Source: Sinomonas cyclohexanicum (GTDB lineage Bacteria; Actinomycetota; Actinomycetes; Actinomycetales; Micrococcaceae). From it: a stretch of DNA of 64,000 nucleotides. Location: the NCBI RefSeq assembly GCF_020886775.1, contig NZ_AP024525.1:1240001-1304000 (forward strand), read 5' to 3'. Positions 1 through 64,000 of this stretch are shown piece after piece (the first letter of the stretch is position 1; each line of letters begins with the position of its first letter). Under the pieces are notes generated by a model. It did no database searches. It saw nothing but the letters and a program-made list of their open reading frames with translations, and had not been told where the DNA came from. A program made the translations under genes and the position numbers.

Positions 1-629
1 CGGCACGCGGCCGCATGCCCAATCTCGTGGAAGATGGTGCCCGCGAGGAGCAGGGCATACAGCGAGAGCAGCATCGCCGGCGTGACAAGCACGGCCTGCA
101 GGGCTGAGAAGGCGTCTGCCCTCAGGAAGAGGTAGGTGTCAAGAGCCGCGAGGGCCATCACCGCGGCGATGACGATGGGGGTCGCGAAGAGCGGCCTGAA
201 GATGTCCGCAAGGAAGTGGACAGCGCGCTTGGGGATCAGCGTTCCCTTGACCGTTAGCGCGAGAAGGGGCGTCGCCGTGGCGAGCTTCGGCGGAGGGGGA
301 GCGTCATCCCGCGTGAGGAACCCAATCGGGGAGAGCCGCTCGGCCAGGGTGGAGGCGCCTTCGGCGTCCAGTTCCTGCCCGCAGGCCTCTGAGACCCGGC
401 GGGCGATTGCGGCCGGCTCGCTCGGCTCCGAGGAGCTCTCGAGGACAAGGTAGAGCAGCCGGCTGAGCTGAGCCACCTGGCCGTCGGCCCGGCGCACCAA
501 GTAGACCGGCTTGGTCAGGCCCGTTCCGGTAGCCTCGCCCAAGAGTTCGACGCCGTCGGCACGCATCCAGCGGACGCTGCGGTCATCGTCGGGGTCATCC
601 CGGCGGATCGCGGGTTCCTGGAGTGCCAT
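1..629 (-). CDS. M50-family (site-2-protease-like) membrane metallopeptidase, N-terminal part
   Basis: Open frame that enters from the left edge, so only the first 209 residues are visible. Residues 1 to about 115 are soluble and charged. Two hydrophobic segments follow (about 137-160 and 170-198), and the second leads into HEIGH (about residues 201-205), the zinc-binding motif of M50 intramembrane proteases. This layout matches actinobacterial proteins described as putative peptide zinc metalloproteases, which often sit beside small peptide genes. The ATG at 629 starts MALQEPAIRRDD; no long frame competes. It lies 125 nt downstream of a 64-residue peptide gene on the same strand with a hairpin between, so it probably processes or exports that peptide. 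The family call is firm from HEIGH plus the membrane segments; the substrate is inference. Confidence 0.8.
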   Translation of the reverse strand, partial: MALQEPAIRRDDPDDDRSVRWMRADGVELLGEATGTGLTKPVYLVRRADGQVAQLSRLLYLVLESSSEPSEPAAIARRVSEACGQELDAEGASTLAERLSPIGFLTRDDAPPPPKLATATPLLALTVKGTLIPKRAVHFLADIFRPLFATPIVIAAVMALAALDTYLFLRADAFSALQAVLVTPAMLLSLYALLLAGTIFHEIGHAAAC

Positions 630-681
630 GGTGTCGAATCCTCTCGGAGGTCAGCGAACGGTGTGCACATCGGGGGGGAAG

Positions 682-730
682 GCTGCGGGGGCCCCTGCAA
701 GGTTGGGGGCTGCCGAAGGGCCCCCGCAGC
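682..730. terminator. Intercistronic hairpin between peptide and peptidase genes
   Basis: A perfect 13-bp inverted repeat (682-694 with 718-730) encloses a 23-nt loop and has no T-run. It lies between the small peptide gene and the M50 gene on the minus strand. Such a hairpin may be a partial terminator or mRNA stabiliser that makes more peptide than peptidase. That role is inferred. Confidence 0.6.
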
Positions 731-754
731 GCTTGGGTGGGTGCGTCGCCGGGT

Positions 755-949
755 CTAGTGCTGCGAAACGCCGATGTTCTGGACAGCGGTGCTGTTCGCG
801 ATCGCGAAGACCGAGCCAAGGTTGGCAGCGGTCGAGGAGTTCGAGGCCAGCACGAGGGCGACGTTGCTGCCCCAGTGGAAGCTCCACGCGAGGGTCTCGC
901 GCGTCGGGAGCAGCTCGATGGTCTCTTCCGAGATGGACAGCTTCGTCAT
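755..949 (-). CDS. Small peptide, 64 aa, possible precursor peptide
   Basis: The peptide starts MTKLSISEETIELLPTRE and has two visible parts. The N-terminal 20 residues are acidic/hydrophobic and end in LPTRE. The remainder is rich in N, S, A, V and T with alternating polar and apolar residues, ending VQNIGVSQH; it has no cysteine. A clear Shine-Dalgarno AGGAG sits 8 nt before the ATG at 949; the in-frame ATG at 958 has none. The only gene downstream is the M50 peptidase, and the upstream region carries an 11-bp-period direct repeat of the type bound by SARP regulators, one of which is encoded 1 kb away. The leader/core architecture suggests a processed or secreted peptide, but no named RiPP class is recognised. 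Confidence 0.65.
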   Translation of the reverse strand: MTKLSISEETIELLPTRETLAWSFHWGSNVALVLASNSSTAANLGSVFAIANSTAVQNIGVSQH

Positions 950-1025
950 GAGAATCACTCCTGGATTTCTTCCCGGTTTCTGACTCGATTGCTTTCCAAT
1001 CGATGTCCTCAGTCAACGGGGTGGC

Positions 1026-1057
1026 CAGTTACCAGAGTGTTATCGCCGCGTTATCGC
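1026..1057 (-). promoter_or_regulatory. SARP-type operator and -10 upstream of the peptide gene
   Basis: On the minus strand GCGATAAC occurs twice (1057-1050 and 1046-1039), with starts exactly 11 bp apart, that is, one face of the helix. Seven bases after the second copy comes TAACTG (1031-1026), a plausible -10. Direct heptamer-like repeats with 11-bp period placed just upstream of the -10 are the known binding architecture of SARP activators. The BTAD/SARP protein at 1923-2678 is the obvious candidate binder. Confidence 0.65.
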
Positions 1058-1093
1058 TCTGACGTGGGCAGACTTTGGATGTGCATGAACGGG

Positions 1094-1138
1094 AGAGGCC
1101 CCCGACCACCGTTCCAAAACGGTCGGTCGGGGGCCTCT
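1094..1138. terminator. Strong hairpin terminator after the CxxC protein gene
   Basis: A perfect 14-bp stem (1094-1107 with 1125-1138) is continued by an inner 6-bp stem (1108-1113 with 1118-1123) with one bulged base. It lies 24 bp beyond the stop of the secreted CxxC protein on the minus strand and separates that operon from the peptide/peptidase unit, which therefore needs its own promoter. Confidence 0.75.
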
Positions 1139-1161
1139 TGAGCGAGGGAGACGGGCGGGCG

Positions 1162-1926
1162 TCAGCTGCCCGTCTTGACGTCCACGTTGGCCGTGACCTG
1201 TGCGCCGGTGTCCGCGGCGATGACGGCGGCGGCCTGCCGCACGGCCTCGTCCGTTGATGTGCGGGCCTTCGCCGCCTTCAGGCTGGGACCTGCCGGCGCC
1301 TTCGCGTTCGCGTCGAGACTCGCCGCGAGGGCCTCCTCGATGTGCGACACGACGCTGCGCGCGGTCGACGACAGCTCGCGCTGCTTCACACCCACGAGGA
1401 TGAACTGGATGGCCGCGCCGTTGGTCACGCACCCCGTGCAGCCCACGTTGAGCGCAGTCGAGCTGTTGTTGGCGACGATTTTACGGGCATCCGCCGTCGC
1501 GATGACTTGGATGGAGATGGCGGTCGACGTCGCGTTGTTGCCGGTGGTGCGCGCGTTCACCACGTTGTCGGCGCGGAGCGTCGACACGCCCGGAGAGGTG
1601 AGGACCTGGAGGGTCGTGGCACTGCCCGAGCACCCTTCGCAGTTGTTCTGGACCGTGGCCGACGCCGAGGCTGGGCCGCCGTTGGGCCGCAGGGGCCCCC
1701 AGACCTTGTCCGTGTCGACGGCCTTGGGGTGCCGAGCGTTCGGGATCGCGCGGGACGAGGCATGCATGTACTGGCCCCAGCCATGGCCGTCGCCGCGATC
1801 GGAATCGGCCGACGCCGGCGCGATCTGCGCGGCGAGCAGGCCTGCGGCGACGAGGCCTATGGCCGAGGCGCGGAGGAGGGGGGTGCGGGTAGGGCGGGGA
1901 CTGCGGTGGATGGCATGCTGCGTCAC
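1162..1926 (-). CDS. Secreted protein with two CxxC units, unknown function
   Basis: 254 aa, beginning with a signal peptide: basic residues, a hydrophobic stretch (21-37) and likely cleavage after APASA (about residue 40). Two CxxC motifs (CEGC at 96-99, CTGC at 163-166) each start a similar segment, SGSATTLQVL and VTNGAAIQFILV, with strand-like alternation; about 50 N/T/A-rich residues separate them. The C-terminal third looks helical and Ala-rich. The GTG start at 1926 overlaps the stop of the upstream regulator (GTGA), so the two are translationally coupled. I do not recognise a characterised family. Paired CxxC suggests disulfides or metal binding outside the cell. Its link to the SARP regulator and M50 peptidase suggests one functional locus. 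Confidence 0.7.
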   Translation of the reverse strand: MTQHAIHRSPRPTRTPLLRASAIGLVAAGLLAAQIAPASADSDRGDGHGWGQYMHASSRAIPNARHPKAVDTDKVWGPLRPNGGPASASATVQNNCEGCSGSATTLQVLTSPGVSTLRADNVVNARTTGNNATSTAISIQVIATADARKIVANNSSTALNVGCTGCVTNGAAIQFILVGVKQRELSSTARSVVSHIEEALAASLDANAKAPAGPSLKAAKARTSTDEAVRQAAAVIAADTGAQVTANVDVKTGS

Positions 1927-2678
1927 TGGGTCTCCTTCTGGGGCTGGCGTTGCCTCCCCGCCGCGTGGACGACGGCTCGGGCTCCTGCATTCTCGAGCGG
2001 CTCGGCCGTGACCAGCTGCGCGAGACGGGTGGAGGGCTCAAGGCCCATTTCCTCCGCGAGGCGACGGCGGAAATCCTCGTAGGTCCGCCGTGCGCCGGCC
2101 TCATTGCCTGCCCGCACTTGGCCGCGGATCACCAGGGCCTGCGCCGATTCGCGCAGCGGCTCGATCGCCGCCGCGCTCATCGCGGCGGCCACGGCCGCCT
2201 CAGGCCGATCCTCGCCGAGGTGGCGTCGGGCAAGGGCCTCGAGGGCGGCGATGCGCAGCTGCCGGAGGCGCTCCTGCTCGAACAGGAGCCAATCGTCGTA
2301 CCAGCCCGGAAGGAGTTCGGCGGAGTACAGGAGCTCGGTGAGGCCGAGCGTCGGCTCGGTACCCGCGAGGGCCGCGTCGGCGCCGTCGCGCAGGCGATCG
2401 AGGTCAACGTAGACGTCGTCGGAGAGCCGCAGCGGCTCCGCATCCTCGGCGAGGAGGCCGGGGAGCTGGTGGCGGATCTTGAAGACCGTGACGCGGAGGC
2501 TGCTCGCTGCCTGCTGCTCCGTGCTCTCGGGCCAGAGGAGGCCGGCGAGGTAGCTCCGGGAGCGCGGGCCGAGCAGCGCAAGAGAAGCGATCAGCCGCTG
2601 CTGGCGGGCGCCGACGGACTGTGACGTCCCGCGCCAGCGTAATTGCCAGCAGCCCAAGAGATGAAGTTCCCACGACAT
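1923..2678 (-). CDS. SARP-type transcriptional regulator (winged helix + BTAD)
   Basis: 251 aa. Residues 1 to about 95 form an OmpR-like winged-helix domain starting MSWELHLLGCWQLRW; residues about 100-230 form a bacterial transcriptional activation (BTAD) helical repeat domain with the typical AIEPLRESAQALVIRG and GLEPSTRLAQLV segments. No ATPase or TPR extension is present, so it is a short SARP. It is the first gene of an operon with the secreted CxxC protein (4-bp overlap). SARPs act as pathway-specific activators that bind 11-bp-period direct repeats near the -35, and exactly such a repeat stands before the 64-aa peptide gene at 949. Confidence 0.85.
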   Translation of the reverse strand: MSWELHLLGCWQLRWRGTSQSVGARQQRLIASLALLGPRSRSYLAGLLWPESTEQQAASSLRVTVFKIRHQLPGLLAEDAEPLRLSDDVYVDLDRLRDGADAALAGTEPTLGLTELLYSAELLPGWYDDWLLFEQERLRQLRIAALEALARRHLGEDRPEAAVAAAMSAAAIEPLRESAQALVIRGQVRAGNEAGARRTYEDFRRRLAEEMGLEPSTRLAQLVTAEPLENAGARAVVHAAGRQRQPQKETQ

Positions 2679-2878
2679 CGCTCATGCGCCCCCATTGACG
2701 GAGTTCTCAGAGAGCTCCGCCCCACAGAGTGGGAGGTTCGGCGCGCCCCTGACGAACGAGACCAGTGTGACCACACGGAGATAATCCAGTCAATGGATTT
2801 ATCGAGTTTGTCAGAACTGTCAAGCAGCCCAAAGTGAACTGTCGGTTGTGAGAGTCTGCTAAGCGCCCGGAGCGTGGG
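2679..2878. promoter_or_regulatory. Upstream region of the SARP operon
   Basis: About 200 bp without a gene, less GC-rich than its surroundings. On the minus strand it carries TTGACA, 17 bases, then AAATCC, and a second TTGACT nearer the start codon; these are possible promoter elements for the SARP gene. No operator symmetry stands out. Confidence 0.3.
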
Positions 2879-3139
2879 TCAGGAGCGCTGCTGCTCTTCC
2901 AGCCAGGAGCGGACCGCCGCGACCGCGGACTCGACGTCCGCCACAACGGCTGAGGTTGCGGGCTCGCGGGGGCCCTCGGAGGTGAGGATCCGCACCCTGA
3001 GGCCCTGCGCGGCGTCGGGCTCGCGCCAGACCCGGAGCACCAGCGCGCCGAGCTCCTCGAGCCCGTTCTCGTGCGCGTCGCCGTGGTCCGCGGCGGCGGA
3101 ATGCTGTGCCAATGGTCTCCCCTGAGTAGCGTGCTGCAT
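2879..3139 (-). CDS. Hypothetical small protein, about 77-86 aa
   Basis: A short acidic protein with no recognised domain. It ends in a predicted helix, ADVESAVAAVRSWLEEQQ, and contains LEELGALVLRVWREPD. The ATG at 3139 (MQHATQGRPLAQ) has no good ribosome site. A TTG at 3112 is preceded by a strong GGGGAG at proper distance and may be the true start, giving 77 aa. It is divergent from icd and not obviously in an operon with the SARP gene. Codon use is typical of the genome, so I think it is real, without known function. Confidence 0.5.
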   Translation of the reverse strand: MQHATQGRPLAQHSAAADHGDAHENGLEELGALVLRVWREPDAAQGLRVRILTSEGPREPATSAVVADVESAVAAVRSWLEEQQRS

Positions 3140-3405
3140 CGGTGCGCCCCGTGACTTGCACAAGGGCCTTCTGTCCCCTAGAGAAAGTCTAGGCGGCATC
3201 ATGACGCGAAATCGGACGCGGCATGCCTTGACATCTGCACGCGTTGGCACTCGGTCCTGTGCCGCTCGTCACGAAACCGGCCATGGCTTCCGCACTCCGG
3301 TAAGTTAAGGATGTTGACATAGCAGCACCCACGCACACTGCGGCGAATGCACACGCGCACATCGGCGCCGCGGTCTGCCCCAGCTTTCGCAGGAGGCGCC
3401 CACCC

Positions 3406-5628
3406 ATGGCCACCATCATCTACACGCACACGGACGAGGCGCCGATGCTGGCGACCTACTCGTTCCTGCCGATCGTCAAGGCATACGCCTCCGCGGCGGG
3501 CATCGAGGTCGAGACGCGTGACATCTCCTTGGCGGGGCGCATCATCGCGGTGTTCGGCGACTACCTCACCCCGGAGCAGCAGCAGGCCGACGCGCTCGCC
3601 GAGCTGGGGGCCCTGGCGAAGACGCCTGAGGCCAACATCGTCAAGCTCCCCAACATCTCCGCCTCGATCCCGCAGCTCAAGGCAGCCATCGCTGAGCTCC
3701 AGTCCTTGGGCTACGCCCTCCCTGACTACCCGGACAACCCCTCCTCGGATGAGGAGACGGACATCCGCTCGCGCTACGACAAGATCAAGGGCTCCGCCGT
3801 CAATCCCGTGCTCCGCGAGGGCAACTCCGACCGGCGCGCGCCGCTCTCCGTGAAGAACTACGCCCGCAAGAACCCGCACTCGATGGGTGCCTGGAGCGCC
3901 GACTCGAAGACGAACGTCGCGACGATGGATGCGGATGACTTCCGCTCGAACGAGAAGTCCGTGGTCCTGCCCGCGGACGACTCCCTGACGATCCAGCTCG
4001 TCCTCGCGGACGGCACCGTCAAGGAGCTCAAGAAGGGCATCAAGGTCCTTGCGGGCGAGGTCGTGGACGGCACGTTCATGAACGCTGCCGCGCTGGACGA
4101 CTTCCTGAGGGCCCAGGTGGCCCGCGCCAAGGAGGAGGGCGTCCTCTTCTCGGCGCATCTCAAGGCCACCATGATGAAGGTCTCGGACCCGGTCATCTTC
4201 GGCCACGTGGTCACGGCATACTTCTCCGAGCTCTTCGAGACCTACGGCAAGCAGCTTGCCGCGGCCGGCCTGAGCCCCAACAACGGCCTCTCCTCGATCC
4301 TCGCGGGCCTCGACGCCCTGCCCGAGGATGTGCGCGAGGGCGTCAAGGGCCTGGTCCAGAAGGGCCTCTCCGACGGCCCGGCCCTCGCAATGGTCGACTC
4401 GGACAAGGGCATCACAAACCTCAACGTGCCCTCCGACGTGATCGTGGATGCCTCCATGCCCGCCATGATCCGGATCGGCGGCCACATGTGGGGCCCCGAC
4501 GGCAAGGAGCATGACACGCTTGCCGTCCTCCCGGACTCCTCCTACGCCGGCGTCTACCAGGCCGTGATCGAGGACTGCCGCGAGCACGGTGCGCTCGACC
4601 CCACCACGATGGGCACCGTTCCGAACGTGGGCCTCATGGCTCAGGCCGCCGAGGAGTACGGCAGCCACGACAAGACATTCGAGATCCCCGCCGACGGCAC
4701 CGTCCAGCTGGTCAACCAGGGCGGCGACGTGCTGATCGAGCACGCCGTGAAGGCGGGCGACATCTGGCGCGCGTGCCAGACCAAGGATGTGCCGGTCCGC
4801 GACTGGGTCAAGCTCGCCGTGAACCGGGCCCGCGCCACGGACACTCCGGCGGTGTTCTGGCTCGACGAGACCCGCGCGCACGACCGCAACCTCATCGCCA
4901 AGGTGAACGAGTACCTCGGCGAGCACAACACCGACGGTCTCACGATCAAGATCCTCGCCCCGGCGGAGGCCACGGCATATACGCTCGAGCGGCTCCGCAA
5001 GGGCGAGGACACCATCTCGGTGACCGGCAACGTGCTGCGCGACTACCTCACGGACCTCTTCCCGATCCTCGAGCTCGGCACGAGCGCCAAGATGCTCTCG
5101 GTCGTCCCCCTCATCGCGGGCGGCGGCCTGTTCGAGACGGGCGCCGGAGGCTCGGCCCCGAAGCACGTACAGCAGCTCATCCAGGAGGACTACCTCCGCT
5201 GGGACAGCCTCGGCGAGTTCTTCGCCCTCGTGCCCTCGTTCGAGCTCTACGCCGAGCAGGCCAACCTGCCCGCCGCGAAGGTTCTGGCCGACACGCTGGA
5301 CCGCGCTACCGGCACCTTCCTCGAGGAGAACAAGTCCCCGGGCCGCAAGCTCGGGACGATCGACAACCGCGGCTCGCACTACTTCCTCGCCCAGTACTGG
5401 GCGCAGGAGCTTGCGAAGCAGACGGACGACGCCGCTCTGGCCGCCGCGTTCGCGCCGGTCGCCGAGGCGCTGACCTCGCAGGAAGAGGCCATCGTCTCCG
5501 AGCTCCTCGCCGTCCAGGGCCACCCGGTGGACCTCGGCGGGTACTACCGCCCGGACGAGGCCAAGGCCACCGCGGCCATGCGCCCCTCCCCGACGCTCAA
5601 CGCCATCGTGGACGGCATGGGCAAGTAG
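3406..5628 (+). CDS. icd: Monomeric NADP-dependent isocitrate dehydrogenase
   Basis: 740 aa, the usual size of the monomeric IDH class (about 740 residues) that is distinct from the 400-residue dimeric enzyme. It converts isocitrate plus NADP+ to 2-oxoglutarate, CO2 and NADPH in the TCA cycle, in the cytosol. Family hallmarks: the start [75 protein letters not shown] and a C-terminus ending [11 protein letters not shown]-like. The ATG is preceded by AGGAGGCG. TTGACA elements lie upstream (about 3229 and 3313). The gene is monocistronic and closed by the hairpin at 5646-5703. Confidence 0.97.
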
Positions 5629-5645
5629 TCCCTCGTCTCTGACGC

Positions 5646-5703
5646 ACGACGGCGCCCCGCGCCGCCGGTGAGGATCCTCGCCGGCGCCGCGGGGCGCCGT
5701 CGT
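5646..5703. terminator. Terminator of icd, GACGGCG-type hairpin
   Basis: A perfect 16-bp outer stem (5646-5661 with 5688-5703) with further internal pairing, followed by TTTT at 5707-5710. It is one of several hairpins in the window whose arms begin ACGACGGCG and end CGCCGTCGT. Confidence 0.8.
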
Positions 5704-5708
5704 CCGTT

Positions 5709-5752
5709 TTGACACACAGCGCGGGATCCGAGATCATTGGTTGAAATTTCAA
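5709..5752 (+). promoter_or_regulatory. DoxX promoter with a MarR-like palindrome
   Basis: TTGACA (5709-5714), a 17-bp spacer and GATCAT (5732-5737) form a candidate promoter. The perfect palindrome TTGAAATTTCAA (5741-5752) lies over the predicted start site, in an AT-rich stretch unusual for this genome. The position suits a repressor of the MarR/OhrR type. The identity of the binder is inference. Confidence 0.5.
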
Positions 5753-5817
5753 TTGAATATTGAAGTTAATGTGGCCGTCGAACGGCCCCCATCGACCACC
5801 GACAGGAAGGGACCACC

Positions 5818-6261
5818 ATGTCCGCCTCGCGCCCCGTCCGCTCCGATATCGCCCGCACCGTCCTCCGCGTTGCCCTCGGCGCCGTGTTCTTCGCGCATGG
5901 CTGGCAGAAGTTCTTCGAGTACACGATCCCCGGCGCCCAGGGCGCGTTTGCCCAGATGGGCGTTCCCGCCGCCCAGCTCGCCGCCCCGGTCTCGGCTGGG
6001 CTGGAGCTCGTCGGTGGCGCGCTGCTCATCGTGGGCCTCCTGACCCGGGTGGCCGGCGTGCTGCTCGCTGTCGAGATGCTTTCGGCGCTCTTCCTTGTGC
6101 ACGTCTCGGCGGGCATGTTCGTCGAGAAGGGCGGCATGGAGCTCGTCCTCGTCCTCGCCGCCGGCGCCGCAGCGGTGGCGCTCGTCGGACCGGGCCGCCT
6201 CTCCCTCGACGCAGCGCTCTTCGGCCGCAGCTCCGGCAAGCTCGCCGCCCTCGCTGCCTGA
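5818..6261 (+). CDS. DoxX family membrane protein
   Basis: 147 aa with four predicted membrane segments. The first contains the DoxX-typical LRVALGAVFFAHGWQKFFEY; then come VSAGLELVGGALLIVGLLTRVAG and MLSALFLVHVSAGMF..KGGMELVLVLAAGAAA. DoxX proteins are small membrane proteins linked to redox stress or terminal oxidase function in some species; the substrate is unknown. The ATG has AGGAAGGG upstream. The gene stands alone between two hairpin terminators, behind a palindromic operator, so it is probably induced by a small-molecule or redox signal. Confidence 0.85.
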   Translation: MSASRPVRSDIARTVLRVALGAVFFAHGWQKFFEYTIPGAQGAFAQMGVPAAQLAAPVSAGLELVGGALLIVGLLTRVAGVLLAVEMLSALFLVHVSAGMFVEKGGMELVLVLAAGAAAVALVGPGRLSLDAALFGRSSGKLAALAA

Positions 6262-6297
6262 CGCGCTGCTGACGACGCGCCGCTGGCGCGCACGCCC

Positions 6298-6344
6298 GCG
6301 CCCCGCGCCGCCGGTGAGACTCGCTCGCCGGAGGCGCGGGGCGC
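6298..6344. terminator. Bidirectional hairpin between doxX and the Gfo/Idh gene
   Basis: A 12-bp perfect stem (6298-6309 with 6333-6344) with additional CCGG/CCGG pairing inside. It separates two convergent genes and carries the GCGCCGTCGTGCG tail shared by other terminators in the window. Confidence 0.7.
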
Positions 6345-6414
6345 CGTCGTGCGGGCCATCCGCGGCGGCGTTGGCCGCGGTCGCTGTGCCGGCGCCCACA
6401 TCGGTTCCGGAGGT

Positions 6415-7488
6415 TCAGCCGCGTTCGTCGTTGGGGTAGCGGATGCCGAGCTGGTGGCGGACCCCGTCGAAGAGGCGCATCGTGTCGAGGGTATGCTTCC
6501 ACGGCATGGTGGGGCTCTCGGTGACGCCCTGCTGGATGCAGCGGACCACCTCGCGCAGCTCATAGACGTAGCCGCGGCCCACGACGTCGATCTTCTCGAC
6601 CTGCGCCGGGTCCCACCCGCGCCGCACCACGAGCTCGGTCGGATTGTTGATGCTGCCCGTGCTCGTCAGGACGCCCTCGGTGCCAGCGACCGTCGCCGTC
6701 CGGGGGCCATGGGCCACGAGGGACGAGATGAGGGTCGCGAGCTGGCCGCCGCTGTAGGAAAGAGTGAGCGCGTTCTGCTCATCCACGCCGGCCTCGTTGA
6801 GGCTCCCGACGGCGGTGAGCGAGTCCGGGAAGCCGAGGGCGCCCACGGCCCACAGGAGAGGGTACACCGTCAGGTCGAGGAGCGCCCCGCCGCCCGCGGC
6901 GACGTTCCAAATGCGGTTGACCGGATCCTTGGGCGCCGGGAAGCCCAGATCCGCGGAGACCCACTGGACCTCGCCGAGGTCGCCGGACTCGATGATGTCG
7001 AACGCGCGCAGCATCCCGGGGACGAATCGGCTCCACACCGCTTCCATGAGGAACCGGCCCCTCCCGGAGGCGAGGTCGACGAGCTCCTGCGCCTCGTGCG
7101 CGTTGACCGTGAACGCCTTCTCGACGAGGACGTGCTTGCCTGCCTCGAGCGCGGCCTTCGCGACCATGTGGTGCTGGCCGTGCGGCGTCGCGACGTACAC
7201 GACGTCTACGTCCGGATCCTCGACGAGCTGCACGTGGCCGGGGGTCAGGCCCTGGTCCGCGTAGGCGTGGGCGGCGCCGAACTCGCGGGCGAACGCGAGC
7301 GCGCGCTCGTGGTACCGCGAGCTGACCGCGTGCAGCACGGCGTCGGGCAGGAGCGAGAGGTCCCGCGCCACGGTCCGCGCGATAGAGCCCGTGGCCACGA
7401 TGCCCCAGCGGACCGTGCGTCCGGTTGCCTCGAGGGGGTCGTCGTTGGTCTGCAGCGACAGCCAGGGGCGTTGGATGTGACGCGTCAT
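6415..7488 (-). CDS. Gfo/Idh/MocA family oxidoreductase
   Basis: 357 aa. An N-terminal Rossmann fold (about 25-150) starts VRWGIVATGSIARTVARDL and reaches VDVVYVATPHGQHHMVAKAAL; the EKAFTVN segment supplies the conserved lysine of the active site. The C-terminal alpha/beta domain contains GGGALLDLTVYPLLWA. Such enzymes oxidise or reduce sugars, inositols or trans-dihydrodiols with NAD(P); the substrate cannot be told from the sequence. The frame extends upstream without a stop, but the ATG at 7488 (MTRHIQRPW) is preceded by GGAAGG and gives a normal family length. It is divergent from the P-type ATPase, 84 bp apart. Confidence 0.88.
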   Translation of the reverse strand: MTRHIQRPWLSLQTNDDPLEATGRTVRWGIVATGSIARTVARDLSLLPDAVLHAVSSRYHERALAFAREFGAAHAYADQGLTPGHVQLVEDPDVDVVYVATPHGQHHMVAKAALEAGKHVLVEKAFTVNAHEAQELVDLASGRGRFLMEAVWSRFVPGMLRAFDIIESGDLGEVQWVSADLGFPAPKDPVNRIWNVAAGGGALLDLTVYPLLWAVGALGFPDSLTAVGSLNEAGVDEQNALTLSYSGGQLATLISSLVAHGPRTATVAGTEGVLTSTGSINNPTELVVRRGWDPAQVEKIDVVGRGYVYELREVVRCIQQGVTESPTMPWKHTLDTMRLFDGVRHQLGIRYPNDERG

Positions 7489-7572
7489 GCGCCCATCCTT
7501 CCATGTGGTCGCCCACGTGAGGCCAGCCTCGCCTCGCTGGACTCGCGCCGCGTGGACGGGCAGGATCGAACC

Positions 7573-9468
7573 ATGGGGATCCTCCGCACGGTGCGCACCT
7601 ATCCGATCGTCATCGCTGGCCTCCTCGTCCTCGTCGCGGCGCTCATCCTCGCGGTGGTCCGGCAGGACGAGGCCGCGCAGATCGTGGCGAGCGCCTTCGC
7701 CGGAGCGATCGCCGCCTGGACGTTCGTGGGCATGGTCCGGGAGATCCTCCGGGGCCACTGGGGCCTCGACATCCTCGCCGTGACCGCGATCGTGGCGACC
7801 CTCCTCGTGGGGGAGTACATCGCGGCCGTCATCATCGTGCTCATGCTCTCCGGCGGAAAGGCGCTCGAGGACTATGCCGCCGGGCGGGCCAAGCGCGAGC
7901 TCACCGCGCTCCTGGACCGCGCGCCGCGGGCCGCGCACCGGCAGCTCCCGGACGGCACCGTCGAGGACGTTCCGCTCGAGGACGTGGCCCCCGGGGACCT
8001 TCTCGTGGTCCGCCCGTCCGAGGTGGTCCCGGTGGACGGCGTCCTCGAGTCGGAGGCCGCCTCGTTCGACGAGTCCTCCCTCACGGGCGAGAGCCTGCCG
8101 GTGGACCGCGCGGCGGGGGAGAAGGTCCTCTCCGGGTCGGTCAACGGCACGGCCGCCGCCCTCGTCCGCGCGAGCGCGAGCGCCGCGGACAGCCAGTTCT
8201 CCCAGATCGTGGCCCTCGTGCGGGAGGCCTCGGCGAGCCGGGCCCCCGTGGTGCGCCTCGCGGACCGCTACGCGGTCCCGTTCACCCTCTTCGCGCTGGT
8301 CCTCGCCGGATTCGGATGGTGGCTCTCGGGCGATCCGCGGCGCTTCGCTGAGGTGCTCGTCGTGGCGACCCCGTGTCCGCTGCTCATCGCCGCGCCCGTG
8401 GCCTTCATGGGCGGCATGAGCCGGGCGGCGAAGAACGGCGTGATCGTCAAGGGCGGTGCCGTCCTCGAGCTGCTCGCGCGCGTGAAGACCGCAGCGTTCG
8501 ACAAGACCGGAACCCTGACCAGGGGCCGCCCCGAGCTCGTCGCGGTCCGCCCCGAACGCGGGTTCGACGTCGAGGAGCTCCTCACGCTCACGGCCTCGGC
8601 CGAGCAGTACTCGTCCCATGCGCTGGCCGCATCCGTGGTCGAGGCCGCGACGGCTCAGGGCGTCAACCTGCTCCCCGGATCCGGCGCGGAGGAGGCCGCG
8701 ACGAACGGCGTGCTCGCGGACATCGACGGGCAGCGTGTCCTGGTCGGCAAGCGGGCCTTCGTCGCCCAGGAGACCGGCGCCGACGTCGTCGAGCCTCCCC
8801 TCGTGCCCGGCGAGCTCGCAGTCTACGTGGCCGTGGACCGCGCCTTCGCGGGTGTTGTGGTGCTGCGCGACCTGCCCCGTCCCGAGGCCCGGGCGACGCT
8901 CGCGCGGCTCGCCGAGCTCGGTGCCCGCCACACGGTCATGCTCACGGGCGACGGCGCATCGACCGCCCGGGCAATTGCCCACCAGCTCGGCGTCTCGGAC
9001 GTGCGGGCCGAGCTCCTCCCCCTGGACAAGGTCGAGATCGTCCGTGCCGCCGAGCCCCGGCCGGTGCTGATGGTGGGCGACGGGGTCAACGATGCCCCCG
9101 TGCTCGCCGCCGCGGACGTCGGCGTGGCCATGGGCGCCCGGGGGTCGACCGCCGCGAGCGAGTCCGCGGACGCAGTGGTCCTCGTGGACGACATCTCGAA
9201 GGCGGCCGCCGCGGTCGAGATCTCCCAGCATGCCGTGCGCGTGGCCCTCCAGTCGATCTGGCTCGGCATCGCGCTCAGCGTCGGCCTCATGCTCGTGGCC
9301 TTGACCGGTGTGCTGCCCGCCGTCGCGGGTGCGCTGCTCCAGGAACTCGTGGACCTCGCGACCATCCTCAACGCCCTGCGCGCCCTGAGCGGAGGGCGAC
9401 CCCGGACGACGGCGGCCGTCCCCGTGGAGGGGACGGCCGCCGTCGTGCGTGCTGGCGGGGACGGCTAG
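7573..9468 (+). CDS. Heavy-metal translocating P-type ATPase
   Basis: 631 aa. Membrane helices at the N-terminus, then the actuator domain with TGES, the transmembrane metal motif in TPCPLLIAAPVA, phosphorylation site DKTGTLT, MLTGDG and hinge GDGVNDAPVL. These are P1B-type ATPase signatures for export of a transition metal. There is no N-terminal heavy-metal-associated (HMA) domain, so the enzyme is short for the class, and the metal is not predictable (motif TPCPL rather than the copper APCPH-like form). ATG at 7573 gives MGILRTVRTYP; the frame upstream is a spurious extension. The last 23 codons encode a terminator hairpin, and the stop overlaps the stop of the convergent secreted protein gene by 4 bp. 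Confidence 0.92.
   Translation: MGILRTVRTYPIVIAGLLVLVAALILAVVRQDEAAQIVASAFAGAIAAWTFVGMVREILRGHWGLDILAVTAIVATLLVGEYIAAVIIVLMLSGGKALEDYAAGRAKRELTALLDRAPRAAHRQLPDGTVEDVPLEDVAPGDLLVVRPSEVVPVDGVLESEAASFDESSLTGESLPVDRAAGEKVLSGSVNGTAAALVRASASAADSQFSQIVALVREASASRAPVVRLADRYAVPFTLFALVLAGFGWWLSGDPRRFAEVLVVATPCPLLIAAPVAFMGGMSRAAKNGVIVKGGAVLELLARVKTAAFDKTGTLTRGRPELVAVRPERGFDVEELLTLTASAEQYSSHALAASVVEAATAQGVNLLPGSGAEEAATNGVLADIDGQRVLVGKRAFVAQETGADVVEPPLVPGELAVYVAVDRAFAGVVVLRDLPRPEARATLARLAELGARHTVMLTGDGASTARAIAHQLGVSDVRAELLPLDKVEIVRAAEPRPVLMVGDGVNDAPVLAAADVGVAMGARGSTAASESADAVVLVDDISKAAAAVEISQHAVRVALQSIWLGIALSVGLMLVALTGVLPAVAGALLQELVDLATILNALRALSGGRPRTTAAVPVEGTAAVVRAGGDG
9406..9446. terminator. Hairpin terminator inside the 3' end of the P-type ATPase gene
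   Basis: A perfect 18-bp stem (9406-9423 with 9429-9446), 5-nt loop, of the GACGGCG family. It lies wholly within the coding sequence, which reads through it to a stop at 9468. It could terminate transcription from both convergent genes. Confidence 0.75.
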
Positions 9469-11186
9469 GGTGCCGCCGTCGCCATGAACACGTCTTCATC
9501 CGGCCCCGCCGCGCTGCTGTTGCGGGTGTCCGACCAGACCGCGTGGACCAGGTTCGACCCGGGCGCCGTCGACGCCGCGATGCTCGAGTAGTCGCCGAGG
9601 AATCCGGCCTGGCTCGCATTGGCCTGCGGGCTCGGATATGCCTGGCCGTCGCTGAGCGGGCGGTAGGACGAGAACGTCGTGCTGCCCGAGCCGCGGGAGA
9701 CCATGCCGTAGCCGAAGGTCCCGCCTCCTACCGCCGTGCCCGTGTACGGATTGGCGTTGTAGAAGCTCACCGCGGTGGTTCCCGTCTGCGTCACGGCGAC
9801 CGATGGCTGGGACAGGGCCGCACCCGGCGCCCCCGCGACCACCGTGCCGCCGCCGGCGGCATCGCTCCACGTCTGGCCCCCGTCATTGCTGTCGGAGACG
9901 ACGACGTTGTAGGCCCCAGTCCCGTTGCGGGTGTCCTGCCAGACCGTCACGAGGTGGTTGGGGTTCGAGGGATCGACGGCGATGGCGGGGAAGTCGTTGG
10001 TGCGCACGTTGAGCGACTTCACGCACTCCTCGGGACCGCGCCCGAAGTCGCAGAGCGCGAGGTTCCTCTCGTCGTCCTGACCGACCTTGACCACGGGGCC
10101 CATGGTTCCATCCGCGTCGATGCGACGGCCGAGCTGCTGGTTCAGGGCCGTCGGGGTGTTGCCGTTGCTCCAGGTGACGAAGACGCTGCCGTCGCTCGGG
10201 TTCACGACCGGCATGCTCCCCTGGTCGAAGTTGCACGCGTCCGCGGCGGCCTTCTTGTTGAACGTGTTGCCTCCCGTGCACAGCGGCGACGATCCGCTGA
10301 CGTTGGCGATCGGTGACCACTTCTGGGCGGCACCGTCCCACTTGGAGTAGAAGATCTCCGAGCTGCAGTACGCGCCCGGGTTGTTGCCCGTGGAGCACTT
10401 CTGATCCGAGGTGAACACCGTGAAGGTCACGTACACGCTCTTCGCGCCGGGCCTCGGGTCTCCGGCCATGAACTGCTTGTCGTAGAAGGTGTGGCCGTCG
10501 TTGGTCTCGGCGACGACGTACTTGGATGCGCCCGCCGGCACGTTCGCGTACGCCGATCCCTTCAGCGCAGCGGTCGACGGGACGGCGAAGAGGCCGCTCG
10601 CGTTGCTGTTGACGTCGAAGAGCACGCACGAGTACCAGGCCACCCCGGCCCCGTTGAACGTGACGTTGGGGTCGCTGGCGGCGTCATAGGTATGGCCAGT
10701 GCCGGGGTTCACGTGCTGGAAGAACGGGGGAAGCCCGTCGCCGAAGGACGAGCCGCTGTTGAGCGAGTAGTCGTAGCCGCAGTGGTTGAAGCCGATCCTG
10801 CTGTCGTTCTGCCCGGCAATGACGTTGGTCGGGTCGACCGGATTGACCGCGACCTGCTCCTCGGCCTGCCGTCGGGAGGTGCAGTCCTGGTTCACGCGCG
10901 GGTTGGTCTGGGAGCCGCGGTTCGCGCAGCCGAGGGCGGATACCGTGGCGTCCGGGGGCAGGTCGGAGGCCGCCGCCGAGGCGGCGTCCGCACCCAGCGC
11001 GCGCTCCTCGTCGAAGGTCACCTCCGTGCCGCCCGAGACGTGGGGGAGGGCTTTGCCGTTGTCGAAGTGGCCGTGGGACTTCGCTCCGAGGTTCGGGTTG
11101 ACCGCCTGGGCGCTGGCGATGAAGCCACCACCCAAAGACAGGGTCCCCACGAGCGCCGCAACGGCCAGGGCAAGACGAGTCTTCAT
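9465..11186 (-). CDS. Secreted sialidase-fold (beta-propeller) protein
   Basis: 573 aa with a signal peptide (MKTRLALAVA..., cleavage likely after ASAQA, residue 28). The mature part has repeated blade-like segments with Asp-box flavour, such as DSNDGGQTWSDA, NDGHTFYDKQF and VWQDTRNGTGAYNVVVSD, plus a second DTRN (VWSDTRNSSAAGP) and many cysteines in the first half. This resembles exo-alpha-sialidase-like propellers, but I see no clear arginine triad, so activity on sialic acid is unproven; an extracellular glycan-binding or -cleaving protein is all that is supported. It stands alone, convergent with the P-type ATPase. Confidence 0.75.
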   Translation of the reverse strand: MKTRLALAVAALVGTLSLGGGFIASAQAVNPNLGAKSHGHFDNGKALPHVSGGTEVTFDEERALGADAASAAASDLPPDATVSALGCANRGSQTNPRVNQDCTSRRQAEEQVAVNPVDPTNVIAGQNDSRIGFNHCGYDYSLNSGSSFGDGLPPFFQHVNPGTGHTYDAASDPNVTFNGAGVAWYSCVLFDVNSNASGLFAVPSTAALKGSAYANVPAGASKYVVAETNDGHTFYDKQFMAGDPRPGAKSVYVTFTVFTSDQKCSTGNNPGAYCSSEIFYSKWDGAAQKWSPIANVSGSSPLCTGGNTFNKKAAADACNFDQGSMPVVNPSDGSVFVTWSNGNTPTALNQQLGRRIDADGTMGPVVKVGQDDERNLALCDFGRGPEECVKSLNVRTNDFPAIAVDPSNPNHLVTVWQDTRNGTGAYNVVVSDSNDGGQTWSDAAGGGTVVAGAPGAALSQPSVAVTQTGTTAVSFYNANPYTGTAVGGGTFGYGMVSRGSGSTTFSSYRPLSDGQAYPSPQANASQAGFLGDYSSIAASTAPGSNLVHAVWSDTRNSSAAGPDEDVFMATAAP

Positions 11187-11288
11187 ATCCGGTCCAATCG
11201 TTGGGGGGGTGATGAGACCAAAGCAGGTCAGATTCTCCGCCCCGGGCCGACGGGCGTAAAGGCGTCGTCCGGCGAAATCCGGGCCCCA

Positions 11289-11341
11289 CACGACGGCGAC
11301 CGCCCCCGCGGAGGGGACGGTCGCCGTCGTGCGCTGATCGG
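11289..11341. terminator. GACGGCG-type terminator downstream of chvE
   Basis: A 14-bp stem (11289-11302 with 11328-11341), extended inward by CCCC/GGGG pairing. It ends the minus-strand mmsA-mmsB-chvE operon 7 bp past the chvE stop. Confidence 0.75.
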
Positions 11342-11347
11342 GACAGG

Positions 11348-12469
11348 CTACTGGGTGAGCTTGCTCAGCGTCGGATCGTTCGCGTAGGCGTCCTTGGCAT
11401 TGGCCTTCGTGACGACGACCGGCGGGAGCAGGAAGGTCGGGACCGTCTTGACGCCGTTGTTGTAGGACTTGGTGTCGTTGATGTCCGGCGTCTGCCCGGC
11501 CTGGAGCTTGCTGACCATGTCGATGGCCTGCTTCACGAGGTTGCGGGTGTCCTTGTTGATGGTCGAGTACTGCTCGCCGGCCATGATCGACTTGACCGAC
11601 TCGACCTCGGAGTCCTGGCCCGTGACGATCGGAATCGCCTTGCCAGCGCTCTTGACGGACGTGATGATCGCGCGCGCCAGCGTGTCGTTCGGCGAGAGCA
11701 CGCCGTCGAGCGGGGCGGACGTGTAGTTCGCCGCGAGGATCGTGTCCATGCGCTTCTGCGCGTTCTCGGCCTTCCAGCCCTGGGTCACGGCCTGCTCGAA
11801 CGTCTTCTGGCCCGAGACGACATGGAGCGTGCCGTCGTCGATCTTCGGCTGCAGGACGCTCATGGCCCCGTCGAAGAACACCTTCGCGTTCGCGTCATCC
11901 GGGGAGCCGGCGAACAGCTCGATGTTGTACGGGCCCGAGGCCTTCTTGGCCTTCATGCCGTCCAGGAGCGCCTGGCCCTGGAGCTGGCCGACCTTGAAGT
12001 TGTCATACGCGACGTAGTAGTCCACGTCGTTCGTGTTCTCGAGGAGCCGGTCGTAGGCGATGACCGTGGCGCCGGCGTCCTTGGCCTGCTTGAGCTGCGT
12101 GCCGAGCTGCTTGCCGTCGATCGCGCCGACGATGATGACCTTGGCGCCCTTGGTGACCATGGTCGAGATCTCGTTCTGCTGCTCCGAGACGCCGCTGTTG
12201 GCGAACTGCACGTCCGGCTTGAAGCCAGCGTCCGTGAGACCGCTGTTGAACAGCTGCTCCGCGAGGACCCAGTTCTCCGAGGTCTTCTGCGGGAGCGCGA
12301 CGCCGATGAGCGAGTTCTTCGCGAACCCGCCGGCGCTGCCGCTCGAGCCTGCGGTGCTGCCCGAGTCCGAGCGACCGCAGCCCGTGAGGGCCAGCGCGGC
12401 GATGGCCACGACTGCCGCGGCAGTCTTCGTCTTCGAGCTTGCCTTCCCTGACATGCCGAACCTGCGCAT
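11348..12469 (-). CDS. chvE: Multiple-monosaccharide ABC transporter substrate-binding lipoprotein
   Basis: 373 aa lipoprotein: signal with lipobox ALTGC (Cys31), then a periplasmic-binding protein family 1 fold (sugar-type), with VIVGAIDGKQLGTQLKQAKDAG, VIAYDRLLEN, LDGVLSPNDTLARAI and VTGQDSEVESVKSI. This matches the xylose/ChvE branch that binds several aldoses outside the membrane and delivers them to MmsAB. Unusually it is the last gene of the operon, separated from mmsB by 114 bp with a strong hairpin at the mmsB 3' end. The ATG at 12469 has a weak AGCAGG site; a second ATG follows at codon 6. Confidence 0.88.
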   Translation of the reverse strand: MRRFGMSGKASSKTKTAAAVVAIAALALTGCGRSDSGSTAGSSGSAGGFAKNSLIGVALPQKTSENWVLAEQLFNSGLTDAGFKPDVQFANSGVSEQQNEISTMVTKGAKVIIVGAIDGKQLGTQLKQAKDAGATVIAYDRLLENTNDVDYYVAYDNFKVGQLQGQALLDGMKAKKASGPYNIELFAGSPDDANAKVFFDGAMSVLQPKIDDGTLHVVSGQKTFEQAVTQGWKAENAQKRMDTILAANYTSAPLDGVLSPNDTLARAIITSVKSAGKAIPIVTGQDSEVESVKSIMAGEQYSTINKDTRNLVKQAIDMVSKLQAGQTPDINDTKSYNNGVKTVPTFLLPPVVVTKANAKDAYANDPTLSKLTQ

Positions 12470-12583
12470 TGTGCCTGCTTTCTTTTCGTGTGATCCGAGT
12501 GGGGGAGTCTGGGGCGCGCCGAAGCGCGCGGTGCGAAGCGAGAGGTGTGGGAACGAACGACGGCGAGTGGCCGGCGTCGTGCG

Positions 12584-13873
12584 TCAGCTCTCCTTGGCGA
12601 GGACTTCGCTGGTCTTCGTGGTCTCGTCGGGCTGGAGCGGGGTGCCGGCCTGGCCGGCACCCCGCTCGCCGCCGGCCCCGCGGATGAGGAGGCCGATGAT
12701 CGAGCGCTTGCCCTGCATCTTGTTGTAGACGTCGAAGGCGACCGCGGCCAGGAGCACGAGGCCCTTGATGATCGCGGTGAGGTCGGCGCCGACGCCGAGC
12801 AGCTGCAGGCCGTTGTTGAGCACTGCCATGACGAGGCCTCCGACGATCGAGCCGATCACGGTGCCGACGCCGCCGGTGACCGCCGCGCCGCCGATGAACA
12901 CGGCCGCGATCGCGTCGAGCTCCCAGCCGGTGCCGTCGAACGGGCCGGACGCCGTGGAGCGGGCCACGAAGACCATGCCGGCCAGCGCCGCGAGGATGGC
13001 CATGTTCATCATCACGAGGAAGTTGACCTTCTTGGACTGCACGCCGGAGAGCTCCGCCGCGTGGCGGTTGCCGCCGACCGCGTAGATGTGGCGTCCGATC
13101 ACGGTCTTGGACGACATGAACCCGTAGATCAGGACGAGCAGGCCGAGGATGATGCCCGGGATGGGGAAGGACGTACCGGTGCGGCCGGTCGCGAACAGGT
13201 ACGTCGCGTAGAGGATGGCCGCGCAGACGAGCACGAGCTTGGTGACCATGACCCACGTCTCGGGCACCTCCGCGCCGAGGGCCTTGGCCTGGCGGCGCGA
13301 GCGGAGCTCGAAGAAGACGACCAGCGCCGCACCGAGGATGCCGAGCAGCAGCGTGAGGTTGTTGTAGCCGGTGTTCGGGCCGATCTCCGGCAGGTAGCCG
13401 TTGCCGATCTTCTGGAAGTCGGTGGGCACCGGGACGGTGTTGGACTTGCCGATGTACTGGTTCACGCCGCGGAAGATCAGCATGCCGGCAAGTGTGACGA
13501 TGAACGCCGGGATGCCCACGTACGCGACCCAGAATCCCTGCCACGCGCCGATGACCGCGCCGATCGCAAGGCCCAGGAGGAAGCCTGCCCACGAGGGCAG
13601 CCCCCAGTCCCGCATCGTGATCGCGACGATGATGCCGACCGCCGCGGCGATCGAGCCGACGGAGAGGTCGATGTGCCCGGCGATGATCACGAGGACCATG
13701 CCGATCGCGAGGATGAGGATGTACGAGTTGCCGTTGAACAGGTTGATCACGTTGTCCGACGTGAGCGTGAGCCCGCCGGTGAGGATCTGGAAGAGGACGA
13801 TCAGGGCCACGAGGGCGAAGATCATGCCGAATTGGCGGGTGTTGCCGCCGAAGAGCTTCTTGAGCGCGTCCAT
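12584..13873 (-). CDS. mmsB: Multiple-monosaccharide ABC transporter permease
   Basis: 429 aa, integral membrane, BPD_transp_2 family with about ten helices. The conserved GHIDLSVGSIAAAVGII and FIGGAAVTGGVGTVIGSIVGG segments and an EAA-like SGVQSKKVNFLVMMNM are visible. It forms the sugar channel with MmsA. ATG at 13873 (MDALKKLFGGN) follows mmsA by 17 bp with a ribosome site in the gap, so the two are co-transcribed. The C-terminal tail (AGGERGAGQAGTPL) is encoded by a perfect 15-bp hairpin at 12635-12667. Confidence 0.9.
   Translation of the reverse strand: MDALKKLFGGNTRQFGMIFALVALIVLFQILTGGLTLTSDNVINLFNGNSYILILAIGMVLVIIAGHIDLSVGSIAAAVGIIVAITMRDWGLPSWAGFLLGLAIGAVIGAWQGFWVAYVGIPAFIVTLAGMLIFRGVNQYIGKSNTVPVPTDFQKIGNGYLPEIGPNTGYNNLTLLLGILGAALVVFFELRSRRQAKALGAEVPETWVMVTKLVLVCAAILYATYLFATGRTGTSFPIPGIILGLLVLIYGFMSSKTVIGRHIYAVGGNRHAAELSGVQSKKVNFLVMMNMAILAALAGMVFVARSTASGPFDGTGWELDAIAAVFIGGAAVTGGVGTVIGSIVGGLVMAVLNNGLQLLGVGADLTAIIKGLVLLAAVAFDVYNKMQGKRSIIGLLIRGAGGERGAGQAGTPLQPDETTKTSEVLAKES
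12635..12667 (-). promoter_or_regulatory. Hairpin in the 3' end of mmsB
   Basis: A perfect 15-bp inverted repeat (12635-12649 with 12653-12667) with a 3-nt loop, inside the end of mmsB and before chvE. Such a stem can protect or attenuate mRNA at this junction and so set the amount of binding protein relative to permease. The function is inferred. Confidence 0.5.
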
Positions 13874-13890
13874 GGTGGTCTTTCTGCTTC

Positions 13891-15435
13891 TCAGGCGGCC
13901 TTGCGGGCCTGGGTCATGAGCTTCATGAGGCTCTCCTGGGTGGCCTCTTCCTTGGTGAGGACGCCGGTGATGGCGCCCTCGAAGATCGTGTAGATGCGGT
14001 CCGAGAGGCCTAGGAGCTCGGGCAGCTCGGAGGAGATAACGATCACGCCCTTGCCCTGGCTCGCGAGCTTCTGGATGATGCCGTAGATCTCGTACTTCGC
14101 CCCGACGTCGATGCCGCGCGTGGGCTCGTCGAGGATCAGCAGCTCCGGGTCGGTGAACATCCACTTGGCGAGGACGACCTTCTGCTGGTTCCCGCCCGAG
14201 AGCTTCGCGACGCCCTCGTCGACGCTGGGCGTCTTGGTCCGCAGCGACTTCCGGTACTGCTCGGCGACCTCGTACTCGCGGTTGCGGTCGACGACGAGCC
14301 CGCGGGTGATCTTCTTCAGTGCGGCCGAGACGGTGGTCGTCTTGATGTCGTCGAGCAGGTTCAGGCCCAGGGTCTTGCGGTCCTCGGTGACGTAGCCGAG
14401 GCCGGCATCGATGGCCTGTGCCACGGTGTGCATCCTGACCTCCTTGCCGTGCATGTAGGTGTGGCCGGAGAGGAACTTGCCGTACGAGTGGCCGAAGATG
14501 CTCCGTGCCAGCTCGGTGCGCCCGGCCCCCATGAGCCCCGCGAAGCCCACGATCTCGCCCTGGCGGACGAAGAAGTTCGAGCCCTTGCACACGAGGCGGT
14601 CGGTGATCACCGGGTGCTGGACCGTCCAGTCCTTGGCCTCGAACAGGACCTCGCCGATCGTCGGGGTGTGGTCGGGGAAGCGGGACTCGAGTGTCCGCCC
14701 GACCATCCCCTTGATGATCCTGTCCTCGTCCACGCCGTCCCGGGCGACGTTGAGCGTCTCGATCGACTTGCCGTCGCGGATGATGGTGATCTCGTCCGCG
14801 ATCTGCTCGATCTCGTTGAGCTTGTGGGAGATCATGATGCTCGTGACGCCGCGGCCCTTCAGGCCCACGATGAGGTCGAGCAGGTGCTGGGAGTCCGACT
14901 CGTTCAGTGCGGCGGTGGGCTCGTCGAGGATGAGCAGCTTCACCGACTTGTTGAGTGCCTTGGCGATCTCCACGAGCTGCTGCTTGCCGACGCCGATCTC
15001 CTTGATCGGGGTGTCGGGGTCATCCTTGAGGCCAACCCGGGCGAGGAGCTCGAGGGAACGGCGGCGGGCCTCCTTCCAGTCGATGACGCCGCGCTTGGCC
15101 GGCTCGTTGCCCAGGAAGATGTTCTCCATGATGGACAGCTCCGGGATGAGCGCGAGCTCCTGGTGGATGATGACGATGCCCGCGGCCTCGCTCGCGCGGA
15201 TGTCCTTGAACTCCTGGGTCGCGCCTTGGTAGACGATCTCGCCGGAGTAGGAGCCGTGCGGGTAGACACCAGAGAGCACCTTCATGAGGGTGGACTTGCC
15301 TGCGCCGTTCTCGCCGCAGATTGCGTGGATCTCGCCGGCCTTCACCTTCAGGTTCACGTCCGAGAGTGCCTTCACCCCGGGGAACTCCTTGGTGATGGAC
15401 CGCATCTCGAGGATCACAGGTTCGTTTGACGCCAT
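13891..15435 (-). CDS. mmsA: Multiple-monosaccharide ABC transporter ATP-binding protein
   Basis: 514 aa with two ABC domains, as in the RbsA/XylG/MmsA type. Domain 1: Walker [10 protein letters not shown] (41-49), [10 protein letters not shown]; domain 2: signature [25 protein letters not shown]; the second Walker A is degenerate (GLMGAGRTE), which is usual for this class. It energises sugar import with MmsB and ChvE. ATG at 15435 ([11 protein letters not shown]) has GGCAAGGGACGC upstream; the open frame continues further but without a better start. Promoter elements (TTGACG, then TTTACT) lie about 80 bp upstream on the minus strand, beside the ROK regulator gene. Confidence 0.92.
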
Positions 15436-15549
15436 GCGTCCCTTGCCTCCTGGTTCGAACGTCGTTGTTCGGCGACTCGGATGGGCGCCGTACGAATAGA
15501 AAGTAAACAAGGACCTCGGCCTTGCCGTCAAGGCTTTAACGCAAGACGA

Positions 15550-16743
15550 TCAGGCGTGGTGCGATATATCAGCGTTCTGGAACACGAGCGCCGCGGCCCC
15601 GAGGACCTCCGCCCGCGCCCCGAGGGCGGACATGGCCACGGTGGTGGTCTCGCCGATCACCGGGACTGCGTGGCGCAGGAGCCCGCGCCGGATCGGTGCG
15701 AGGAGCAGTTCCCCGAGGTCGGCCAGCGGGCCGCCGATCACGATCACCTCGGGGTTGATGAGGTTGGCAACGCCGCCCAGCGCCCGCCCCACAGCCAGCC
15801 CCGCGTCGTCGAGCACACGCAGGACCGGCGCGGAGCCTGTCAGCGCCCGCCGGACGATCTCGTCCGGCGTCAGGGGAGCGGGCTCCCGGGGGCTCAGGAG
15901 CTCTGACATGGTGGTGGTCGAGGCGACCGTCTCGAGGCAGCCCCGGTTGCCGCAGCGGCATACCGGGCCGTGTTCGTCGATGGTCGCGTGGCCGATCTCG
16001 CCGGTAACACCCACGTGGCCGTAGAACAGCGCGCCGTTGAGGATCAGGCCCGCCCCGATGCCCGAGCCGATCTTGACGAACATGAGGTTCTCGATGCCGT
16101 TGTGCGGTCCCCAGGTGACCTCGCTGAGTGCGCCGAGATTGGCGTCGTTGTCCACGAAGACGGGAAGTCCGAGCCGGTCCTCGAGGCGCGCGAGGATGTG
16201 GAATCCGACCCATTCCGGCAGGATGGCGCCCTGGACCACGGTGCCTGTTCGGTGGTCGATCGGGCCCGGGATCCCCGCGCCGACGCCCACGATGTGCTCG
16301 CGGCGAGTGCCGGTCTGCTGGAGCAGCCGGTCGAGCACCTCGACCGCTGCGGCGATGCTGACGTCGGCCTGGTGGCCGAGGGGCAGGCTCATGCTCTCCT
16401 CGGCAAGCACCTCGTACGCGAGGTTGGCCAGGACGACGCGCAGGTGCCGGCGGCCGAAGTCTATGCCGACGGCAACGGCCGAGTTGCTGTTGAGCCGGAC
16501 GCTCAGCGCTCGCCTTCCCGAGCTCGTGGTCGGCTCGGTCGCGACCACGTTGGCGTCCTGGAGGACTTTGACGATGTTCGAGACGGTGGCCGTGGAGAGG
16601 CCGGTCTGTCGGGATAGCTCGGCCTGGGTGGCCGGCCCCGCCATGAGGGCCTCGACGAGCCGCTGTTCATTGAGCTTGCGCAGCGCGGATTGTGAGCCCG
16701 GATTGCCGGCGCCGCTCGTCCTCGAGCGCAGGGTGGAGACCAT
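15550..16743 (-). CDS. ROK family transcriptional regulator/sugar kinase homologue
   Basis: 397 aa. An N-terminal MarR-like winged helix (about 20-80: LVEALMAGPATQAELSRQTGLSTATVSNIV) is joined to a ROK ASKHA domain with DNDANLGALSE, the ROK zinc motif CRCGNRGCLET and GIDFGRRHLRV. It is likely the sugar-responsive regulator of the transporter operon directly downstream. The 114-bp gap to mmsA contains the probable operator. ATG at 16743 (MVSTLRSRTSG) has GAGGGGAAG upstream. Repressor or activator mode cannot be told. Confidence 0.88.
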   Translation of the reverse strand: MVSTLRSRTSGAGNPGSQSALRKLNEQRLVEALMAGPATQAELSRQTGLSTATVSNIVKVLQDANVVATEPTTSSGRRALSVRLNSNSAVAVGIDFGRRHLRVVLANLAYEVLAEESMSLPLGHQADVSIAAAVEVLDRLLQQTGTRREHIVGVGAGIPGPIDHRTGTVVQGAILPEWVGFHILARLEDRLGLPVFVDNDANLGALSEVTWGPHNGIENLMFVKIGSGIGAGLILNGALFYGHVGVTGEIGHATIDEHGPVCRCGNRGCLETVASTTTMSELLSPREPAPLTPDEIVRRALTGSAPVLRVLDDAGLAVGRALGGVANLINPEVIVIGGPLADLGELLLAPIRRGLLRHAVPVIGETTTVAMSALGARAEVLGAAALVFQNADISHHA

Positions 16744-16825
16744 GATGTACAGCTTCCCCTCAGCGGAGCTTGTCGTCAAGAAATGAACACAAGATGGCTT
16801 CATCGCCACCACTCTGCTCGGCTAC

Positions 16826-16840
16826 TAGTCTTGGCGCATG
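16826..16840 (+). promoter_or_regulatory. Leaderless promoter of the gamma-carbonic anhydrase gene
   Basis: TAGTCT at 16826-16831, then exactly six bases, then ATG at 16838. There is no ribosome site. Transcription would start at or next to the A of ATG. Confidence 0.55.
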
Positions 16841-17359
16841 AGCCCTGTCATCGACTTCGGGGGGAGCACCCCGGATATCCATCCCAGCGCGTTCGTGGCC
16901 CCGACCGCGTCCATCATTGGCGACGCGCACCTCGCGGAGCACTCGAGCGCGTTCTACGGGGTCTCCGTCCGGGCGGACACCGCCACGATCACTGTCGGTG
17001 CCGGCAGCAATCTGCAGGACAACGTGGTCCTCCATGCCGATGCCGGCTTCCCCTGCACCGTGGGCGCCGGAGTATCGGTGGGGCACAACGCCGTCGTGCA
17101 CGGCTGCACGGTGGGGGACAACGTCCTGGTCGGCATGAGCGCGACCATCATGAACGGCGCCGTGATCGGCTCCGAGTCACTCGTGGCCGCCGGCGCCGTG
17201 GTGCTCGAGGGCACTGAGGTGCCGCCGCGGTCCCTTGTGGCGGGGGTCCCGGCGAAGGTGCGACGCGAATTGACGGAGGACGAGGTCAAAGGCCTGTACC
17301 GCAACGCCTCGCACTACGTCGACCTGGCCCGGGCCCACCGCCAGGTCAACGGCCACTGA
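16838..17359 (+). CDS. Gamma-carbonic anhydrase family protein
   Basis: 173 aa left-handed beta-helix of hexapeptide repeats (about 20-145), with metal-ligand-like histidines in VVLHAD, SVGHNAVVHGC and the typical NVLVGMSATIMNGAVIGSESLVAAGAVV and RSLVAGVPAKVRREL. Members are trimeric; some hydrate CO2, others are acyltransferase-like or of unknown activity. It is divergent from the ROK regulator and appears to be leaderless. It is followed at 20 bp by the convergent purU. Confidence 0.88.
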   Translation: MSPVIDFGGSTPDIHPSAFVAPTASIIGDAHLAEHSSAFYGVSVRADTATITVGAGSNLQDNVVLHADAGFPCTVGAGVSVGHNAVVHGCTVGDNVLVGMSATIMNGAVIGSESLVAAGAVVLEGTEVPPRSLVAGVPAKVRRELTEDEVKGLYRNASHYVDLARAHRQVNGH

Positions 17360-17378
17360 CCCCGGCCCGACCTCGGTG

Positions 17379-18227
17379 CTAGGCGAAGACGACCGTCCGG
17401 TGTCCGTCCAGCAGGACCCGGTGCTCGGCGTGCCACTGGACGGCCCGGCACAGCGTGCGCCCCTCGACGTCGCGGCCCAGCCGCACGAGCTGGTCGGCCG
17501 TCTTGGAGTGGTCCACCCGGATGACCTCCTGCTCGATGATGGGCCCCTCGTCGAGCGCGGCGGTCACATAGTGCGCGGTGGCGCCAATGATCTTCACGCC
17601 GCGTGCGTGCGCCTGGTGGTAGGGCTTGGCGCCCTTGAACGAGGGCAGGAAAGAGTGGTGGATGTTGATGGCCCGGCCCTCGAGGGCGCGGCAGAGGTCG
17701 TCGGACAGGACCTGCATGTACCGCGCGAGCACCACGAGCTCCACCTCGTGTTCGGCGACGAGCTCGAGGAGGCGCGCCTCGGCAGCCGCCTTCGTCGCGG
17801 CGGTGACGGGGAGGTGCACGAACGGCACGCCGTAGAACTCCGCCATCGGCGCGAGATCGGTGTGGTTCGAGACGACCACCGGGACCTCGATGGGCAGCGT
17901 GCCGGTGCGCTGCTGGAACAGGAGGTCGTTGAGCGTGCGGCCGTCCTTGGAGCACATGATGAGCGTGCGGACGGGCCGCCCGCCGTCGAACAGGCCGAGC
18001 TTCATCGAGAACGCCTCTGCGACGGGCGCGAGCGTGGCCTCGAGGGCGGAGCGCGGGGACTCGGTCTCGACTTCCACGCGCATGAAGAACGTGCCCGTGT
18101 CCGGGCTCTCGTACTGCCGTGACTCGGCGATGTTGCAGCCTGCCTCGAGCAGCGCACCGGAGACGGCGTGCACGATCCCGGGCCGGTCGGGGCAGGAAAG
18201 GGTCACGATGAAGGTGTTGCGGTCCAC
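17379..18227 (-). CDS. purU: Formyltetrahydrofolate deformylase
   Basis: 282 aa, usual length. An N-terminal ACT domain (about 5-85: FIVTLSCPDRPGIVHAVSGALLE) is followed by a formyl-transferase fold with VVSNHTDL, HLPVT, LARYMQVLSDDL, NIHHSFLPSFKGAKPYHQA and GATAHYVT. It hydrolyses 10-formyl-THF to THF and formate, balancing the one-carbon pool. The GTG at 18227 has TAGGCT and seven bases upstream, so it may be leaderless. It follows the flavin monooxygenase-like gene by 34 bp on the same strand. The nearby glyA-folD operon works in the same pathway. Confidence 0.95.
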   Translation of the reverse strand: MDRNTFIVTLSCPDRPGIVHAVSGALLEAGCNIAESRQYESPDTGTFFMRVEVETESPRSALEATLAPVAEAFSMKLGLFDGGRPVRTLIMCSKDGRTLNDLLFQQRTGTLPIEVPVVVSNHTDLAPMAEFYGVPFVHLPVTAATKAAAEARLLELVAEHEVELVVLARYMQVLSDDLCRALEGRAINIHHSFLPSFKGAKPYHQAHARGVKIIGATAHYVTAALDEGPIIEQEVIRVDHSKTADQLVRLGRDVEGRTLCRAVQWHAEHRVLLDGHRTVVFA

Positions 18228-18260
18228 GCGCCCTAGCCTACCGAGCGCCCGGCGCGGCCC

Positions 18261-19361
18261 TCAGCGCACGACGCCGGCCGCCTCCGCGCGCACGGGCCCC
18301 CGCCGCAGTTGCCGGGTCGCGGCAACCGCGGCGGCACGCCCGGCGCGGGTGGCCCCCACGGTCGAGGCCGACGCCCCATAGCCGACCAGGAACAGCCGCG
18401 GCTCGCGCACCACGGTGACCCCGTCCCGCCCCATGAGCACCCCGCCGCCGGGCTCGCGGACGTGCAGGGGCGCGAGGTGCCCGAGGGAGGCGCGGAAGCC
18501 GGTGGCCCACAGGATCGCGTCCAGCTCGAGCCCCGTGCCGTCGGCCAGGATCGCCCCAGTGGGAGTGATCCGTTCGAGCGGCCCGCGCGAGACGAGCACG
18601 CCGGAGTGCATCCCTGCGAGGTACTGCTCGGTGAGAGGCAGGCCCGTCGCGGCCGAGACGGAGAGTGGCGGGAGCCCCGCGCGGGTGCGATCGTTGACCC
18701 GGCGCTCGACGTCGACGCCCCAGTCGGCGTCGAACGGGGCCTCGGTCCACTGGGGCGGCCGTCGCGTGGACCAGAACGTGTGGGCACCTGCCGCGTCGAG
18801 CTGGAGGAGGAACTGAAGGGCGCTCGTCCCGCCGCCCATCACGAGGATGCGTTTGCCGGCGAACTCCTCGGCGGCGACGAAGTCACGCGTGTGCAGCTGC
18901 CGGCCCCGGAACGTCTCGCGCCCCGGATAGTGCGGCCAGTAGGGGCTGTCCCACGTTCCGGTCGCAGAGATCACAGTGTCAGCCGGCCACGAGCGGCCGT
19001 CAGCGGCGCGCACGAGGAGCGCGGCGCCGTCGTGCGTCCGCTCCACCGCGGCGACCTTCGCCGGTCGCACGATCGGCAGCGCGAACCTCCGCTCGAACTC
19101 GCCGTAGTAGCGGCGCACGACGGCAGACGCGGGCTCGTGCGGGTCCGGAACCTCGAGCGGGAGGCCCGGCAGCGAGTGGAGGTGGTGCGCGGAATCGAAC
19201 GTGAGGGAGTCCCAGCGGTGGCGCCACGCGCCGCCCGGTCCGCCGTTCGCGTCGAGGACCACGAAGTCCTCCCATGGCGTCAGGCCGCGCTGGGCGAGCC
19301 AGTACGCAGCGCTCAGCCCGGCTTGCCCGGCGCCGATGACTAGGGCCTTGAGGACTGCCAT
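18261..19361 (-). CDS. FAD/NAD(P)-binding oxidoreductase, flavin monooxygenase-like
   Basis: 366 aa. An N-terminal FAD site GAGQAGLSAAYWLAQRG (about 8-24), the segment WRHRWDSLTFDS, a central NADPH site MGGGTSALQFLLQLDAAG, and ATGTWDSPYWPHYPG and ATGFRASLGHL typical of flavin-containing monooxygenase/CzcO-like proteins. These hydroxylate or oxygenate small substrates with NADPH and O2, or act as disulfide-type reductases; the substrate is unknown. The ATG at 19361 has AGGAAAGGGG upstream. The interrupted palindrome TTGAC-GA-GTCAA (19378-19389) sits just before the ribosome site and may be an operator. Confidence 0.82.
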   Translation of the reverse strand: MAVLKALVIGAGQAGLSAAYWLAQRGLTPWEDFVVLDANGGPGGAWRHRWDSLTFDSAHHLHSLPGLPLEVPDPHEPASAVVRRYYGEFERRFALPIVRPAKVAAVERTHDGAALLVRAADGRSWPADTVISATGTWDSPYWPHYPGRETFRGRQLHTRDFVAAEEFAGKRILVMGGGTSALQFLLQLDAAGAHTFWSTRRPPQWTEAPFDADWGVDVERRVNDRTRAGLPPLSVSAATGLPLTEQYLAGMHSGVLVSRGPLERITPTGAILADGTGLELDAILWATGFRASLGHLAPLHVREPGGGVLMGRDGVTVVREPRLFLVGYGASASTVGATRAGRAAAVAATRQLRRGPVRAEAAGVVR

Positions 19362-19377
19362 CCTGCGACCCCTTTCC

Positions 19378-19389
19378 TTGACGAGTCAA
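19378..19389. promoter_or_regulatory. Palindromic operator candidate, TTGAC-N2-GTCAA
   Basis: A 5+2+5 inverted repeat 16 bp before the start of the flavin oxidoreductase gene. It resembles MarR-family sites in length and symmetry. It would overlap the 5' end of the transcript. Confidence 0.4.
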
Positions 19390-19440
19390 TTACTTCTGCT
19401 GGGGGAACGCCGGTACGGCGCGCCTTGTTCCCGTCCGGGG

Positions 19441-19530
19441 TAGACTGGGCGGGTCGCGACTGGCGTTGGGTGGGTCACCACCGGGGAGCGGCACACATGG
19501 GACACCGCGGATCGTACGCCTGGGCCGGGG
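19441..19530 (+). ncRNA. ZTP (pfl) riboswitch before glyA-folD
   Basis: The two conserved blocks of the pfl motif are present: GGTCGCGACTGGCG, a short hairpin with TGGGTGGGTCACCACCGGGGAGCG, then after a linker the second block ending CGCCTGGGC. It senses ZTP/ZMP, the signal of 10-formyl-THF shortage, and switches on one-carbon genes; glyA and folD directly downstream are classic targets. TAGACT at 19441-19446 is a good -10 just before the RNA. The expression platform (about 19530-19625) is GC-rich; I could not assign a terminator with confidence. Confidence 0.87.
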
Positions 19531-19630
19531 GCCGAGAAGCCGTGCCTTCATGCTCCGCCATGCTGTTCCGGCGGCAGCCCCGGGGCCGGTAGCCTGACCA
19601 GTAGCCCCCGCCAGTGAACCAGGAGACCCC

Positions 19631-20932
19631 GTGAGCCCCACCACTCCTACCGTGTCCGCCGTCAGCAACCTCCCGCTTCAGGAGGTCGACCCCGAGATCG
19701 CAGCCGTGCTCGAGCAGGAGCTCGGCCGCCAGCGCAACACCCTCGAGATGATCGCCTCGGAGAACTTCGCCCCCCGCGCCGTTATGGAGGCACAGGGCTC
19801 GGTCCTGACCAACAAGTACGCCGAGGGCTACCCTGGCAAGCGCTACTACGGCGGCTGCGAGTACGTGGACGTCGCCGAGAGCCTCGCGATCGACCGCGTC
19901 AAGGCGCTCTTCGGCGCCGAGTTCGCCAACGTCCAGCCGCACTCCGGCGCGCAGGCCAACGCCGCCGCCCTCTCGGCCATGATCAACCCGGGCGACAAGA
20001 TCCTGGGCCTCTCGCTCGCCCATGGCGGCCACCTCACGCACGGCATGAAGCTCAACTTCTCCGGCAAGCTCTACCAGGTCGCCGCGTACCAGGTCGAGGA
20101 GGACTCGTTCCGGGTCGACATGGACAAGCTGCGCCAGCAGGCCCTCGCCGAGCGGCCGCAGGTGATCATCGCCGGCTGGTCCGCCTACCCGCGGCACCTC
20201 GACTTCGCGGCGTTCCGCTCCATCGCGGACGAGGTCGGCGCCCTCCTGTGGACCGACATGGCCCACTTCGCCGGGCTCGTGGCCGCGGGCCTCCACCCGA
20301 GCCCCGTGCCCCACTCGCACGTCGTGACCTCCACCGTGCACAAGACCCTTGCGGGCCCGCGCTCCGGCGTGATCCTGGCCAAGGAGGAGTTCGGCAAGAA
20401 GATCAACTCCAACGTGTTCCCGGGCCAGCAGGGCGGCCCGCTCATGCACGTCATTGCGGCGAAGGCCGTGGCGTTCAAGATCGCCGGGTCCGAGGAGTTC
20501 AAGGAGAGGCAGCAGCGGGTCCTCGAGGGCGCCAGGATCATCGCCGAGCGCCTCACCGAGAAGGACGTCGCGGACGCCGGCGTCTCGGTCCTCACCGGCG
20601 GCACCGACGTGCACCTCGTGCTCGTGGACCTGCGCAACTCCGCGCTGGACGGCCAGCAGGCCGAGGACCTCCTCCACGAGGTCGGCATCACCGTGAACCG
20701 CAACGCGGTTCCCTTCGACCCGCGGCCGCCGATGGTCACCTCGGGCCTGCGCATTGGCACCCCCGCGCTCGCCACGCGCGGCTTCGGCGCGGCTGAGTTC
20801 ACCGAAGTCGCGGATATCATCGCGACCGCGCTCAAGGGCGGAGCATCCGGTGCGGACCTCGACAGCCTCCGCGCCAGGGTGGACAAGCTGGCCGCAGACT
20901 TCCCCCTCTACCCCGGCCACGAGGAGTGGTGA
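19631..20932 (+). CDS. glyA: Serine hydroxymethyltransferase
   Basis: 433 aa, full length. PLP enzyme that interconverts serine and glycine and loads 5,10-methylene-THF. Visible motifs: [56 protein letters not shown]-like [24 protein letters not shown], and the PLP-lysine segment [19 protein letters not shown] at 19631 with AGGAGACCCC upstream. It is controlled by the ZTP riboswitch and overlaps or abuts folD, so both are made from one transcript. Confidence 0.97.
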
Positions 20933-20940
20933 GCGCCCCC

Positions 20941-21846
20941 ATGACGCAGCAGACCTCCCACAAGGCCGTCGTCCTCGACGGCAAGAAGGCCTCGGCGGAC
21001 ATCAAGGCCGAGCTGGCCGAGCGGATCGCTGCGCTCAAGGCCCAGGGCGTGACGCCGGGGATCGCCACGGTGCTCGTCGGGGCGGATCCGGCCTCGCAGC
21101 TGTACGTGGGCATGAAGCACAAGCAGTCCAAGGCGATCGGGATGAACTCGATCCAGAAGGAGCTGCCGGCCGATTCCACGCAGGAGCAGGTCGAGGCCCT
21201 CATCGACGAGCTCAATGCGGACCCGTCCTGCCACGGGTACATCGTCCAGCTGCCGCTGCCCAAGCACATCGATACCGACGCGGTGCTCGAGCGGATCGAC
21301 CCGGCGAAGGATGCGGACGGGCTCCACCCGACCAACCTCGGCCGCCTGGTGCTCAACGTCAACGGCAAGATCGACACGCCGCTGCCCTGCACCCCCCGCG
21401 GGGTCATCGAGCTCCTGCTGCGCAACGACTACGACCTCAAAGGCAAGCACGTCGTCGTGGTGGGCCGCGGGGTGACGATCGGGCGGCCGATGCCGCTCCT
21501 GCTCACGCGCCGCGAGATCAACGCGACGGTGACGATCGTCCACACCGGCACGCAGGACATGGGCCAGTACCTGCGCCAGGCGGACGTGATCGTCTCCGGT
21601 GCGGGCGTGAAGCACATCGTCAGGCCCGAGGACGTCAAGCCGGGTGCGGCCGTCCTGGACGTGGGTGTGACCCGCGAGAACGACCCCGCGACGGGCAAGT
21701 CCACGGTGTATGGAGATGTCCACCCCGGGGTCGCGGACGTGGCCGGCTATATGTCCCCGAACCCGGGCGGCGTGGGCCCCATGACCGTGGCTCTGCTCAT
21801 GACCAACGTGGTCGAGGCCGCGGAGCGGGCCGCCGGCCTCGCCTGA
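20941..21846 (+). CDS. folD: Methylene-THF dehydrogenase / methenyl-THF cyclohydrolase
   Basis: About 301 aa bifunctional enzyme producing 10-formyl-THF from 5,10-methylene-THF with NADP+. Motifs: [14 protein letters not shown] (catalytic Lys), [21 protein letters not shown], and the Rossmann [13 protein letters not shown] followed by [21 protein letters not shown] and [11 protein letters not shown]-like [17 protein letters not shown]. The start is either ATG 20941, with GGTGAG seven bases before it, or GTG 20929, which overlaps the glyA stop (GTGA) but has its ribosome site too close. Translation is coupled to glyA in either case. Confidence 0.95.
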
Positions 21847-21853
21847 CCCCCGT

Positions 21854-21980
21854 CTGGGAGTCACCTCCTGGGAGTCACCTCCTGGGAGTCACCTCCTGTG
21901 GGTCGGACTCTGAAGGTCACGTTCCGGAGGTCACGTCCCGTGGGTGTTGACCCTCGGGACGTGACCCTCAGGAGGTGACT
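21854..21980. repeat. Palindromic repeat mosaic, copy A
   Basis: The 241-bp gap after folD holds three perfect tandem copies of a 14-mer, CTGGGAGTCACCTC (21854-21895). A 12-bp perfect hairpin follows (21929-21940 with 21955-21966), and then CAGGAGGTGACT (21969-21980), which is complementary to the tandem units. The whole can fold as one long structured RNA or DNA cruciform. The same 14-mer occurs inverted at 24528-24541. Confidence 0.8.
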
Positions 21981-22076
21981 TCCAGCATGGGGTTCGTGGG
22001 CGCGTACTCCCGCCGGAGTAGGCGGCGGCTGCGGGTGTGCCGCACCCGGACGACGACGCGGGGCGGGCCGCGCGCG

Positions 22077-22091
22077 TAGGCTCGCCTCATG
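22077..22091 (+). promoter_or_regulatory. Leaderless promoter of the histidine kinase gene
   Basis: TAGGCT at 22077-22082, six bases, then ATG at 22089. No ribosome site is present upstream. Confidence 0.5.
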
Positions 22092-23249
22092 CGTGGGTCG
22101 CCTGAGGTGTGGACGCGCCCCGGGTGGGCGGTGCGCCCCAGATGGGCTGGGCGCCGACCGCCGTGGCCCCTCCGAGTCGCGGCCGTCGTCTTCCTCGCCC
22201 TGATCCAGGTTCTCGGCACGCACGGCGCGGCGTTCCGCCAGCCCGAGGCGCGCCCCCTCGACGCCCTCGCTGCGACACTCCTCGTCGCCGGGCCCGCGCT
22301 CCTGCTCGCGGTTCCCCGCAGGCCCGGGCCGGCGGCGGCCGCGGTCGTGGGCGTCACCCTCGTGTACTTCGCGCTCGGCTACCCGTGGGGTCCCGTGCTC
22401 GCCTCGCCCGTGTTCGCGCTCGTGGTCGCTACGGCGGCGGGCGCGCGCCGCTGGGGCTGGGGCGCGGGCGGTGCGATGGCCGTCGCGGCCGCGGTCTGGG
22501 CTCTGCCCGGCGGGGACTGGCTCAGGGCGGGGGCGGTGGCGGCCTGGATCGCCGTCGTGCTCCTGATCGGCGAGGGGCTCCGCGTGCGTCGGGAGCGCAT
22601 CGCCGCGCGCCGTCGCGAATGGGAGTCACACCGCCGCGAGGTGCGGGACCAGGAACGCCTCGAACTCGCCCGCGACATCCACGACATCGTGGCCCACTCA
22701 CTCTCCCTCATCAACGTCCGCGCGAGCGTGGCCCTGCACCTGGCCGAGAGGAAGCCCGAGGAACTCGTGCCCGCGCTCGAGGCCATCAAGCATGCGAGCC
22801 ACGAGGCCCTGGGCGAGGTGCGCGAGCTCCTCGGCGTCCTCCGCCAGGATGCCCCCGTCACCCCCGAGGACCCGCTCGGCCGCATCCCGGGGCTCATCGA
22901 GGATGCGCGGGGGACCGGGCTCGCCGTGGCCCTCGACGCACGGCTCGACCCGCCGCCGTCGCCCGCCATCCAGCGGGTGGTTCACCGAGTGGTCCAGGAG
23001 GCGCTCACCAACGCGGTGCGCCACGCGGGCGCCCGCCGCGTCGAGGTGAGGATCGCGCGCGAGGGCGGCCGCGTTGTCGTGGACGTGCACGACGACGGCT
23101 CCGGGCTCCGCGGGTCCGCCCCCGGGGCGGGGCTCACCGGCATGCGCGAACGCGTCGAATCGCTCGGAGGGACGCTCGCCCTCACGGACGACGGCGGGCT
23201 GCGGGTGCGGGCGGAACTGCCGGAGGGACAGGACGGGGCCGCCCGGTGA
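22089..23249 (+). CDS. NarL/LiaS-type sensor histidine kinase
   Basis: 386 aa. Residues about 28-160 carry several hydrophobic membrane segments and little extracellular loop, so the signal is probably sensed within the membrane. The dimerisation/phosphoacceptor domain has ELARDIHDIVAHSLSLI with His198, the HisKA_3 type. A HATPase_c domain follows with VVQEALTNAVRHA (N box), DVHDDGSGL and GLTGMRERVESLGG. It phosphorylates the response regulator encoded next, with which it shares a GTGA overlap at 23246-23249. It resembles DesK/LiaS-type kinases of cell-envelope stress systems, but the stimulus is unknown. Confidence 0.92.
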   Translation: MRGSPEVWTRPGWAVRPRWAGRRPPWPLRVAAVVFLALIQVLGTHGAAFRQPEARPLDALAATLLVAGPALLLAVPRRPGPAAAAVVGVTLVYFALGYPWGPVLASPVFALVVATAAGARRWGWGAGGAMAVAAAVWALPGGDWLRAGAVAAWIAVVLLIGEGLRVRRERIAARRREWESHRREVRDQERLELARDIHDIVAHSLSLINVRASVALHLAERKPEELVPALEAIKHASHEALGEVRELLGVLRQDAPVTPEDPLGRIPGLIEDARGTGLAVALDARLDPPPSPAIQRVVHRVVQEALTNAVRHAGARRVEVRIAREGGRVVVDVHDDGSGLRGSAPGAGLTGMRERVESLGGTLALTDDGGLRVRAELPEGQDGAAR

Positions 23250-23917
23250 TCCGCATCCTCGTGGTCGACGACCAGGCCCTCATCCGTGCCGGCTTCCGCG
23301 CGCTCCTCGACGCCGAGCCGGACATGGAGGTTGTGGGCGAGGCCGGGACCGGAGCGGAAGCGGTGGCCCTGGCGGCGAGGCTCGCGCCCGACGTCGTGCT
23401 CATGGACATCCGGATGCCCGGTGGCGACGGCCTCGAGGCCACCCAGACGATCCTGTCCGCTCACCCGGAGGGACTGAGGGTGGTCATCCTCACCACGTTC
23501 GAGCTTGACGAGTACGTCACCGGCGCGATCCGCGCTGGAGCGAGCGGCTTCCTCGTCAAGGACACGGAGCCGGCGGACCTCCTCCGGGCCGTGCGTGCCG
23601 TGCACGACGGCGACGCGATGCTGTCGCCGTCCGTCACCCGCCGGCTGCTCGCTCGGCTCGCGGCCGAGAAGGGGCCCGCGGGGGCGCCGTCGCCGACGGC
23701 CGACGGCGGGCTGCTCACCGAACGGGAGCGCGAGGTCCTCGCGCTCGTCGGGCAGGGTCTGAACAACGCGGAGATCGCGGCGCGGCTGTTCATCACGCCG
23801 CTCACGGCGAAGACCCACGTCTCGCGGGCCATGACCAAGCTCGGGCTACGCGACCGGGCCCAGCTGGTGGTGCTCGCGTACGAGTCCGGGCTCGTGCGGC
23901 CGGGCTGGCTCGGCTGA
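23246..23917 (+). CDS. NarL/FixJ-family response regulator
   Basis: 223 aa. A receiver domain (1 to about 120) with acidic pair D8-D9, phosphoacceptor Asp54 (VVLMDIRMPGGDG) and conserved Lys in FLVKDTEP. A LuxR-type helix-turn-helix (about 155-215) reads LTEREREVLALVGQGLNNAEIAARLFI...TAKTHVSRAM. The GTG start overlaps the kinase stop. It is the output partner of that kinase. Likely targets include the SHOCT membrane protein gene 127 bp downstream, by proximity only. Confidence 0.94.
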   Translation: MIRILVVDDQALIRAGFRALLDAEPDMEVVGEAGTGAEAVALAARLAPDVVLMDIRMPGGDGLEATQTILSAHPEGLRVVILTTFELDEYVTGAIRAGASGFLVKDTEPADLLRAVRAVHDGDAMLSPSVTRRLLARLAAEKGPAGAPSPTADGGLLTEREREVLALVGQGLNNAEIAARLFITPLTAKTHVSRAMTKLGLRDRAQLVVLAYESGLVRPGWLG

Positions 23918-24044
23918 GCCTGCTCCGAGCGGAGTAGCCGGCCCCGGGCAAGTGACTCCCGGGGGCCGACGCGGGAGCAGTGCCAGCTGGGAAGACTGGA
24001 ATCAGCGGCTGAAGGCCAGCCGACGCAGTCCCGAGGAGATCGCC

Positions 24045-24386
24045 ATGCTCACCGTACTCGACGCCACAACCGCCGCAGACCCGACCATCCACTGGGCTGG
24101 GCCCTGGTTCCCGTGGTTCCTCATCTTCCCGTTGTTCTGGATCCTCGCCCTGGCCCTCTTCTTCGCCGTGGGCCGCCGCTTCTGGTGGGGCCGGCGCGGG
24201 CAGGGGGCGGACACGGGCCGCTTCGGCCCCGGCCGTGGATACTCGGGGGCGGTCCCGAACGGCCCGGCGGCCGCGGAGGAGATCCTCCGTGAGCGCTACG
24301 CCCGCGGGGACATCGATGAGACCGAGTACCGCCAGCGGCTCGAGGTCCTCCGCGGCGCCGAGCCGGGACCTTACTACCAGGCCTGA
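24045..24386 (+). CDS. SHOCT-domain small membrane protein
   Basis: 113 aa. Residues about 15-45 form one membrane segment (WFPWFLIFPLFWILALALFFAVG) followed by basic residues. The C-terminus holds a SHOCT domain, AAEEILRERYARGDIDETEYRQRLEVLR. SHOCT modules are short helical hairpins common at the C-terminus of small membrane proteins; their role is unknown. ATG at 24045 has GAGGAG at good distance, which favours it over upstream starts. Its position just after a two-component system is common for such proteins and suggests envelope stress. Confidence 0.82.
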   Translation: MLTVLDATTAADPTIHWAGPWFPWFLIFPLFWILALALFFAVGRRFWWGRRGQGADTGRFGPGRGYSGAVPNGPAAAEEILRERYARGDIDETEYRQRLEVLRGAEPGPYYQA

Positions 24387-24410
24387 AGTGCCACCGGCTG
24401 CCCCGCTGAC

Positions 24411-24541
24411 CTGGGGGTCAGCTTCCGGGAGTCATCTCCGAGGGGCCAGCTCTTGAGAGTCAGGCACGAGAGAAAGCAGTCAGGTCCCGAGGGTCGCGCG
24501 AGGTGACTCTCAGGACCTGACTCCCAGGAGGTGACTCCCAG
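24411..24541. repeat. Palindromic repeat mosaic, copy B
   Basis: It lies between the convergent SHOCT and MFS genes. It contains GAGGTGACTCCCAG (24528-24541), the exact reverse complement of the 14-mer repeated three times at 21854-21895. It also has a perfect 10-bp hairpin (24478-24487 with 24513-24522) and degenerate copies such as CCGGGAGTCATCTCC. It can fold into a large stem and probably also ends transcription from both sides. Confidence 0.75.
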
Positions 24542-24553
24542 ACGGGCGCGGGG

Positions 24554-25930
24554 CTAGGCCTGGGCGGCCGCCGCCTCCGAGGTGCGGTTCTGGGCGAACA
24601 TCGTGGCGCCGCTGGCCTGCTCGGCCTCGTGGTCCGGGCCGAGCGGAATGCCGGGGCGGTCGCGCAGCATCAGGACGGCGGCGATGGACACGAGGGTCGC
24701 AATCAGCAGGTAGACCGAGATCGAGACCGTAGAGCCGGTGGCCTGCAGGAGGGCCTGGGCGATGGTCGGTGCGAATGCGCCGCCGAGGATCGCGCCGATG
24801 GCGTAGGAGATCGACACGCCGGAGAAGCGGACGGAGGCTGGGAAGATCTCCGAGTACCACGCGGCCTGGGGGCCGTAGGTCAGGCCGAGGCCGACCGAGA
24901 AGAGCACGAGGCCCGTGTAGAGCCCGGCTACCGTTCCCTGGTTCACGAAGAAGAACACGACGAACACCATGATCAGCTGGATGGAGAAGCCGATGAGGTA
25001 CGTGTTCCGCCGGCCGATCCTGTCTGCCAGGTAGCCGGCGGTGAGGGTCGAGAAGAACCACACCGCCGCAGCGACGGTCACGGCCAGGAGCACCGTGGTG
25101 GGATCCATCTTGAGCTTGCCGGTCGCGTAGCCCTGGAGGAAGCCGCCGGTGGTCATGTAGCCTGCCGCGTTGTTGCCCACGAAGACGAGGGCGGCGAGGA
25201 TCACGAGGTGCCAGTGCTTGCGGAAAAGGGCGACGATCGGGACCTTGGTCTGCTGGCCGCGCTCGGCGATCTCGGCGAACACGGGGCTCTCCTCGACGGA
25301 GCGGCGCACCATGTAGCCGACTCCGATGAGCACGACGCTGAGCAGGAACGGCACCCGCCAGCCCCAGTCGAGGAACGCCTGGCCGGGGGAGACGAGGCCG
25401 GTCATGATGGCCATGACGCCCGAGGCGAGGAGCATGCCCAGGGGCACACCGAGCTGCGGGAACGCGCCGGCCCGGCCGCGGCGGTCCGCCGGGGCGTGCT
25501 CGACCGCCATGAGGACCGCGCCGCCCCACTCGCCGCCGGCCGAGACGCCCTGGAGGATGCGGAGCAGGAGAAGGAGGATCGGGGCGGCGATGCCGACCTG
25601 GGCGAATGTGGGCAGGACACCGATGAGCGTCGTGGCCGCGCCCATGAGGATGAGCGTGATGACGAGCATGGCCCTGCGCCCGATCACGTCGCCGAAGTGC
25701 CCGGCGAGGAATGCGCCGAGCGGGCGGAACAGGAACGAGATGCCGACCGTGGCGAAGGAGAGGAGGAGGCCGATGTCCTCGCCGGCCGGCTTGAAGAACA
25801 GCTGGGCGAAGACGAGCCCGGCGCCCGTAGCGTAGATGAAGAAGTCGTACCACTCGATCGTGGTACCGATGATCGTCGCGAAGGCGACGCGTCGCTGCGT
25901 CGACGCGTTGGCGGCGCTGGATGAGGTCAT
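24554..25930 (-). CDS. MHS-family MFS transporter
   Basis: 458 aa with twelve predicted helices. The N-terminus RRVAFATIIGTTIEWYDFFIYATGAGLVF is diagnostic for the metabolite:H+ symporter (MHS) group (ShiA/ProP-like). The loop motif GHFGDVIGRRAMLV and the second-half YLADRIGRRNTYL are present. These import organic acids, aromatic acids or compatible solutes with protons. ATG at 25930 (MTSSSAANAST). It is divergent from a LysR gene and adjacent to a ferredoxin/P450 set, so its substrate is probably the compound catabolised there; that is inference. Confidence 0.9.
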   Translation of the reverse strand: MTSSSAANASTQRRVAFATIIGTTIEWYDFFIYATGAGLVFAQLFFKPAGEDIGLLLSFATVGISFLFRPLGAFLAGHFGDVIGRRAMLVITLILMGAATTLIGVLPTFAQVGIAAPILLLLLRILQGVSAGGEWGGAVLMAVEHAPADRRGRAGAFPQLGVPLGMLLASGVMAIMTGLVSPGQAFLDWGWRVPFLLSVVLIGVGYMVRRSVEESPVFAEIAERGQQTKVPIVALFRKHWHLVILAALVFVGNNAAGYMTTGGFLQGYATGKLKMDPTTVLLAVTVAAAVWFFSTLTAGYLADRIGRRNTYLIGFSIQLIMVFVVFFFVNQGTVAGLYTGLVLFSVGLGLTYGPQAAWYSEIFPASVRFSGVSISYAIGAILGGAFAPTIAQALLQATGSTVSISVYLLIATLVSIAAVLMLRDRPGIPLGPDHEAEQASGATMFAQNRTSEAAAAQA

Positions 25931-26083
25931 TGCCTGTCCTTGAGGGGTGCTGGGTGGAGCGGTGACTCTATGGTGAGCCACAGCACTTCCACATGTAAAC
26001 ATCAGAGATATGCGAATAAAGTTCTGTTGTACTTAAGAAGCTGATCCTTGACTCCTGCGGTCCTTCTCTGTGAGGTGGTGACG
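25931..26083. promoter_or_regulatory. Divergent control region, MFS / LysR
   Basis: A 153-bp AT-richer intergenic region with the inverted pair AAGT-N8-ACTT followed by CTTAAG (about 26019-26037), compatible with a LysR box (T-N11-A). It would serve both divergent genes. Confidence 0.4.
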
Positions 26084-27091
26084 ATGGCGGATGTGACGCT
26101 CAGGCAGCTCGAGCTGTTCGCTGCCCTGCCGGACTTCGAGACGCTCAGTGCGGCCGCGGTCCACCTCCACATCTCGGAGTCCGCGCTCTCCCAGGCCATC
26201 ACGGGGCTCGAGAGGAGCGTGGGGGAGCAGCTGTGCGTACGCCGCAAGGCGCGGGGCCTGGCGCTGACGCCCGCGGGCCAGCACTTCGCGGTGCAGGCGC
26301 GCCGGATCCTCTCGGACACGCGGGAGCTCGTCCTGGACGCGCGCCGGGGCGAGGAGCTGCGCGGCCCCGTGAAGCTGGGCTGCTTCGCCAGCTTCGCCAC
26401 GAGCGTGGTGCCCGAGCTCCTCGAGGGCTTCCCGCGGCGGCATCCGGGAGTGGACCTCGAGATCACGGTGGGCACGAACGACGACCTGCTCCCCGCGCTC
26501 GAGTCCGGCCGCCTCGACGTGGCGATCATGTACGACATGTTCCTGCCGGTCGGGTACAGCCGCCGCGAGATCTATGCGACCGAGCTCGAGGCCCACCTGC
26601 ATCCGGACCACCCGCTCGCGGCCCGCAGCACCGTGGACCTTGCCGACCTCGCCGACGAGCCTCTCATCCACTACGAGGCGAGCCCGAGCACGCTCAACAC
26701 GGTCGAGGCGTTCGCCGCGCGCGGGCTCGAGCCCAGGATCGCGGCCCGGGTCCCGCAGATCATCCTCGTCGAGGCGCTCGTGGGCCGCGGCGTGGGGTAC
26801 GGCCTGCTCATGTCCCGCCCCAACGTGCTCCCGGTGAGCCTCGAGGGCCGGCCCGTTGCGGTGCGCCGCCTCGATCCGCCTGCGACTCGTGCCCACGTCG
26901 TGGGCATCTGGCCCGAGGACATGGCCCTCACGCCGCGCGCCGCCGCCCTCCTGGACTACGCGGTCGAGAAGCTCGGCTGCTACGGGCGCGCAGCGCAGGA
27001 CGCAGAGCGCAGCAGGGAGACGCACGACGGCGCTGGGCCGGCTCCCGCGGGCGGGCGGACTCATGCGGTGACCGGCACCGCCCGCGAGTAG
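26084..27091 (+). CDS. LysR-family transcriptional regulator
   Basis: 335 aa. An N-terminal winged helix (LRQLELFAALPDFETLSAAAVHLHISESALSQAITGLE, about 5-60) and a LysR substrate-binding domain (about 90-300). ATG at 26084 preceded by GAGGTGG is a better start than ATG 26048. The C-terminus is longer than usual and Ala/Gly/Arg rich; its last 31 bp overlap the convergent ferredoxin reductase gene. Divergent placement from the MHS transporter suggests that it controls the transporter. It is a close paralogue in style (CYDM.LP.G motifs) of the LysR at 30006. Confidence 0.9.
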   Translation: MADVTLRQLELFAALPDFETLSAAAVHLHISESALSQAITGLERSVGEQLCVRRKARGLALTPAGQHFAVQARRILSDTRELVLDARRGEELRGPVKLGCFASFATSVVPELLEGFPRRHPGVDLEITVGTNDDLLPALESGRLDVAIMYDMFLPVGYSRREIYATELEAHLHPDHPLAARSTVDLADLADEPLIHYEASPSTLNTVEAFAARGLEPRIAARVPQIILVEALVGRGVGYGLLMSRPNVLPVSLEGRPVAVRRLDPPATRAHVVGIWPEDMALTPRAAALLDYAVEKLGCYGRAAQDAERSRETHDGAGPAPAGGRTHAVTGTARE

Positions 27092-28332
27092 GCCTTCACG
27101 TCGAAGGACGGGTCGGCCAGGTCCTCGGGCGAGAGCGGCCTGCCGGCGCCGAGGATCCGGCGCGCGGCCATGTGGTCCGCGGGGCTGTTGACGCTCTCGA
27201 CGGCGAGCAGCGCCGCGCCCTCGTGCGCGCCGTCGAACGAGAAGACCGAGAACTTCCCCGACCCCTGGTCGCCGCGGACCACGCAGTGCGCGCCCGGGCG
27301 TCGGAGGCCGGCGATCTGGACCTTCGTGGGTCCCTGATGGCTCCAGAACCACGGCAGCTCCCGGTACTCGCCGGGATCCTCGCCGAGCAGCGCGGAGGCG
27401 AGGTGCCGCGCGTGGTCGGTCGCGTTCTGCACGGACTCGAGCCGGATGGTCCGGCCCGCGTGCGTGCTCGGGAAGCTCGCGCAGTCGCCGATGGCGAAGA
27501 TGTGGGGGTCCGAGGTGCGCAGGGCGCCGTCGACCGTCACCCCGCCGGTCTCCGCGTCCACGGCGAGTCCCGCTGCCGCCGCGAGCGCGGTGGCGGGGGA
27601 GACGCCGACGCCCACCACCACGACGTCCGCGGGAAGCTCGCGGCCGTCGGTGGTCACCACAGCGGTCACCCGGCCGTGCTCGCCGCGGAGGGCGGCGACG
27701 CCCGTGCCGAGCTCGAGCCGCAGGCCGTCGAGCGTGTGCCTCCGGGCGAGGAACGCCGAGACGGCCGGGGACACGGAGCGGCGCAGGGGCCGGTCAGTGG
27801 GGGCCACGACCGTGACGTCCACACCCAGTGTCCGCGCGCCGGCCGCGAACTCGAGCCCGACGAACCCGGCGCCGACCACTACGGCGTGCCGTGCGCCGTC
27901 GAGCGCCGCCCTCGCGGCCCGCGCATCGGCGAGGGTGCGCAGGGACACGACGCCGCCGAGGTCTTCGCCCTCCACGCCGAGCGAGCGGTTGTCCGCACCG
28001 GTGGCCAGTACGAGCGCCGTATAGCCGATCCGCTCGCCCGTGCTGGTGACGATCTCTTGCGCGGCCCGGTCGACCTCGGCGGCGGAGACGCCCCAGAGGG
28101 CGCGGATGCCGGAGTCCTCGAAGAACCGCTCGCCGCGCAGCGGGAGGGGCTGGGCGTCGTCGGCCGCCGAGATGAAGTCCTTCGAGAGCGGCGGGCGCTG
28201 GTACGGCAGCTCGGACTCGCGCGAGAGGAGTGTGATGGGGCCGGGGAATCCGCCGGTGCGGAGCGAGTCGACGAGCTGGACGCCGGCGTGTCCCGCGCCC
28301 ACGACCACGACGTGGTCCGATTCCGTCAGCAC
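27061..28332 (-). CDS. NAD(P)H-dependent ferredoxin reductase (FAD)
   Basis: 423 aa, typical of rubredoxin/putidaredoxin reductase-like enzymes. FAD site VVVGAGHAGVQLVDSLR (about 8-24), LPYQRPPLSKDF, NAD site VVVGAGFVGLEFAA, ATG motif LVLATGADNR, and FAIGDCASFPS near the C-terminal third. It passes electrons from NAD(P)H to the [2Fe-2S] ferredoxin encoded one base upstream in the operon, and so to the P450. Order on the minus strand: P450, ferredoxin, reductase. The 3' end overlaps the LysR gene by 31 bp. Confidence 0.92.
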   Translation of the reverse strand: MLTESDHVVVVGAGHAGVQLVDSLRTGGFPGPITLLSRESELPYQRPPLSKDFISAADDAQPLPLRGERFFEDSGIRALWGVSAAEVDRAAQEIVTSTGERIGYTALVLATGADNRSLGVEGEDLGGVVSLRTLADARAARAALDGARHAVVVGAGFVGLEFAAGARTLGVDVTVVAPTDRPLRRSVSPAVSAFLARRHTLDGLRLELGTGVAALRGEHGRVTAVVTTDGRELPADVVVVGVGVSPATALAAAAGLAVDAETGGVTVDGALRTSDPHIFAIGDCASFPSTHAGRTIRLESVQNATDHARHLASALLGEDPGEYRELPWFWSHQGPTKVQIAGLRRPGAHCVVRGDQGSGKFSVFSFDGAHEGAALLAVESVNSPADHMAARRILGAGRPLSPEDLADPSFDVKAYSRAVPVTA

Positions 28333-28333
28333 G

Positions 28334-28657
28334 TCACACCTGCCCGTTCGGGACGTCGACCACGAGCGCGTCGCTGCCGCCGCACGTGATCTGGCAGCCG
28401 AGGCGGCTGCGCGTCCCGTCGCGCGGGCTGGCGGTGCAGTCCAGCATTTCGTCCTCGTCCTCGCTGATCTCGGGGAGGCCGTCGAGGTACTCCGGGCGGA
28501 CCAGGACGTGGCATGTGGCGCACATGGCCTGGCCGCCGCACTCGCCGACGATACCCGGGACGCCCGCCGTCACGGCGGCGCGCATGACTGAGGTGGTGGG
28601 ATCGACGGTCAGCACGGTCTCGGCGCCGCTGGGCTGGACGTAGGTGATGGTGGGCAT
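28334..28657 (-). CDS. [2Fe-2S] ferredoxin, putidaredoxin type
   Basis: 107 aa. The cluster ligands are seen in ECGGQAMCATC (C-x5-C-x2-C) and the fourth cysteine in SRLGCQI, the pattern of vertebrate/putidaredoxin-type ferredoxins. It shuttles electrons from the reductase to the P450. ATG at 28657 with GGAAGACCCC upstream. It lies between the P450 and the reductase in a tight operon. Confidence 0.93.
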   Translation of the reverse strand: MPTITYVQPSGAETVLTVDPTTSVMRAAVTAGVPGIVGECGGQAMCATCHVLVRPEYLDGLPEISEDEDEMLDCTASPRDGTRSRLGCQITCGGSDALVVDVPNGQV

Positions 28658-28715
28658 GGGGTCTTCCTTCGTGGTCGTGGGGCGGAGATGGGCGGGGTGC
28701 TTCGCTGGGGCGTGG

Positions 28716-29921
28716 TCAGTCCCAGTCGACCGGGAGCTCGAGCATGCCGCGGAACACCCAGCCGCCCTCGCGGGCGGGGCGCTCCGAGAGGCGCAGGTTG
28801 GGCAGGGCCTCGAAGAGCCTCGGCAGGGCCACCTGGGCCACCGAGGTGCGGGCCACCCATGTGCCGGCGCAGAAGTGGGCCCCGCCGCCGAACGCGAGGT
28901 GCGGCCTCTTCTCGCGGTTGAGGTTGTACGCCTCGGGGTCCTCGAACTGGGCGGGGTCCCGGTTCGCTGCGCCGACGTTCACGCCGAGCCGTGCGCCGGC
29001 GGGAAGCGTCACTCCGCCGATCTCCACCTCGCGCGTGGTCTGGCGCGGGTACATGCCGATCGGGGCGACCCAGCGGACGGCCTCCTCGAAGGCCGCGGCC
29101 CACAGGCTCGGGTCGGCGAGGACCTGGTCGAGCTGGTCGCGGTGTGACAGGAGGGCCCACACGGCCGTGCCGATGACGTCGCGCGGTTCGTTGAGGCCGC
29201 CGCCGATCGTCATCTTCATGTTGGCGCGGATCGCCTCGAGCGGGAGGCCCGCATTGACCACGGCGGAGAGCAGCGTCGCGTCCGGCTCGGCCCTGAGCGC
29301 CGGGATGAGCTCGTCGATCGCTGCGTCGACCTGGGCGCTCGAGGCGGCGGCCCTAGCCCAAACCTCCGGATCCTCGGCATAGTTGCCGGTGCCGTCGATG
29401 AGGGTCTGGCTCCAGCGCTGCATGTCCTCCTGGGTCGCATTGCGGAAGCCCATGATGTCGCGCAGGTTCTCGGCGGCGAACGGTGCAGCGAACCCGAGGT
29501 GCAGGTCGGCACCCGGGCCCTGCGCCTTGAACTCGGCGATGTACCTGTCCGCGTTCTTCTCGAACACGGAGGTCCACGTCTCCTTGATGGCCTTGGGGCG
29601 CAGCACGGGGCCATAGGCGGCGCGGTCCACCTGATGCTCGGGATCGTCCTTGCGCAGCATCGAATGTCCCATGGAGCGCTTCATGAGCGAGCCCTCCTCG
29701 TCCGCGGAGAACGTCTGGGCGTCCTGCTCGATGCGGTGGCAGGCCTCGAAGCTCGTGACCATGTACCGGCCCACCGCCGGGACCCACGCGACCGGGGACT
29801 CCGCCCGGAGGCGCTGGTAGATGGGGTAGGGGTCGGCGTACAGGTCCTCGATGCGGACGTAGTCAGCGACAGGTGCAGCGACGGGCGCAGTGACGGGTGC
29901 AGCGGCAGGAGTGGAAGTCAT
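28716..29921 (-). CDS. Cytochrome P450 monooxygenase, CYP255/GcoA-like
   Basis: 401 aa soluble bacterial P450. The haem loop FGGGAHFCAGTW gives Cys351 as ligand; the K-helix ExxR is in EEAVRW. The I-helix reads GGGLNEPRDVIG, that is, an EP pair in place of the normal acid-alcohol AGxDT. From memory of the family, an EP-type I-helix and the ANRD...YNL.R...PHLAFG layout recall CYP255A (GcoA, guaiacol O-demethylase); this is a resemblance, not an alignment. Together with the ferredoxin and reductase it forms a class I three-component system. Substrate candidates are methoxylated or other lignin-type aromatics. It is divergent from the LysR at 30006. Confidence 0.9.
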   Translation of the reverse strand: MTSTPAAAPVTAPVAAPVADYVRIEDLYADPYPIYQRLRAESPVAWVPAVGRYMVTSFEACHRIEQDAQTFSADEEGSLMKRSMGHSMLRKDDPEHQVDRAAYGPVLRPKAIKETWTSVFEKNADRYIAEFKAQGPGADLHLGFAAPFAAENLRDIMGFRNATQEDMQRWSQTLIDGTGNYAEDPEVWARAAASSAQVDAAIDELIPALRAEPDATLLSAVVNAGLPLEAIRANMKMTIGGGLNEPRDVIGTAVWALLSHRDQLDQVLADPSLWAAAFEEAVRWVAPIGMYPRQTTREVEIGGVTLPAGARLGVNVGAANRDPAQFEDPEAYNLNREKRPHLAFGGGAHFCAGTWVARTSVAQVALPRLFEALPNLRLSERPAREGGWVFRGMLELPVDWD

Positions 29922-30005
29922 GGATCGAGTGTGGCGCGAGTCATATCTTCAGGTAAAGTTCAAAAAACATCTATCAATAGCAAGTTCTCTTAGAGAGGTA
30001 GGGCG
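29922..30005. promoter_or_regulatory. Divergent control region, P450 / LysR
   Basis: 84 bp, markedly AT-rich in the middle (AAAGTTCAAAAAACATC and TCAATAGCAAGTTC). It must hold the P450 operon promoter, the LysR promoter and the LysR binding site. Confidence 0.45.
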
Positions 30006-30974
30006 GTGGCCGAGGCGAGTCGACCTGACGAGGAGGACGGCGCCGTCGTGCGCATCCCGAACCGCTTCACCCTCAAGCAGCTCGGCTACCTCCTGGCTGT
30101 CGCGGACGCCGGCTCGATCAGCGGCGCGGCGCAGCGGCTGCACGTCACGCAGACCGCCGTGGGCGCTGCGCTGAGCGACCTCGAGAGGGCCCTCGGCGCG
30201 CAGCTGCTCGTGCGCCGGCGCGCACACGGCGTGGTCCTCACCCCGGCGGGTTCCTATGTCCGCGAGCATGCCCGCGGCCTCCTCGCGGACGCCGCGGACC
30301 TCGAACTCTCGGCGCTCGACGCCGGCGCGGTCGTCCGCGGGCCGCTCGCCCTGGGCTGCTACTCGACGCTTGCCGTCACGCTGATCCCGCCCATCCTCCA
30401 AGGGTTCGGCCACGCACACCCTGAGGTGGTCCTCGACTTCGTCGCAGACCAGCAGGAGCCCCTTGAGCAGCGGCTCCTCGCCGGCGAGCTCGACGCGGCC
30501 CTCCTGTACGACATGAACCTTCCGCTGGGCCTCGAGGCCCGCACGATCTTCGAGACCAGCGTGTACGCCCTGCTCGCTGCGGACCACCCGCTCGCGGGGG
30601 AGCGACGAGTGGCCCTCGAGGCGCTCGCGGACGACCCGCTGGTCTTCCTCGATCTCTATCCCAGCGGCGAGCACACGCTCGCGGTCTTCCGGGCCGCCGG
30701 AGTCGCCCCGAAGATCCGGTACCGGACCACGGACTTCGAGCTCACCCGGTCCCTCGTGGGGCGCGGGCTCGGCTACGCCCTCCTCGTGCAGCGGCCCGCA
30801 CGCGACGAGACGTACGAGGGGCTGCCCGTGGTCCCGGTCGAGATCACGCCCACGCCCGCGCCGGTGCGCGTCGTCATGGCGTGGAACGCGGCGGTGCGGC
30901 CCACGCGCCGTGCGCGGGCGCTCATGGAGTTCATCGCGGAAGGGGCGCTTCACCGCGCCCGCACCGTGAATTAA
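30006..30974 (+). CDS. LysR-family regulator of the P450 operon
   Basis: 322 aa. The winged helix (about 20-75) has LKQLGYLLAVADAGSISGAAQRLHVTQTAVGAALSDLE; an effector-binding domain follows. GTG at 30006 with AGAGAGGTAGGG upstream. Its divergent position and 84-bp shared control region make it the likely activator of the P450-ferredoxin-reductase operon. It shares the unusual segments LGCYSTLA/LGCFASFA and ALLYDMNLPLG/AIMYDMFLPVG with the LysR at 26084, so the two probably arose by duplication and may sense related compounds. Confidence 0.9.
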   Translation: MAEASRPDEEDGAVVRIPNRFTLKQLGYLLAVADAGSISGAAQRLHVTQTAVGAALSDLERALGAQLLVRRRAHGVVLTPAGSYVREHARGLLADAADLELSALDAGAVVRGPLALGCYSTLAVTLIPPILQGFGHAHPEVVLDFVADQQEPLEQRLLAGELDAALLYDMNLPLGLEARTIFETSVYALLAADHPLAGERRVALEALADDPLVFLDLYPSGEHTLAVFRAAGVAPKIRYRTTDFELTRSLVGRGLGYALLVQRPARDETYEGLPVVPVEITPTPAPVRVVMAWNAAVRPTRRARALMEFIAEGALHRARTVN

Positions 30975-31080
30975 CGAGAGTTGTCATCCCGTTGTGAAAG
31001 ATTCGTTGCGGAAGTTGGAGGCCCGTACTAGGGTGCAAGCTGTGTCACAGTTCGCTTCAGCACCTGCCGGGGGGACAGCC

Positions 31081-32019
31081 GTGAATGAGGCAGCCCGCAG
31101 GACCGTCATCTCCGCTTCCGAGCTCGTCAAGACCTATGGCGACTTCAACGCCGTGGACGGCATCAGCTTCGACGTCCCCGCCGGGGAGTCCTTCGGGCTC
31201 CTCGGGCCGAACGGCGCCGGCAAGTCCACCACCATGCGGATGATCGGCGGTGTCACCCAGCGCACGTCCGGCAGGCTCGAGATCATGGGTCTGGACCCCG
31301 AGAAGCAGGGCCCCGAGGTCAGGGCCCACCTCGGGGTTGTGCCGCAGCAGGACAACCTCGACGAGGAGCTCCGCGTCCGCGACAACCTCATCGTCTACGG
31401 GCGCTACTTCGGCCTGCCCATGGGCTACCTGCGCCAGCGCGCGGACGAGCTGCTCGCGTTCGCGCAGCTCGGGGACAAGGCCGACGCCAAGGTCGACTCG
31501 CTCTCCGGCGGCATGAAGCGGCGCCTCACGATCGCCCGCTCGCTCGTCAACGAGCCGAAGATCCTCCTCCTCGACGAGCCCACCACGGGTCTGGACCCCC
31601 AGGCCCGGCACGTGCTGTGGGACCGGCTCTTCCGACTCAAGGAGCAGGGCGTCACCCTGGTCCTCACCACCCACTACATGGACGAGGCCGAGCAGCTGTG
31701 CGACCGGCTCATCGTCGTGGACAAGGGCCGCATCATGGCCGAGGGCTCGCCCGCGGCCCTGATCCGGGAGCACTCCAGCCGGGAGGTGCTCGAGGTGCGG
31801 TTCGGCGCGGAGCGGAATGCCGCCGTCGTGGGCCAGCTCGACGGCGTGGGCGAGCGGGTCGAGGCGCTCCCGGACCGCGTGCTCGTCTACACCGACGACG
31901 GCGAGGACGCGCTCGAGCAGATCCGCTCCCGCGGGCTCCACCCGATCACCTCGCTCGTGCGGCGCGCCTCGCTCGAGGACGTCTTCCTGCGGCTGACCGG
32001 ACGGTCTCTCGTTGACTGA
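31081..32019 (+). CDS. ABC transporter ATP-binding protein, DrrA/NodI-like
   Basis: 312 aa from the GTG at 31081, which has GGGGGGAC at good distance. A second GTG at 31042 lies seven bases after TAGGGT and could be a leaderless start adding 13 residues. Walker A GPNGAGKST (42-50), signature LSGGMKRRLTIA, Walker B ILLLDEPTTGLD and the C-terminal domain of exporter ATPases (LEDVFLRLTGRSL). It powers an ABC-2 exporter made with the two permeases downstream; the permease start overlaps its stop. The substrate is unknown (drug, lipid or polysaccharide types all use this architecture). Confidence 0.9.
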   Translation: MNEAARRTVISASELVKTYGDFNAVDGISFDVPAGESFGLLGPNGAGKSTTMRMIGGVTQRTSGRLEIMGLDPEKQGPEVRAHLGVVPQQDNLDEELRVRDNLIVYGRYFGLPMGYLRQRADELLAFAQLGDKADAKVDSLSGGMKRRLTIARSLVNEPKILLLDEPTTGLDPQARHVLWDRLFRLKEQGVTLVLTTHYMDEAEQLCDRLIVVDKGRIMAEGSPAALIREHSSREVLEVRFGAERNAAVVGQLDGVGERVEALPDRVLVYTDDGEDALEQIRSRGLHPITSLVRRASLEDVFLRLTGRSLVD

Positions 32020-32957
32020 CGCCGCCCAGACGAGCCCGCCGAGTCGGCTTGCCGCGCACACTCCCGAGGTGTCCGCGGCGAAGGCACGCCGCTGGGGTTC
32101 CTTCTACTTCGCCGAGCACATGCTCCGCTCGATGCGCGCGTACCTGGTCACCATCGTCGTCACGAGCGTGGGCAACCCGCTCCTGTACCTCTTTCCATGG
32201 GCGTGGGGCGCGCGTCGCCGAGCCGTCGCACCGTGCGTCAGCGCATGCGTCCGTCGTCACGAGCTGGCACCGCCCTACCTCCAGGCGTGGGCGGCGCGAC
32301 GTCGACCGAGCACGTCCGGGCACCGGGCGGCCAGCGGGGCCGGCGGCGGGGTACCTCGCGTTCGCGGCGCCGGCGCTGCTCGTCTCGAGTGCCGTCATGA
32401 CCAGCGCGAACGAGATGATGTTCCCAGTCATGGACGGCTTCAAGTGGCGCCGCACCTACTACGGGCCCCACGTCACCCCACTCGTGCCGGGCCAGCTCGC
32501 GGCCGGGCACCTCATGGCCGTGGGCGCGCGGCTGCTCGTGCAGAGCCTCGTGTTCTTCCTCATCATGCTCGTGTTCGGGGCCGCACCCGGGCCCTGGGCC
32601 TGGATGCTCGTGCCCCTCGGCGTGCTCGCCGGGATGGCGTTCGGCGCACCGCTCATGGCGTACTCGGCGCACATCGAGAAGGAGAACTTCCAGTTCTCGA
32701 TGATCCAGCGCTTCATCGTCATGCCGCTGTTCCTGTTCTCCGGCACGTTCTACCCGCTCGAGACCATGCCCGTGGGCATGCAGTGGATCGGCTGGATCTC
32801 CCCCCTCTGGCACGGCAACCAGCTCGGACGGATCGTCTCCTACGGGCTCGAAGAGCCCGCGTGGCTCGTGGCCGTGCACGTGCTGTACCTCGTGGCCCTC
32901 GGCATGGTGGGGATCTGGTGGGCGCGGCGGAACTACACGAAGAGGATGGGCAAGTGA
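32012..32957 (+). pseudogene. ABC-2 type permease, reading frame disrupted
   Basis: TTG at 32012, overlapping the ATPase stop, begins a good ABC-2 permease (AEHMLRSMRAYLVTIVVTSVGNPLLYLF). At about 32193 the frame breaks. The following 150 bases (to about 32345) encode nothing family-like in any frame, although MGVG reappears in another frame at 32197. From GYLAFAAPALLVSSAVMTSANEMMF (about 32343) to 32957 the frame is intact, shifted by one. So there are at least two frame changes and a corrupted middle. Either the gene is broken or, more likely given similar damage elsewhere in the window, the sequence is wrong here. The remaining exporter genes look intact. Confidence 0.8.
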
Positions 32958-33784
32958 GCGTCCTGACCGATGACGACTACGCGCTCCGCCCCAGCAGCCG
33001 GCCGCTCGGAGCACTGTACGCCGGCAACGCGCGCGCGGTGATCGGGCGCGGATTCCGGGTCATCAAGAGCCAGAACTGGATCATCCTCCTCTCCGGGTTC
33101 TTCGAGCCCGTGTTCTACCTCTTCTCCATGGGGATCGGGCTCGGGAGCCTCGTAGGCGCCGTCGAGGGGCCCGGCGGCGCGCAGATCTCCTACGCCGCCT
33201 ACATCGCCCCCGCCCTGCTCGCGGTGTCCGCGATGAACGGCGCGATCTACGACTCGACGTGGAACGTGTTCTTCAAGATGCACTTCGGCAAGCTCTACCA
33301 GGGCATGCTGTACACGTCCCTCGGACCGCTGGACATCGCCATCGGCGAGATCTTCATGGCGCTCTTCCGCGGGTTCCTCTACGCGCTCGGGTTCACCGGG
33401 GTCATGGGCATCATGGGCCTCATCACCACGCCGTGGGCGCTCCTGCTCGTGCCGGCCTCCGTGATGGTCGCATTCGGATTCGCCTCGTTCGGCATGGCGA
33501 TCACGAGCTATATGAAGACGTTCCAGCAGATGGACATGATCACGTTCTTCATGCTGCCCATGTTCCTGTTCTCCGCGACCTTCTACCCGCTCTCCGTCTA
33601 CCCCGAGCCCGTGCAGTGGATCGTCCAGGCGTTCCCGCTGTGGCATGGCGTCGAGCTCATGCGGCAGATCAGCATTGGGGTGTTCACCCCGGCCACGTGG
33701 GTGCACCTTCTGTACTATCTGGCGATGATCCTCGTGGGCGTGTCCTTCACGACCCGGCGGCTGAGGGCCCTCTTCCTCCGCTGA
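32954..33784 (+). CDS. ABC-2 type transporter permease
   Basis: 276 aa, six predicted helices. FLSATFYPLSVYPEPVQWIVQAFPLWHGVELMR is the typical C-terminal ABC-2 segment (visible as MFLFSATFYPLSVY and PLWHGVELMR). GTG at 32954 overlaps the stop of the preceding permease (GTGA). It is intact and forms the second half of the export channel with the upstream permease, driven by the ATPase at 31081. Confidence 0.9.
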   Translation: MSVLTDDDYALRPSSRPLGALYAGNARAVIGRGFRVIKSQNWIILLSGFFEPVFYLFSMGIGLGSLVGAVEGPGGAQISYAAYIAPALLAVSAMNGAIYDSTWNVFFKMHFGKLYQGMLYTSLGPLDIAIGEIFMALFRGFLYALGFTGVMGIMGLITTPWALLLVPASVMVAFGFASFGMAITSYMKTFQQMDMITFFMLPMFLFSATFYPLSVYPEPVQWIVQAFPLWHGVELMRQISIGVFTPATWVHLLYYLAMILVGVSFTTRRLRALFLR

Positions 33785-33859
33785 GCGCGCCATGGGGCCC
33801 GATCCCGGCGGGCGTGCGCGCGGGCGTTCGGCCCCGACGGGTCTGGGAGAATGGACACC

Positions 33860-34399
33860 ATGCAGAGTCTCGGCCACCAGAACCCGTCCCAGCCCGACGC
33901 CGCGCCCCGGCCCCGCCGCGGCGGGATCAGGATCGGCGCGCTCGGCCTCTCGGTCCTCGTGCTCGCGTTCCTCGTGGCAGTGATCTTCGCCGCCAACCGG
34001 AACGAGGTGATCGGCTGGATCGTTGCCATCATCTCCTTCGGCTGGCTCGTCTTCGCGCTGTTCGTCTTCATGACCGTCCGCACCGCGGGCCGCAAGGCCC
34101 AGGAGCGGTTCGAGCGCGCGGCAGAGCGGCTGGGCGGCCGCGCGCCGTCTGTGGCGAATGCCGGCGGCGCTGCGGTGAGCGAGGCCCGCTCGGTCGACGA
34201 CGTCCGCGACCTCAAGCTCGACCACTCCTTCAAGATCATCCAGGTCCAGGAGCGGGTGGTCCGAGACAACCTCGGCAGGGACGACGAGCAGGTGGCACGA
34301 GCCCTCGAGACCATCCAGATCACTGCCGCGAACGCCCGCGAGATGCTCCGTCCCGACGACCAGACACCTGTCACCGGGACGGTCGTCGACGAGGGGTAG
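33860..34399 (+). CDS. Conserved hypothetical membrane protein
   Basis: 179 aa from ATG 33860, or 182 aa from ATG 33851. GAGAAT overlaps the first ATG and ends seven bases before the second, which favours a leaderless start at 33860. Two adjacent membrane helices (about 28-75: LGLSVLVLAFLVAVIFA and VIGWIVAIISFGWLVFALFVF) are followed by a charged, helical cytosolic tail with AQERFERAAERL and KIIQVQERVVRDNLG. No family is recognised. It may be coupled to xth, whose -10 overlaps its stop codon. Confidence 0.65.
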   Translation: MQSLGHQNPSQPDAAPRPRRGGIRIGALGLSVLVLAFLVAVIFAANRNEVIGWIVAIISFGWLVFALFVFMTVRTAGRKAQERFERAAERLGGRAPSVANAGGAAVSEARSVDDVRDLKLDHSFKIIQVQERVVRDNLGRDDEQVARALETIQITAANAREMLRPDDQTPVTGTVVDEG

Positions 34400-34411
34400 A
34401 GTGGCTAGGTG
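34397..34411 (+). promoter_or_regulatory. Leaderless promoter of xth
   Basis: TAGAGT at 34397-34402 (its TAG is the stop codon of the preceding gene), six bases, then GTG at 34409. There is no ribosome site. Confidence 0.55.
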
Positions 34412-35236
34412 ACTTCCCCCGAAGCCGCCCCGAAGGGCAGTGCACTCCGTATCGGCACGGTCAACGTCAACGGCCTCCGCGCCGCGTGGCGCAAGGGCAT
34501 GCAGGAGTGGCTCGAGCCTCGGGAGCTGGACATCCTGTGCCTGCAGGAGGTCCGTGCCCCGGACCCGATCGTGCACGAGTACTTCGAAGGGTGGCACGTC
34601 CTCCACGCGGAGGCGGACGCGAAGGGCCGCGCTGGCGTCGCGATCGCCTCACGCGAGGCGCCCACCGAGACGCGCATCGGGATCGGCGACGACTATTTCG
34701 CGACCGCGGGCCGCTGGGTCGAGGCGGACTACGCGCTCGACGGCGGGCGGCAGCTCACGGTGGTGAGCGCCTATGTGCACTCCGGAGAAGCGGGGACGCC
34801 CAAGCAGGAGGACAAGTACCGCTTCCTCGACGTCATGCTCAAGCGGCTCCCCGAGCTCGCGGAGGCCTCGGACTATGCGCTCGTGGTCGGCGACCTCAAC
34901 GTGGGCCACACCCCGCTCGACATCCGCAACTGGAAGGCGAACCAGAAGCGCGCAGGCTTCCTGCCGGAAGAGCGCGCGTACTTCGACCGGTTCTTCGGTG
35001 AGGAGATCGGCTGGAAGGACGTCCATCGCGAGCTCGCCGGCCAGGTCGACGGGCCCTACACGTGGTGGTCACAGCGGGGCAAGGCGTTCGACAACGACGC
35101 CGGCTGGCGGATCGACTACCAGATGGCGACGCCGGCCCTCGCCTCGAGTGCCCGCAGCGCCGTCGTGGACCGCGCGTCCGCTTGGGACACCCGATGGTCC
35201 GACCACGCACCCCTCGTCATCGACTACCAGCTCTAG
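34409..35236 (+). CDS. xth: Exodeoxyribonuclease III
   Basis: 275 aa. Endonuclease/exonuclease/phosphatase fold: GTVNVNGLRAAWRKG, CLQEVRAPD (metal-binding Glu), SAYVHSGEAG, VGDLNVGHTPLDIRNWK, GWRIDYQMATP and the terminal WSDHAPLVIDY. It cleaves at abasic sites and removes 3' blocking groups in base excision repair. It appears leaderless (TAGAGT-N6-GTG) and lies 18 bp before trpS. Confidence 0.95.
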   Translation: MTSPEAAPKGSALRIGTVNVNGLRAAWRKGMQEWLEPRELDILCLQEVRAPDPIVHEYFEGWHVLHAEADAKGRAGVAIASREAPTETRIGIGDDYFATAGRWVEADYALDGGRQLTVVSAYVHSGEAGTPKQEDKYRFLDVMLKRLPELAEASDYALVVGDLNVGHTPLDIRNWKANQKRAGFLPEERAYFDRFFGEEIGWKDVHRELAGQVDGPYTWWSQRGKAFDNDAGWRIDYQMATPALASSARSAVVDRASAWDTRWSDHAPLVIDYQL

Positions 35237-36298
<1,062 letters not shown>

Positions 36299-36302
36299 GG
36301 CC

Positions 36303-36908
36303 ATGCCGCTCCTCGATGACGGACCACTCGACGGCGGGCCGGGGATCCCTCCCGGCAGCCCGCTCGTCGGCGTGATCCTCAGCTTCCCCGACCGGGTCGC
36401 CGAGGAACTGCGCACCTGGCGGGAGTCCTTCGGCGACCGGATGGCGGAGTCGATCCCCGCCCACATCACCCTCGTCACGACCACCGAGACCAAGGACTGG
36501 GACGCCACTACGGAGCATGTGCGCTCCGTTGCCGCCGCGACGAGCCCGTTCCGGGTGAGCCTGCGCGGCACGGGCACGTTCCGCCCGGTCTCCCCGGTGG
36601 TCTTCGTCAACGTGGCGGAGGGATTCGACGAGTGCGTCCGCCTCCACCGCCGTCTCCAGCGCGGCCCGCTAGAGCGCGTCCTGCCCTTCCCGTACCACCC
36701 CCACGTCACGGTCGCGCACGATCTGCCGCCCGAACAGCTGGACGCGGCGCAGAATGCCCTGAAGTCCTACAGGGAATCCTTCACCGTGGCTAGCATGGGC
36801 CTGTACGAGCACGATGCCGACGGGTTCTGGCAGCTGAGGGAAGAGCTTGACTTTGGCACACGACGGGACACACCCCGCGAGGGGAAGCAGCAGCAGCCGC
36901 ACCGATGA
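36303..36908 (+). CDS. 2'-5' RNA ligase family protein
   Basis: 201 aa. The two HxT-type motifs of the 2H phosphoesterase superfamily are HITLVT (about residue 54) and HVTVAH (about residue 138), so a ligase/cyclic phosphodiesterase fold is supported. Substrates of bacterial members are mostly unknown (RNA termini, nucleotide cyclic phosphates). ATG at 36303, four bases after trpS. It overlaps the start of the YihY gene by 62 bp, so the three genes form one transcription unit. Confidence 0.85.
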   Translation: MPLLDDGPLDGGPGIPPGSPLVGVILSFPDRVAEELRTWRESFGDRMAESIPAHITLVTTTETKDWDATTEHVRSVAAATSPFRVSLRGTGTFRPVSPVVFVNVAEGFDECVRLHRRLQRGPLERVLPFPYHPHVTVAHDLPPEQLDAAQNALKSYRESFTVASMGLYEHDADGFWQLREELDFGTRRDTPREGKQQQPHR

Positions 36909-38145
36909 GACCGAGCCACTGCCCACCGAGCGGGGCAGGCTCAAGCTCGAGGTGATCCACAAGCGCCAGGCCGTGGGCCGGGCCCGGCGCGGGGAGGGCT
37001 TCCCCAAGGTTGCCCTCGCGGTTCTCATGTGGCTCATGGCCAGGCTCAAGGCCTTCCGGCCCATGCGGGTGTGGACCCAGTACAGCCTCCGGCACGGGCC
37101 CCTCATGAGCGCCGGGATCGGGTTCAACATGTTCTTCTCGATCTTCAGCCTCCTGACCACCGGATTCTCCGTGGCGGCGCTGTTCCTGGCGGGGAACCCG
37201 GCCCTTGTCGACCAGGTGGTCCACAGCGTCGCCAAGGCGGCCCCCGGCCTGCTCAAGGTCGACGGCGGCGACGGGCTCGTCGACCCGCAGAGCCTCCTGA
37301 ATCCCACCGGCCTGAGCGTCACGGCGATCATCGCGCTCCTCGTCGCGCTGTTCTCGTCCCTGGGCTGGATCACGAGCCTGCGCGACGGGCTGCGCGGCGT
37401 GGTGGAACTTCCGCCGATCAAGGCCAACCCGGTGCTCGTCAAGGCTCGGGACATCGGCACGCTCCTGCTCCTCGGCGTGCTCCTCGTGGCGACCTCGGGC
37501 GTGAGCATCGTGTTCACCGCGGCGGTGGGCTATCTCGCGGGCCTGATGGGCATGGACGGTGCGTTCGTGGCCCCGGTCGGCTGGTTGATCGGCCTCCTCA
37601 TCCCCCTCGTGCTCAACCTCGTCACCGCGCTCGTCCTGTTCAGGCTCGCCGGCGGCCTCAAGCTGAGCCGGCGGTCCCTGTACGAGGGCGTTCTGCTTGC
37701 GGGCATCGGGACCTCGGTCCTCCAGGCGTTCAGCACGCAGCTCCTCGCCCGGGCCGGCGCGAACCCCCTCCTCGCTCCCTTCGCGATCATCATCGGCCTG
37801 CTCATCTGGTTCAACCTCGTGAGCCAGGTGTACCTCGTGTCCGCGTCGTGGAGCGCTATCCGGGAAGCAGACCTCGCCGCGGCCGCCCCGCGCCGCTCCG
37901 AGTCGTTCGGCTCTGCCCATCCCCGCCACCGGCCGTCCGCGGCCCTGACCCGCACCAATGGGGCGCACGCCAACGGAATGCACCCCAATGGCTCCCGGCC
38001 CGACCGCCTGTCCCAGCCCGCTGGGGTGAGCGCGCACGACGGCGCGCGGCCGCCGGCGGGGGAGGGGCGCCGTCGTGCGTTGGGTCCCCTCGGTTGGCTC
38101 GGGTGGCTGCGTCCGGGCAAGGACAGGGCGCCAGCGGGCGGTTAG
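36847..38145 (+). CDS. YihY/BrkB-family inner membrane protein
   Basis: 432 aa. Six helices between about residues 75 and 330; the family pattern is seen in YSLRHGPLMSAGIGFNMFFSIFSL, SSLGWITSLRDGLRGVV and IIIGLLIWFNLVSQVYLVSASW. Function is not established despite older RNase BN labels. The TTG start at 36847 lies right after GAGGGAAGAGC inside the upstream gene. The C-terminal 85 residues are low complexity (His, Pro, Gly, Arg, Asn) and contain a GACGGCG-type hairpin (38036-38076). Confidence 0.85.
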   Translation: MTLAHDGTHPARGSSSSRTDETEPLPTERGRLKLEVIHKRQAVGRARRGEGFPKVALAVLMWLMARLKAFRPMRVWTQYSLRHGPLMSAGIGFNMFFSIFSLLTTGFSVAALFLAGNPALVDQVVHSVAKAAPGLLKVDGGDGLVDPQSLLNPTGLSVTAIIALLVALFSSLGWITSLRDGLRGVVELPPIKANPVLVKARDIGTLLLLGVLLVATSGVSIVFTAAVGYLAGLMGMDGAFVAPVGWLIGLLIPLVLNLVTALVLFRLAGGLKLSRRSLYEGVLLAGIGTSVLQAFSTQLLARAGANPLLAPFAIIIGLLIWFNLVSQVYLVSASWSAIREADLAAAAPRRSESFGSAHPRHRPSAALTRTNGAHANGMHPNGSRPDRLSQPAGVSAHDGARPPAGEGRRRALGPLGWLGWLRPGKDRAPAGG

Positions 38146-38170
38146 CCCGAGGACAGCCTGGGAACGCGCG

Positions 38171-38202
38171 AAGGGGCGCCGCCCACGCGGGCGGCGCCCC
38201 TT
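38171..38202. terminator. Bidirectional terminator between yihY and sdhB
   Basis: A perfect 14-bp stem (38171-38184 with 38189-38202), 4-nt loop, flanked by AA/TT so that either strand ends in a short T-run. It serves two convergent operons. Confidence 0.85.
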
Positions 38203-38218
38203 CAGGCTGCGGCAGGGA

Positions 38219-38995
38219 TCACATCTTGCGGGTCAGGATGGCCTGCTTGACCTCGGCGATCGCCTGGGTGACCTGGATGCCACGCGGGCACGCCTCGGTG
38301 CAGTTGAAGGTGGTGCGGCAGCGCCACACGCCCTCCTTGTCGTTGAGGATCTCGAGGCGCATGTCCCCGGCGTCGTCACGCGAATCGAAGATGAAGCGGT
38401 GCGCGTTGACGATCGCGGCCGGGCCGAAGTACTGCCCGTCCGTCCAGAACACCGGGCAGGAGGACGTGCACGCGGCGCACAGGATGCACTTGGTCGTGTC
38501 GTCGAACCGGGCGCGGTCCTCGGGAGACTGGATGCGCTCCTTCGTGGGCTCGTGGCCCTTCGAGATGAGGAACGGCATGATCTCGCGGTAGGACTGGAAG
38601 AACGGCTCCATGTCCACGATCAGGTCCTTCTCGACCGGGAGCGCCTTGATGGGCTCGACCGTGATCGGCTTGGACGTGTCGAGGTCCTTCAGGAGGGTCT
38701 TGCACGCGAGGCGGTTGCGGCCGTTGATGCGCATGGCATCCGAGCCGCACACGCCGTGCGCGCACGAGCGGCGGAACGACAGCGAGCCGTCCATCTCCCA
38801 CTTGACCTTGTGCAGCGCGTCCAGCACACGGTCCGTGCCGTACATCGTGAGCTTGAACTCGTCCCAGCGGTGCTCATCCGAGATCTCGGGATCGTACCGG
38901 CGCACCCGGAGCGTGACGTCGAACGTGGGGATCTCGCCCCCGCCGCCCACGCTCGCGGGCAGCTCGACCTTCGATGCGGGCTCTACAGTTGACAT
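38219..38995 (-). CDS. sdhB: Succinate dehydrogenase iron-sulfur subunit
   Basis: 258 aa. The N-terminal [2Fe-2S] domain has RRSCAHGVCGSDAM; the C-terminal domain holds the [4Fe-4S] and [3Fe-4S] ligands in CILCAACTSSCPVFW and CRTTFNCTEACPRGI. It transfers electrons from FAD in SdhA to quinone at the membrane. The start overlaps the sdhA stop by one base (TGATG). It is the last gene of sdhCDAB. Confidence 0.97.
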   Translation of the reverse strand: MSTVEPASKVELPASVGGGGEIPTFDVTLRVRRYDPEISDEHRWDEFKLTMYGTDRVLDALHKVKWEMDGSLSFRRSCAHGVCGSDAMRINGRNRLACKTLLKDLDTSKPITVEPIKALPVEKDLIVDMEPFFQSYREIMPFLISKGHEPTKERIQSPEDRARFDDTTKCILCAACTSSCPVFWTDGQYFGPAAIVNAHRFIFDSRDDAGDMRLEILNDKEGVWRCRTTFNCTEACPRGIQVTQAIAEVKQAILTRKM

Positions 38996-40782
38996 CAGTA
39001 CTTACGCTCCATCGGCTCGTAACGGGTGAAGACCACGGGCTTCGTGCCGAAGCGGATGCCCTTGATGCCCTCGGTCTCGGCGGCGGCGTCCTTGTACAGC
39101 ATCGTGTGCTTCATCCAGTTGGCGTCGTCGCGGTCGGGGAAGTCCTCGCGGTAGTGCCCGCCGCGGGACTCCTTGCGGTGCAGGGCGGCGACGGTCATGA
39201 CCTCGGCGAGGTCCAGGAGGAAGCCGAGCTCCACGGCCTCGAGCAGGTCGAGGTTGAAGCGCTTGCCCTTGTCCTGGATGCTGATGTTCTTGTACCGCGC
39301 CCGGAGGGTCTCGATGTCGGCGAGGGCCTGGGCAATCGAGTCCCTGGTGCGGAACACCTGCATGTTCGCGTCCATGGTCTCCTGCAGGTCGGCGCGGATC
39401 GAGGCGATCCGCTCCGTGCCGGAGGCGTTGCGGACGGCATCGAGCAGAGCGGCCGTGTCCGCCGCCGCGTTCTCGGGGAGGTCCACGAACTCGGCCGTCT
39501 GGGAGTACTCGGCGGCGTTGATGCCGGAGCGCTTGCCGAACACGTTGATGTCCAGAAGCGAGTTGGTGCCGAGGCGGTTCGAGCCGTGCACGGACACGCA
39601 CGCGACCTCGCCCGCGGCGTACAGGCCGGGGATGACCGTGTCATTGTCCTGGAGGACCTCGCCCTTGATGTTCGTAGGCACGCCGCCCATGACGTAGTGG
39701 CAGGTCGGGAACACCGGAACCGGCTCGGTGTAGGGCTCGACGCCGAGGTACGTGCGCGCGAACTCGGTGATGTCCGGGAGCTTGGCGTCGATGTGCGCCG
39801 GCTCGAGGTGCGTCAGGTCGAGCAGCACGTAGTCCTTGTTCGGGCCGCAGCCGCGGCCCTCGCGGACCTCGTTGGCCATCGAGCGGGCCACGATGTCGCG
39901 CGGCGCGAGGTCCTTGATGGTCGGCGCGTAGCGCTCCATGAAGCGCTCGCCTTCCGAGTTGCGCAGGATCGCGCCCTCGCCACGTGCCGCCTCCGAGAGG
40001 AGGATGCCGAGGCCGGCGAGGCCGGTCGGGTGGAACTGGATGAACTCCATGTCCTCGAGCGGGATGCCGCGGCGGAACGCGATGCCCATGCCGTCGCCCG
40101 TGAGGGTGTGCGCGTTCGACGTGGTCTTGAAGACCTTGCCCGCACCGCCGGTCGCGAAGACCACGGCCTTGGCCTGGAACACGTGCAGCTCACCGGAGGC
40201 GAGGTCGTAGCTCACGACGCCTGCCACGCGCTTCTGCTTGTAGGCGGTGCCGTCCTCGCGGGTCGCGTCCTCCTCGACGACGAGCAGGTCGAGCACGTAG
40301 TACTCGTTGTAGAACTCGACGTTGTGCTTGACGCAGTTCTGGTACAGCGTCTGGAGGATCATGTGTCCGGTGCGGTCGGCGGCGTAGCACGCGCGGCGGA
40401 CCGGCGCCTTGCCGTGGTCGCGGGTGTGCCCGCCGAAGCGGCGCTGGTCGATCCGGCCCTCAGGGGTGCGGTTGAACGGCAGGCCCATCTTCTCGAGGTC
40501 GAGGACCGCGTCGATGGCCTCCTTGGCCATGACCTCCGCGGCGTCCTGGTCGACGAGGTAGTCGCCGCCCTTGACCGTGTCGAACGTGTGCCACTCCCAG
40601 TTGTCTTCCTCGACATTGGCGAGGGCCGCGCACATGCCGCCCTGGGCGGCGCCCGTGTGCGAACGGGTCGGGTACAGCTTGGTCAGCACCGCGGTGCGCG
40701 CCCGCTGGCCGGACTCGATCGCTGCGCGCATGCCGGCGCCACCGGCGCCGACGATCACCACATCATATTTGTGGACCTGCAT
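38995..40782 (-). CDS. sdhA: Succinate dehydrogenase flavoprotein subunit
   Basis: 595 aa. FAD site [19 protein letters not shown] at the N-terminus, [14 protein letters not shown] with the histidine that carries covalent FAD, active-site segments [21 protein letters not shown] and PTCHYVMGG, and the C-terminal [12 protein letters not shown]-like [16 protein letters not shown]. It oxidises succinate to fumarate in complex II. ATG at 40782 ([12 protein letters not shown]) with an AGAGCATCAAAGC leader; the longer frame upstream is spurious. Confidence 0.97.
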
Positions 40783-40820
40783 GCTTTGATGCTCTTTTCT
40801 CTTGCGGGTCGTGACGCTGC

Positions 40821-41300
40821 TTAGGCGGCGGGGCAGAAGTCGGGAAGGCCGGACGTGATGCCGTGCGGGCACGGATCGAACGTGAAGATCACGAGCGTGC
40901 CGAGGATCACGATGATCGCTGCCGCGACGAACAGGACGACCTTGAGCCAGAAGCGGACGGAGTCGCGCTCGGCGTAGTCGTTGATGATCGTGCGCACGCC
41001 GTTCGTGCCGTGGAGCATCGCGAGCCAGAGCATGGCGAGGTCCCAGAACTGCCAGAACGGATTGGCCCACTTGCCGGCCACGAAGCCGAAGTCGATGCCG
41101 TGCACGCCTTCGCCCAGGAGGAGGTTCACCGTCAGGTGGCCGAAGATCAGCACGACCAGGACGATGCCCGACAGGCGCATGAAGAGCCACGCGATCATCT
41201 CGAACTGGCCCTTGGGGCCGCCGGCGCGCTTGTAGCTCGGGTCGATTCGCCCGGTCACGGACGTGCTGCGGGGTTCGCGGATAACAGGTTCGGTGCTCAT
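40821..41300 (-). CDS. sdhD: Succinate dehydrogenase membrane anchor subunit
   Basis: 159 aa with three membrane helices (about 33-55, 78-100, 118-142). The pattern [22 protein letters not shown] contains the haem/quinone-site-type R-S-G and HL residues, and [17 protein letters not shown] is typical of actinobacterial SdhD. It anchors SdhAB and binds quinone with SdhC. It follows sdhC directly (1-bp gap). Confidence 0.92.
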
Positions 41301-41301
41301 G

Positions 41302-41682
41302 TCAGTGGGCTCCCAGCGCGAGTGAGAGGTGGCGGATGGCGAAGCCTGCGAAGGCGATCACCCAGATGACGACCACGGTCCAGAGCATCGGCTTCTGGTA
41401 CTTCGGGCCGCTCTTCCAGAAGTCCACGAGGATCACGCGGAGGCCGTTGAAGGCGTGGAAGAGGATGGCGGCTACAAGGCCGGTCTCGCCGAGGGCCATG
41501 AGGGGGTTCTTGTACTCGCCGATGACGGCTGTGTACACGTCGGGGGACACTCGCACCAATGAGGTGTCCAGGACGTGCACCAACAAGAAGAAGAAGATCA
41601 CGACGCCGGTGATCCGGTGGATGACCCAAGACCACATGCCTTCATGGCCGCGGTATAGGGTGCCAGCTGGTTTTGTCGGCAC
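41302..41682 (-). CDS. sdhC: Succinate dehydrogenase cytochrome b556 subunit
   Basis: 126 aa from the GTG at 41682, which has GGGAGG eight bases before it; the ATG at 41739 has no such site and would add residues not seen in the family. Three helices: WSWVIHRITGVVIFFFLLVHVLD (with haem-ligand-type His), GLVAAILFHAFNGLRVILVDFW, and TVVVIWVIAFAGFAIRHL. It is the first gene of sdhCDAB. Confidence 0.92.
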   Translation of the reverse strand: MPTKPAGTLYRGHEGMWSWVIHRITGVVIFFFLLVHVLDTSLVRVSPDVYTAVIGEYKNPLMALGETGLVAAILFHAFNGLRVILVDFWKSGPKYQKPMLWTVVVIWVIAFAGFAIRHLSLALGAH

Positions 41683-41798
41683 TGAATAAACCTCCCTGCG
41701 GGCACCGGTGCCCGCATGGGGCCCATGCGGTGGGGGCAACCGGTGCGGAGTGGCCCTGCCGTGCTGCAGGGCGCGCTCACTAGTCGAGCTCCAGACTA

Positions 41799-41827
41799 AA
41801 TCTAGACTTCGCCCACAGCTTACTCAA
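41799..41827 (-). promoter_or_regulatory. Promoter of sdhCDAB
   Basis: On the minus strand TTGAGT (41827-41822), a 17-bp spacer, then TAGATT (41804-41799), close to the sigma-70-type consensus. It lies about 117 bp upstream of the sdhC GTG, leaving a GC-rich leader with the inverted repeat GGGCACCGGTGCCC. Confidence 0.65.
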
Positions 41828-41954
41828 TTCGCTTTTCGAGGCGGTGCACCGAACGTGGTGATTCTCACAGTGCATGCCCTCGGGTCCGCGGGTGCCTGTT
41901 GCCGCCCGTCCCGGAGCCGCAGTAGTCTGTCCGTTTCCATTACAGTTGGGGGCG

Positions 41955-43109
41955 ATGACTGACAATTCAGCCCCTGTCCGGGACACCGTTTCCACCGACC
42001 CCCTCGGCAGGTTCGTCGCGGTGATTCCCGCGGGCGGCGTGGGGACCCGGCTGTGGCCGCTCTCGCGTGCGGCCGCCCCGAAATTCCTCCATGACCTCAC
42101 CGGCTCGGGCAGCACGCTCATCCGGGCGACGTACGACAGGCTTGCCCCGCTTGTTGGAGGCCGGTTCCTCGTGGTCACAGGGGAAGCGCACCGTGCGGCC
42201 GTCTGCCGCCAGATCCCCGAGCTGGACCCCGCCGATCTCGTGCTCGAGAGCGAGCCGAAGGACTCCGCCGCAGCCATCGGGCTCGCCGCGGCCATCCTCT
42301 ACCGCCGCAACCCCGAGACGATCATGGGCTCATTCGCCGCGGACCACGTCATCTCCCCGGACAGCGTCTTCCAGGCGGCCGTCCGCGAGGCCATCCGCAC
42401 CGCCGCCTCCGGGGCGCGGGGGAAGATCGTCACGATCGGCATCGAGCCGACCCACCCCTCGACCGGCTTCGGCTACATCCGCGGCGGCGCACCGCTGACG
42501 GTCGACGGCGCGCCGAGTGCCCGCGCGGTCCTGGAGTTCGTCGAGAAGCCGAGCCTCGAGGTTGCCGAGAAGTACCTGGCCACGGGGGAGTACCTGTGGA
42601 ACGCGGGCATGTTCGTGGCGCCCGTCTCGCTCATGCTCGAGCACCTCAAGGCCAACCAGCCGGCGCTGTACGCGGGCCTCGTGGAGATCGCCGAGGCCTG
42701 GGACACGCCGGCGCGCGACGAGGTCGTGGCCCGCGTCTGGCCCACCCTGCCGAAGATCGCCATCGACTATGCCGTCGCCGAGCCTGCCGCCGCCGCCGGG
42801 GACGTCGCCGTCGTGCCCGGTGCCTTCCGCTGGGACGACGTCGGCGACTTCGCGGCTCTCGGGCGCCTCAACAGCGCGCGCGAGGCCGAGCGCGTCACCG
42901 TCTTGGGCGAGGGCGCGCGCGTCTTCACGGAGGATGCCAGCGGCATCGTGGTCTCGGACACGAAACGCGTCATCGCGCTCATCGGCATCGAGGACGTCGT
43001 GATCGTGGATACCCCGGATGCCCTCCTCGTCACGACCACTGAGCACGCGCAGAAGGTCAAGAACGCCGTGGCGGGACTCAAGGCCAGCGGCGACGTCGAC
43101 GTCCTGTGA
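41955..43109 (+). CDS. manC: Mannose-1-phosphate guanylyltransferase
   Basis: 384 aa. The nucleotidyltransferase signature GGVGTRLWPLSR and the second motif FVEKPSLEVAEKYL identify GDP-mannose pyrophosphorylase (GTP + mannose-1-P). GSFAADHVISP and YLWNAGMFVAPVSLMLEHL are also family-typical. It lacks the C-terminal isomerase domain of bifunctional ManC. ATG at 41955 after GTTGGGGGCG. It feeds GDP-mannose to cell-wall or lipoglycan mannosylation. TTGCCG and TAGTCT upstream may be its promoter. Confidence 0.92.
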   Translation: MTDNSAPVRDTVSTDPLGRFVAVIPAGGVGTRLWPLSRAAAPKFLHDLTGSGSTLIRATYDRLAPLVGGRFLVVTGEAHRAAVCRQIPELDPADLVLESEPKDSAAAIGLAAAILYRRNPETIMGSFAADHVISPDSVFQAAVREAIRTAASGARGKIVTIGIEPTHPSTGFGYIRGGAPLTVDGAPSARAVLEFVEKPSLEVAEKYLATGEYLWNAGMFVAPVSLMLEHLKANQPALYAGLVEIAEAWDTPARDEVVARVWPTLPKIAIDYAVAEPAAAAGDVAVVPGAFRWDDVGDFAALGRLNSAREAERVTVLGEGARVFTEDASGIVVSDTKRVIALIGIEDVVIVDTPDALLVTTTEHAQKVKNAVAGLKASGDVDVL

Positions 43110-43152
43110 CTCCCGGCGACCGGGCGCACCCGGGTTGCCGACCCCGTGACGC

Positions 43153-43167
43153 TAGAGTGAACGGGTG
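43153..43167 (+). promoter_or_regulatory. Leaderless promoter of the M20 amidohydrolase gene
   Basis: TAGAGT at 43153-43158, six bases, then GTG at 43165. No ribosome site. Confidence 0.55.
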
Positions 43168-44364
43168 CGAAACTACACGACGGAGACCGAGCCCACGCCG
43201 CTGGTAGGGCCGAGGCTCGAGGCGTTCCTGCCGGAGCTGATCGCGTTCCGGAGGGACCTCCACTCGCACCCCGAGCTCTCGTTCCACGAGTACCGGACCA
43301 CGGACCGGATCGTCGCCCGGCTCGAGGCGGCCGGACTCTCGCCGAAGCGGCTCGAGCGCACCGGCGTCGTCGTGGACATCGGGACCGGACCCATCGCGAC
43401 GGCGGTCCGTGGGGACATCGATGCCCTGCCCATCATCGAGGAGACGGGTCTGCCCTTCGCCTCGCGCAACCACGGCGTGACGCACGCCTGCGGACACGAC
43501 GTCCACACCACGGTGGCGCTCGGCGTTGCCCTCCTGCTGGCCGAGATGGACCGCGAGCGCCCGCTCGGCGCGTCGGTCCGCGTCGTCTTCCAGCCTGCCG
43601 AGGAGACCATGCCCGGCGGTGCGGTCTCGTGCATCGACCAGGGCGTGCTCTCCGGAGTCCCACGCATCATGGCGCTCCACTGCGATCCGCGGATCGAGGT
43701 CGGCAGGATCGGCACGCGCATCGGCCCCATCACGTCCGCCTCGGACACCATCCGGATCTCGCTCACGGGCCGCGGTGGGCACACCTCGAGGCCACACCTG
43801 ACCGAGGACCTCGTGTTCGCACTCGCCCAGATCGCGATCAACGTCCCTGCCGTGCTGTCGCGCCGAGTGGACGTCCGCAGCGGCGTGTCGATGGTGTGGG
43901 GACAGATCTCCGCCGGCTCCGCGCCGAACGCGATTCCGGCTTCGGGGACCATGTCCGGGACCATGCGCTGCCTCGACCGCGAGGCGTGGCACAGCGCGGG
44001 CGAACTCCTCGACGAGGTGGTCCAGCAGGTCGCGGCGCCGTACGGCGTCGACGTGGCGCTCGAGCACACGCGCGGCGTGCCCCCGGTGGTGAACTCGGAG
44101 CATGAGACCGCCCTGCTCGAGGCGTCCGCGCGCGCCGAGCTGGGAGAGGACGCCGTCGTCCTCACCCCGCAGTCGATGGGCGGCGAGGACTTCGCATGGT
44201 TCCTGTCCGAAGTGCCCGGCTCGATGTTCCGGCTCGGCACCCACACGCCCGGCGGCGAGGAGTACGACCTGCACCGCGGCGACTATGTGGTCGACGAAGC
44301 GGCGATCGGCTACGGCGTGCAGGTGCTCGCGGCCGCGGCCCTGCGGAGCATCCGCGACCTCTAG
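43165..44364 (+). CDS. M20 family amidohydrolase
   Basis: 399 aa. Metal ligands and catalytic residues of the M20D aminoacylase/hippuricase group are seen in FRRDLHSHPELSFHEYRT, THACGHDVHTTVALGVA, QPAEETMPGGA, and MGGEDFAWFLSEVPGSMFRLG. It hydrolyses N-acyl amino acids or related amides; the natural substrate is unknown (many relatives are annotated as amidohydrolases acting on N-acetyl amino acids, IAA conjugates or p-aminobenzoyl-glutamate). The GTG start is leaderless by sequence. Confidence 0.9.
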   Translation: MRNYTTETEPTPLVGPRLEAFLPELIAFRRDLHSHPELSFHEYRTTDRIVARLEAAGLSPKRLERTGVVVDIGTGPIATAVRGDIDALPIIEETGLPFASRNHGVTHACGHDVHTTVALGVALLLAEMDRERPLGASVRVVFQPAEETMPGGAVSCIDQGVLSGVPRIMALHCDPRIEVGRIGTRIGPITSASDTIRISLTGRGGHTSRPHLTEDLVFALAQIAINVPAVLSRRVDVRSGVSMVWGQISAGSAPNAIPASGTMSGTMRCLDREAWHSAGELLDEVVQQVAAPYGVDVALEHTRGVPPVVNSEHETALLEASARAELGEDAVVLTPQSMGGEDFAWFLSEVPGSMFRLGTHTPGGEEYDLHRGDYVVDEAAIGYGVQVLAAAALRSIRDL

Positions 44365-44396
44365 CGCACGGGCCTTCCGGGCGTACTCCAAGGTAA

Positions 44397-44414
44397 CGAA
44401 TCGCCAACGATTCG
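44397..44414. promoter_or_regulatory. Palindromic operator candidate upstream of the nucleoside operon
   Basis: CGAATCG-CCAA-CGATTCG, a 7+4+7 perfect inverted repeat in the 173-bp gap between the amidohydrolase and the BmpA gene. It is the only strong symmetry there and probably binds the regulator of the nucleoside uptake operon, possibly LacI- or DeoR-type. No regulator gene is nearby. Confidence 0.5.
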
Positions 44415-44537
44415 CCGACCGCCTCGTGCCGTGCTTTTGTGAAGGACTCCTTTCCCAGTACGGTTGTGCGCTGTACCACATGCCCGCGGCCGACTGCTGC
44501 CCCGGGAGTTGAGGACTCTCGCACCCTGGAGGACCAC

Positions 44538-45656
44538 TTGAATACTTTCCGTCCCCGTCTCCCGAAGGCTGGATTCGCCGGCGTCGCCCTCGCGAGCGCG
44601 GCAGCACTCGCCCTCGCGGGCTGCGGCTCCGCCCCCTCCTCGTCCGGCGCCACAGCCAGTTCCTCGGCCCAGGCCTCCAACTACCTCGGCTGCATGGTCT
44701 CCGACTCCGGTGGGTTCGACGACAAGTCGTTCAACCAGTCCGGCTACGAGGGCCTGCAGAAGGCCGTCAAGGATCTCGGCATCCAGGAGAAGCACGTCCA
44801 GTCCAAGGCGGACACGGACTACGATCCCAATCTCCGCTCCATGGTGCAGGCCGGCTGCAAGCTCACGGTCACCGTCGGCTTCCTCCTCGGCGACGCCACC
44901 AAGAGCATCGCCGCGGCCAACCCGAACAGCCACTTCGCGATCATCGACTACACGGACCCGGCGTTCCCCAAGAACGTCAAGCCGATCGTGTACGACACGG
45001 CGCAGGCCGCGTTCCTCGCCGGCTACCTCGCCGCGGGCACCACGAAGACCGGCAAGGTCGCCACCTTCGGCGGCCTCAACATCCCGACCGTCACGATCTT
45101 CATGGACGGCTTCGCCGATGGCGTGAAGTACTACAACCAGAAGAAGAACAAGAACGTCCAGGTCCTCGGCTGGGACAAGGACAAGCAGGACGGCACGTTC
45201 GTGGGCGACTTCAAGTCCATCGACAAGGGCAAGGTCCTCACCCAGGGCTTCCTCCAGCAAGGAGCGGACATCATCCTGCCGGTGGCCGGTCCCGTGGGCT
45301 CGGGCGCCGGCTCCGCCGTGCTCGATGCGAAGAAGGCGGGCACCGACGCGAAGCTCATCTGGGTCGACTCCGACGGCTACCTGACGGCTCCCGACTACAA
45401 GTCGGTGCTGCTGACCTCGGTCCAGAAGAAGATGACCGACGCCGTGGAGTCCGTCATCAAGGACGACAAGGACGGAAAGTTCGACCCGTCTCCGTACGTG
45501 GGCACCCTCGAGAACGGCGGAGTGGCCCTTGCGCCGTTCCACGACCTCGACTCGACAGTGCCGGCGGATATGAAAAGCGAGCTCGCGTCGCTCCAGAAGG
45601 ACATCATCTCCGGCGCGGTCAAGGTCGAGTCGAAGTCCAGCCCGGTCACGAAGTAG
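44538..45656 (+). CDS. BmpA-type nucleoside-binding lipoprotein
   Basis: 372 aa from TTG 44538, chosen because GGAGG stands at proper distance and the product starts directly with a lipoprotein signal (lipobox ALAGC, Cys29). The BMP/PnrA-like domain has VSDSGGFDDKSFNQSGYEGLQKAVKDLG and VGFLLGDATKSIAAANPNSHFAIIDY. It captures nucleosides outside the cell for the ABC transporter encoded next. Downstream genes (ATPase, permease, then deoA and add) confirm a nucleoside-salvage operon. Confidence 0.9.
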   Translation: MNTFRPRLPKAGFAGVALASAAALALAGCGSAPSSSGATASSSAQASNYLGCMVSDSGGFDDKSFNQSGYEGLQKAVKDLGIQEKHVQSKADTDYDPNLRSMVQAGCKLTVTVGFLLGDATKSIAAANPNSHFAIIDYTDPAFPKNVKPIVYDTAQAAFLAGYLAAGTTKTGKVATFGGLNIPTVTIFMDGFADGVKYYNQKKNKNVQVLGWDKDKQDGTFVGDFKSIDKGKVLTQGFLQQGADIILPVAGPVGSGAGSAVLDAKKAGTDAKLIWVDSDGYLTAPDYKSVLLTSVQKKMTDAVESVIKDDKDGKFDPSPYVGTLENGGVALAPFHDLDSTVPADMKSELASLQKDIISGAVKVESKSSPVTK

Positions 45657-45737
45657 TCGCTCTCGATCGACGCGCCAGCGCCGCCCGCCCTCTCACGGGA
45701 CCGGGCGGCGCTCGCGCTCAAAGGGGTGGATCCCGCA

Positions 45738-47294
45738 GTGAAACTCGAACTCCGCGGCATCACGAAGCGCTTCGGCACCTTCGCCGCCAATGACCACATC
45801 GACCTGACCGTCGAGGACTCCCAGGTGCACGCGCTCCTCGGCGAGAACGGGGCCGGCAAGTCCACGCTCATGAACGTCCTGTATGGGCTCTACGAGCCCA
45901 CCGAGGGCGAGATCCTCGTAGACGGCCGGTCCGTCACCTTCCGCGGCCCCGGGGACGCCATGGCCGCCGGGATCGGCATGGTGCACCAGCACTTCATGCT
46001 CGTTCCGGTCTTCACCGTGGCCGAGAACGTGGCGCTGGGAGCAGAGACGACCAAGGCGGCCGGCTTCCTCGACCTCGACGCGACGAGGAAGCGGATCCGC
46101 GAGATCTCGGCCCGCTACGGCTTCGACGTCGATCCCGACGCACTCGTCGAGGACCTCCCCGTAGGGGTGCAGCAGCGGGTGGAGATCATCAAGGCGCTCG
46201 TCCGCAACGCCAAGGTCCTCATCCTCGACGAGCCCACCGCCGTCCTTACGCCGCAGGAGACCGACGAGCTCCTCGCGATCATCGGCGAGCTCAAGGCCTC
46301 GGGCACCTCGATCATCTTCATCTCCCACAAGCTGCGCGAGGTCAAGGCTGTCGCAGACGTGATCACCGTGATCAGGCGAGGCCGCGTGGTCGGTGACGCC
46401 GCGCCGTCGGCCGCCCCCGCGGAGCTCGCCACGATGATGGTGGGTCGGCCGGTGAGCCTCACCCTTGACAAGGCGCCCGCCGAGCCCAAGGACACGACCT
46501 TCTCGGTCACGGACCTCACGGTGACGGCGCCGAACGGCCAGCGCGTCGTAGACGGGGTTTCGTTCAGCATCGCCCAGGGCGAGATCCTCGCCGTCGCGGG
46601 CGTGCAGGGCAACGGCCAGACCGAGCTCACTGAGGCGATCCTCGGCCTCCACCGGCACGTGACCGGCTCGGTGAAGCTCGACGGCGAGGAGCTCCTCGGG
46701 CGCTCGGTCAAGCACGTGCTCGAGGCCGGGGTGGGATTCGTCCCCGAGGACCGCTCGCACGACGGGCTCGTGGGGTCGTTCAGCGTGGCCGAGAACCTCG
46801 TGCTCGACCTCTACGACCGAGCGCCCTTCGCCCGCGGGCTCGCGATGAGCCCAGCGCGGGTGGCCACGCAGGCCAAGGAGAAGATCGAGGAGTTCGACAT
46901 CCGCACGCAGTCTGCGGACGAGCTCGCGTCCTCCCTCTCCGGCGGAAACCAGCAGAAGGTCGTCATGGCCCGGGAGCTGTCCCGGCCGCTGCGGCTCTTC
47001 ATCGCCTCCCAGCCGACGCGCGGCGTGGACGTCGGCTCGATCGAGTTCCTGCACCGCCGGATCCTCGCCGAGCGGGACCACGGGACGCCGGTCATGATCG
47101 TCTCGACCGAGCTCGACGAAATCATGGAGCTCTCGGACCGCATCGCCGTCCTCTACCGTGGCCGGCTCATGGGAATCGTCGACGGCGACACGCCGCGCGA
47201 CGTGCTCGGCCTGATGATGGCGGGCATGAGTGCGGACGAGGCCGCGGCAGCGGCAGCGCAGGCTCCCGAGAAGACAGGAGAGGCAGATGGCTGA
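45738..47294 (+). CDS. Nucleoside ABC transporter ATP-binding protein
   Basis: 518 aa with two ABC domains, as in NupO/YufO-type importers. First domain: Walker [10 protein letters not shown] (35-43), VHQHFMLVPVFTVAENV, ILDEPTAVLTPQE. Second domain: GVQGNGQTE as degenerate Walker [29 protein letters not shown] and SQPTRGVDVGS in the Walker B region (Asp replaced by Gln, usual for this site). The GTG at 45738 is preferred to GTG 45726, whose ribosome site is too near. It overlaps the permease start by 8 bp. Confidence 0.93.
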   Translation: MKLELRGITKRFGTFAANDHIDLTVEDSQVHALLGENGAGKSTLMNVLYGLYEPTEGEILVDGRSVTFRGPGDAMAAGIGMVHQHFMLVPVFTVAENVALGAETTKAAGFLDLDATRKRIREISARYGFDVDPDALVEDLPVGVQQRVEIIKALVRNAKVLILDEPTAVLTPQETDELLAIIGELKASGTSIIFISHKLREVKAVADVITVIRRGRVVGDAAPSAAPAELATMMVGRPVSLTLDKAPAEPKDTTFSVTDLTVTAPNGQRVVDGVSFSIAQGEILAVAGVQGNGQTELTEAILGLHRHVTGSVKLDGEELLGRSVKHVLEAGVGFVPEDRSHDGLVGSFSVAENLVLDLYDRAPFARGLAMSPARVATQAKEKIEEFDIRTQSADELASSLSGGNQQKVVMARELSRPLRLFIASQPTRGVDVGSIEFLHRRILAERDHGTPVMIVSTELDEIMELSDRIAVLYRGRLMGIVDGDTPRDVLGLMMAGMSADEAAAAAAQAPEKTGEADG

Positions 47295-47639
47295 GACCAC
47301 TACGGCACCGCGGGAGTCCGTGGCCCGCAGGATCGCTACCGGCACCCCGATGGTCTCCCTGCTCTCGGTGGTCCTGGCCATCGTGATCGGCGGGATCCTC
47401 ATGGCGGTCACCAACCCCAAGGTCGCCACCGCAGCGGGCTACTTCTTCGCCCGGCCATCTGACACGATCGCGGAGGTCTTCCGCCCGTATGCGGCGCTGA
47501 TCCAGGGCTCGATCTTCAACTGGGAGGGCGTGGACCTCGTCGCGAAGCTCTACCCCCTCGCGGAGACGCTCACGGTCTCGACGCCCCTCATCCTGGCCGG
47601 GCTCGGGGTGGCGATCGCGTTCCGGCGGGCTGGTGTGGC

Positions 47640-47640
<1 letters not shown>
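47287..47640 (+). pseudogene. Nucleoside ABC transporter permease, truncated by the G-rich tract
   Basis: ATG 47287 starts a normal BPD_transp_2 permease: RRIATGTPMVSLLSVVLAIVIGGILMAV, PSDTIAEVFRPYAALIQGSIF and TLTVSTPLILAGLGVAIAFR. The family should continue AGLFNIG-like. Instead, from about 47632 the sequence drifts (bases missing around TTCCGG-CGGGCTGG) into G-rich low complexity. About 115 of an expected 400 or more residues remain. The remaining permease, a second permease and probably cytidine deaminase are expected between here and deoA but cannot be recognised. Confidence 0.85.
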
Positions 47641-52754
<5,114 letters not shown>

Positions 52755-52755
<1 letters not shown>

Positions 52756-53573
52756 GCAGGCGCCGGGCTCGCGCCTGCGGACAAGAAGCTGTACGCGCTG
52801 CGGGACGTGACGGCACGGTCGAGGCGATCCCGCTCATCGCCTCCTCGATCATGAGCAAGAAGATCGCCGAAGGCACGGGAGCGCTCGTCCTGGACGTCAA
52901 GGTCGGCTCGGGGGCCTTCATGAAGGACGAGGCGAGCGCGCGGGAGCTTGCCCAGACCATGGTCGCCCTCGGCCAGGACGCAGGGGTGCACACCGTGGCG
53001 CTCCTCACCGACATGGACACCCCGCTCGGCCTCACGGCCGGCAACGCGATCGAGGTCGAGGAGTCCCTCGAGGTGCTCGCGGGCGGCGGCCCGGAGGACG
53101 TCGTCGAGCTCACGGTGCGCCTCGCCGAGGAGATGCTCGCCGGGGCCGGGGTGCATGACGCCGACCCGGGCGCCGCCCTCAAGGACGGCCGAGCGATGGA
53201 CGTGTGGCGCCGCATGATCGCCGCGCAGGGAGGCGACCCGGACGCGGCCCTGCCCACGGCGAGGGAGTCGGAGACGGTGTACGCGCCCGCGGACGGCGTG
53301 CTCGTGGGCCTCGACGCGCTGTCCGTGGGCGTCGCGGCGTGGCGGCTCGGGGCCGGCCGGGCCCGGAAGGAGGACGCCGTCCAGGCCGGCTCAGGCGTGC
53401 GGCTCCATGCCAAGCCAGGTGCCGCTGTCCGCGCCGGCGAGCCGCTCATGACCCTCCTGACGGACACCCCGGAGCGGTTCGACCGTGCCAAGCAGGCCCT
53501 CGATGGCGCCGTCACGATCGCCCCGGAGGGTTCGCGGCCCGCGCACCGGCTCATCATCGACCGGATCGCATGA
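52755..53573 (+). pseudogene. deoA: Thymidine phosphorylase, C-terminal part with frameshift
   Basis: From about 52760 the sequence encodes LAPADKKLYALRDVT in one frame. After one missing base near 52812 (GGC-ACGG for an expected GGCCACGG) it continues in another as VEAIPLIASSIMSKKIAEGTGALVLDVKVGSGAFMK, the classic thymidine/pyrimidine-nucleoside phosphorylase core, to a normal end at 53573. The N-terminal 170 or so residues, with the KHSTGGVGDK-type phosphate site, are lost in the G-rich tract. The enzyme would cleave (deoxy)thymidine or uridine with phosphate. The gene is probably intact in the organism. Confidence 0.88.
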
Positions 53574-53735
53574 GCCGGCCGGGCGCGGCCGGTGCCGGCT
53601 CCGCCCGGGGGAGGACGCGCCGTCGTCCGCAGGGAGGAGCCCTGTCCGGGCACAAGTGGGCCCTCCGGCGGATAGTCGCGGCGGGCGGGGCATGGGACAC
53701 TGGAAATGGTCCATTAGTCCGAGGAGCACCACCCC

Positions 53736-54494
53736 ATGTCGCTTGAGGTCATCAACGAAGCGATTCTGCATGCCGCCGGGCAATGGTGGATCTACCCGGT
53801 GCTGCTGGTCTTCTTCTTCGTTGACGGCTTCGCGATGATCGCGCCCAGCGAGACGCTGATCGTGGCCCTCGCCGCCTTCTGGCGGCACTCGGGCGAGCCG
53901 AACCTCTGGATACTCGGCGCCACGGCGCTGATCGGGGCGATGGCCGGGGACAACATGGCGTACTTCCTGGGCCGCAAGATCGGCACCGACCGCTGGAAAT
54001 GGATGCGCCGCCCCAAGGTCCAGAAGGTCTTCGCGTGGGCCCGGCATGAGCTCGACAAGCGCGGCGCCGTGCTGATCTTCACCGCGCGGTACATCCCGTG
54101 GGGCAGGGTCGCGGTCAACTACGTCTCGGGCAGCACGGGGTTCCGCCACCGGACCTTCTTCTGGCTCGACGCCTTCGCCTGCCTCACGTGGGTGGGGTAT
54201 TCGCTCGGCATCGGGCTCCTTGCGAGCTCGTTCCCGTGGCTCCACCACAACCCGCTGCTGAGCGTGGGCGTCGCGGTGGGGTTCGCCCTCGTCCTCGGGT
54301 TCGTGCTGGACCACGCGATCACGGTGCTGCACCGGTGGCGTGACACCGTGGATGCCCGCAAGGCGGCCGCAGAGGCCGCGGCCGAGCACGAGCGCGAGCT
54401 GCGGCTGCACCCGCACGGGCCCGCCGACGACTACGCGCCCCACGAGCGGACCGCCGATCTGGCGCGCGGGAACACCTCGACCCAGGGCGACTGA
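53736..54494 (+). CDS. DedA family membrane protein
   Basis: 252 aa with five to six helices. DedA/SNARE-associated signature: FFVDGFAMIAPSETLIVALAAF, GAMAGDNMAYFLGRKIG, ARYIPWGRVAVNYVSGSTGF (the conserved R-x-x-P/G-x-R segment) and FFWLDAFACLTWVGYSLGIGL. DedA proteins act as undecaprenyl-phosphate or phospholipid flippases/transporters coupled to ion gradients. A charged, Ala/Glu/His-rich C-terminal tail (from about 205) is variable. ATG at 53736 with GAGGAGC upstream. Confidence 0.9.
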   Translation: MSLEVINEAILHAAGQWWIYPVLLVFFFVDGFAMIAPSETLIVALAAFWRHSGEPNLWILGATALIGAMAGDNMAYFLGRKIGTDRWKWMRRPKVQKVFAWARHELDKRGAVLIFTARYIPWGRVAVNYVSGSTGFRHRTFFWLDAFACLTWVGYSLGIGLLASSFPWLHHNPLLSVGVAVGFALVLGFVLDHAITVLHRWRDTVDARKAAAEAAAEHERELRLHPHGPADDYAPHERTADLARGNTSTQGD

Positions 54495-54501
54495 CCCGGG
54501 C

Positions 54502-54516
54502 TAGAGTTGTCCCGTG
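54502..54516 (+). promoter_or_regulatory. Leaderless promoter of add
   Basis: TAGAGT at 54502-54507, six bases, then GTG at 54514. No ribosome site. Its existence means add is not only read from the nucleoside operon. Confidence 0.55.
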
Positions 54517-55656
54517 ACTGAGCCGAACATCGACGCCGCCCCGGACCTCACCTTCGACCTGCGCTCCCTGCCGAAGGTTTCCCTCCACGACCATCTCGAC
54601 GGCGGCCTGCGCCCCGCCACGATCATCGAGCTCGCCGCCGAGATCGGCCACGAGCTCCCCTCGACCGACGCCGTGGCCCTGGGCCAGTGGTTCCGGGACG
54701 CCGCCGACTCGGGCTCGCTGCCGCGCTACCTCGAGACGTTCGACCACACGATCGCCGTCATGCAGACCGCGCCTGCGCTGCGCCGGATCGCCCGCGAGTT
54801 CGTCGAGGACCTCGCGGACGACGGCGTCGTGTACGGGGAGGTGCGCTGGGCACCCGAGCAGCACCTCACCGCGGGGCTCACGCTGGACGAGGCCGTCGAA
54901 GCTGTCCAAGCGGGCCTCGAGGACGGCATGGCCGCGGTCGAGGAGTCGGGGCGCGTCATCGCCGTCGGCCAACTCATCACCGCCATGCGCCACGCGGACA
55001 ACTCACAGGAGGTCGCCGAGCTCGCCGTGCGCCACCGGGACAAGGGCGCGGTCGGGTTCGACATCGCCGGCGCCGAGGACGGCTTCCCGCCCTCGCGCTT
55101 CGCGGAGGCGTTCACGTACCTCGCGCGGAACAACTTCCCCGCCACGGTGCACGCGGGCGAGGCCGCGGGCCTGGACAGCATCCAGTCCGCCCTCGTGGAC
55201 GGCCGGGCCCTCCGCCTCGGGCACGGCGTGCGGATCGCGGAGGACATCACGGTCGAGTCCACGGACGAGGTCGATGAGGACGGCGTGCCGATCCTCGACG
55301 TGACCCTCGGCCCGCTCGCCGCGTGGGTCCGCGACCGCGGCATCCCGCTCGAGCTGTGCCCCTCCTCGAACCTGCAGACCGGCGCGATTGCCAAGTGGGG
55401 CGAGGACATCCTCGACCACCCGTTCGACATGCTCTACGAGCTCGGCTTCAACGTCACGGTCAACACGGACAACCGCCTCATGAGCGGCGTGACGCTCACG
55501 GACGAGTTCGAGCTCCTCGTCGAGGCCTTCGACTACGACCTCGACGACCTCCTCGAGCTGACCCTCAACGCGGCCGAGGCCGCGTTCCTGCCGCTCGAGG
55601 ACCGCGAGGACCTCGTCGAGTACATCAACGAGGCGTACGCGAACCTGGCCGACTAG
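54514..55656 (+). CDS. add: Adenosine deaminase
   Basis: 380 aa. Metal-binding HDH is in LPKVSLHDHLDGGLRP; further ligands and catalytic residues are in GFDIAGAEDGFPP, TVHAGEAAGLDSIQSAL (catalytic His/Glu), LRLGHGVRI and VNTDNRLMSGVTLTDE. It deaminates (deoxy)adenosine to inosine in purine salvage, matching the nucleoside importer and thymidine phosphorylase upstream. A 25-residue insertion-like acidic segment (ESTDEVDEDGVPILD) is normal for actinobacterial members. Confidence 0.95.
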   Translation: MTEPNIDAAPDLTFDLRSLPKVSLHDHLDGGLRPATIIELAAEIGHELPSTDAVALGQWFRDAADSGSLPRYLETFDHTIAVMQTAPALRRIAREFVEDLADDGVVYGEVRWAPEQHLTAGLTLDEAVEAVQAGLEDGMAAVEESGRVIAVGQLITAMRHADNSQEVAELAVRHRDKGAVGFDIAGAEDGFPPSRFAEAFTYLARNNFPATVHAGEAAGLDSIQSALVDGRALRLGHGVRIAEDITVESTDEVDEDGVPILDVTLGPLAAWVRDRGIPLELCPSSNLQTGAIAKWGEDILDHPFDMLYELGFNVTVNTDNRLMSGVTLTDEFELLVEAFDYDLDDLLELTLNAAEAAFLPLEDREDLVEYINEAYANLAD

Positions 55657-55698
55657 TCAGAGAACAGGTGACGAGCAGGGTGCGGCAGGGAGCCTGAG

Positions 55699-56400
55699 GT
55701 GAGTGCCCCCGTCGACCGTCTCGTGGAGGTGGTGCGCCTCCTGCGTGAGCACTGCCTGTGGACGGCGGAGCTCACGCACGCCTCGCTCGTGACCTACCTG
55801 ATCGAGGAGTCCTACGAGCTCGTCGAGGTCATCGAGGACGGCGCCCCCGAGCAGGAGCTCAAGGGCGAGCTCGCGGACGTGCTCCTGCAGGTGGTGCTGC
55901 ACGCCGAGATCGCCCGGGAACGCGGCGCGTTCGATCTCGACACGGTCGCCGAGGCGCTGACCGAGAAGATGGTCCGGCGGAACCGGCACGTCTTCACTCC
56001 CGACGGCGGCCTCCAGCCGAGCTTTCCCGCGACGGTCGAGGAGATCATCGCCTCGTGGGACGCGGCGAAGCGGGAGGAGCGGCTCGCGCAGGGCGAGCGC
56101 GTGGAGGGGTCCGCGGGCTCGGCGCACGACGGCGGCGACTCGCCGCGGCTCGTCGGTCCCGACGCGCTCGAGGGGCTTCCGCGGCACCTGCCGGCGCTCG
56201 CGCTCGCACAGAAGGCGCTGGGGCGGGCCGAGCGTCGTCGTGCGCTCGACGGGGTGGCCCCGGTGTCAGGGGAACCGACCTCGGCGGGGTTCGGGACGGA
56301 GGAGGAACTCGGTGACTTCCTCCTGGGGGTGGTGCGCGAGGCGCGCGCCCGGGGACTGGATGCCGAGCGGGCGCTGCGGGGCGCCGTCGGCCGCCTCTAG
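55699..56400 (+). CDS. mazG: MazG-type nucleoside triphosphate pyrophosphohydrolase
   Basis: 233 aa. The MazG core (1 to about 115) has LVTYLIEESYELVEVIED and LKGELADVLLQVVLHAEIARE, giving the ExxE...ExxD Mg ligands, and KMVRRNRHVF. It hydrolyses non-canonical or surplus (d)NTPs to monophosphates. The C-terminal half is a partial second MazG-like region with GALPALALAQKALGRAE-like sequence. GTG at 55699 with GGGAGCCTGAG upstream. Position before eno matches mycobacterial mazG-eno synteny. Confidence 0.9.
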   Translation: MSAPVDRLVEVVRLLREHCLWTAELTHASLVTYLIEESYELVEVIEDGAPEQELKGELADVLLQVVLHAEIARERGAFDLDTVAEALTEKMVRRNRHVFTPDGGLQPSFPATVEEIIASWDAAKREERLAQGERVEGSAGSAHDGGDSPRLVGPDALEGLPRHLPALALAQKALGRAERRRALDGVAPVSGEPTSAGFGTEEELGDFLLGVVREARARGLDAERALRGAVGRL

Positions 56401-57822
<1,422 letters not shown>

Positions 57823-57974
57823 CCCGCCTTCTGGGCCGGGCTTGGGCCCAGCCTGCGCCGAACGGCGACCCGCGGCGGCTATCGTTGACACGACGATGGC
57901 CGCCGCGGCGCCGTATCCGGCCCCAGCCGCTGGCGGCCCGGCAAGCAAGGACCCGACACGCAAGGAGCTCTCTC

Positions 57975-58638
57975 ATGGCGACGCGTCGACCGGCCGTGCC
58001 GCGCACGCCGGCAACGAGGCGGCCCGGCCCGCCCGCGCAGGCTGCGACGCAGTCTGAGCCGCGGCCTGAAGAGAAGCCGACCATGGCGCCCAGCCCCGAC
58101 GGGGCGCGCGGCTCCGCCGGGGCGCCCGCATCGGCCGCGGCACGCAAGGCCGGCAAGTCGCCCAAGGCTGCCAAGGCGTCCAGGCCCGACAAGGCCCGTA
58201 AGGCACCCAAGACGCCCCTGCGCACCCCCGTCCCGACCGACGACACTCCGGTGCCCGCCCGGGCGTTCTCCGGCCGCATCGTCGCCCTCGTCGTGGTGCT
58301 CGTGGCCATCACCATCATGCTCGCGCCCACCGTGCGCGTGTTCCTCGGCCAGCGCGCGGAGATCAGCTCCGCGGACCAGGCGGAATCGCGCGAAGAAGGC
58401 GGAGCAGGGCACCCTCAGGGACTCGATCGCCCGCTGGGAGGATCCCAACTACGTCAAGCAGCAGGCCCGAGACCGCATTAACATGGTGATGCCCGGCGAG
58501 ACCTCGTACTGGGTCTTCGGCCAGAGCGGTGCGGCCCCCGCAGGCACCGCCGGCAGCGGGCCCATCACGGTCAGCGGCGGCGACAAGCCGTGGGCCGAGG
58601 GCTTCTGGGACTCGCTCGTCCGGGCCGCGACCGACTGA
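57975..58638 (+). pseudogene. FtsB/DivIC-type septum formation initiator, frameshifted
   Basis: ATG 57975 (AAGGAG upstream) opens a basic, Ala/Pro/Lys-rich N-terminus of about 95 residues, then one membrane helix (GRIVALVVVLVAITIMLAPTVRVFLGQRAEI) and the start of a coiled coil. At about 58391 the frame shifts: TCGCGCGAAGAAGG is two bases (one CG) short of a run that would keep AKKAEQGTLRDSIARWEDPNY in frame. The second frame carries the classic WEDPNYVKQQARDRINMVMPGE-type end and stops at 58638. The partner FtsL/FtsQ-binding division role is usually essential, so a sequencing error is likely. Gene order eno, this, DUF501, ppx is as in Mycobacterium. Confidence 0.82.
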
Positions 58639-58716
58639 CGGGCGAGGCCTTCAGCCGACCCGAGCGCGCGAGGCGGGCACGCGCCGTCGTGCGCCGCACC
58701 GAACCGACGAAGGACA

Positions 58717-59439
58717 GTGACCACCGTGACCGAGACCCCCACTACGCCCGGCCCCACCCCCGGGGACGTTCCGACCGCGGAGGACCTCGACACCCTCAGC
58801 CGCCAGCTCGGGCGTCCCGTGCGGGACGTCGTGGCCATCCCCGCGCGGTGCGTGTGCGGAAACCCGCTCGTCGCGGCGACCGCGCCGCGACTCTCGAACG
58901 GCACACCGTTCCCCACCACGTTCTACCTCACGCACCCCGTCATCACCTCGGCCGTCTCGCGACTCGAGGCAGGCGGCCTCATGACGGAGATGAATGACCG
59001 GATTGCGGCCGACCCCGCGCTTGCCGCCGCCTACCGCGGCGCGCACGAGGCGTACCTTGCCGCTCGGGAGGAGATCGGCCGGCGCGCCGGGACGGGGCCG
59101 GTTCCGGAGATCGACGGCGTCTCGGCTGGCGGGATGCCCACACGGGTCAAGTGCCTCCATGTCCTTGTGGGCGAGTCGCTCGCGCTCGGGCCGGGGGTAA
59201 ATCCGTTGGGGGACGAGGCCATCGAGGCCATCGCCCCGTGGTGGACCGCCGACCGCTGCCATTGCGCGGGCGCGTGGGAGACGGAGGGCGACGCGCCCGA
59301 GAAGGACCTTTCGCGGCACGGGCCCCAGGGGCTTCCGTCCATGACAGGCCGGGCCGCCCCGGTGCGCGGGTCGCAGGACGCCGGGCCCACGACGGCCGAG
59401 GGCCAGGGGCTGAGCGCTGAGGGAGGGGACCGCTCGTGA
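58717..59439 (+). CDS. DUF501 domain-containing protein
   Basis: 240 aa. The conserved core (about 20-180) has LSRQLGRPVRDVVAIPARCVCGNPLV with a CxC pair, FPTTFYLTHP, RVKCLHVLVGESLALGPGVNPLGDEA and CHCAGAW. All members are uncharacterised; the cysteine/histidine pattern suggests a metal site. It invariably sits between the FtsB-like gene and ppx in actinobacteria, hinting at a link to cell envelope or polyphosphate. The C-terminal 45 residues are low complexity. The GTG at 58717 is close to AAGGA; GTG 58726 is an alternative. Confidence 0.88.
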   Translation: MTTVTETPTTPGPTPGDVPTAEDLDTLSRQLGRPVRDVVAIPARCVCGNPLVAATAPRLSNGTPFPTTFYLTHPVITSAVSRLEAGGLMTEMNDRIAADPALAAAYRGAHEAYLAAREEIGRRAGTGPVPEIDGVSAGGMPTRVKCLHVLVGESLALGPGVNPLGDEAIEAIAPWWTADRCHCAGAWETEGDAPEKDLSRHGPQGLPSMTGRAAPVRGSQDAGPTTAEGQGLSAEGGDRS

Positions 59440-60413
59440 GGGTGGCCGGAATCGACTGCGGGACCAATTCGATCAGACTCCTGGTCGCCGACTCGGTGCC
59501 GGACCGCGCGGCGGCGCGCCTGGACGACGTGCACCGCGAGATGCGGATCGTGCGACTCGGCCAAGGCGTCGACGCGACCGGGATGCTCGCACCCGAGGCA
59601 CTCGCCCGCACCTTCGCCGCCGCCGACGACTACGCGGCGACCGTGCGCGGCCTCGGCGCCGAGCGCGTGCGTTTCGTCGCGACATCGGCCATGCGGGACG
59701 CCCGCAACCGGGACGAGTTCATGGCCGGGATCCGGGAACGGTTCGGTGTCGAGGCCGAGATCGTGCCAGGGACCGAGGAGGCCGCCCTGAGCTTCGCGGG
59801 GGCGGCGAGCGTGCTTCCCCTCGAGGCGGGAAGGCCGGTCCTCGTGGTGGACCTCGGCGGGGGCAGCACCGAGTTCGTACTCGGGGACGCCGGGGGAGTG
59901 ACCGCCGCACGGTCCATCGACATGGGCTGCGTGCGGCTCACCGAGCGCCACCTGCGTTCCGACCCGCCCTCACCCGAACAGATCGAGGCGGCCGAGCGCG
60001 ACGTCGACGCCGGCATCGACGAGGCGCTCGCCGAGGTGCCGCTCGGCGACGCAACGGCGGTGATCGGCGTCGCCGGCTCGATCACGACCATCACGGCCCA
60101 CGCGCTGGCGCTGCCCGCGTACCTGCCCGAGCGGATCCATGGCGCCGAGCTGCCGATCGCACAGATCAGCGATGCCTGCTCGTCTCTGCTCTCGCTCAGC
60201 CACGCGGAGCGGGCGGCCCTGCCGTACCTGCATCCAGGCCGGGTCGACGTCATCGGGGCCGGGGCTCTCGTATGGCGGCGCATCCTCGCGCGGATGGGGG
60301 AGCTCACGGGCGGCCGGATCACGACCGCCGTCACGAGCGAGCACGACATCCTCGACGGCATCGCCTTGAGCGCCCTTGACCGGCCGAACACCCTGACGCG
60401 GAAGGCCATGTGA
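59436..60413 (+). CDS. ppx: Exopolyphosphatase / ppGpp phosphohydrolase family
   Basis: 325 aa, the short (two-domain) Ppx/GppA type like mycobacterial Ppx2. ASKHA-fold motifs: VAGIDCGTNSIRLLVAD at the start, VRFVATSAMRDARN, PGTEEAALSFAGA, LVVDLGGGSTEFVLGD and VIGVAGSITTITA. It may hydrolyse polyphosphate or pppGpp. GTG 59436 overlaps the DUF501 stop (GTGA), and its own stop overlaps the subtilase start, so three genes are translationally coupled. Confidence 0.93.
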   Translation: MRVAGIDCGTNSIRLLVADSVPDRAAARLDDVHREMRIVRLGQGVDATGMLAPEALARTFAAADDYAATVRGLGAERVRFVATSAMRDARNRDEFMAGIRERFGVEAEIVPGTEEAALSFAGAASVLPLEAGRPVLVVDLGGGSTEFVLGDAGGVTAARSIDMGCVRLTERHLRSDPPSPEQIEAAERDVDAGIDEALAEVPLGDATAVIGVAGSITTITAHALALPAYLPERIHGAELPIAQISDACSSLLSLSHAERAALPYLHPGRVDVIGAGALVWRRILARMGELTGGRITTAVTSEHDILDGIALSALDRPNTLTRKAM

Positions 60414-61738
60414 TCCGACGCGCCCTCGCCCTTGCCACGGTGCCCCTCCTGGCGTTCGCCCTCGCGGCCATCGGCCTCCTGCCCGCGGCCCAGCCGGCCT
60501 CCGCGGACAGCATCCGGGACCGCGAGTACTGGCTCGCCGAGTACGGGATCACCAAGGCGTGGGAGGTGTCCAAGGGCGCGGGCGTGAAGGTCGCGGTGAT
60601 CGACAGCGGAGTCGACGGGACACACCCGGACCTGCGCGGCGTCGTCGTCGGCGGGCACGACTCGTCCGGCGCCGGGACGCCGGACGGGCAGAAGCCCCTC
60701 GGCGCCAAGCCCGAGCACGGCACCCTGGTCGCGACCATGCTCGCCGGCCGGGGGCACGTGGCCGACCCGAAGGGCGAGGCGAAGGACGCCGGCGGCCCGG
60801 ACGGGGTCGTGGGCGTGGCGCCCGAGGCACAGCTGCTCACCGCGTCCACGTGGCTCGGATCGCCCAACCCGGCGGGCCGGACGGACACGGACCAGATCCC
60901 CGACGCGGTGCGGTGGGCCGTCGACCAGGGCGCCAAAGTCATCAACATCTCGCTCGGCAGCTCCTCTCCGGCGTGGCCCGAGAGCTGGGATTCCGCGTTC
61001 CTCTACGCCGAACAGCGGGACGTGGTGGTCGTCGCGGCGGCCGGCAACCGCCTCGGCGGCAACGTCCAGGTCGGGGCGCCTGCCACCATCCCGGGCGTGC
61101 TCACGGTGGCCGGGCTGGACCGGCAGCGGAACGCGAGCATCGACTCGTCGTCGCAGGGGATCAGCATCGGGGTCGCGGCGCCGGCCGAGCAGCTCGTCGG
61201 CGGCCTGCCCGGCGGCCAGTACGCCGAGTGGGCCGGAACGTCCGGTGCGGCCCCCATCGTCTCGGGCGTCGCGGCCCTCATCCGTTCGAAGTGGCCCGGA
61301 ATGAGCGCAGCCCAGGTGATCGACCGCATCATTGCCACGGCCAAGGACGCGGGCGCGCCCGGCCCGGACCCGATCTACGGCCGGGGCATCCTCGACGCCG
61401 CCGCGGCACTGACCGCGGACGTGCCCGAAGTCTCCGCCAACCCGCTGGGCTCGATCGCCGACTGGATCAGGGTTCACCGCAAGGGCTCCGCTGCCACACC
61501 TTCGCCGTCGCAGACGGCCGGGGGATCGCCGGCCGGCGGCGCCGGGGCGCCTGCCGCGTCGCAGGCGGTCGCCGAGCCCACCGCGCCGACGCCCCGCGTC
61601 GATCAGGCCGACAGCCCCTGGCCGGCCGTCACGGTCCTGGGGTCCGCCACGATGGTGCTGACCGTCGCCGCGGCGGGCGCACTCCACCTGGGCCGGCGGG
61701 CCTCGAGAGAGCGGAAGGTCACGCGTTCGGACAGATAG
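60410..61738 (+). CDS. S8 serine peptidase (mycosin-like subtilase)
   Basis: 442 aa. Signal peptide (1 to about 32, ending PASA), catalytic triad Asp65 (VAVIDSGVDG), His103 (PEHGTLVATM) and Ser278 (GTSGAAPIVSG), oxyanion Asn in AAAGNRLGG. After a Pro/Ser/Ala-rich linker (about 360-395) comes one membrane helix (about 405-428) and a short basic tail, so it is anchored with the protease outside. This layout is that of mycosins of type VII secretion systems, but no ESX genes are in the window. GTG 60410 overlaps ppx. Confidence 0.92.
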   Translation: MIRRALALATVPLLAFALAAIGLLPAAQPASADSIRDREYWLAEYGITKAWEVSKGAGVKVAVIDSGVDGTHPDLRGVVVGGHDSSGAGTPDGQKPLGAKPEHGTLVATMLAGRGHVADPKGEAKDAGGPDGVVGVAPEAQLLTASTWLGSPNPAGRTDTDQIPDAVRWAVDQGAKVINISLGSSSPAWPESWDSAFLYAEQRDVVVVAAAGNRLGGNVQVGAPATIPGVLTVAGLDRQRNASIDSSSQGISIGVAAPAEQLVGGLPGGQYAEWAGTSGAAPIVSGVAALIRSKWPGMSAAQVIDRIIATAKDAGAPGPDPIYGRGILDAAAALTADVPEVSANPLGSIADWIRVHRKGSAATPSPSQTAGGSPAGGAGAPAASQAVAEPTAPTPRVDQADSPWPAVTVLGSATMVLTVAAAGALHLGRRASRERKVTRSDR

Positions 61739-61758
61739 TGAATTTTTTCACAAGCTGG

Positions 61759-61773
61759 TACTCTATAACCATG
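61759..61773 (+). promoter_or_regulatory. Leaderless promoter of ndh
   Basis: TACTCT at 61759-61764, six bases, then ATG at 61771; no ribosome site. An AT-rich stretch (GTGAATTTTTTCAC, 61738-61751) lies upstream and is a partial inverted repeat (GTGAA/TTCAC), possibly an operator. Confidence 0.55.
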
Positions 61774-63231
61774 CCTTCCTCCCTGCAGCTTGTTGATCGC
61801 CCCCGCGTCCTCGTCGCCGGCGGCGGATACGTGGGCCTCTACGTCGCCCTCAACCTCCAGAAGAAGATCGCCACGGCCGGCGGCATCGTCACGGTCGTCG
61901 ATCCGAACCCCTATATGACCTACCAGCCGTTCCTGCCCGAGGTGGCCGGCGGCAACATCGAGGCGCGCCACGCCGTCGTCTCCCTCCGCGAGCACCTCAA
62001 GGGCAGCGAGGTCATCCAGGGCTCGGTCACGAGCATCGACCACGCCAACCGCAAGGCCGTCGTCGAGCTCCCGGGCGACCAGGGCACCATCGAGGTCCCC
62101 TACGTCGACGTCGTCCTCGCAGCGGGCGCCATCACGCGCACGTTCCCGATTCCCGGCCTCGCCGAGAAGGGCATCGGCAACAAGACCATCGAGGAGGCCA
62201 TCGCCCTCCGCAACCAGGTCGTCGAGCGCATCGAGTTCGCCTCGACCGCCACCGACCCGGCCGAGCGCAAGCGCGCCCTCACCTTCGTGGTCGTGGGCGG
62301 CGGGTTCGCCGGCATCGAGACCATCGCCGAGCTCGAGGACCTCGCCCGCGAGGCCGTCCGCAACAACGGCCGCCTCCGCCAGGACGAGGTGCGCTTCGTC
62401 CTCGTCGAGGCCATGGGTCGCATCATGCCCGAGGTCACCGCCGAGCAGGCCGACTGGGTGGTCAGCCACCTGCAGAGCCGCGGCATCGAGGTGCTCCTGA
62501 ACACCTCCCTTGCCAACGCCGAGGGCTCCCTCAAGCTCATCAGCATGCCGGACAAGGCCCCGGCCGACGAGTTCGAGGCGGACACGCTCATCTGGACCGC
62601 CGGTGTCCAGGCGAACCCGATGGTCCGCTCCACCGACTTCCCGCTCGAGCCGCGCGGCCGCGTCCGCGTCCTGCCTGACCTGCGCATCGCGGGGGACGAG
62701 GGCATCGTCGAGAACGCCTGGGCGGCCGGCGACATCGCCGCCGTGCCGGACCTCACGGGCAAGGGCCTCCCCGACGGCACCTGCGTCCCGAACGCCCAGC
62801 ACGCGCTGCGCCAGGCCAAGGTCCTCGCGAACAACCTGTGGGCCAACCGCTGGGACAAGCCGCTCGCGGACTACAAGCACAAGAACCTCGGCGCCGTGGC
62901 GGGCTTCGGCCCGTGGAAGGGCGTGGCGAACATCAACGTGTTCGGCCGGATCGGCCTCAAGGGCCCGCTCGCCTGGCTCGCGCACCGCGGCTACCACGGC
63001 ATGGCCATCCCGACGGCCGAGCGCAAGTTCCGTGTGCTCCTCGACTGGTTCTCCTCGCTCTTCGCGGGCCGCGACACGACCCCCCTCCAGGGCCTCGAGA
63101 ACCCGCGCGCCGCGTTCGAGACCGCAGCCCGTCCCGCCCCGAAGCCCGCCGCCCCCGCCGCTGCGGCGCCGGCCGCCTCGGCGGACAAGGCCGACGGCGC
63201 CGGCAACAAGGTGCCCGCGGGCGTCAAGTGA
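61771..63231 (+). CDS. ndh: Type II NADH dehydrogenase (NDH-2)
   Basis: 486 aa. FAD site RVLVAGGGYVGLYVALNLQ at the start, NADH site FVVVGGGFAGIETIAELEDLA, quinone/FAD segment TCVPNAQHALRQAKVLANNL and AAGDIAAVPD. C-terminal amphipathic region FGRIGLKGPLAWLAHRGYHGMAIP for membrane attachment, then an Ala/Pro/Lys-rich tail. It passes electrons from NADH to menaquinone without proton pumping. Leaderless by sequence. It is ended by the strong hairpin at 63258-63304. Confidence 0.94.
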   Translation: MPSSLQLVDRPRVLVAGGGYVGLYVALNLQKKIATAGGIVTVVDPNPYMTYQPFLPEVAGGNIEARHAVVSLREHLKGSEVIQGSVTSIDHANRKAVVELPGDQGTIEVPYVDVVLAAGAITRTFPIPGLAEKGIGNKTIEEAIALRNQVVERIEFASTATDPAERKRALTFVVVGGGFAGIETIAELEDLAREAVRNNGRLRQDEVRFVLVEAMGRIMPEVTAEQADWVVSHLQSRGIEVLLNTSLANAEGSLKLISMPDKAPADEFEADTLIWTAGVQANPMVRSTDFPLEPRGRVRVLPDLRIAGDEGIVENAWAAGDIAAVPDLTGKGLPDGTCVPNAQHALRQAKVLANNLWANRWDKPLADYKHKNLGAVAGFGPWKGVANINVFGRIGLKGPLAWLAHRGYHGMAIPTAERKFRVLLDWFSSLFAGRDTTPLQGLENPRAAFETAARPAPKPAAPAAAAPAASADKADGAGNKVPAGVK

Positions 63232-63257
63232 CCCTCGCACCGTTGACGCGGTGACCC

Positions 63258-63304
63258 ACGACGGCGGCCGCCTCCTTCTGCTCGAAGGAGGCGGCCGCCG
63301 TCGT
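63258..63304. terminator. Terminator of ndh, GACGGCG type
   Basis: A perfect 20-bp stem (63258-63277 with 63285-63304), 7-nt loop, the longest of the GACGGCG hairpin family in this window. Confidence 0.85.
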
Positions 63305-63337
63305 TCGCCCCACCAGACGCACTAGGCTGGTGGACAC

Positions 63338-63411
63338 GCCCCAGTAGCCCAATCGGCAGAGGCAGCGGACTTAAAATCCGCTCAGTCAGGGTTCGAGTCC
63401 CTGCTGGGGCA
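63338..63411 (+). tRNA. tRNA with UAA anticodon, short variable loop (tRNA-Leu-like)
   Basis: 74 nt. Acceptor stem GCCCCAG/CTGGGGC is perfect; anticodon stem GCGGA/TCCGC encloses the loop CTTAAAA, anticodon TAA at 63372-63374; T stem CAGGG/CCCTG with TTCGAGT loop. CCA is not encoded. By anticodon it reads UUA (Leu), but bacterial tRNA-Leu normally has a long class II variable arm, whereas this one has only about five bases there. Its aminoacylation identity is therefore uncertain. Confidence 0.85.
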
Positions 63412-63503
63412 CACCGTCCTTCCCGTCGGCAGACTCCGCCACGGCACGCCCTGAGCGGGAGGATCCTACGTGTCGGTAACCTTTGGCCGAGCTGTTACAA
63501 GGC

Positions 63504-63519
63504 TGTGACCTGAATCACT
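63504..63519. promoter_or_regulatory. CRP/GlxR-like binding site
   Basis: TGTGA-N6-TCACT matches the CRP/GlxR consensus TGTGA-N6-TCACA in nine of ten positions. It lies about 100 bp upstream of the substrate-binding lipoprotein gene at 63621, which points to cAMP-linked control. Confidence 0.6.
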
Positions 63520-63555
63520 GTAATAGGGGTTAAACGTTCTATTAGCCTGTCTTTT

Positions 63556-63573
63556 AATCAGGAACACCTGATT
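63556..63573. promoter_or_regulatory. Inverted repeat in the leader of the binding-protein gene
   Basis: AATCAGG-AACA-CCTGATT, a 7+4+7 perfect inverted repeat between the CRP-like site and the ATG at 63621. It could be a second operator or a leader hairpin. Confidence 0.4.
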
Positions 63574-63620
63574 GTTCGCATCTGGAGGGCCGCCATGCCC
63601 TCCGATGGAGGAGAGAACGC

Positions 63621-64000
63621 ATGATTCAACGTCACTTCGCTGCGCCTCGGACGGCCAAGCTGGCCGCTCTGGGGGTCGGAGTCGCGCTGCTGGCGACCGC
63701 ATGCAGCGGCACGTCGAGCACGCCGTCGGGCTCCAGCACCTCCAGCGCGGCGGCCGCCGGGATTTCCTGCCCGGCGCCGTCCGGCAGCGCCGGCGCTTCC
63801 TCAGCGGCGGGACAGACGGTTGCTCCGGCCGATGTTCCGAAGGCCACCACGACGTCGCCCACCCCGCTCAAGCTCGGCACGCTGCTACCGCAGACCGGTG
63901 CCCTCGCGTTCCTCGGTCCGCCCGAGATCGCCGGCGTCAACCTCGCCGTCAAGCAGATCAACGACTCCGGCGGCGTCCTCGGCCACCCGGTCGACGTGAT
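63621..64000 (+). CDS. Branched-chain amino acid-type ABC substrate-binding lipoprotein (5' part)
   Basis: Runs off the right edge; 126 residues are visible. A signal with lipobox LLATAC (Cys28), then a 65-residue Ser/Thr/Ala/Pro-rich linker, then the start of a type I periplasmic-binding domain, LKLGTLLPQTGALAFLGPPEIAGVNLAVKQINDSGGVLGHPVDV, which is characteristic of LivJ/UrtA-like receptors for branched-chain amino acids, amides or urea. ATG at 63621 with GGAGGAGAG upstream. Permease and ATPase genes would be expected beyond the window. Confidence 0.85.
   Translation, partial: MIQRHFAAPRTAKLAALGVGVALLATACSGTSSTPSGSSTSSAAAAGISCPAPSGSAGASSAAGQTVAPADVPKATTTSPTPLKLGTLLPQTGALAFLGPPEIAGVNLAVKQINDSGGVLGHPVDV

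Follow-up and report, generated by a model that had tools for sequence, protein, structure and literature searches.

What might a SARP-type regulator, a secreted cysteine protein, several short peptides and a membrane metalloprotease produce together? The question is raised by a locus of Sinomonas cyclohexanicum at the left edge of the stretch of 64,000 nucleotides that we analyzed (the window). Every part named in a preliminary description of this DNA is present on the minus strand: a SARP regulator coupled to a secreted protein with two CxxC units (called S here), and a 64-aa peptide gene next to the gene for a HEIGH membrane protein, which is cut by the window edge. The order is SARP/BTAD regulator, S, peptide A, M50 protease, peptides B and C, and purH, and the start of S overlaps the stop of the BTAD gene by 4 bases. 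The features within the window are as follows.

1..629, minus strand: M50/site-2-type protease, N-terminal 209 aa with HEIGH; the gene runs on leftwards to genome position 1239250 (459 aa whole)
264..587, minus strand: N-terminal domain of the protease, similar to PqqD (a RiPP recognition element) in an hhalign profile comparison
682..730, minus strand: 13-nt perfect inverted repeat in the interval that separates the protease gene from peptide A, from the sequence
755..949, minus strand: peptide A, a 64-aa precursor with leader MTKLSISEETIELLPTRETL and a nearly uncharged core
1094..1138, minus strand: 14-nt perfect inverted repeat in the interval between S and peptide A, from the sequence
1162..1926, minus strand: S, 254 aa; CxxC repeat units; hydrophobic, signal-like stretch near the N-terminus (aa 17–37)
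1393..1491, minus strand: repeat unit of S resembling the peptide core, aa 146–178 (peptide profile E = 0.002; hhalign)
1429..1440, minus strand: second CxxC of S, CTGC, aa 163
1630..1641, minus strand: first CxxC of S, CEGC, aa 96
1923..2678, minus strand: SARP/BTAD-type regulator, 251 aa (Pfam PF03704, E 3.4e-16, 60.4 bits)

The locus continues to the left, as had been noted, and the sequence there adds two peptide genes (L006:11191–11003 and 10933–10730), with a convergent purH past them. No modifying enzyme or exporter was recognized at the locus, this leftward sequence included. Eight neighbor proteins were compared with NCBIfam, giving purH, isocitrate dehydrogenase, a nucleotide sugar dehydrogenase, a glycosyltransferase-like protein, an HvfX-like protein below its cut-off and three proteins without a family. 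None of the eight exceeded the cut-off of a daptide or other maturation family, in line with the earlier remark that no RiPP enzyme of a known class can be seen. The 13-nt inverted repeat is a possible attenuator; a simple scan for T-tailed terminators and a scan for sigma-70 promoters returned none.

We then asked how far this arrangement recurs, using 80 named relatives, the best 80 of 461 protease loci. Many of these loci come from close relatives, and L184 and L186 are apparently one contig entered twice, so the 80 do not count as independent. A peptide ORF lies no more than 3 kb from the protease in 78/80, and two or more do so in 74/80. Peptide and protease share a strand in 190 of 195 cases, with a median gap of 231 bp. 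A BTAD gene is found in the examined stretch of 49/80 loci. The preliminary description had made peptide homologues beside M50/BTAD genes in other genomes its test; such homologues do exist, and peptide, M50, SARP and CxxC genes recur together. A profile built from 43 peptides gave strong matches in 13 of 197 family genomes, the source genome included (best E 5e-31), and these are exactly the 13 that carry the close protease type; a fourteenth has a marginal match (0.0089). Across actinobacteria the gene set is widespread.

The peptides look like leader/core precursors. Their homologues share a leader consensus, ExxELLPxR[ED]xL. At positions outside the demands of the anchoring pattern, E/D stands ten residues ahead of the Pro in 182/192 peptides, E/Q six ahead in 178/192, E three ahead in 166/192, and L/M five past it in 192/193; this conservation is partly inflated, because the search profile itself contains the leader. 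Information content of core columns is far below that of leader columns, and several loci join the same leader to unrelated cores (L157, L165, L176, L177, L180, L184 and L191). Across 43 peptides, leaders are 20.6% acidic and 7.9% basic, and cores are 1.6% acidic and 0.6% basic. The cores are hydrophobic, 38–46 aa long, and end in H, H and N in the three peptides of this genome; some distant peptides end in T.

Up to five peptide genes occur per locus (L116). By pattern, 50/80 loci have exactly one C-type peptide (the A/C subtype). Of these, 43 pair it with one or more A-type peptides by pattern, and seven with one other peptide, which was A-like in the five inspected. Nei–Gojobori (NG86) comparisons across eight loci gave dN < dS in 28/28 C-type pairs and in 27/28 A-type pairs, the sole exception being peptide A itself versus its L053 counterpart. 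Given the strong profile matches in family genomes and dN < dS in nearly all pairs, the peptides are not chance ORFs. The peptides, S and the protease matched no Pfam family, and a literature search limited to open-licence PMC papers recognized none describing the peptides or S; a described family for these two was not found.

The protease carries the hallmarks expected of an M50/site-2 enzyme, with HExxH in a membrane segment predicted by hydropathy and a distal Asp-Gly; H201, E202, H205, D297 and G298 are invariant in 26 aligned sequences. Its best named relative is the daptide leader protease, at a score far under the cut-off (NF041824, daptide_HExxH; 106.6 bits against 300; alignment aa 49–382). 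Its N-terminal domain resembles PqqD, a RiPP recognition element (RRE). An hhalign comparison of 50 sequences with 30 PF05402 proteins scored 27.4, against a maximum of 18.0 over 100 column shuffles and 14.6 for the reversed profile; taken absolutely, the match is a weak one (P 61.7). None of the 50 members received a PqqD call from Pfam, weak NCBIfam matches to RRE-type families sit among unrelated families with similar E-values, and sequence searches of the PDB with S, with the protease and with its N-terminal domain gave no useful match. Because the leader is conserved and the core variable, the protease bears a PqqD-like domain, and the genes adjoin in 78/80 loci, it is very likely that the peptide serves the M50 protein as a substrate. 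The preliminary description had it cut or exported by that protein: the substrate role holds at this strength, and cleavage and export are further steps that we infer. A conserved leader, a variable core and a dedicated maturation protein are features of RiPPs, with maturation here suggested by adjacency and the PqqD-like domain.

S resembles the product of its neighbors. The peptide profile matches its unit at aa 146–178 with E = 0.002. In hhalign, the core scored 33.1 against the S repeat unit (A1 versus A4; shuffle maximum 22.5, n = 100) and 30.9 against the CxxC region alone (shuffle maximum 17.2). In the alignment the core has T/S where S has Cys. This likeness could be due to convergence. 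Many relatives' S proteins have three CxxC units, of which the middle one is degenerate here. S is absent from the examined stretch of 31/80 loci, 15 of them A/C type; when 14 of these 15 were scanned for the CxxC motif, just a 53-aa ORF in L138 turned up. Some relatives encode the protease as a fusion with an S-like CxxC domain or with a MinD-like ATPase; the former fusion was seen in three proteins inspected in full, of 14 long ones. The multi-peptide set, the likeness of core to S and the protease fusions go beyond the preliminary description.

The computed observations are the gene set, the leader/core pattern, the PqqD likeness, one C-type plus A-like peptides per locus, the core–S likeness and the fusions. 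They are best explained, with a probability of roughly 0.6, by leader peptides that the protease matures and that join S in an extracellular assembly. Expression of the operon is probably turned on by the SARP-type regulator. In the M50 protein, the PqqD-like domain would bind the acidic leader, and the intramembrane HEIGH site would free the hydrophobic, nearly uncharged core, which would leave the membrane on the outer side. A-type and C-type cores may then assemble with one another and with S. The latter would present the same repeat units, with CxxC in place of T/S, behind a signal-like N-terminus, and could nucleate a beta-rich assembly outside the cell, cap it or anchor it. The cleavage site, the assembly and the role of S are likewise what we infer from these genes. 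In functional amyloids of the curli type, short repeat subunits rich in N, Q and S go together with a secreted partner that is related to them. The present system, known from its genes, is similar in both respects, but the Pfam curlin repeat matched neither the three peptides of this genome nor S.

Alternatively, the A and C cores could be the membrane-active halves of a two-peptide bacteriocin, with the M50 protein cutting both and S protecting the producer. The constant presence of one C-type and at least one other, mostly A-type, peptide (50/50 A/C loci) would fit, as would the length and hydrophobicity of the cores, a SARP-type gene at the locus, the sporadic spread (13/197 family genomes), and an ABC ATPase with a large permease-like protein adjoining 9–10 of the 50 A/C loci. 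Yet among the 14 largest neighbor clusters of the 80 loci, none but protease, BTAD and S occurs in more than 10 loci; no immunity or export gene is shared by most loci in the neighbor clusters. The ABC signature LSGGQ was found in at least four genes in 4/80 loci, a lower bound, as the exact motif misses most of the ABC ATPase cluster (9 loci). Most membrane-active bacteriocins are cationic, so the almost uncharged cores argue against this reading, and resemblance to the core is unexpected for an immunity protein. We regard it as unlikely.

Known peptide systems with related proteases offer further comparison. Daptides (PMC10036551) have a site-2 protease with an N-terminal RRE domain (MpaP/DapP) and a number of short precursors at each locus, whose N-terminal motif is ELExMEAP and whose cores are aliphatic; Actinomycetota are among the hosts. 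The present locus shares this design, including, by profile, the apparent fusion of an RRE to an intramembrane site-2 protease. It differs in that the oxidative decarboxylase, RRE partner, aminotransferase, methyltransferase and exporter were not recognized nearby, the invariant C-terminal Thr is missing, and a CxxC protein and a SARP are added. Membership in the daptides was rejected on the protease score, the C-termini and the lack of daptide enzymes nearby. In epipeptides (YydF/EpeX), according to PMC10885120, a small peptide is likewise matured by an M50 intramembrane metalloprotease (YydH/EpeP/LiaK); the LiaK match here, at 51.9 bits, falls short of its cut-off (225), a radical SAM epimerase was not recognized, and the peptide is different. 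In TMcins (TmcA/TmcP), too, an S2P-clan protease cuts a hydrophobic precursor within the membrane and disulfides belong to the system, features suggested here from genes. PMC13252029 describes a staphylococcal model with a DUF3267 protease, a DsbA-like enzyme and an ABC exporter, and a search of it for the term RRE gave no match.

A true RiPP whose modifying enzymes lie elsewhere in the genome, as a scattered or divergent daptide-like pathway, would account for the top NCBIfam match of the protease, for the N-terminal motif and multiple precursor copies shared with daptide clusters (PMC10036551), and for a separate PqqD-family protein encoded elsewhere in this genome. We consider it improbable, given the 106.6 bits against a cut-off of 300, peptides ending in H, H and N rather than Thr, and the absence of daptide families among the eight neighbors to which the scan was confined. 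Still less probable are secreted signaling peptides sensed by the SARP regulator or another sensor. A BTAD gene does accompany 48/50 A/C loci (all but L119 and L123; L123 lies at the end of its contig) versus 1/30 others, but no SARP is known to act as a peptide receptor, and up to five peptide genes per locus together with the core–S likeness suggest a structural or bulk product. M50 proteases often act in regulated intramembrane proteolysis, and some here are fused to an S-like domain, but cleavage of S or an anti-sigma factor, with the peptides regulating the protease, is hardly credible given a leader/core pattern with unrelated cores.

Extending the preferred reading, protease-matured peptides that assemble with S, we tentatively suggest, at somewhat less than even odds, a widespread class of protease-only leader-peptide systems in Actinomycetota and in MAGs labelled Chloroflexi. 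RRE-bearing intramembrane proteases, some of them joined directly to the scaffold or a MinD-like ATPase, would release nearly uncharged peptides that co-assemble extracellularly on a CxxC scaffold of the same repeat, and cleavage and disulfides would suffice as chemistry. If true, this would be a large enzyme-poor branch of leader-peptide systems, with recognition and cutting in one membrane protein. It would offer two ways in: the leader motif, which picks out precursors even when their cores are unrelated, and a secreted protein whose repeat resembles the product's. Fusions with S-like domains and MinD-like ATPases pose testable questions about what positions and powers a site-2 protease, and a few genes would suffice to assay the system.

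The locus lies on the minus strand of a 4.41 Mb, single-contig genome (window, 1240001-1304000), and every part listed in the preliminary description is present in window and genome. The DNA left of the window, which that description had advised inspecting, holds further precursor genes, for peptides B and C. Gene order on the minus strand is regulator, S, peptide A, protease, peptide B, peptide C.

Genes of the locus and its left flank (window positions, or positions in the fetched locus stretch L006)
2678-1923, minus: BTAD/SARP regulator
1926-1162, minus: S, a CxxC protein with a signal-like start
949-755, minus: peptide A
from 629 leftwards, minus: M50 protease, 459 aa
L006:11191-11003, outside the window, minus: peptide B
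L006:10933-10730, outside the window, minus: peptide C
beyond peptide C, outside the window, strand opposite to the locus: purH

The closest named relatives of the protease belong to Sinomonas species (66% identity to that of Sinomonas sp. R1AF57). No peptide-modifying enzyme or exporter was recognized among the eight neighboring proteins scanned. A protein at window 5818-6258 matches the HvfX copper-RiPP maturation family at 50.1 bits, under the cut-off of 80.

Using 43 peptides of 14 related loci as a profile, we searched 197 genomes of the host's family. Strong matches were found in 13, this genome among them, and these are exactly the 13 genomes whose protease is of the close type (14 loci in all); the match in a fourteenth genome is marginal (E 0.0089). 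The protease search rings in 31 of the 197, because it also reaches longer, more distant proteins. All 14 close loci carry protease and peptides, with a BTAD gene in at least 13 and S in at least 12; of these, L060 lies at the end of a contig, and L057, the second locus in its genome, is without S. Codon comparison of eight loci gave dN < dS in 27 of 28 A-type pairs and in all 28 C-type pairs, as would be expected of translated genes. Two genomes of the same genus, each with a complete locus elsewhere, have orphan A-type peptide genes with no protease found beside them (L113:9475-9684 and L114:9736-9987, both minus). Across an even draw of the phylum, peptide matches at E ≤0.001 occur in 12 of 396 genomes, this one included.

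Scanning the protease alignment against genome contigs, one genome per species, confirmed 461 relatives, of which the best 80 were analyzed. These include the genera Sinomonas, Arthrobacter, Pseudarthrobacter, Nocardioides, Intrasporangium, Georgenia, Saccharopolyspora and Streptomyces, and, more widely, Rubrobacteraceae, Solirubrobacteraceae, Acidimicrobiia and MAGs labelled Chloroflexi. Many of the loci share a genus, and L184 and L186 appear to be a single contig entered twice, so the 80 are not independent of one another. A profile of the 43 peptides plus 7 distant ones (threshold E 0.01) matched 197 ORFs in 78 of the 80 loci, with no match in L183 (a 3.2 kb contig) or L190. Two of these ORFs are S proteins and were set aside. 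The protease is no more than 3 kb away from each of the other 195, as against 6276 of 10534 ORFs overall, which bears out the expectation that the peptide stands beside M50 genes in other genomes. The median gap is 231 bp, 190 of the 195 are on the protease strand, and 74 of the best 80 loci contain at least two.

Within the same 80, patterns found A and C types together in 43 loci, with exactly one C each; seven more have one C and one other peptide, A-like in all five that were read. The BTAD gene, counted by eye, occurs in 48 of the 50 A/C loci so defined versus 1 of the 30 others, and the pair and SARP therefore mark one subtype. Upstream of the peptide genes in L107, a LuxR/GerE-type regulator (4112-4510, minus) takes the place of the SARP. 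Gene calls no farther than 5.5 kb from the 80 proteases, 737 in all, were clustered as well. Among the 14 largest clusters, the protease comes first (77 loci), with two BTAD clusters (31 and 10) and one of S (20), followed by a large permease-like protein (10) and an ABC ATPase (9), all in A/C loci; purH and the rest reach 9 loci or fewer. The permease-like protein and the ABC ATPase adjoin 9-10 of the 50 A/C loci, e.g. Nocardioides L147 and L148, and could possibly serve export or protection.

Peptide leaders were aligned on the motif proline, excluding two of the 195 that failed the anchoring pattern (L/V/A, P/E/V/Q, any, R/K, E/A/D/T). Proline (192/193) and arginine (186/193) are columns partly fixed by that pattern. 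Columns it did not require show E or D ten before the proline (182/192), E or Q six before (178/192), E three before (166/192), and L or M five after (192/193); the peptide-finding profile includes the leader, so detection and leader conservation are not fully separate. Information is lower in core columns than in the leader, with core conservation understated by the ungapped alignment. Cores of A/C loci span 38-46 residues, rich in N/Q/S/T plus Ala/Val/Ile and nearly uncharged (1.6% acidic, 0.6% basic; 43 peptides); in distant lineages the core reads INANLAAPVNAAVAANVLSDxSVAYANAEQ. In L157, L165, L176, L177, L180, L184 and L191 what follows the leader is unrelated and often rich in Gly; some of these are weak matches (E 0.0003-0.004) that owe their score to the leader only. 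A kept leader with unrelated cores next to the same protease is the pattern that a leader-recognized precursor family would give.

Tandem arrays of two to four same-leader peptides stand upstream of the protease in Pseudonocardiales-labelled MAGs (L176, L177, L184, L191, L194), and the first four have Gly-rich cores unrelated to those of the window. Beside distant loci we saw small, basic, leaderless ORFs with a core-like N/A/V repeat (L106:9828-10055, minus; L107:3830-3991, minus; L108:1804-2064, plus).

The protease N-terminal domain (50 aligned sequences) scored 27.4 (P 61.7) against 30 aligned PqqD-family stretches, versus maxima of 18.0 for 100 column shuffles and 14.6 reversed. Pfam called no PqqD there, and a PDB sequence search with the domain gave no match; NCBIfam gave weak matches to ApyI, PqqD, ScmD, PqqD_rel_X and the daptide protease, the RRE-type ones standing among unrelated families of like E-value. 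Zinc-site residues and the distal Asp-Gly are invariant in all 26 aligned sequences. Another 14 loci from genomes of the family have protease ORFs of 774-1010 aa. Three of the 14, read at full length, end in an S-kind CxxC domain after a hydrophobic segment absent from the window's protease, and a longer repeat-bearing peptide gene adjoins them. Elsewhere, 33 of the best 80 proteases carry a Walker-A pattern of the MinD/ARA kind; of three such proteins run against Pfam, two matched CbiA/AAA_31. By a crude hydropathy count, one more membrane segment precedes the S-like domain than the ATPase, suggestive only of the former lying outside and the latter inside.

S itself has up to three units, each a CxxC followed by A-x-x-Q-like residues, and the peptide profile matches the last unit of this S (E 0.002). 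Profile-profile comparison of peptides and S scored 33.1 (P 70.3), versus maxima of 22.5 for 100 shuffles of the S columns and 18.4 for S reversed; the CxxC region alone gave 30.9, versus 17.2 and 17.7. In this alignment, Thr and Ser residues of the peptides fall on the two cysteines of S. S was found in 49 of the best 80 loci and in 35 of the 50 A/C loci; of the 15 A/C loci where it was missing, 14 were scanned for CxxC motifs, which turned up just one 53-aa ORF, in L138. A putative lipoprotein gene, judged by eye, directly adjoins S in two distant loci (L106:5666-6442, minus; L111:4997-5842, plus); the one in L106 has no Pfam family.

We propose that the operon yields precursors whose leader would be bound by the protease and which would be cut within the membrane; the nearly uncharged cores would then exit outward and assemble with S. 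Cleavage, its site and direction, and assembly are all inferred. The main alternative is a two-peptide bacteriocin against which S would protect the producer. The likeness of core and S, the S-like domain fused to the protease, the near-zero core charge and the lack, among the neighbor clusters, of an immunity or export gene common to the loci make us lean, tentatively, toward assembly. For daptides, PMC10036551 describes an RRE domain at the N-terminus of a site-2 protease that serves leader removal. The window's protease is a relative of the daptide protease (aligned over aa 49-382 at 106.6 bits, under the cut-off of 300) and the system resembles the daptide maturation end; membership was rejected, as three tested daptide features did not appear. 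Pfam and NCBIfam gave no family model for these peptides or S, other S members giving single weak matches to unrelated families, and we recognized no description of either in the open-licence PMC literature searched. Assembly of the cores with S would make this system a new kind, for which there is a fair chance.
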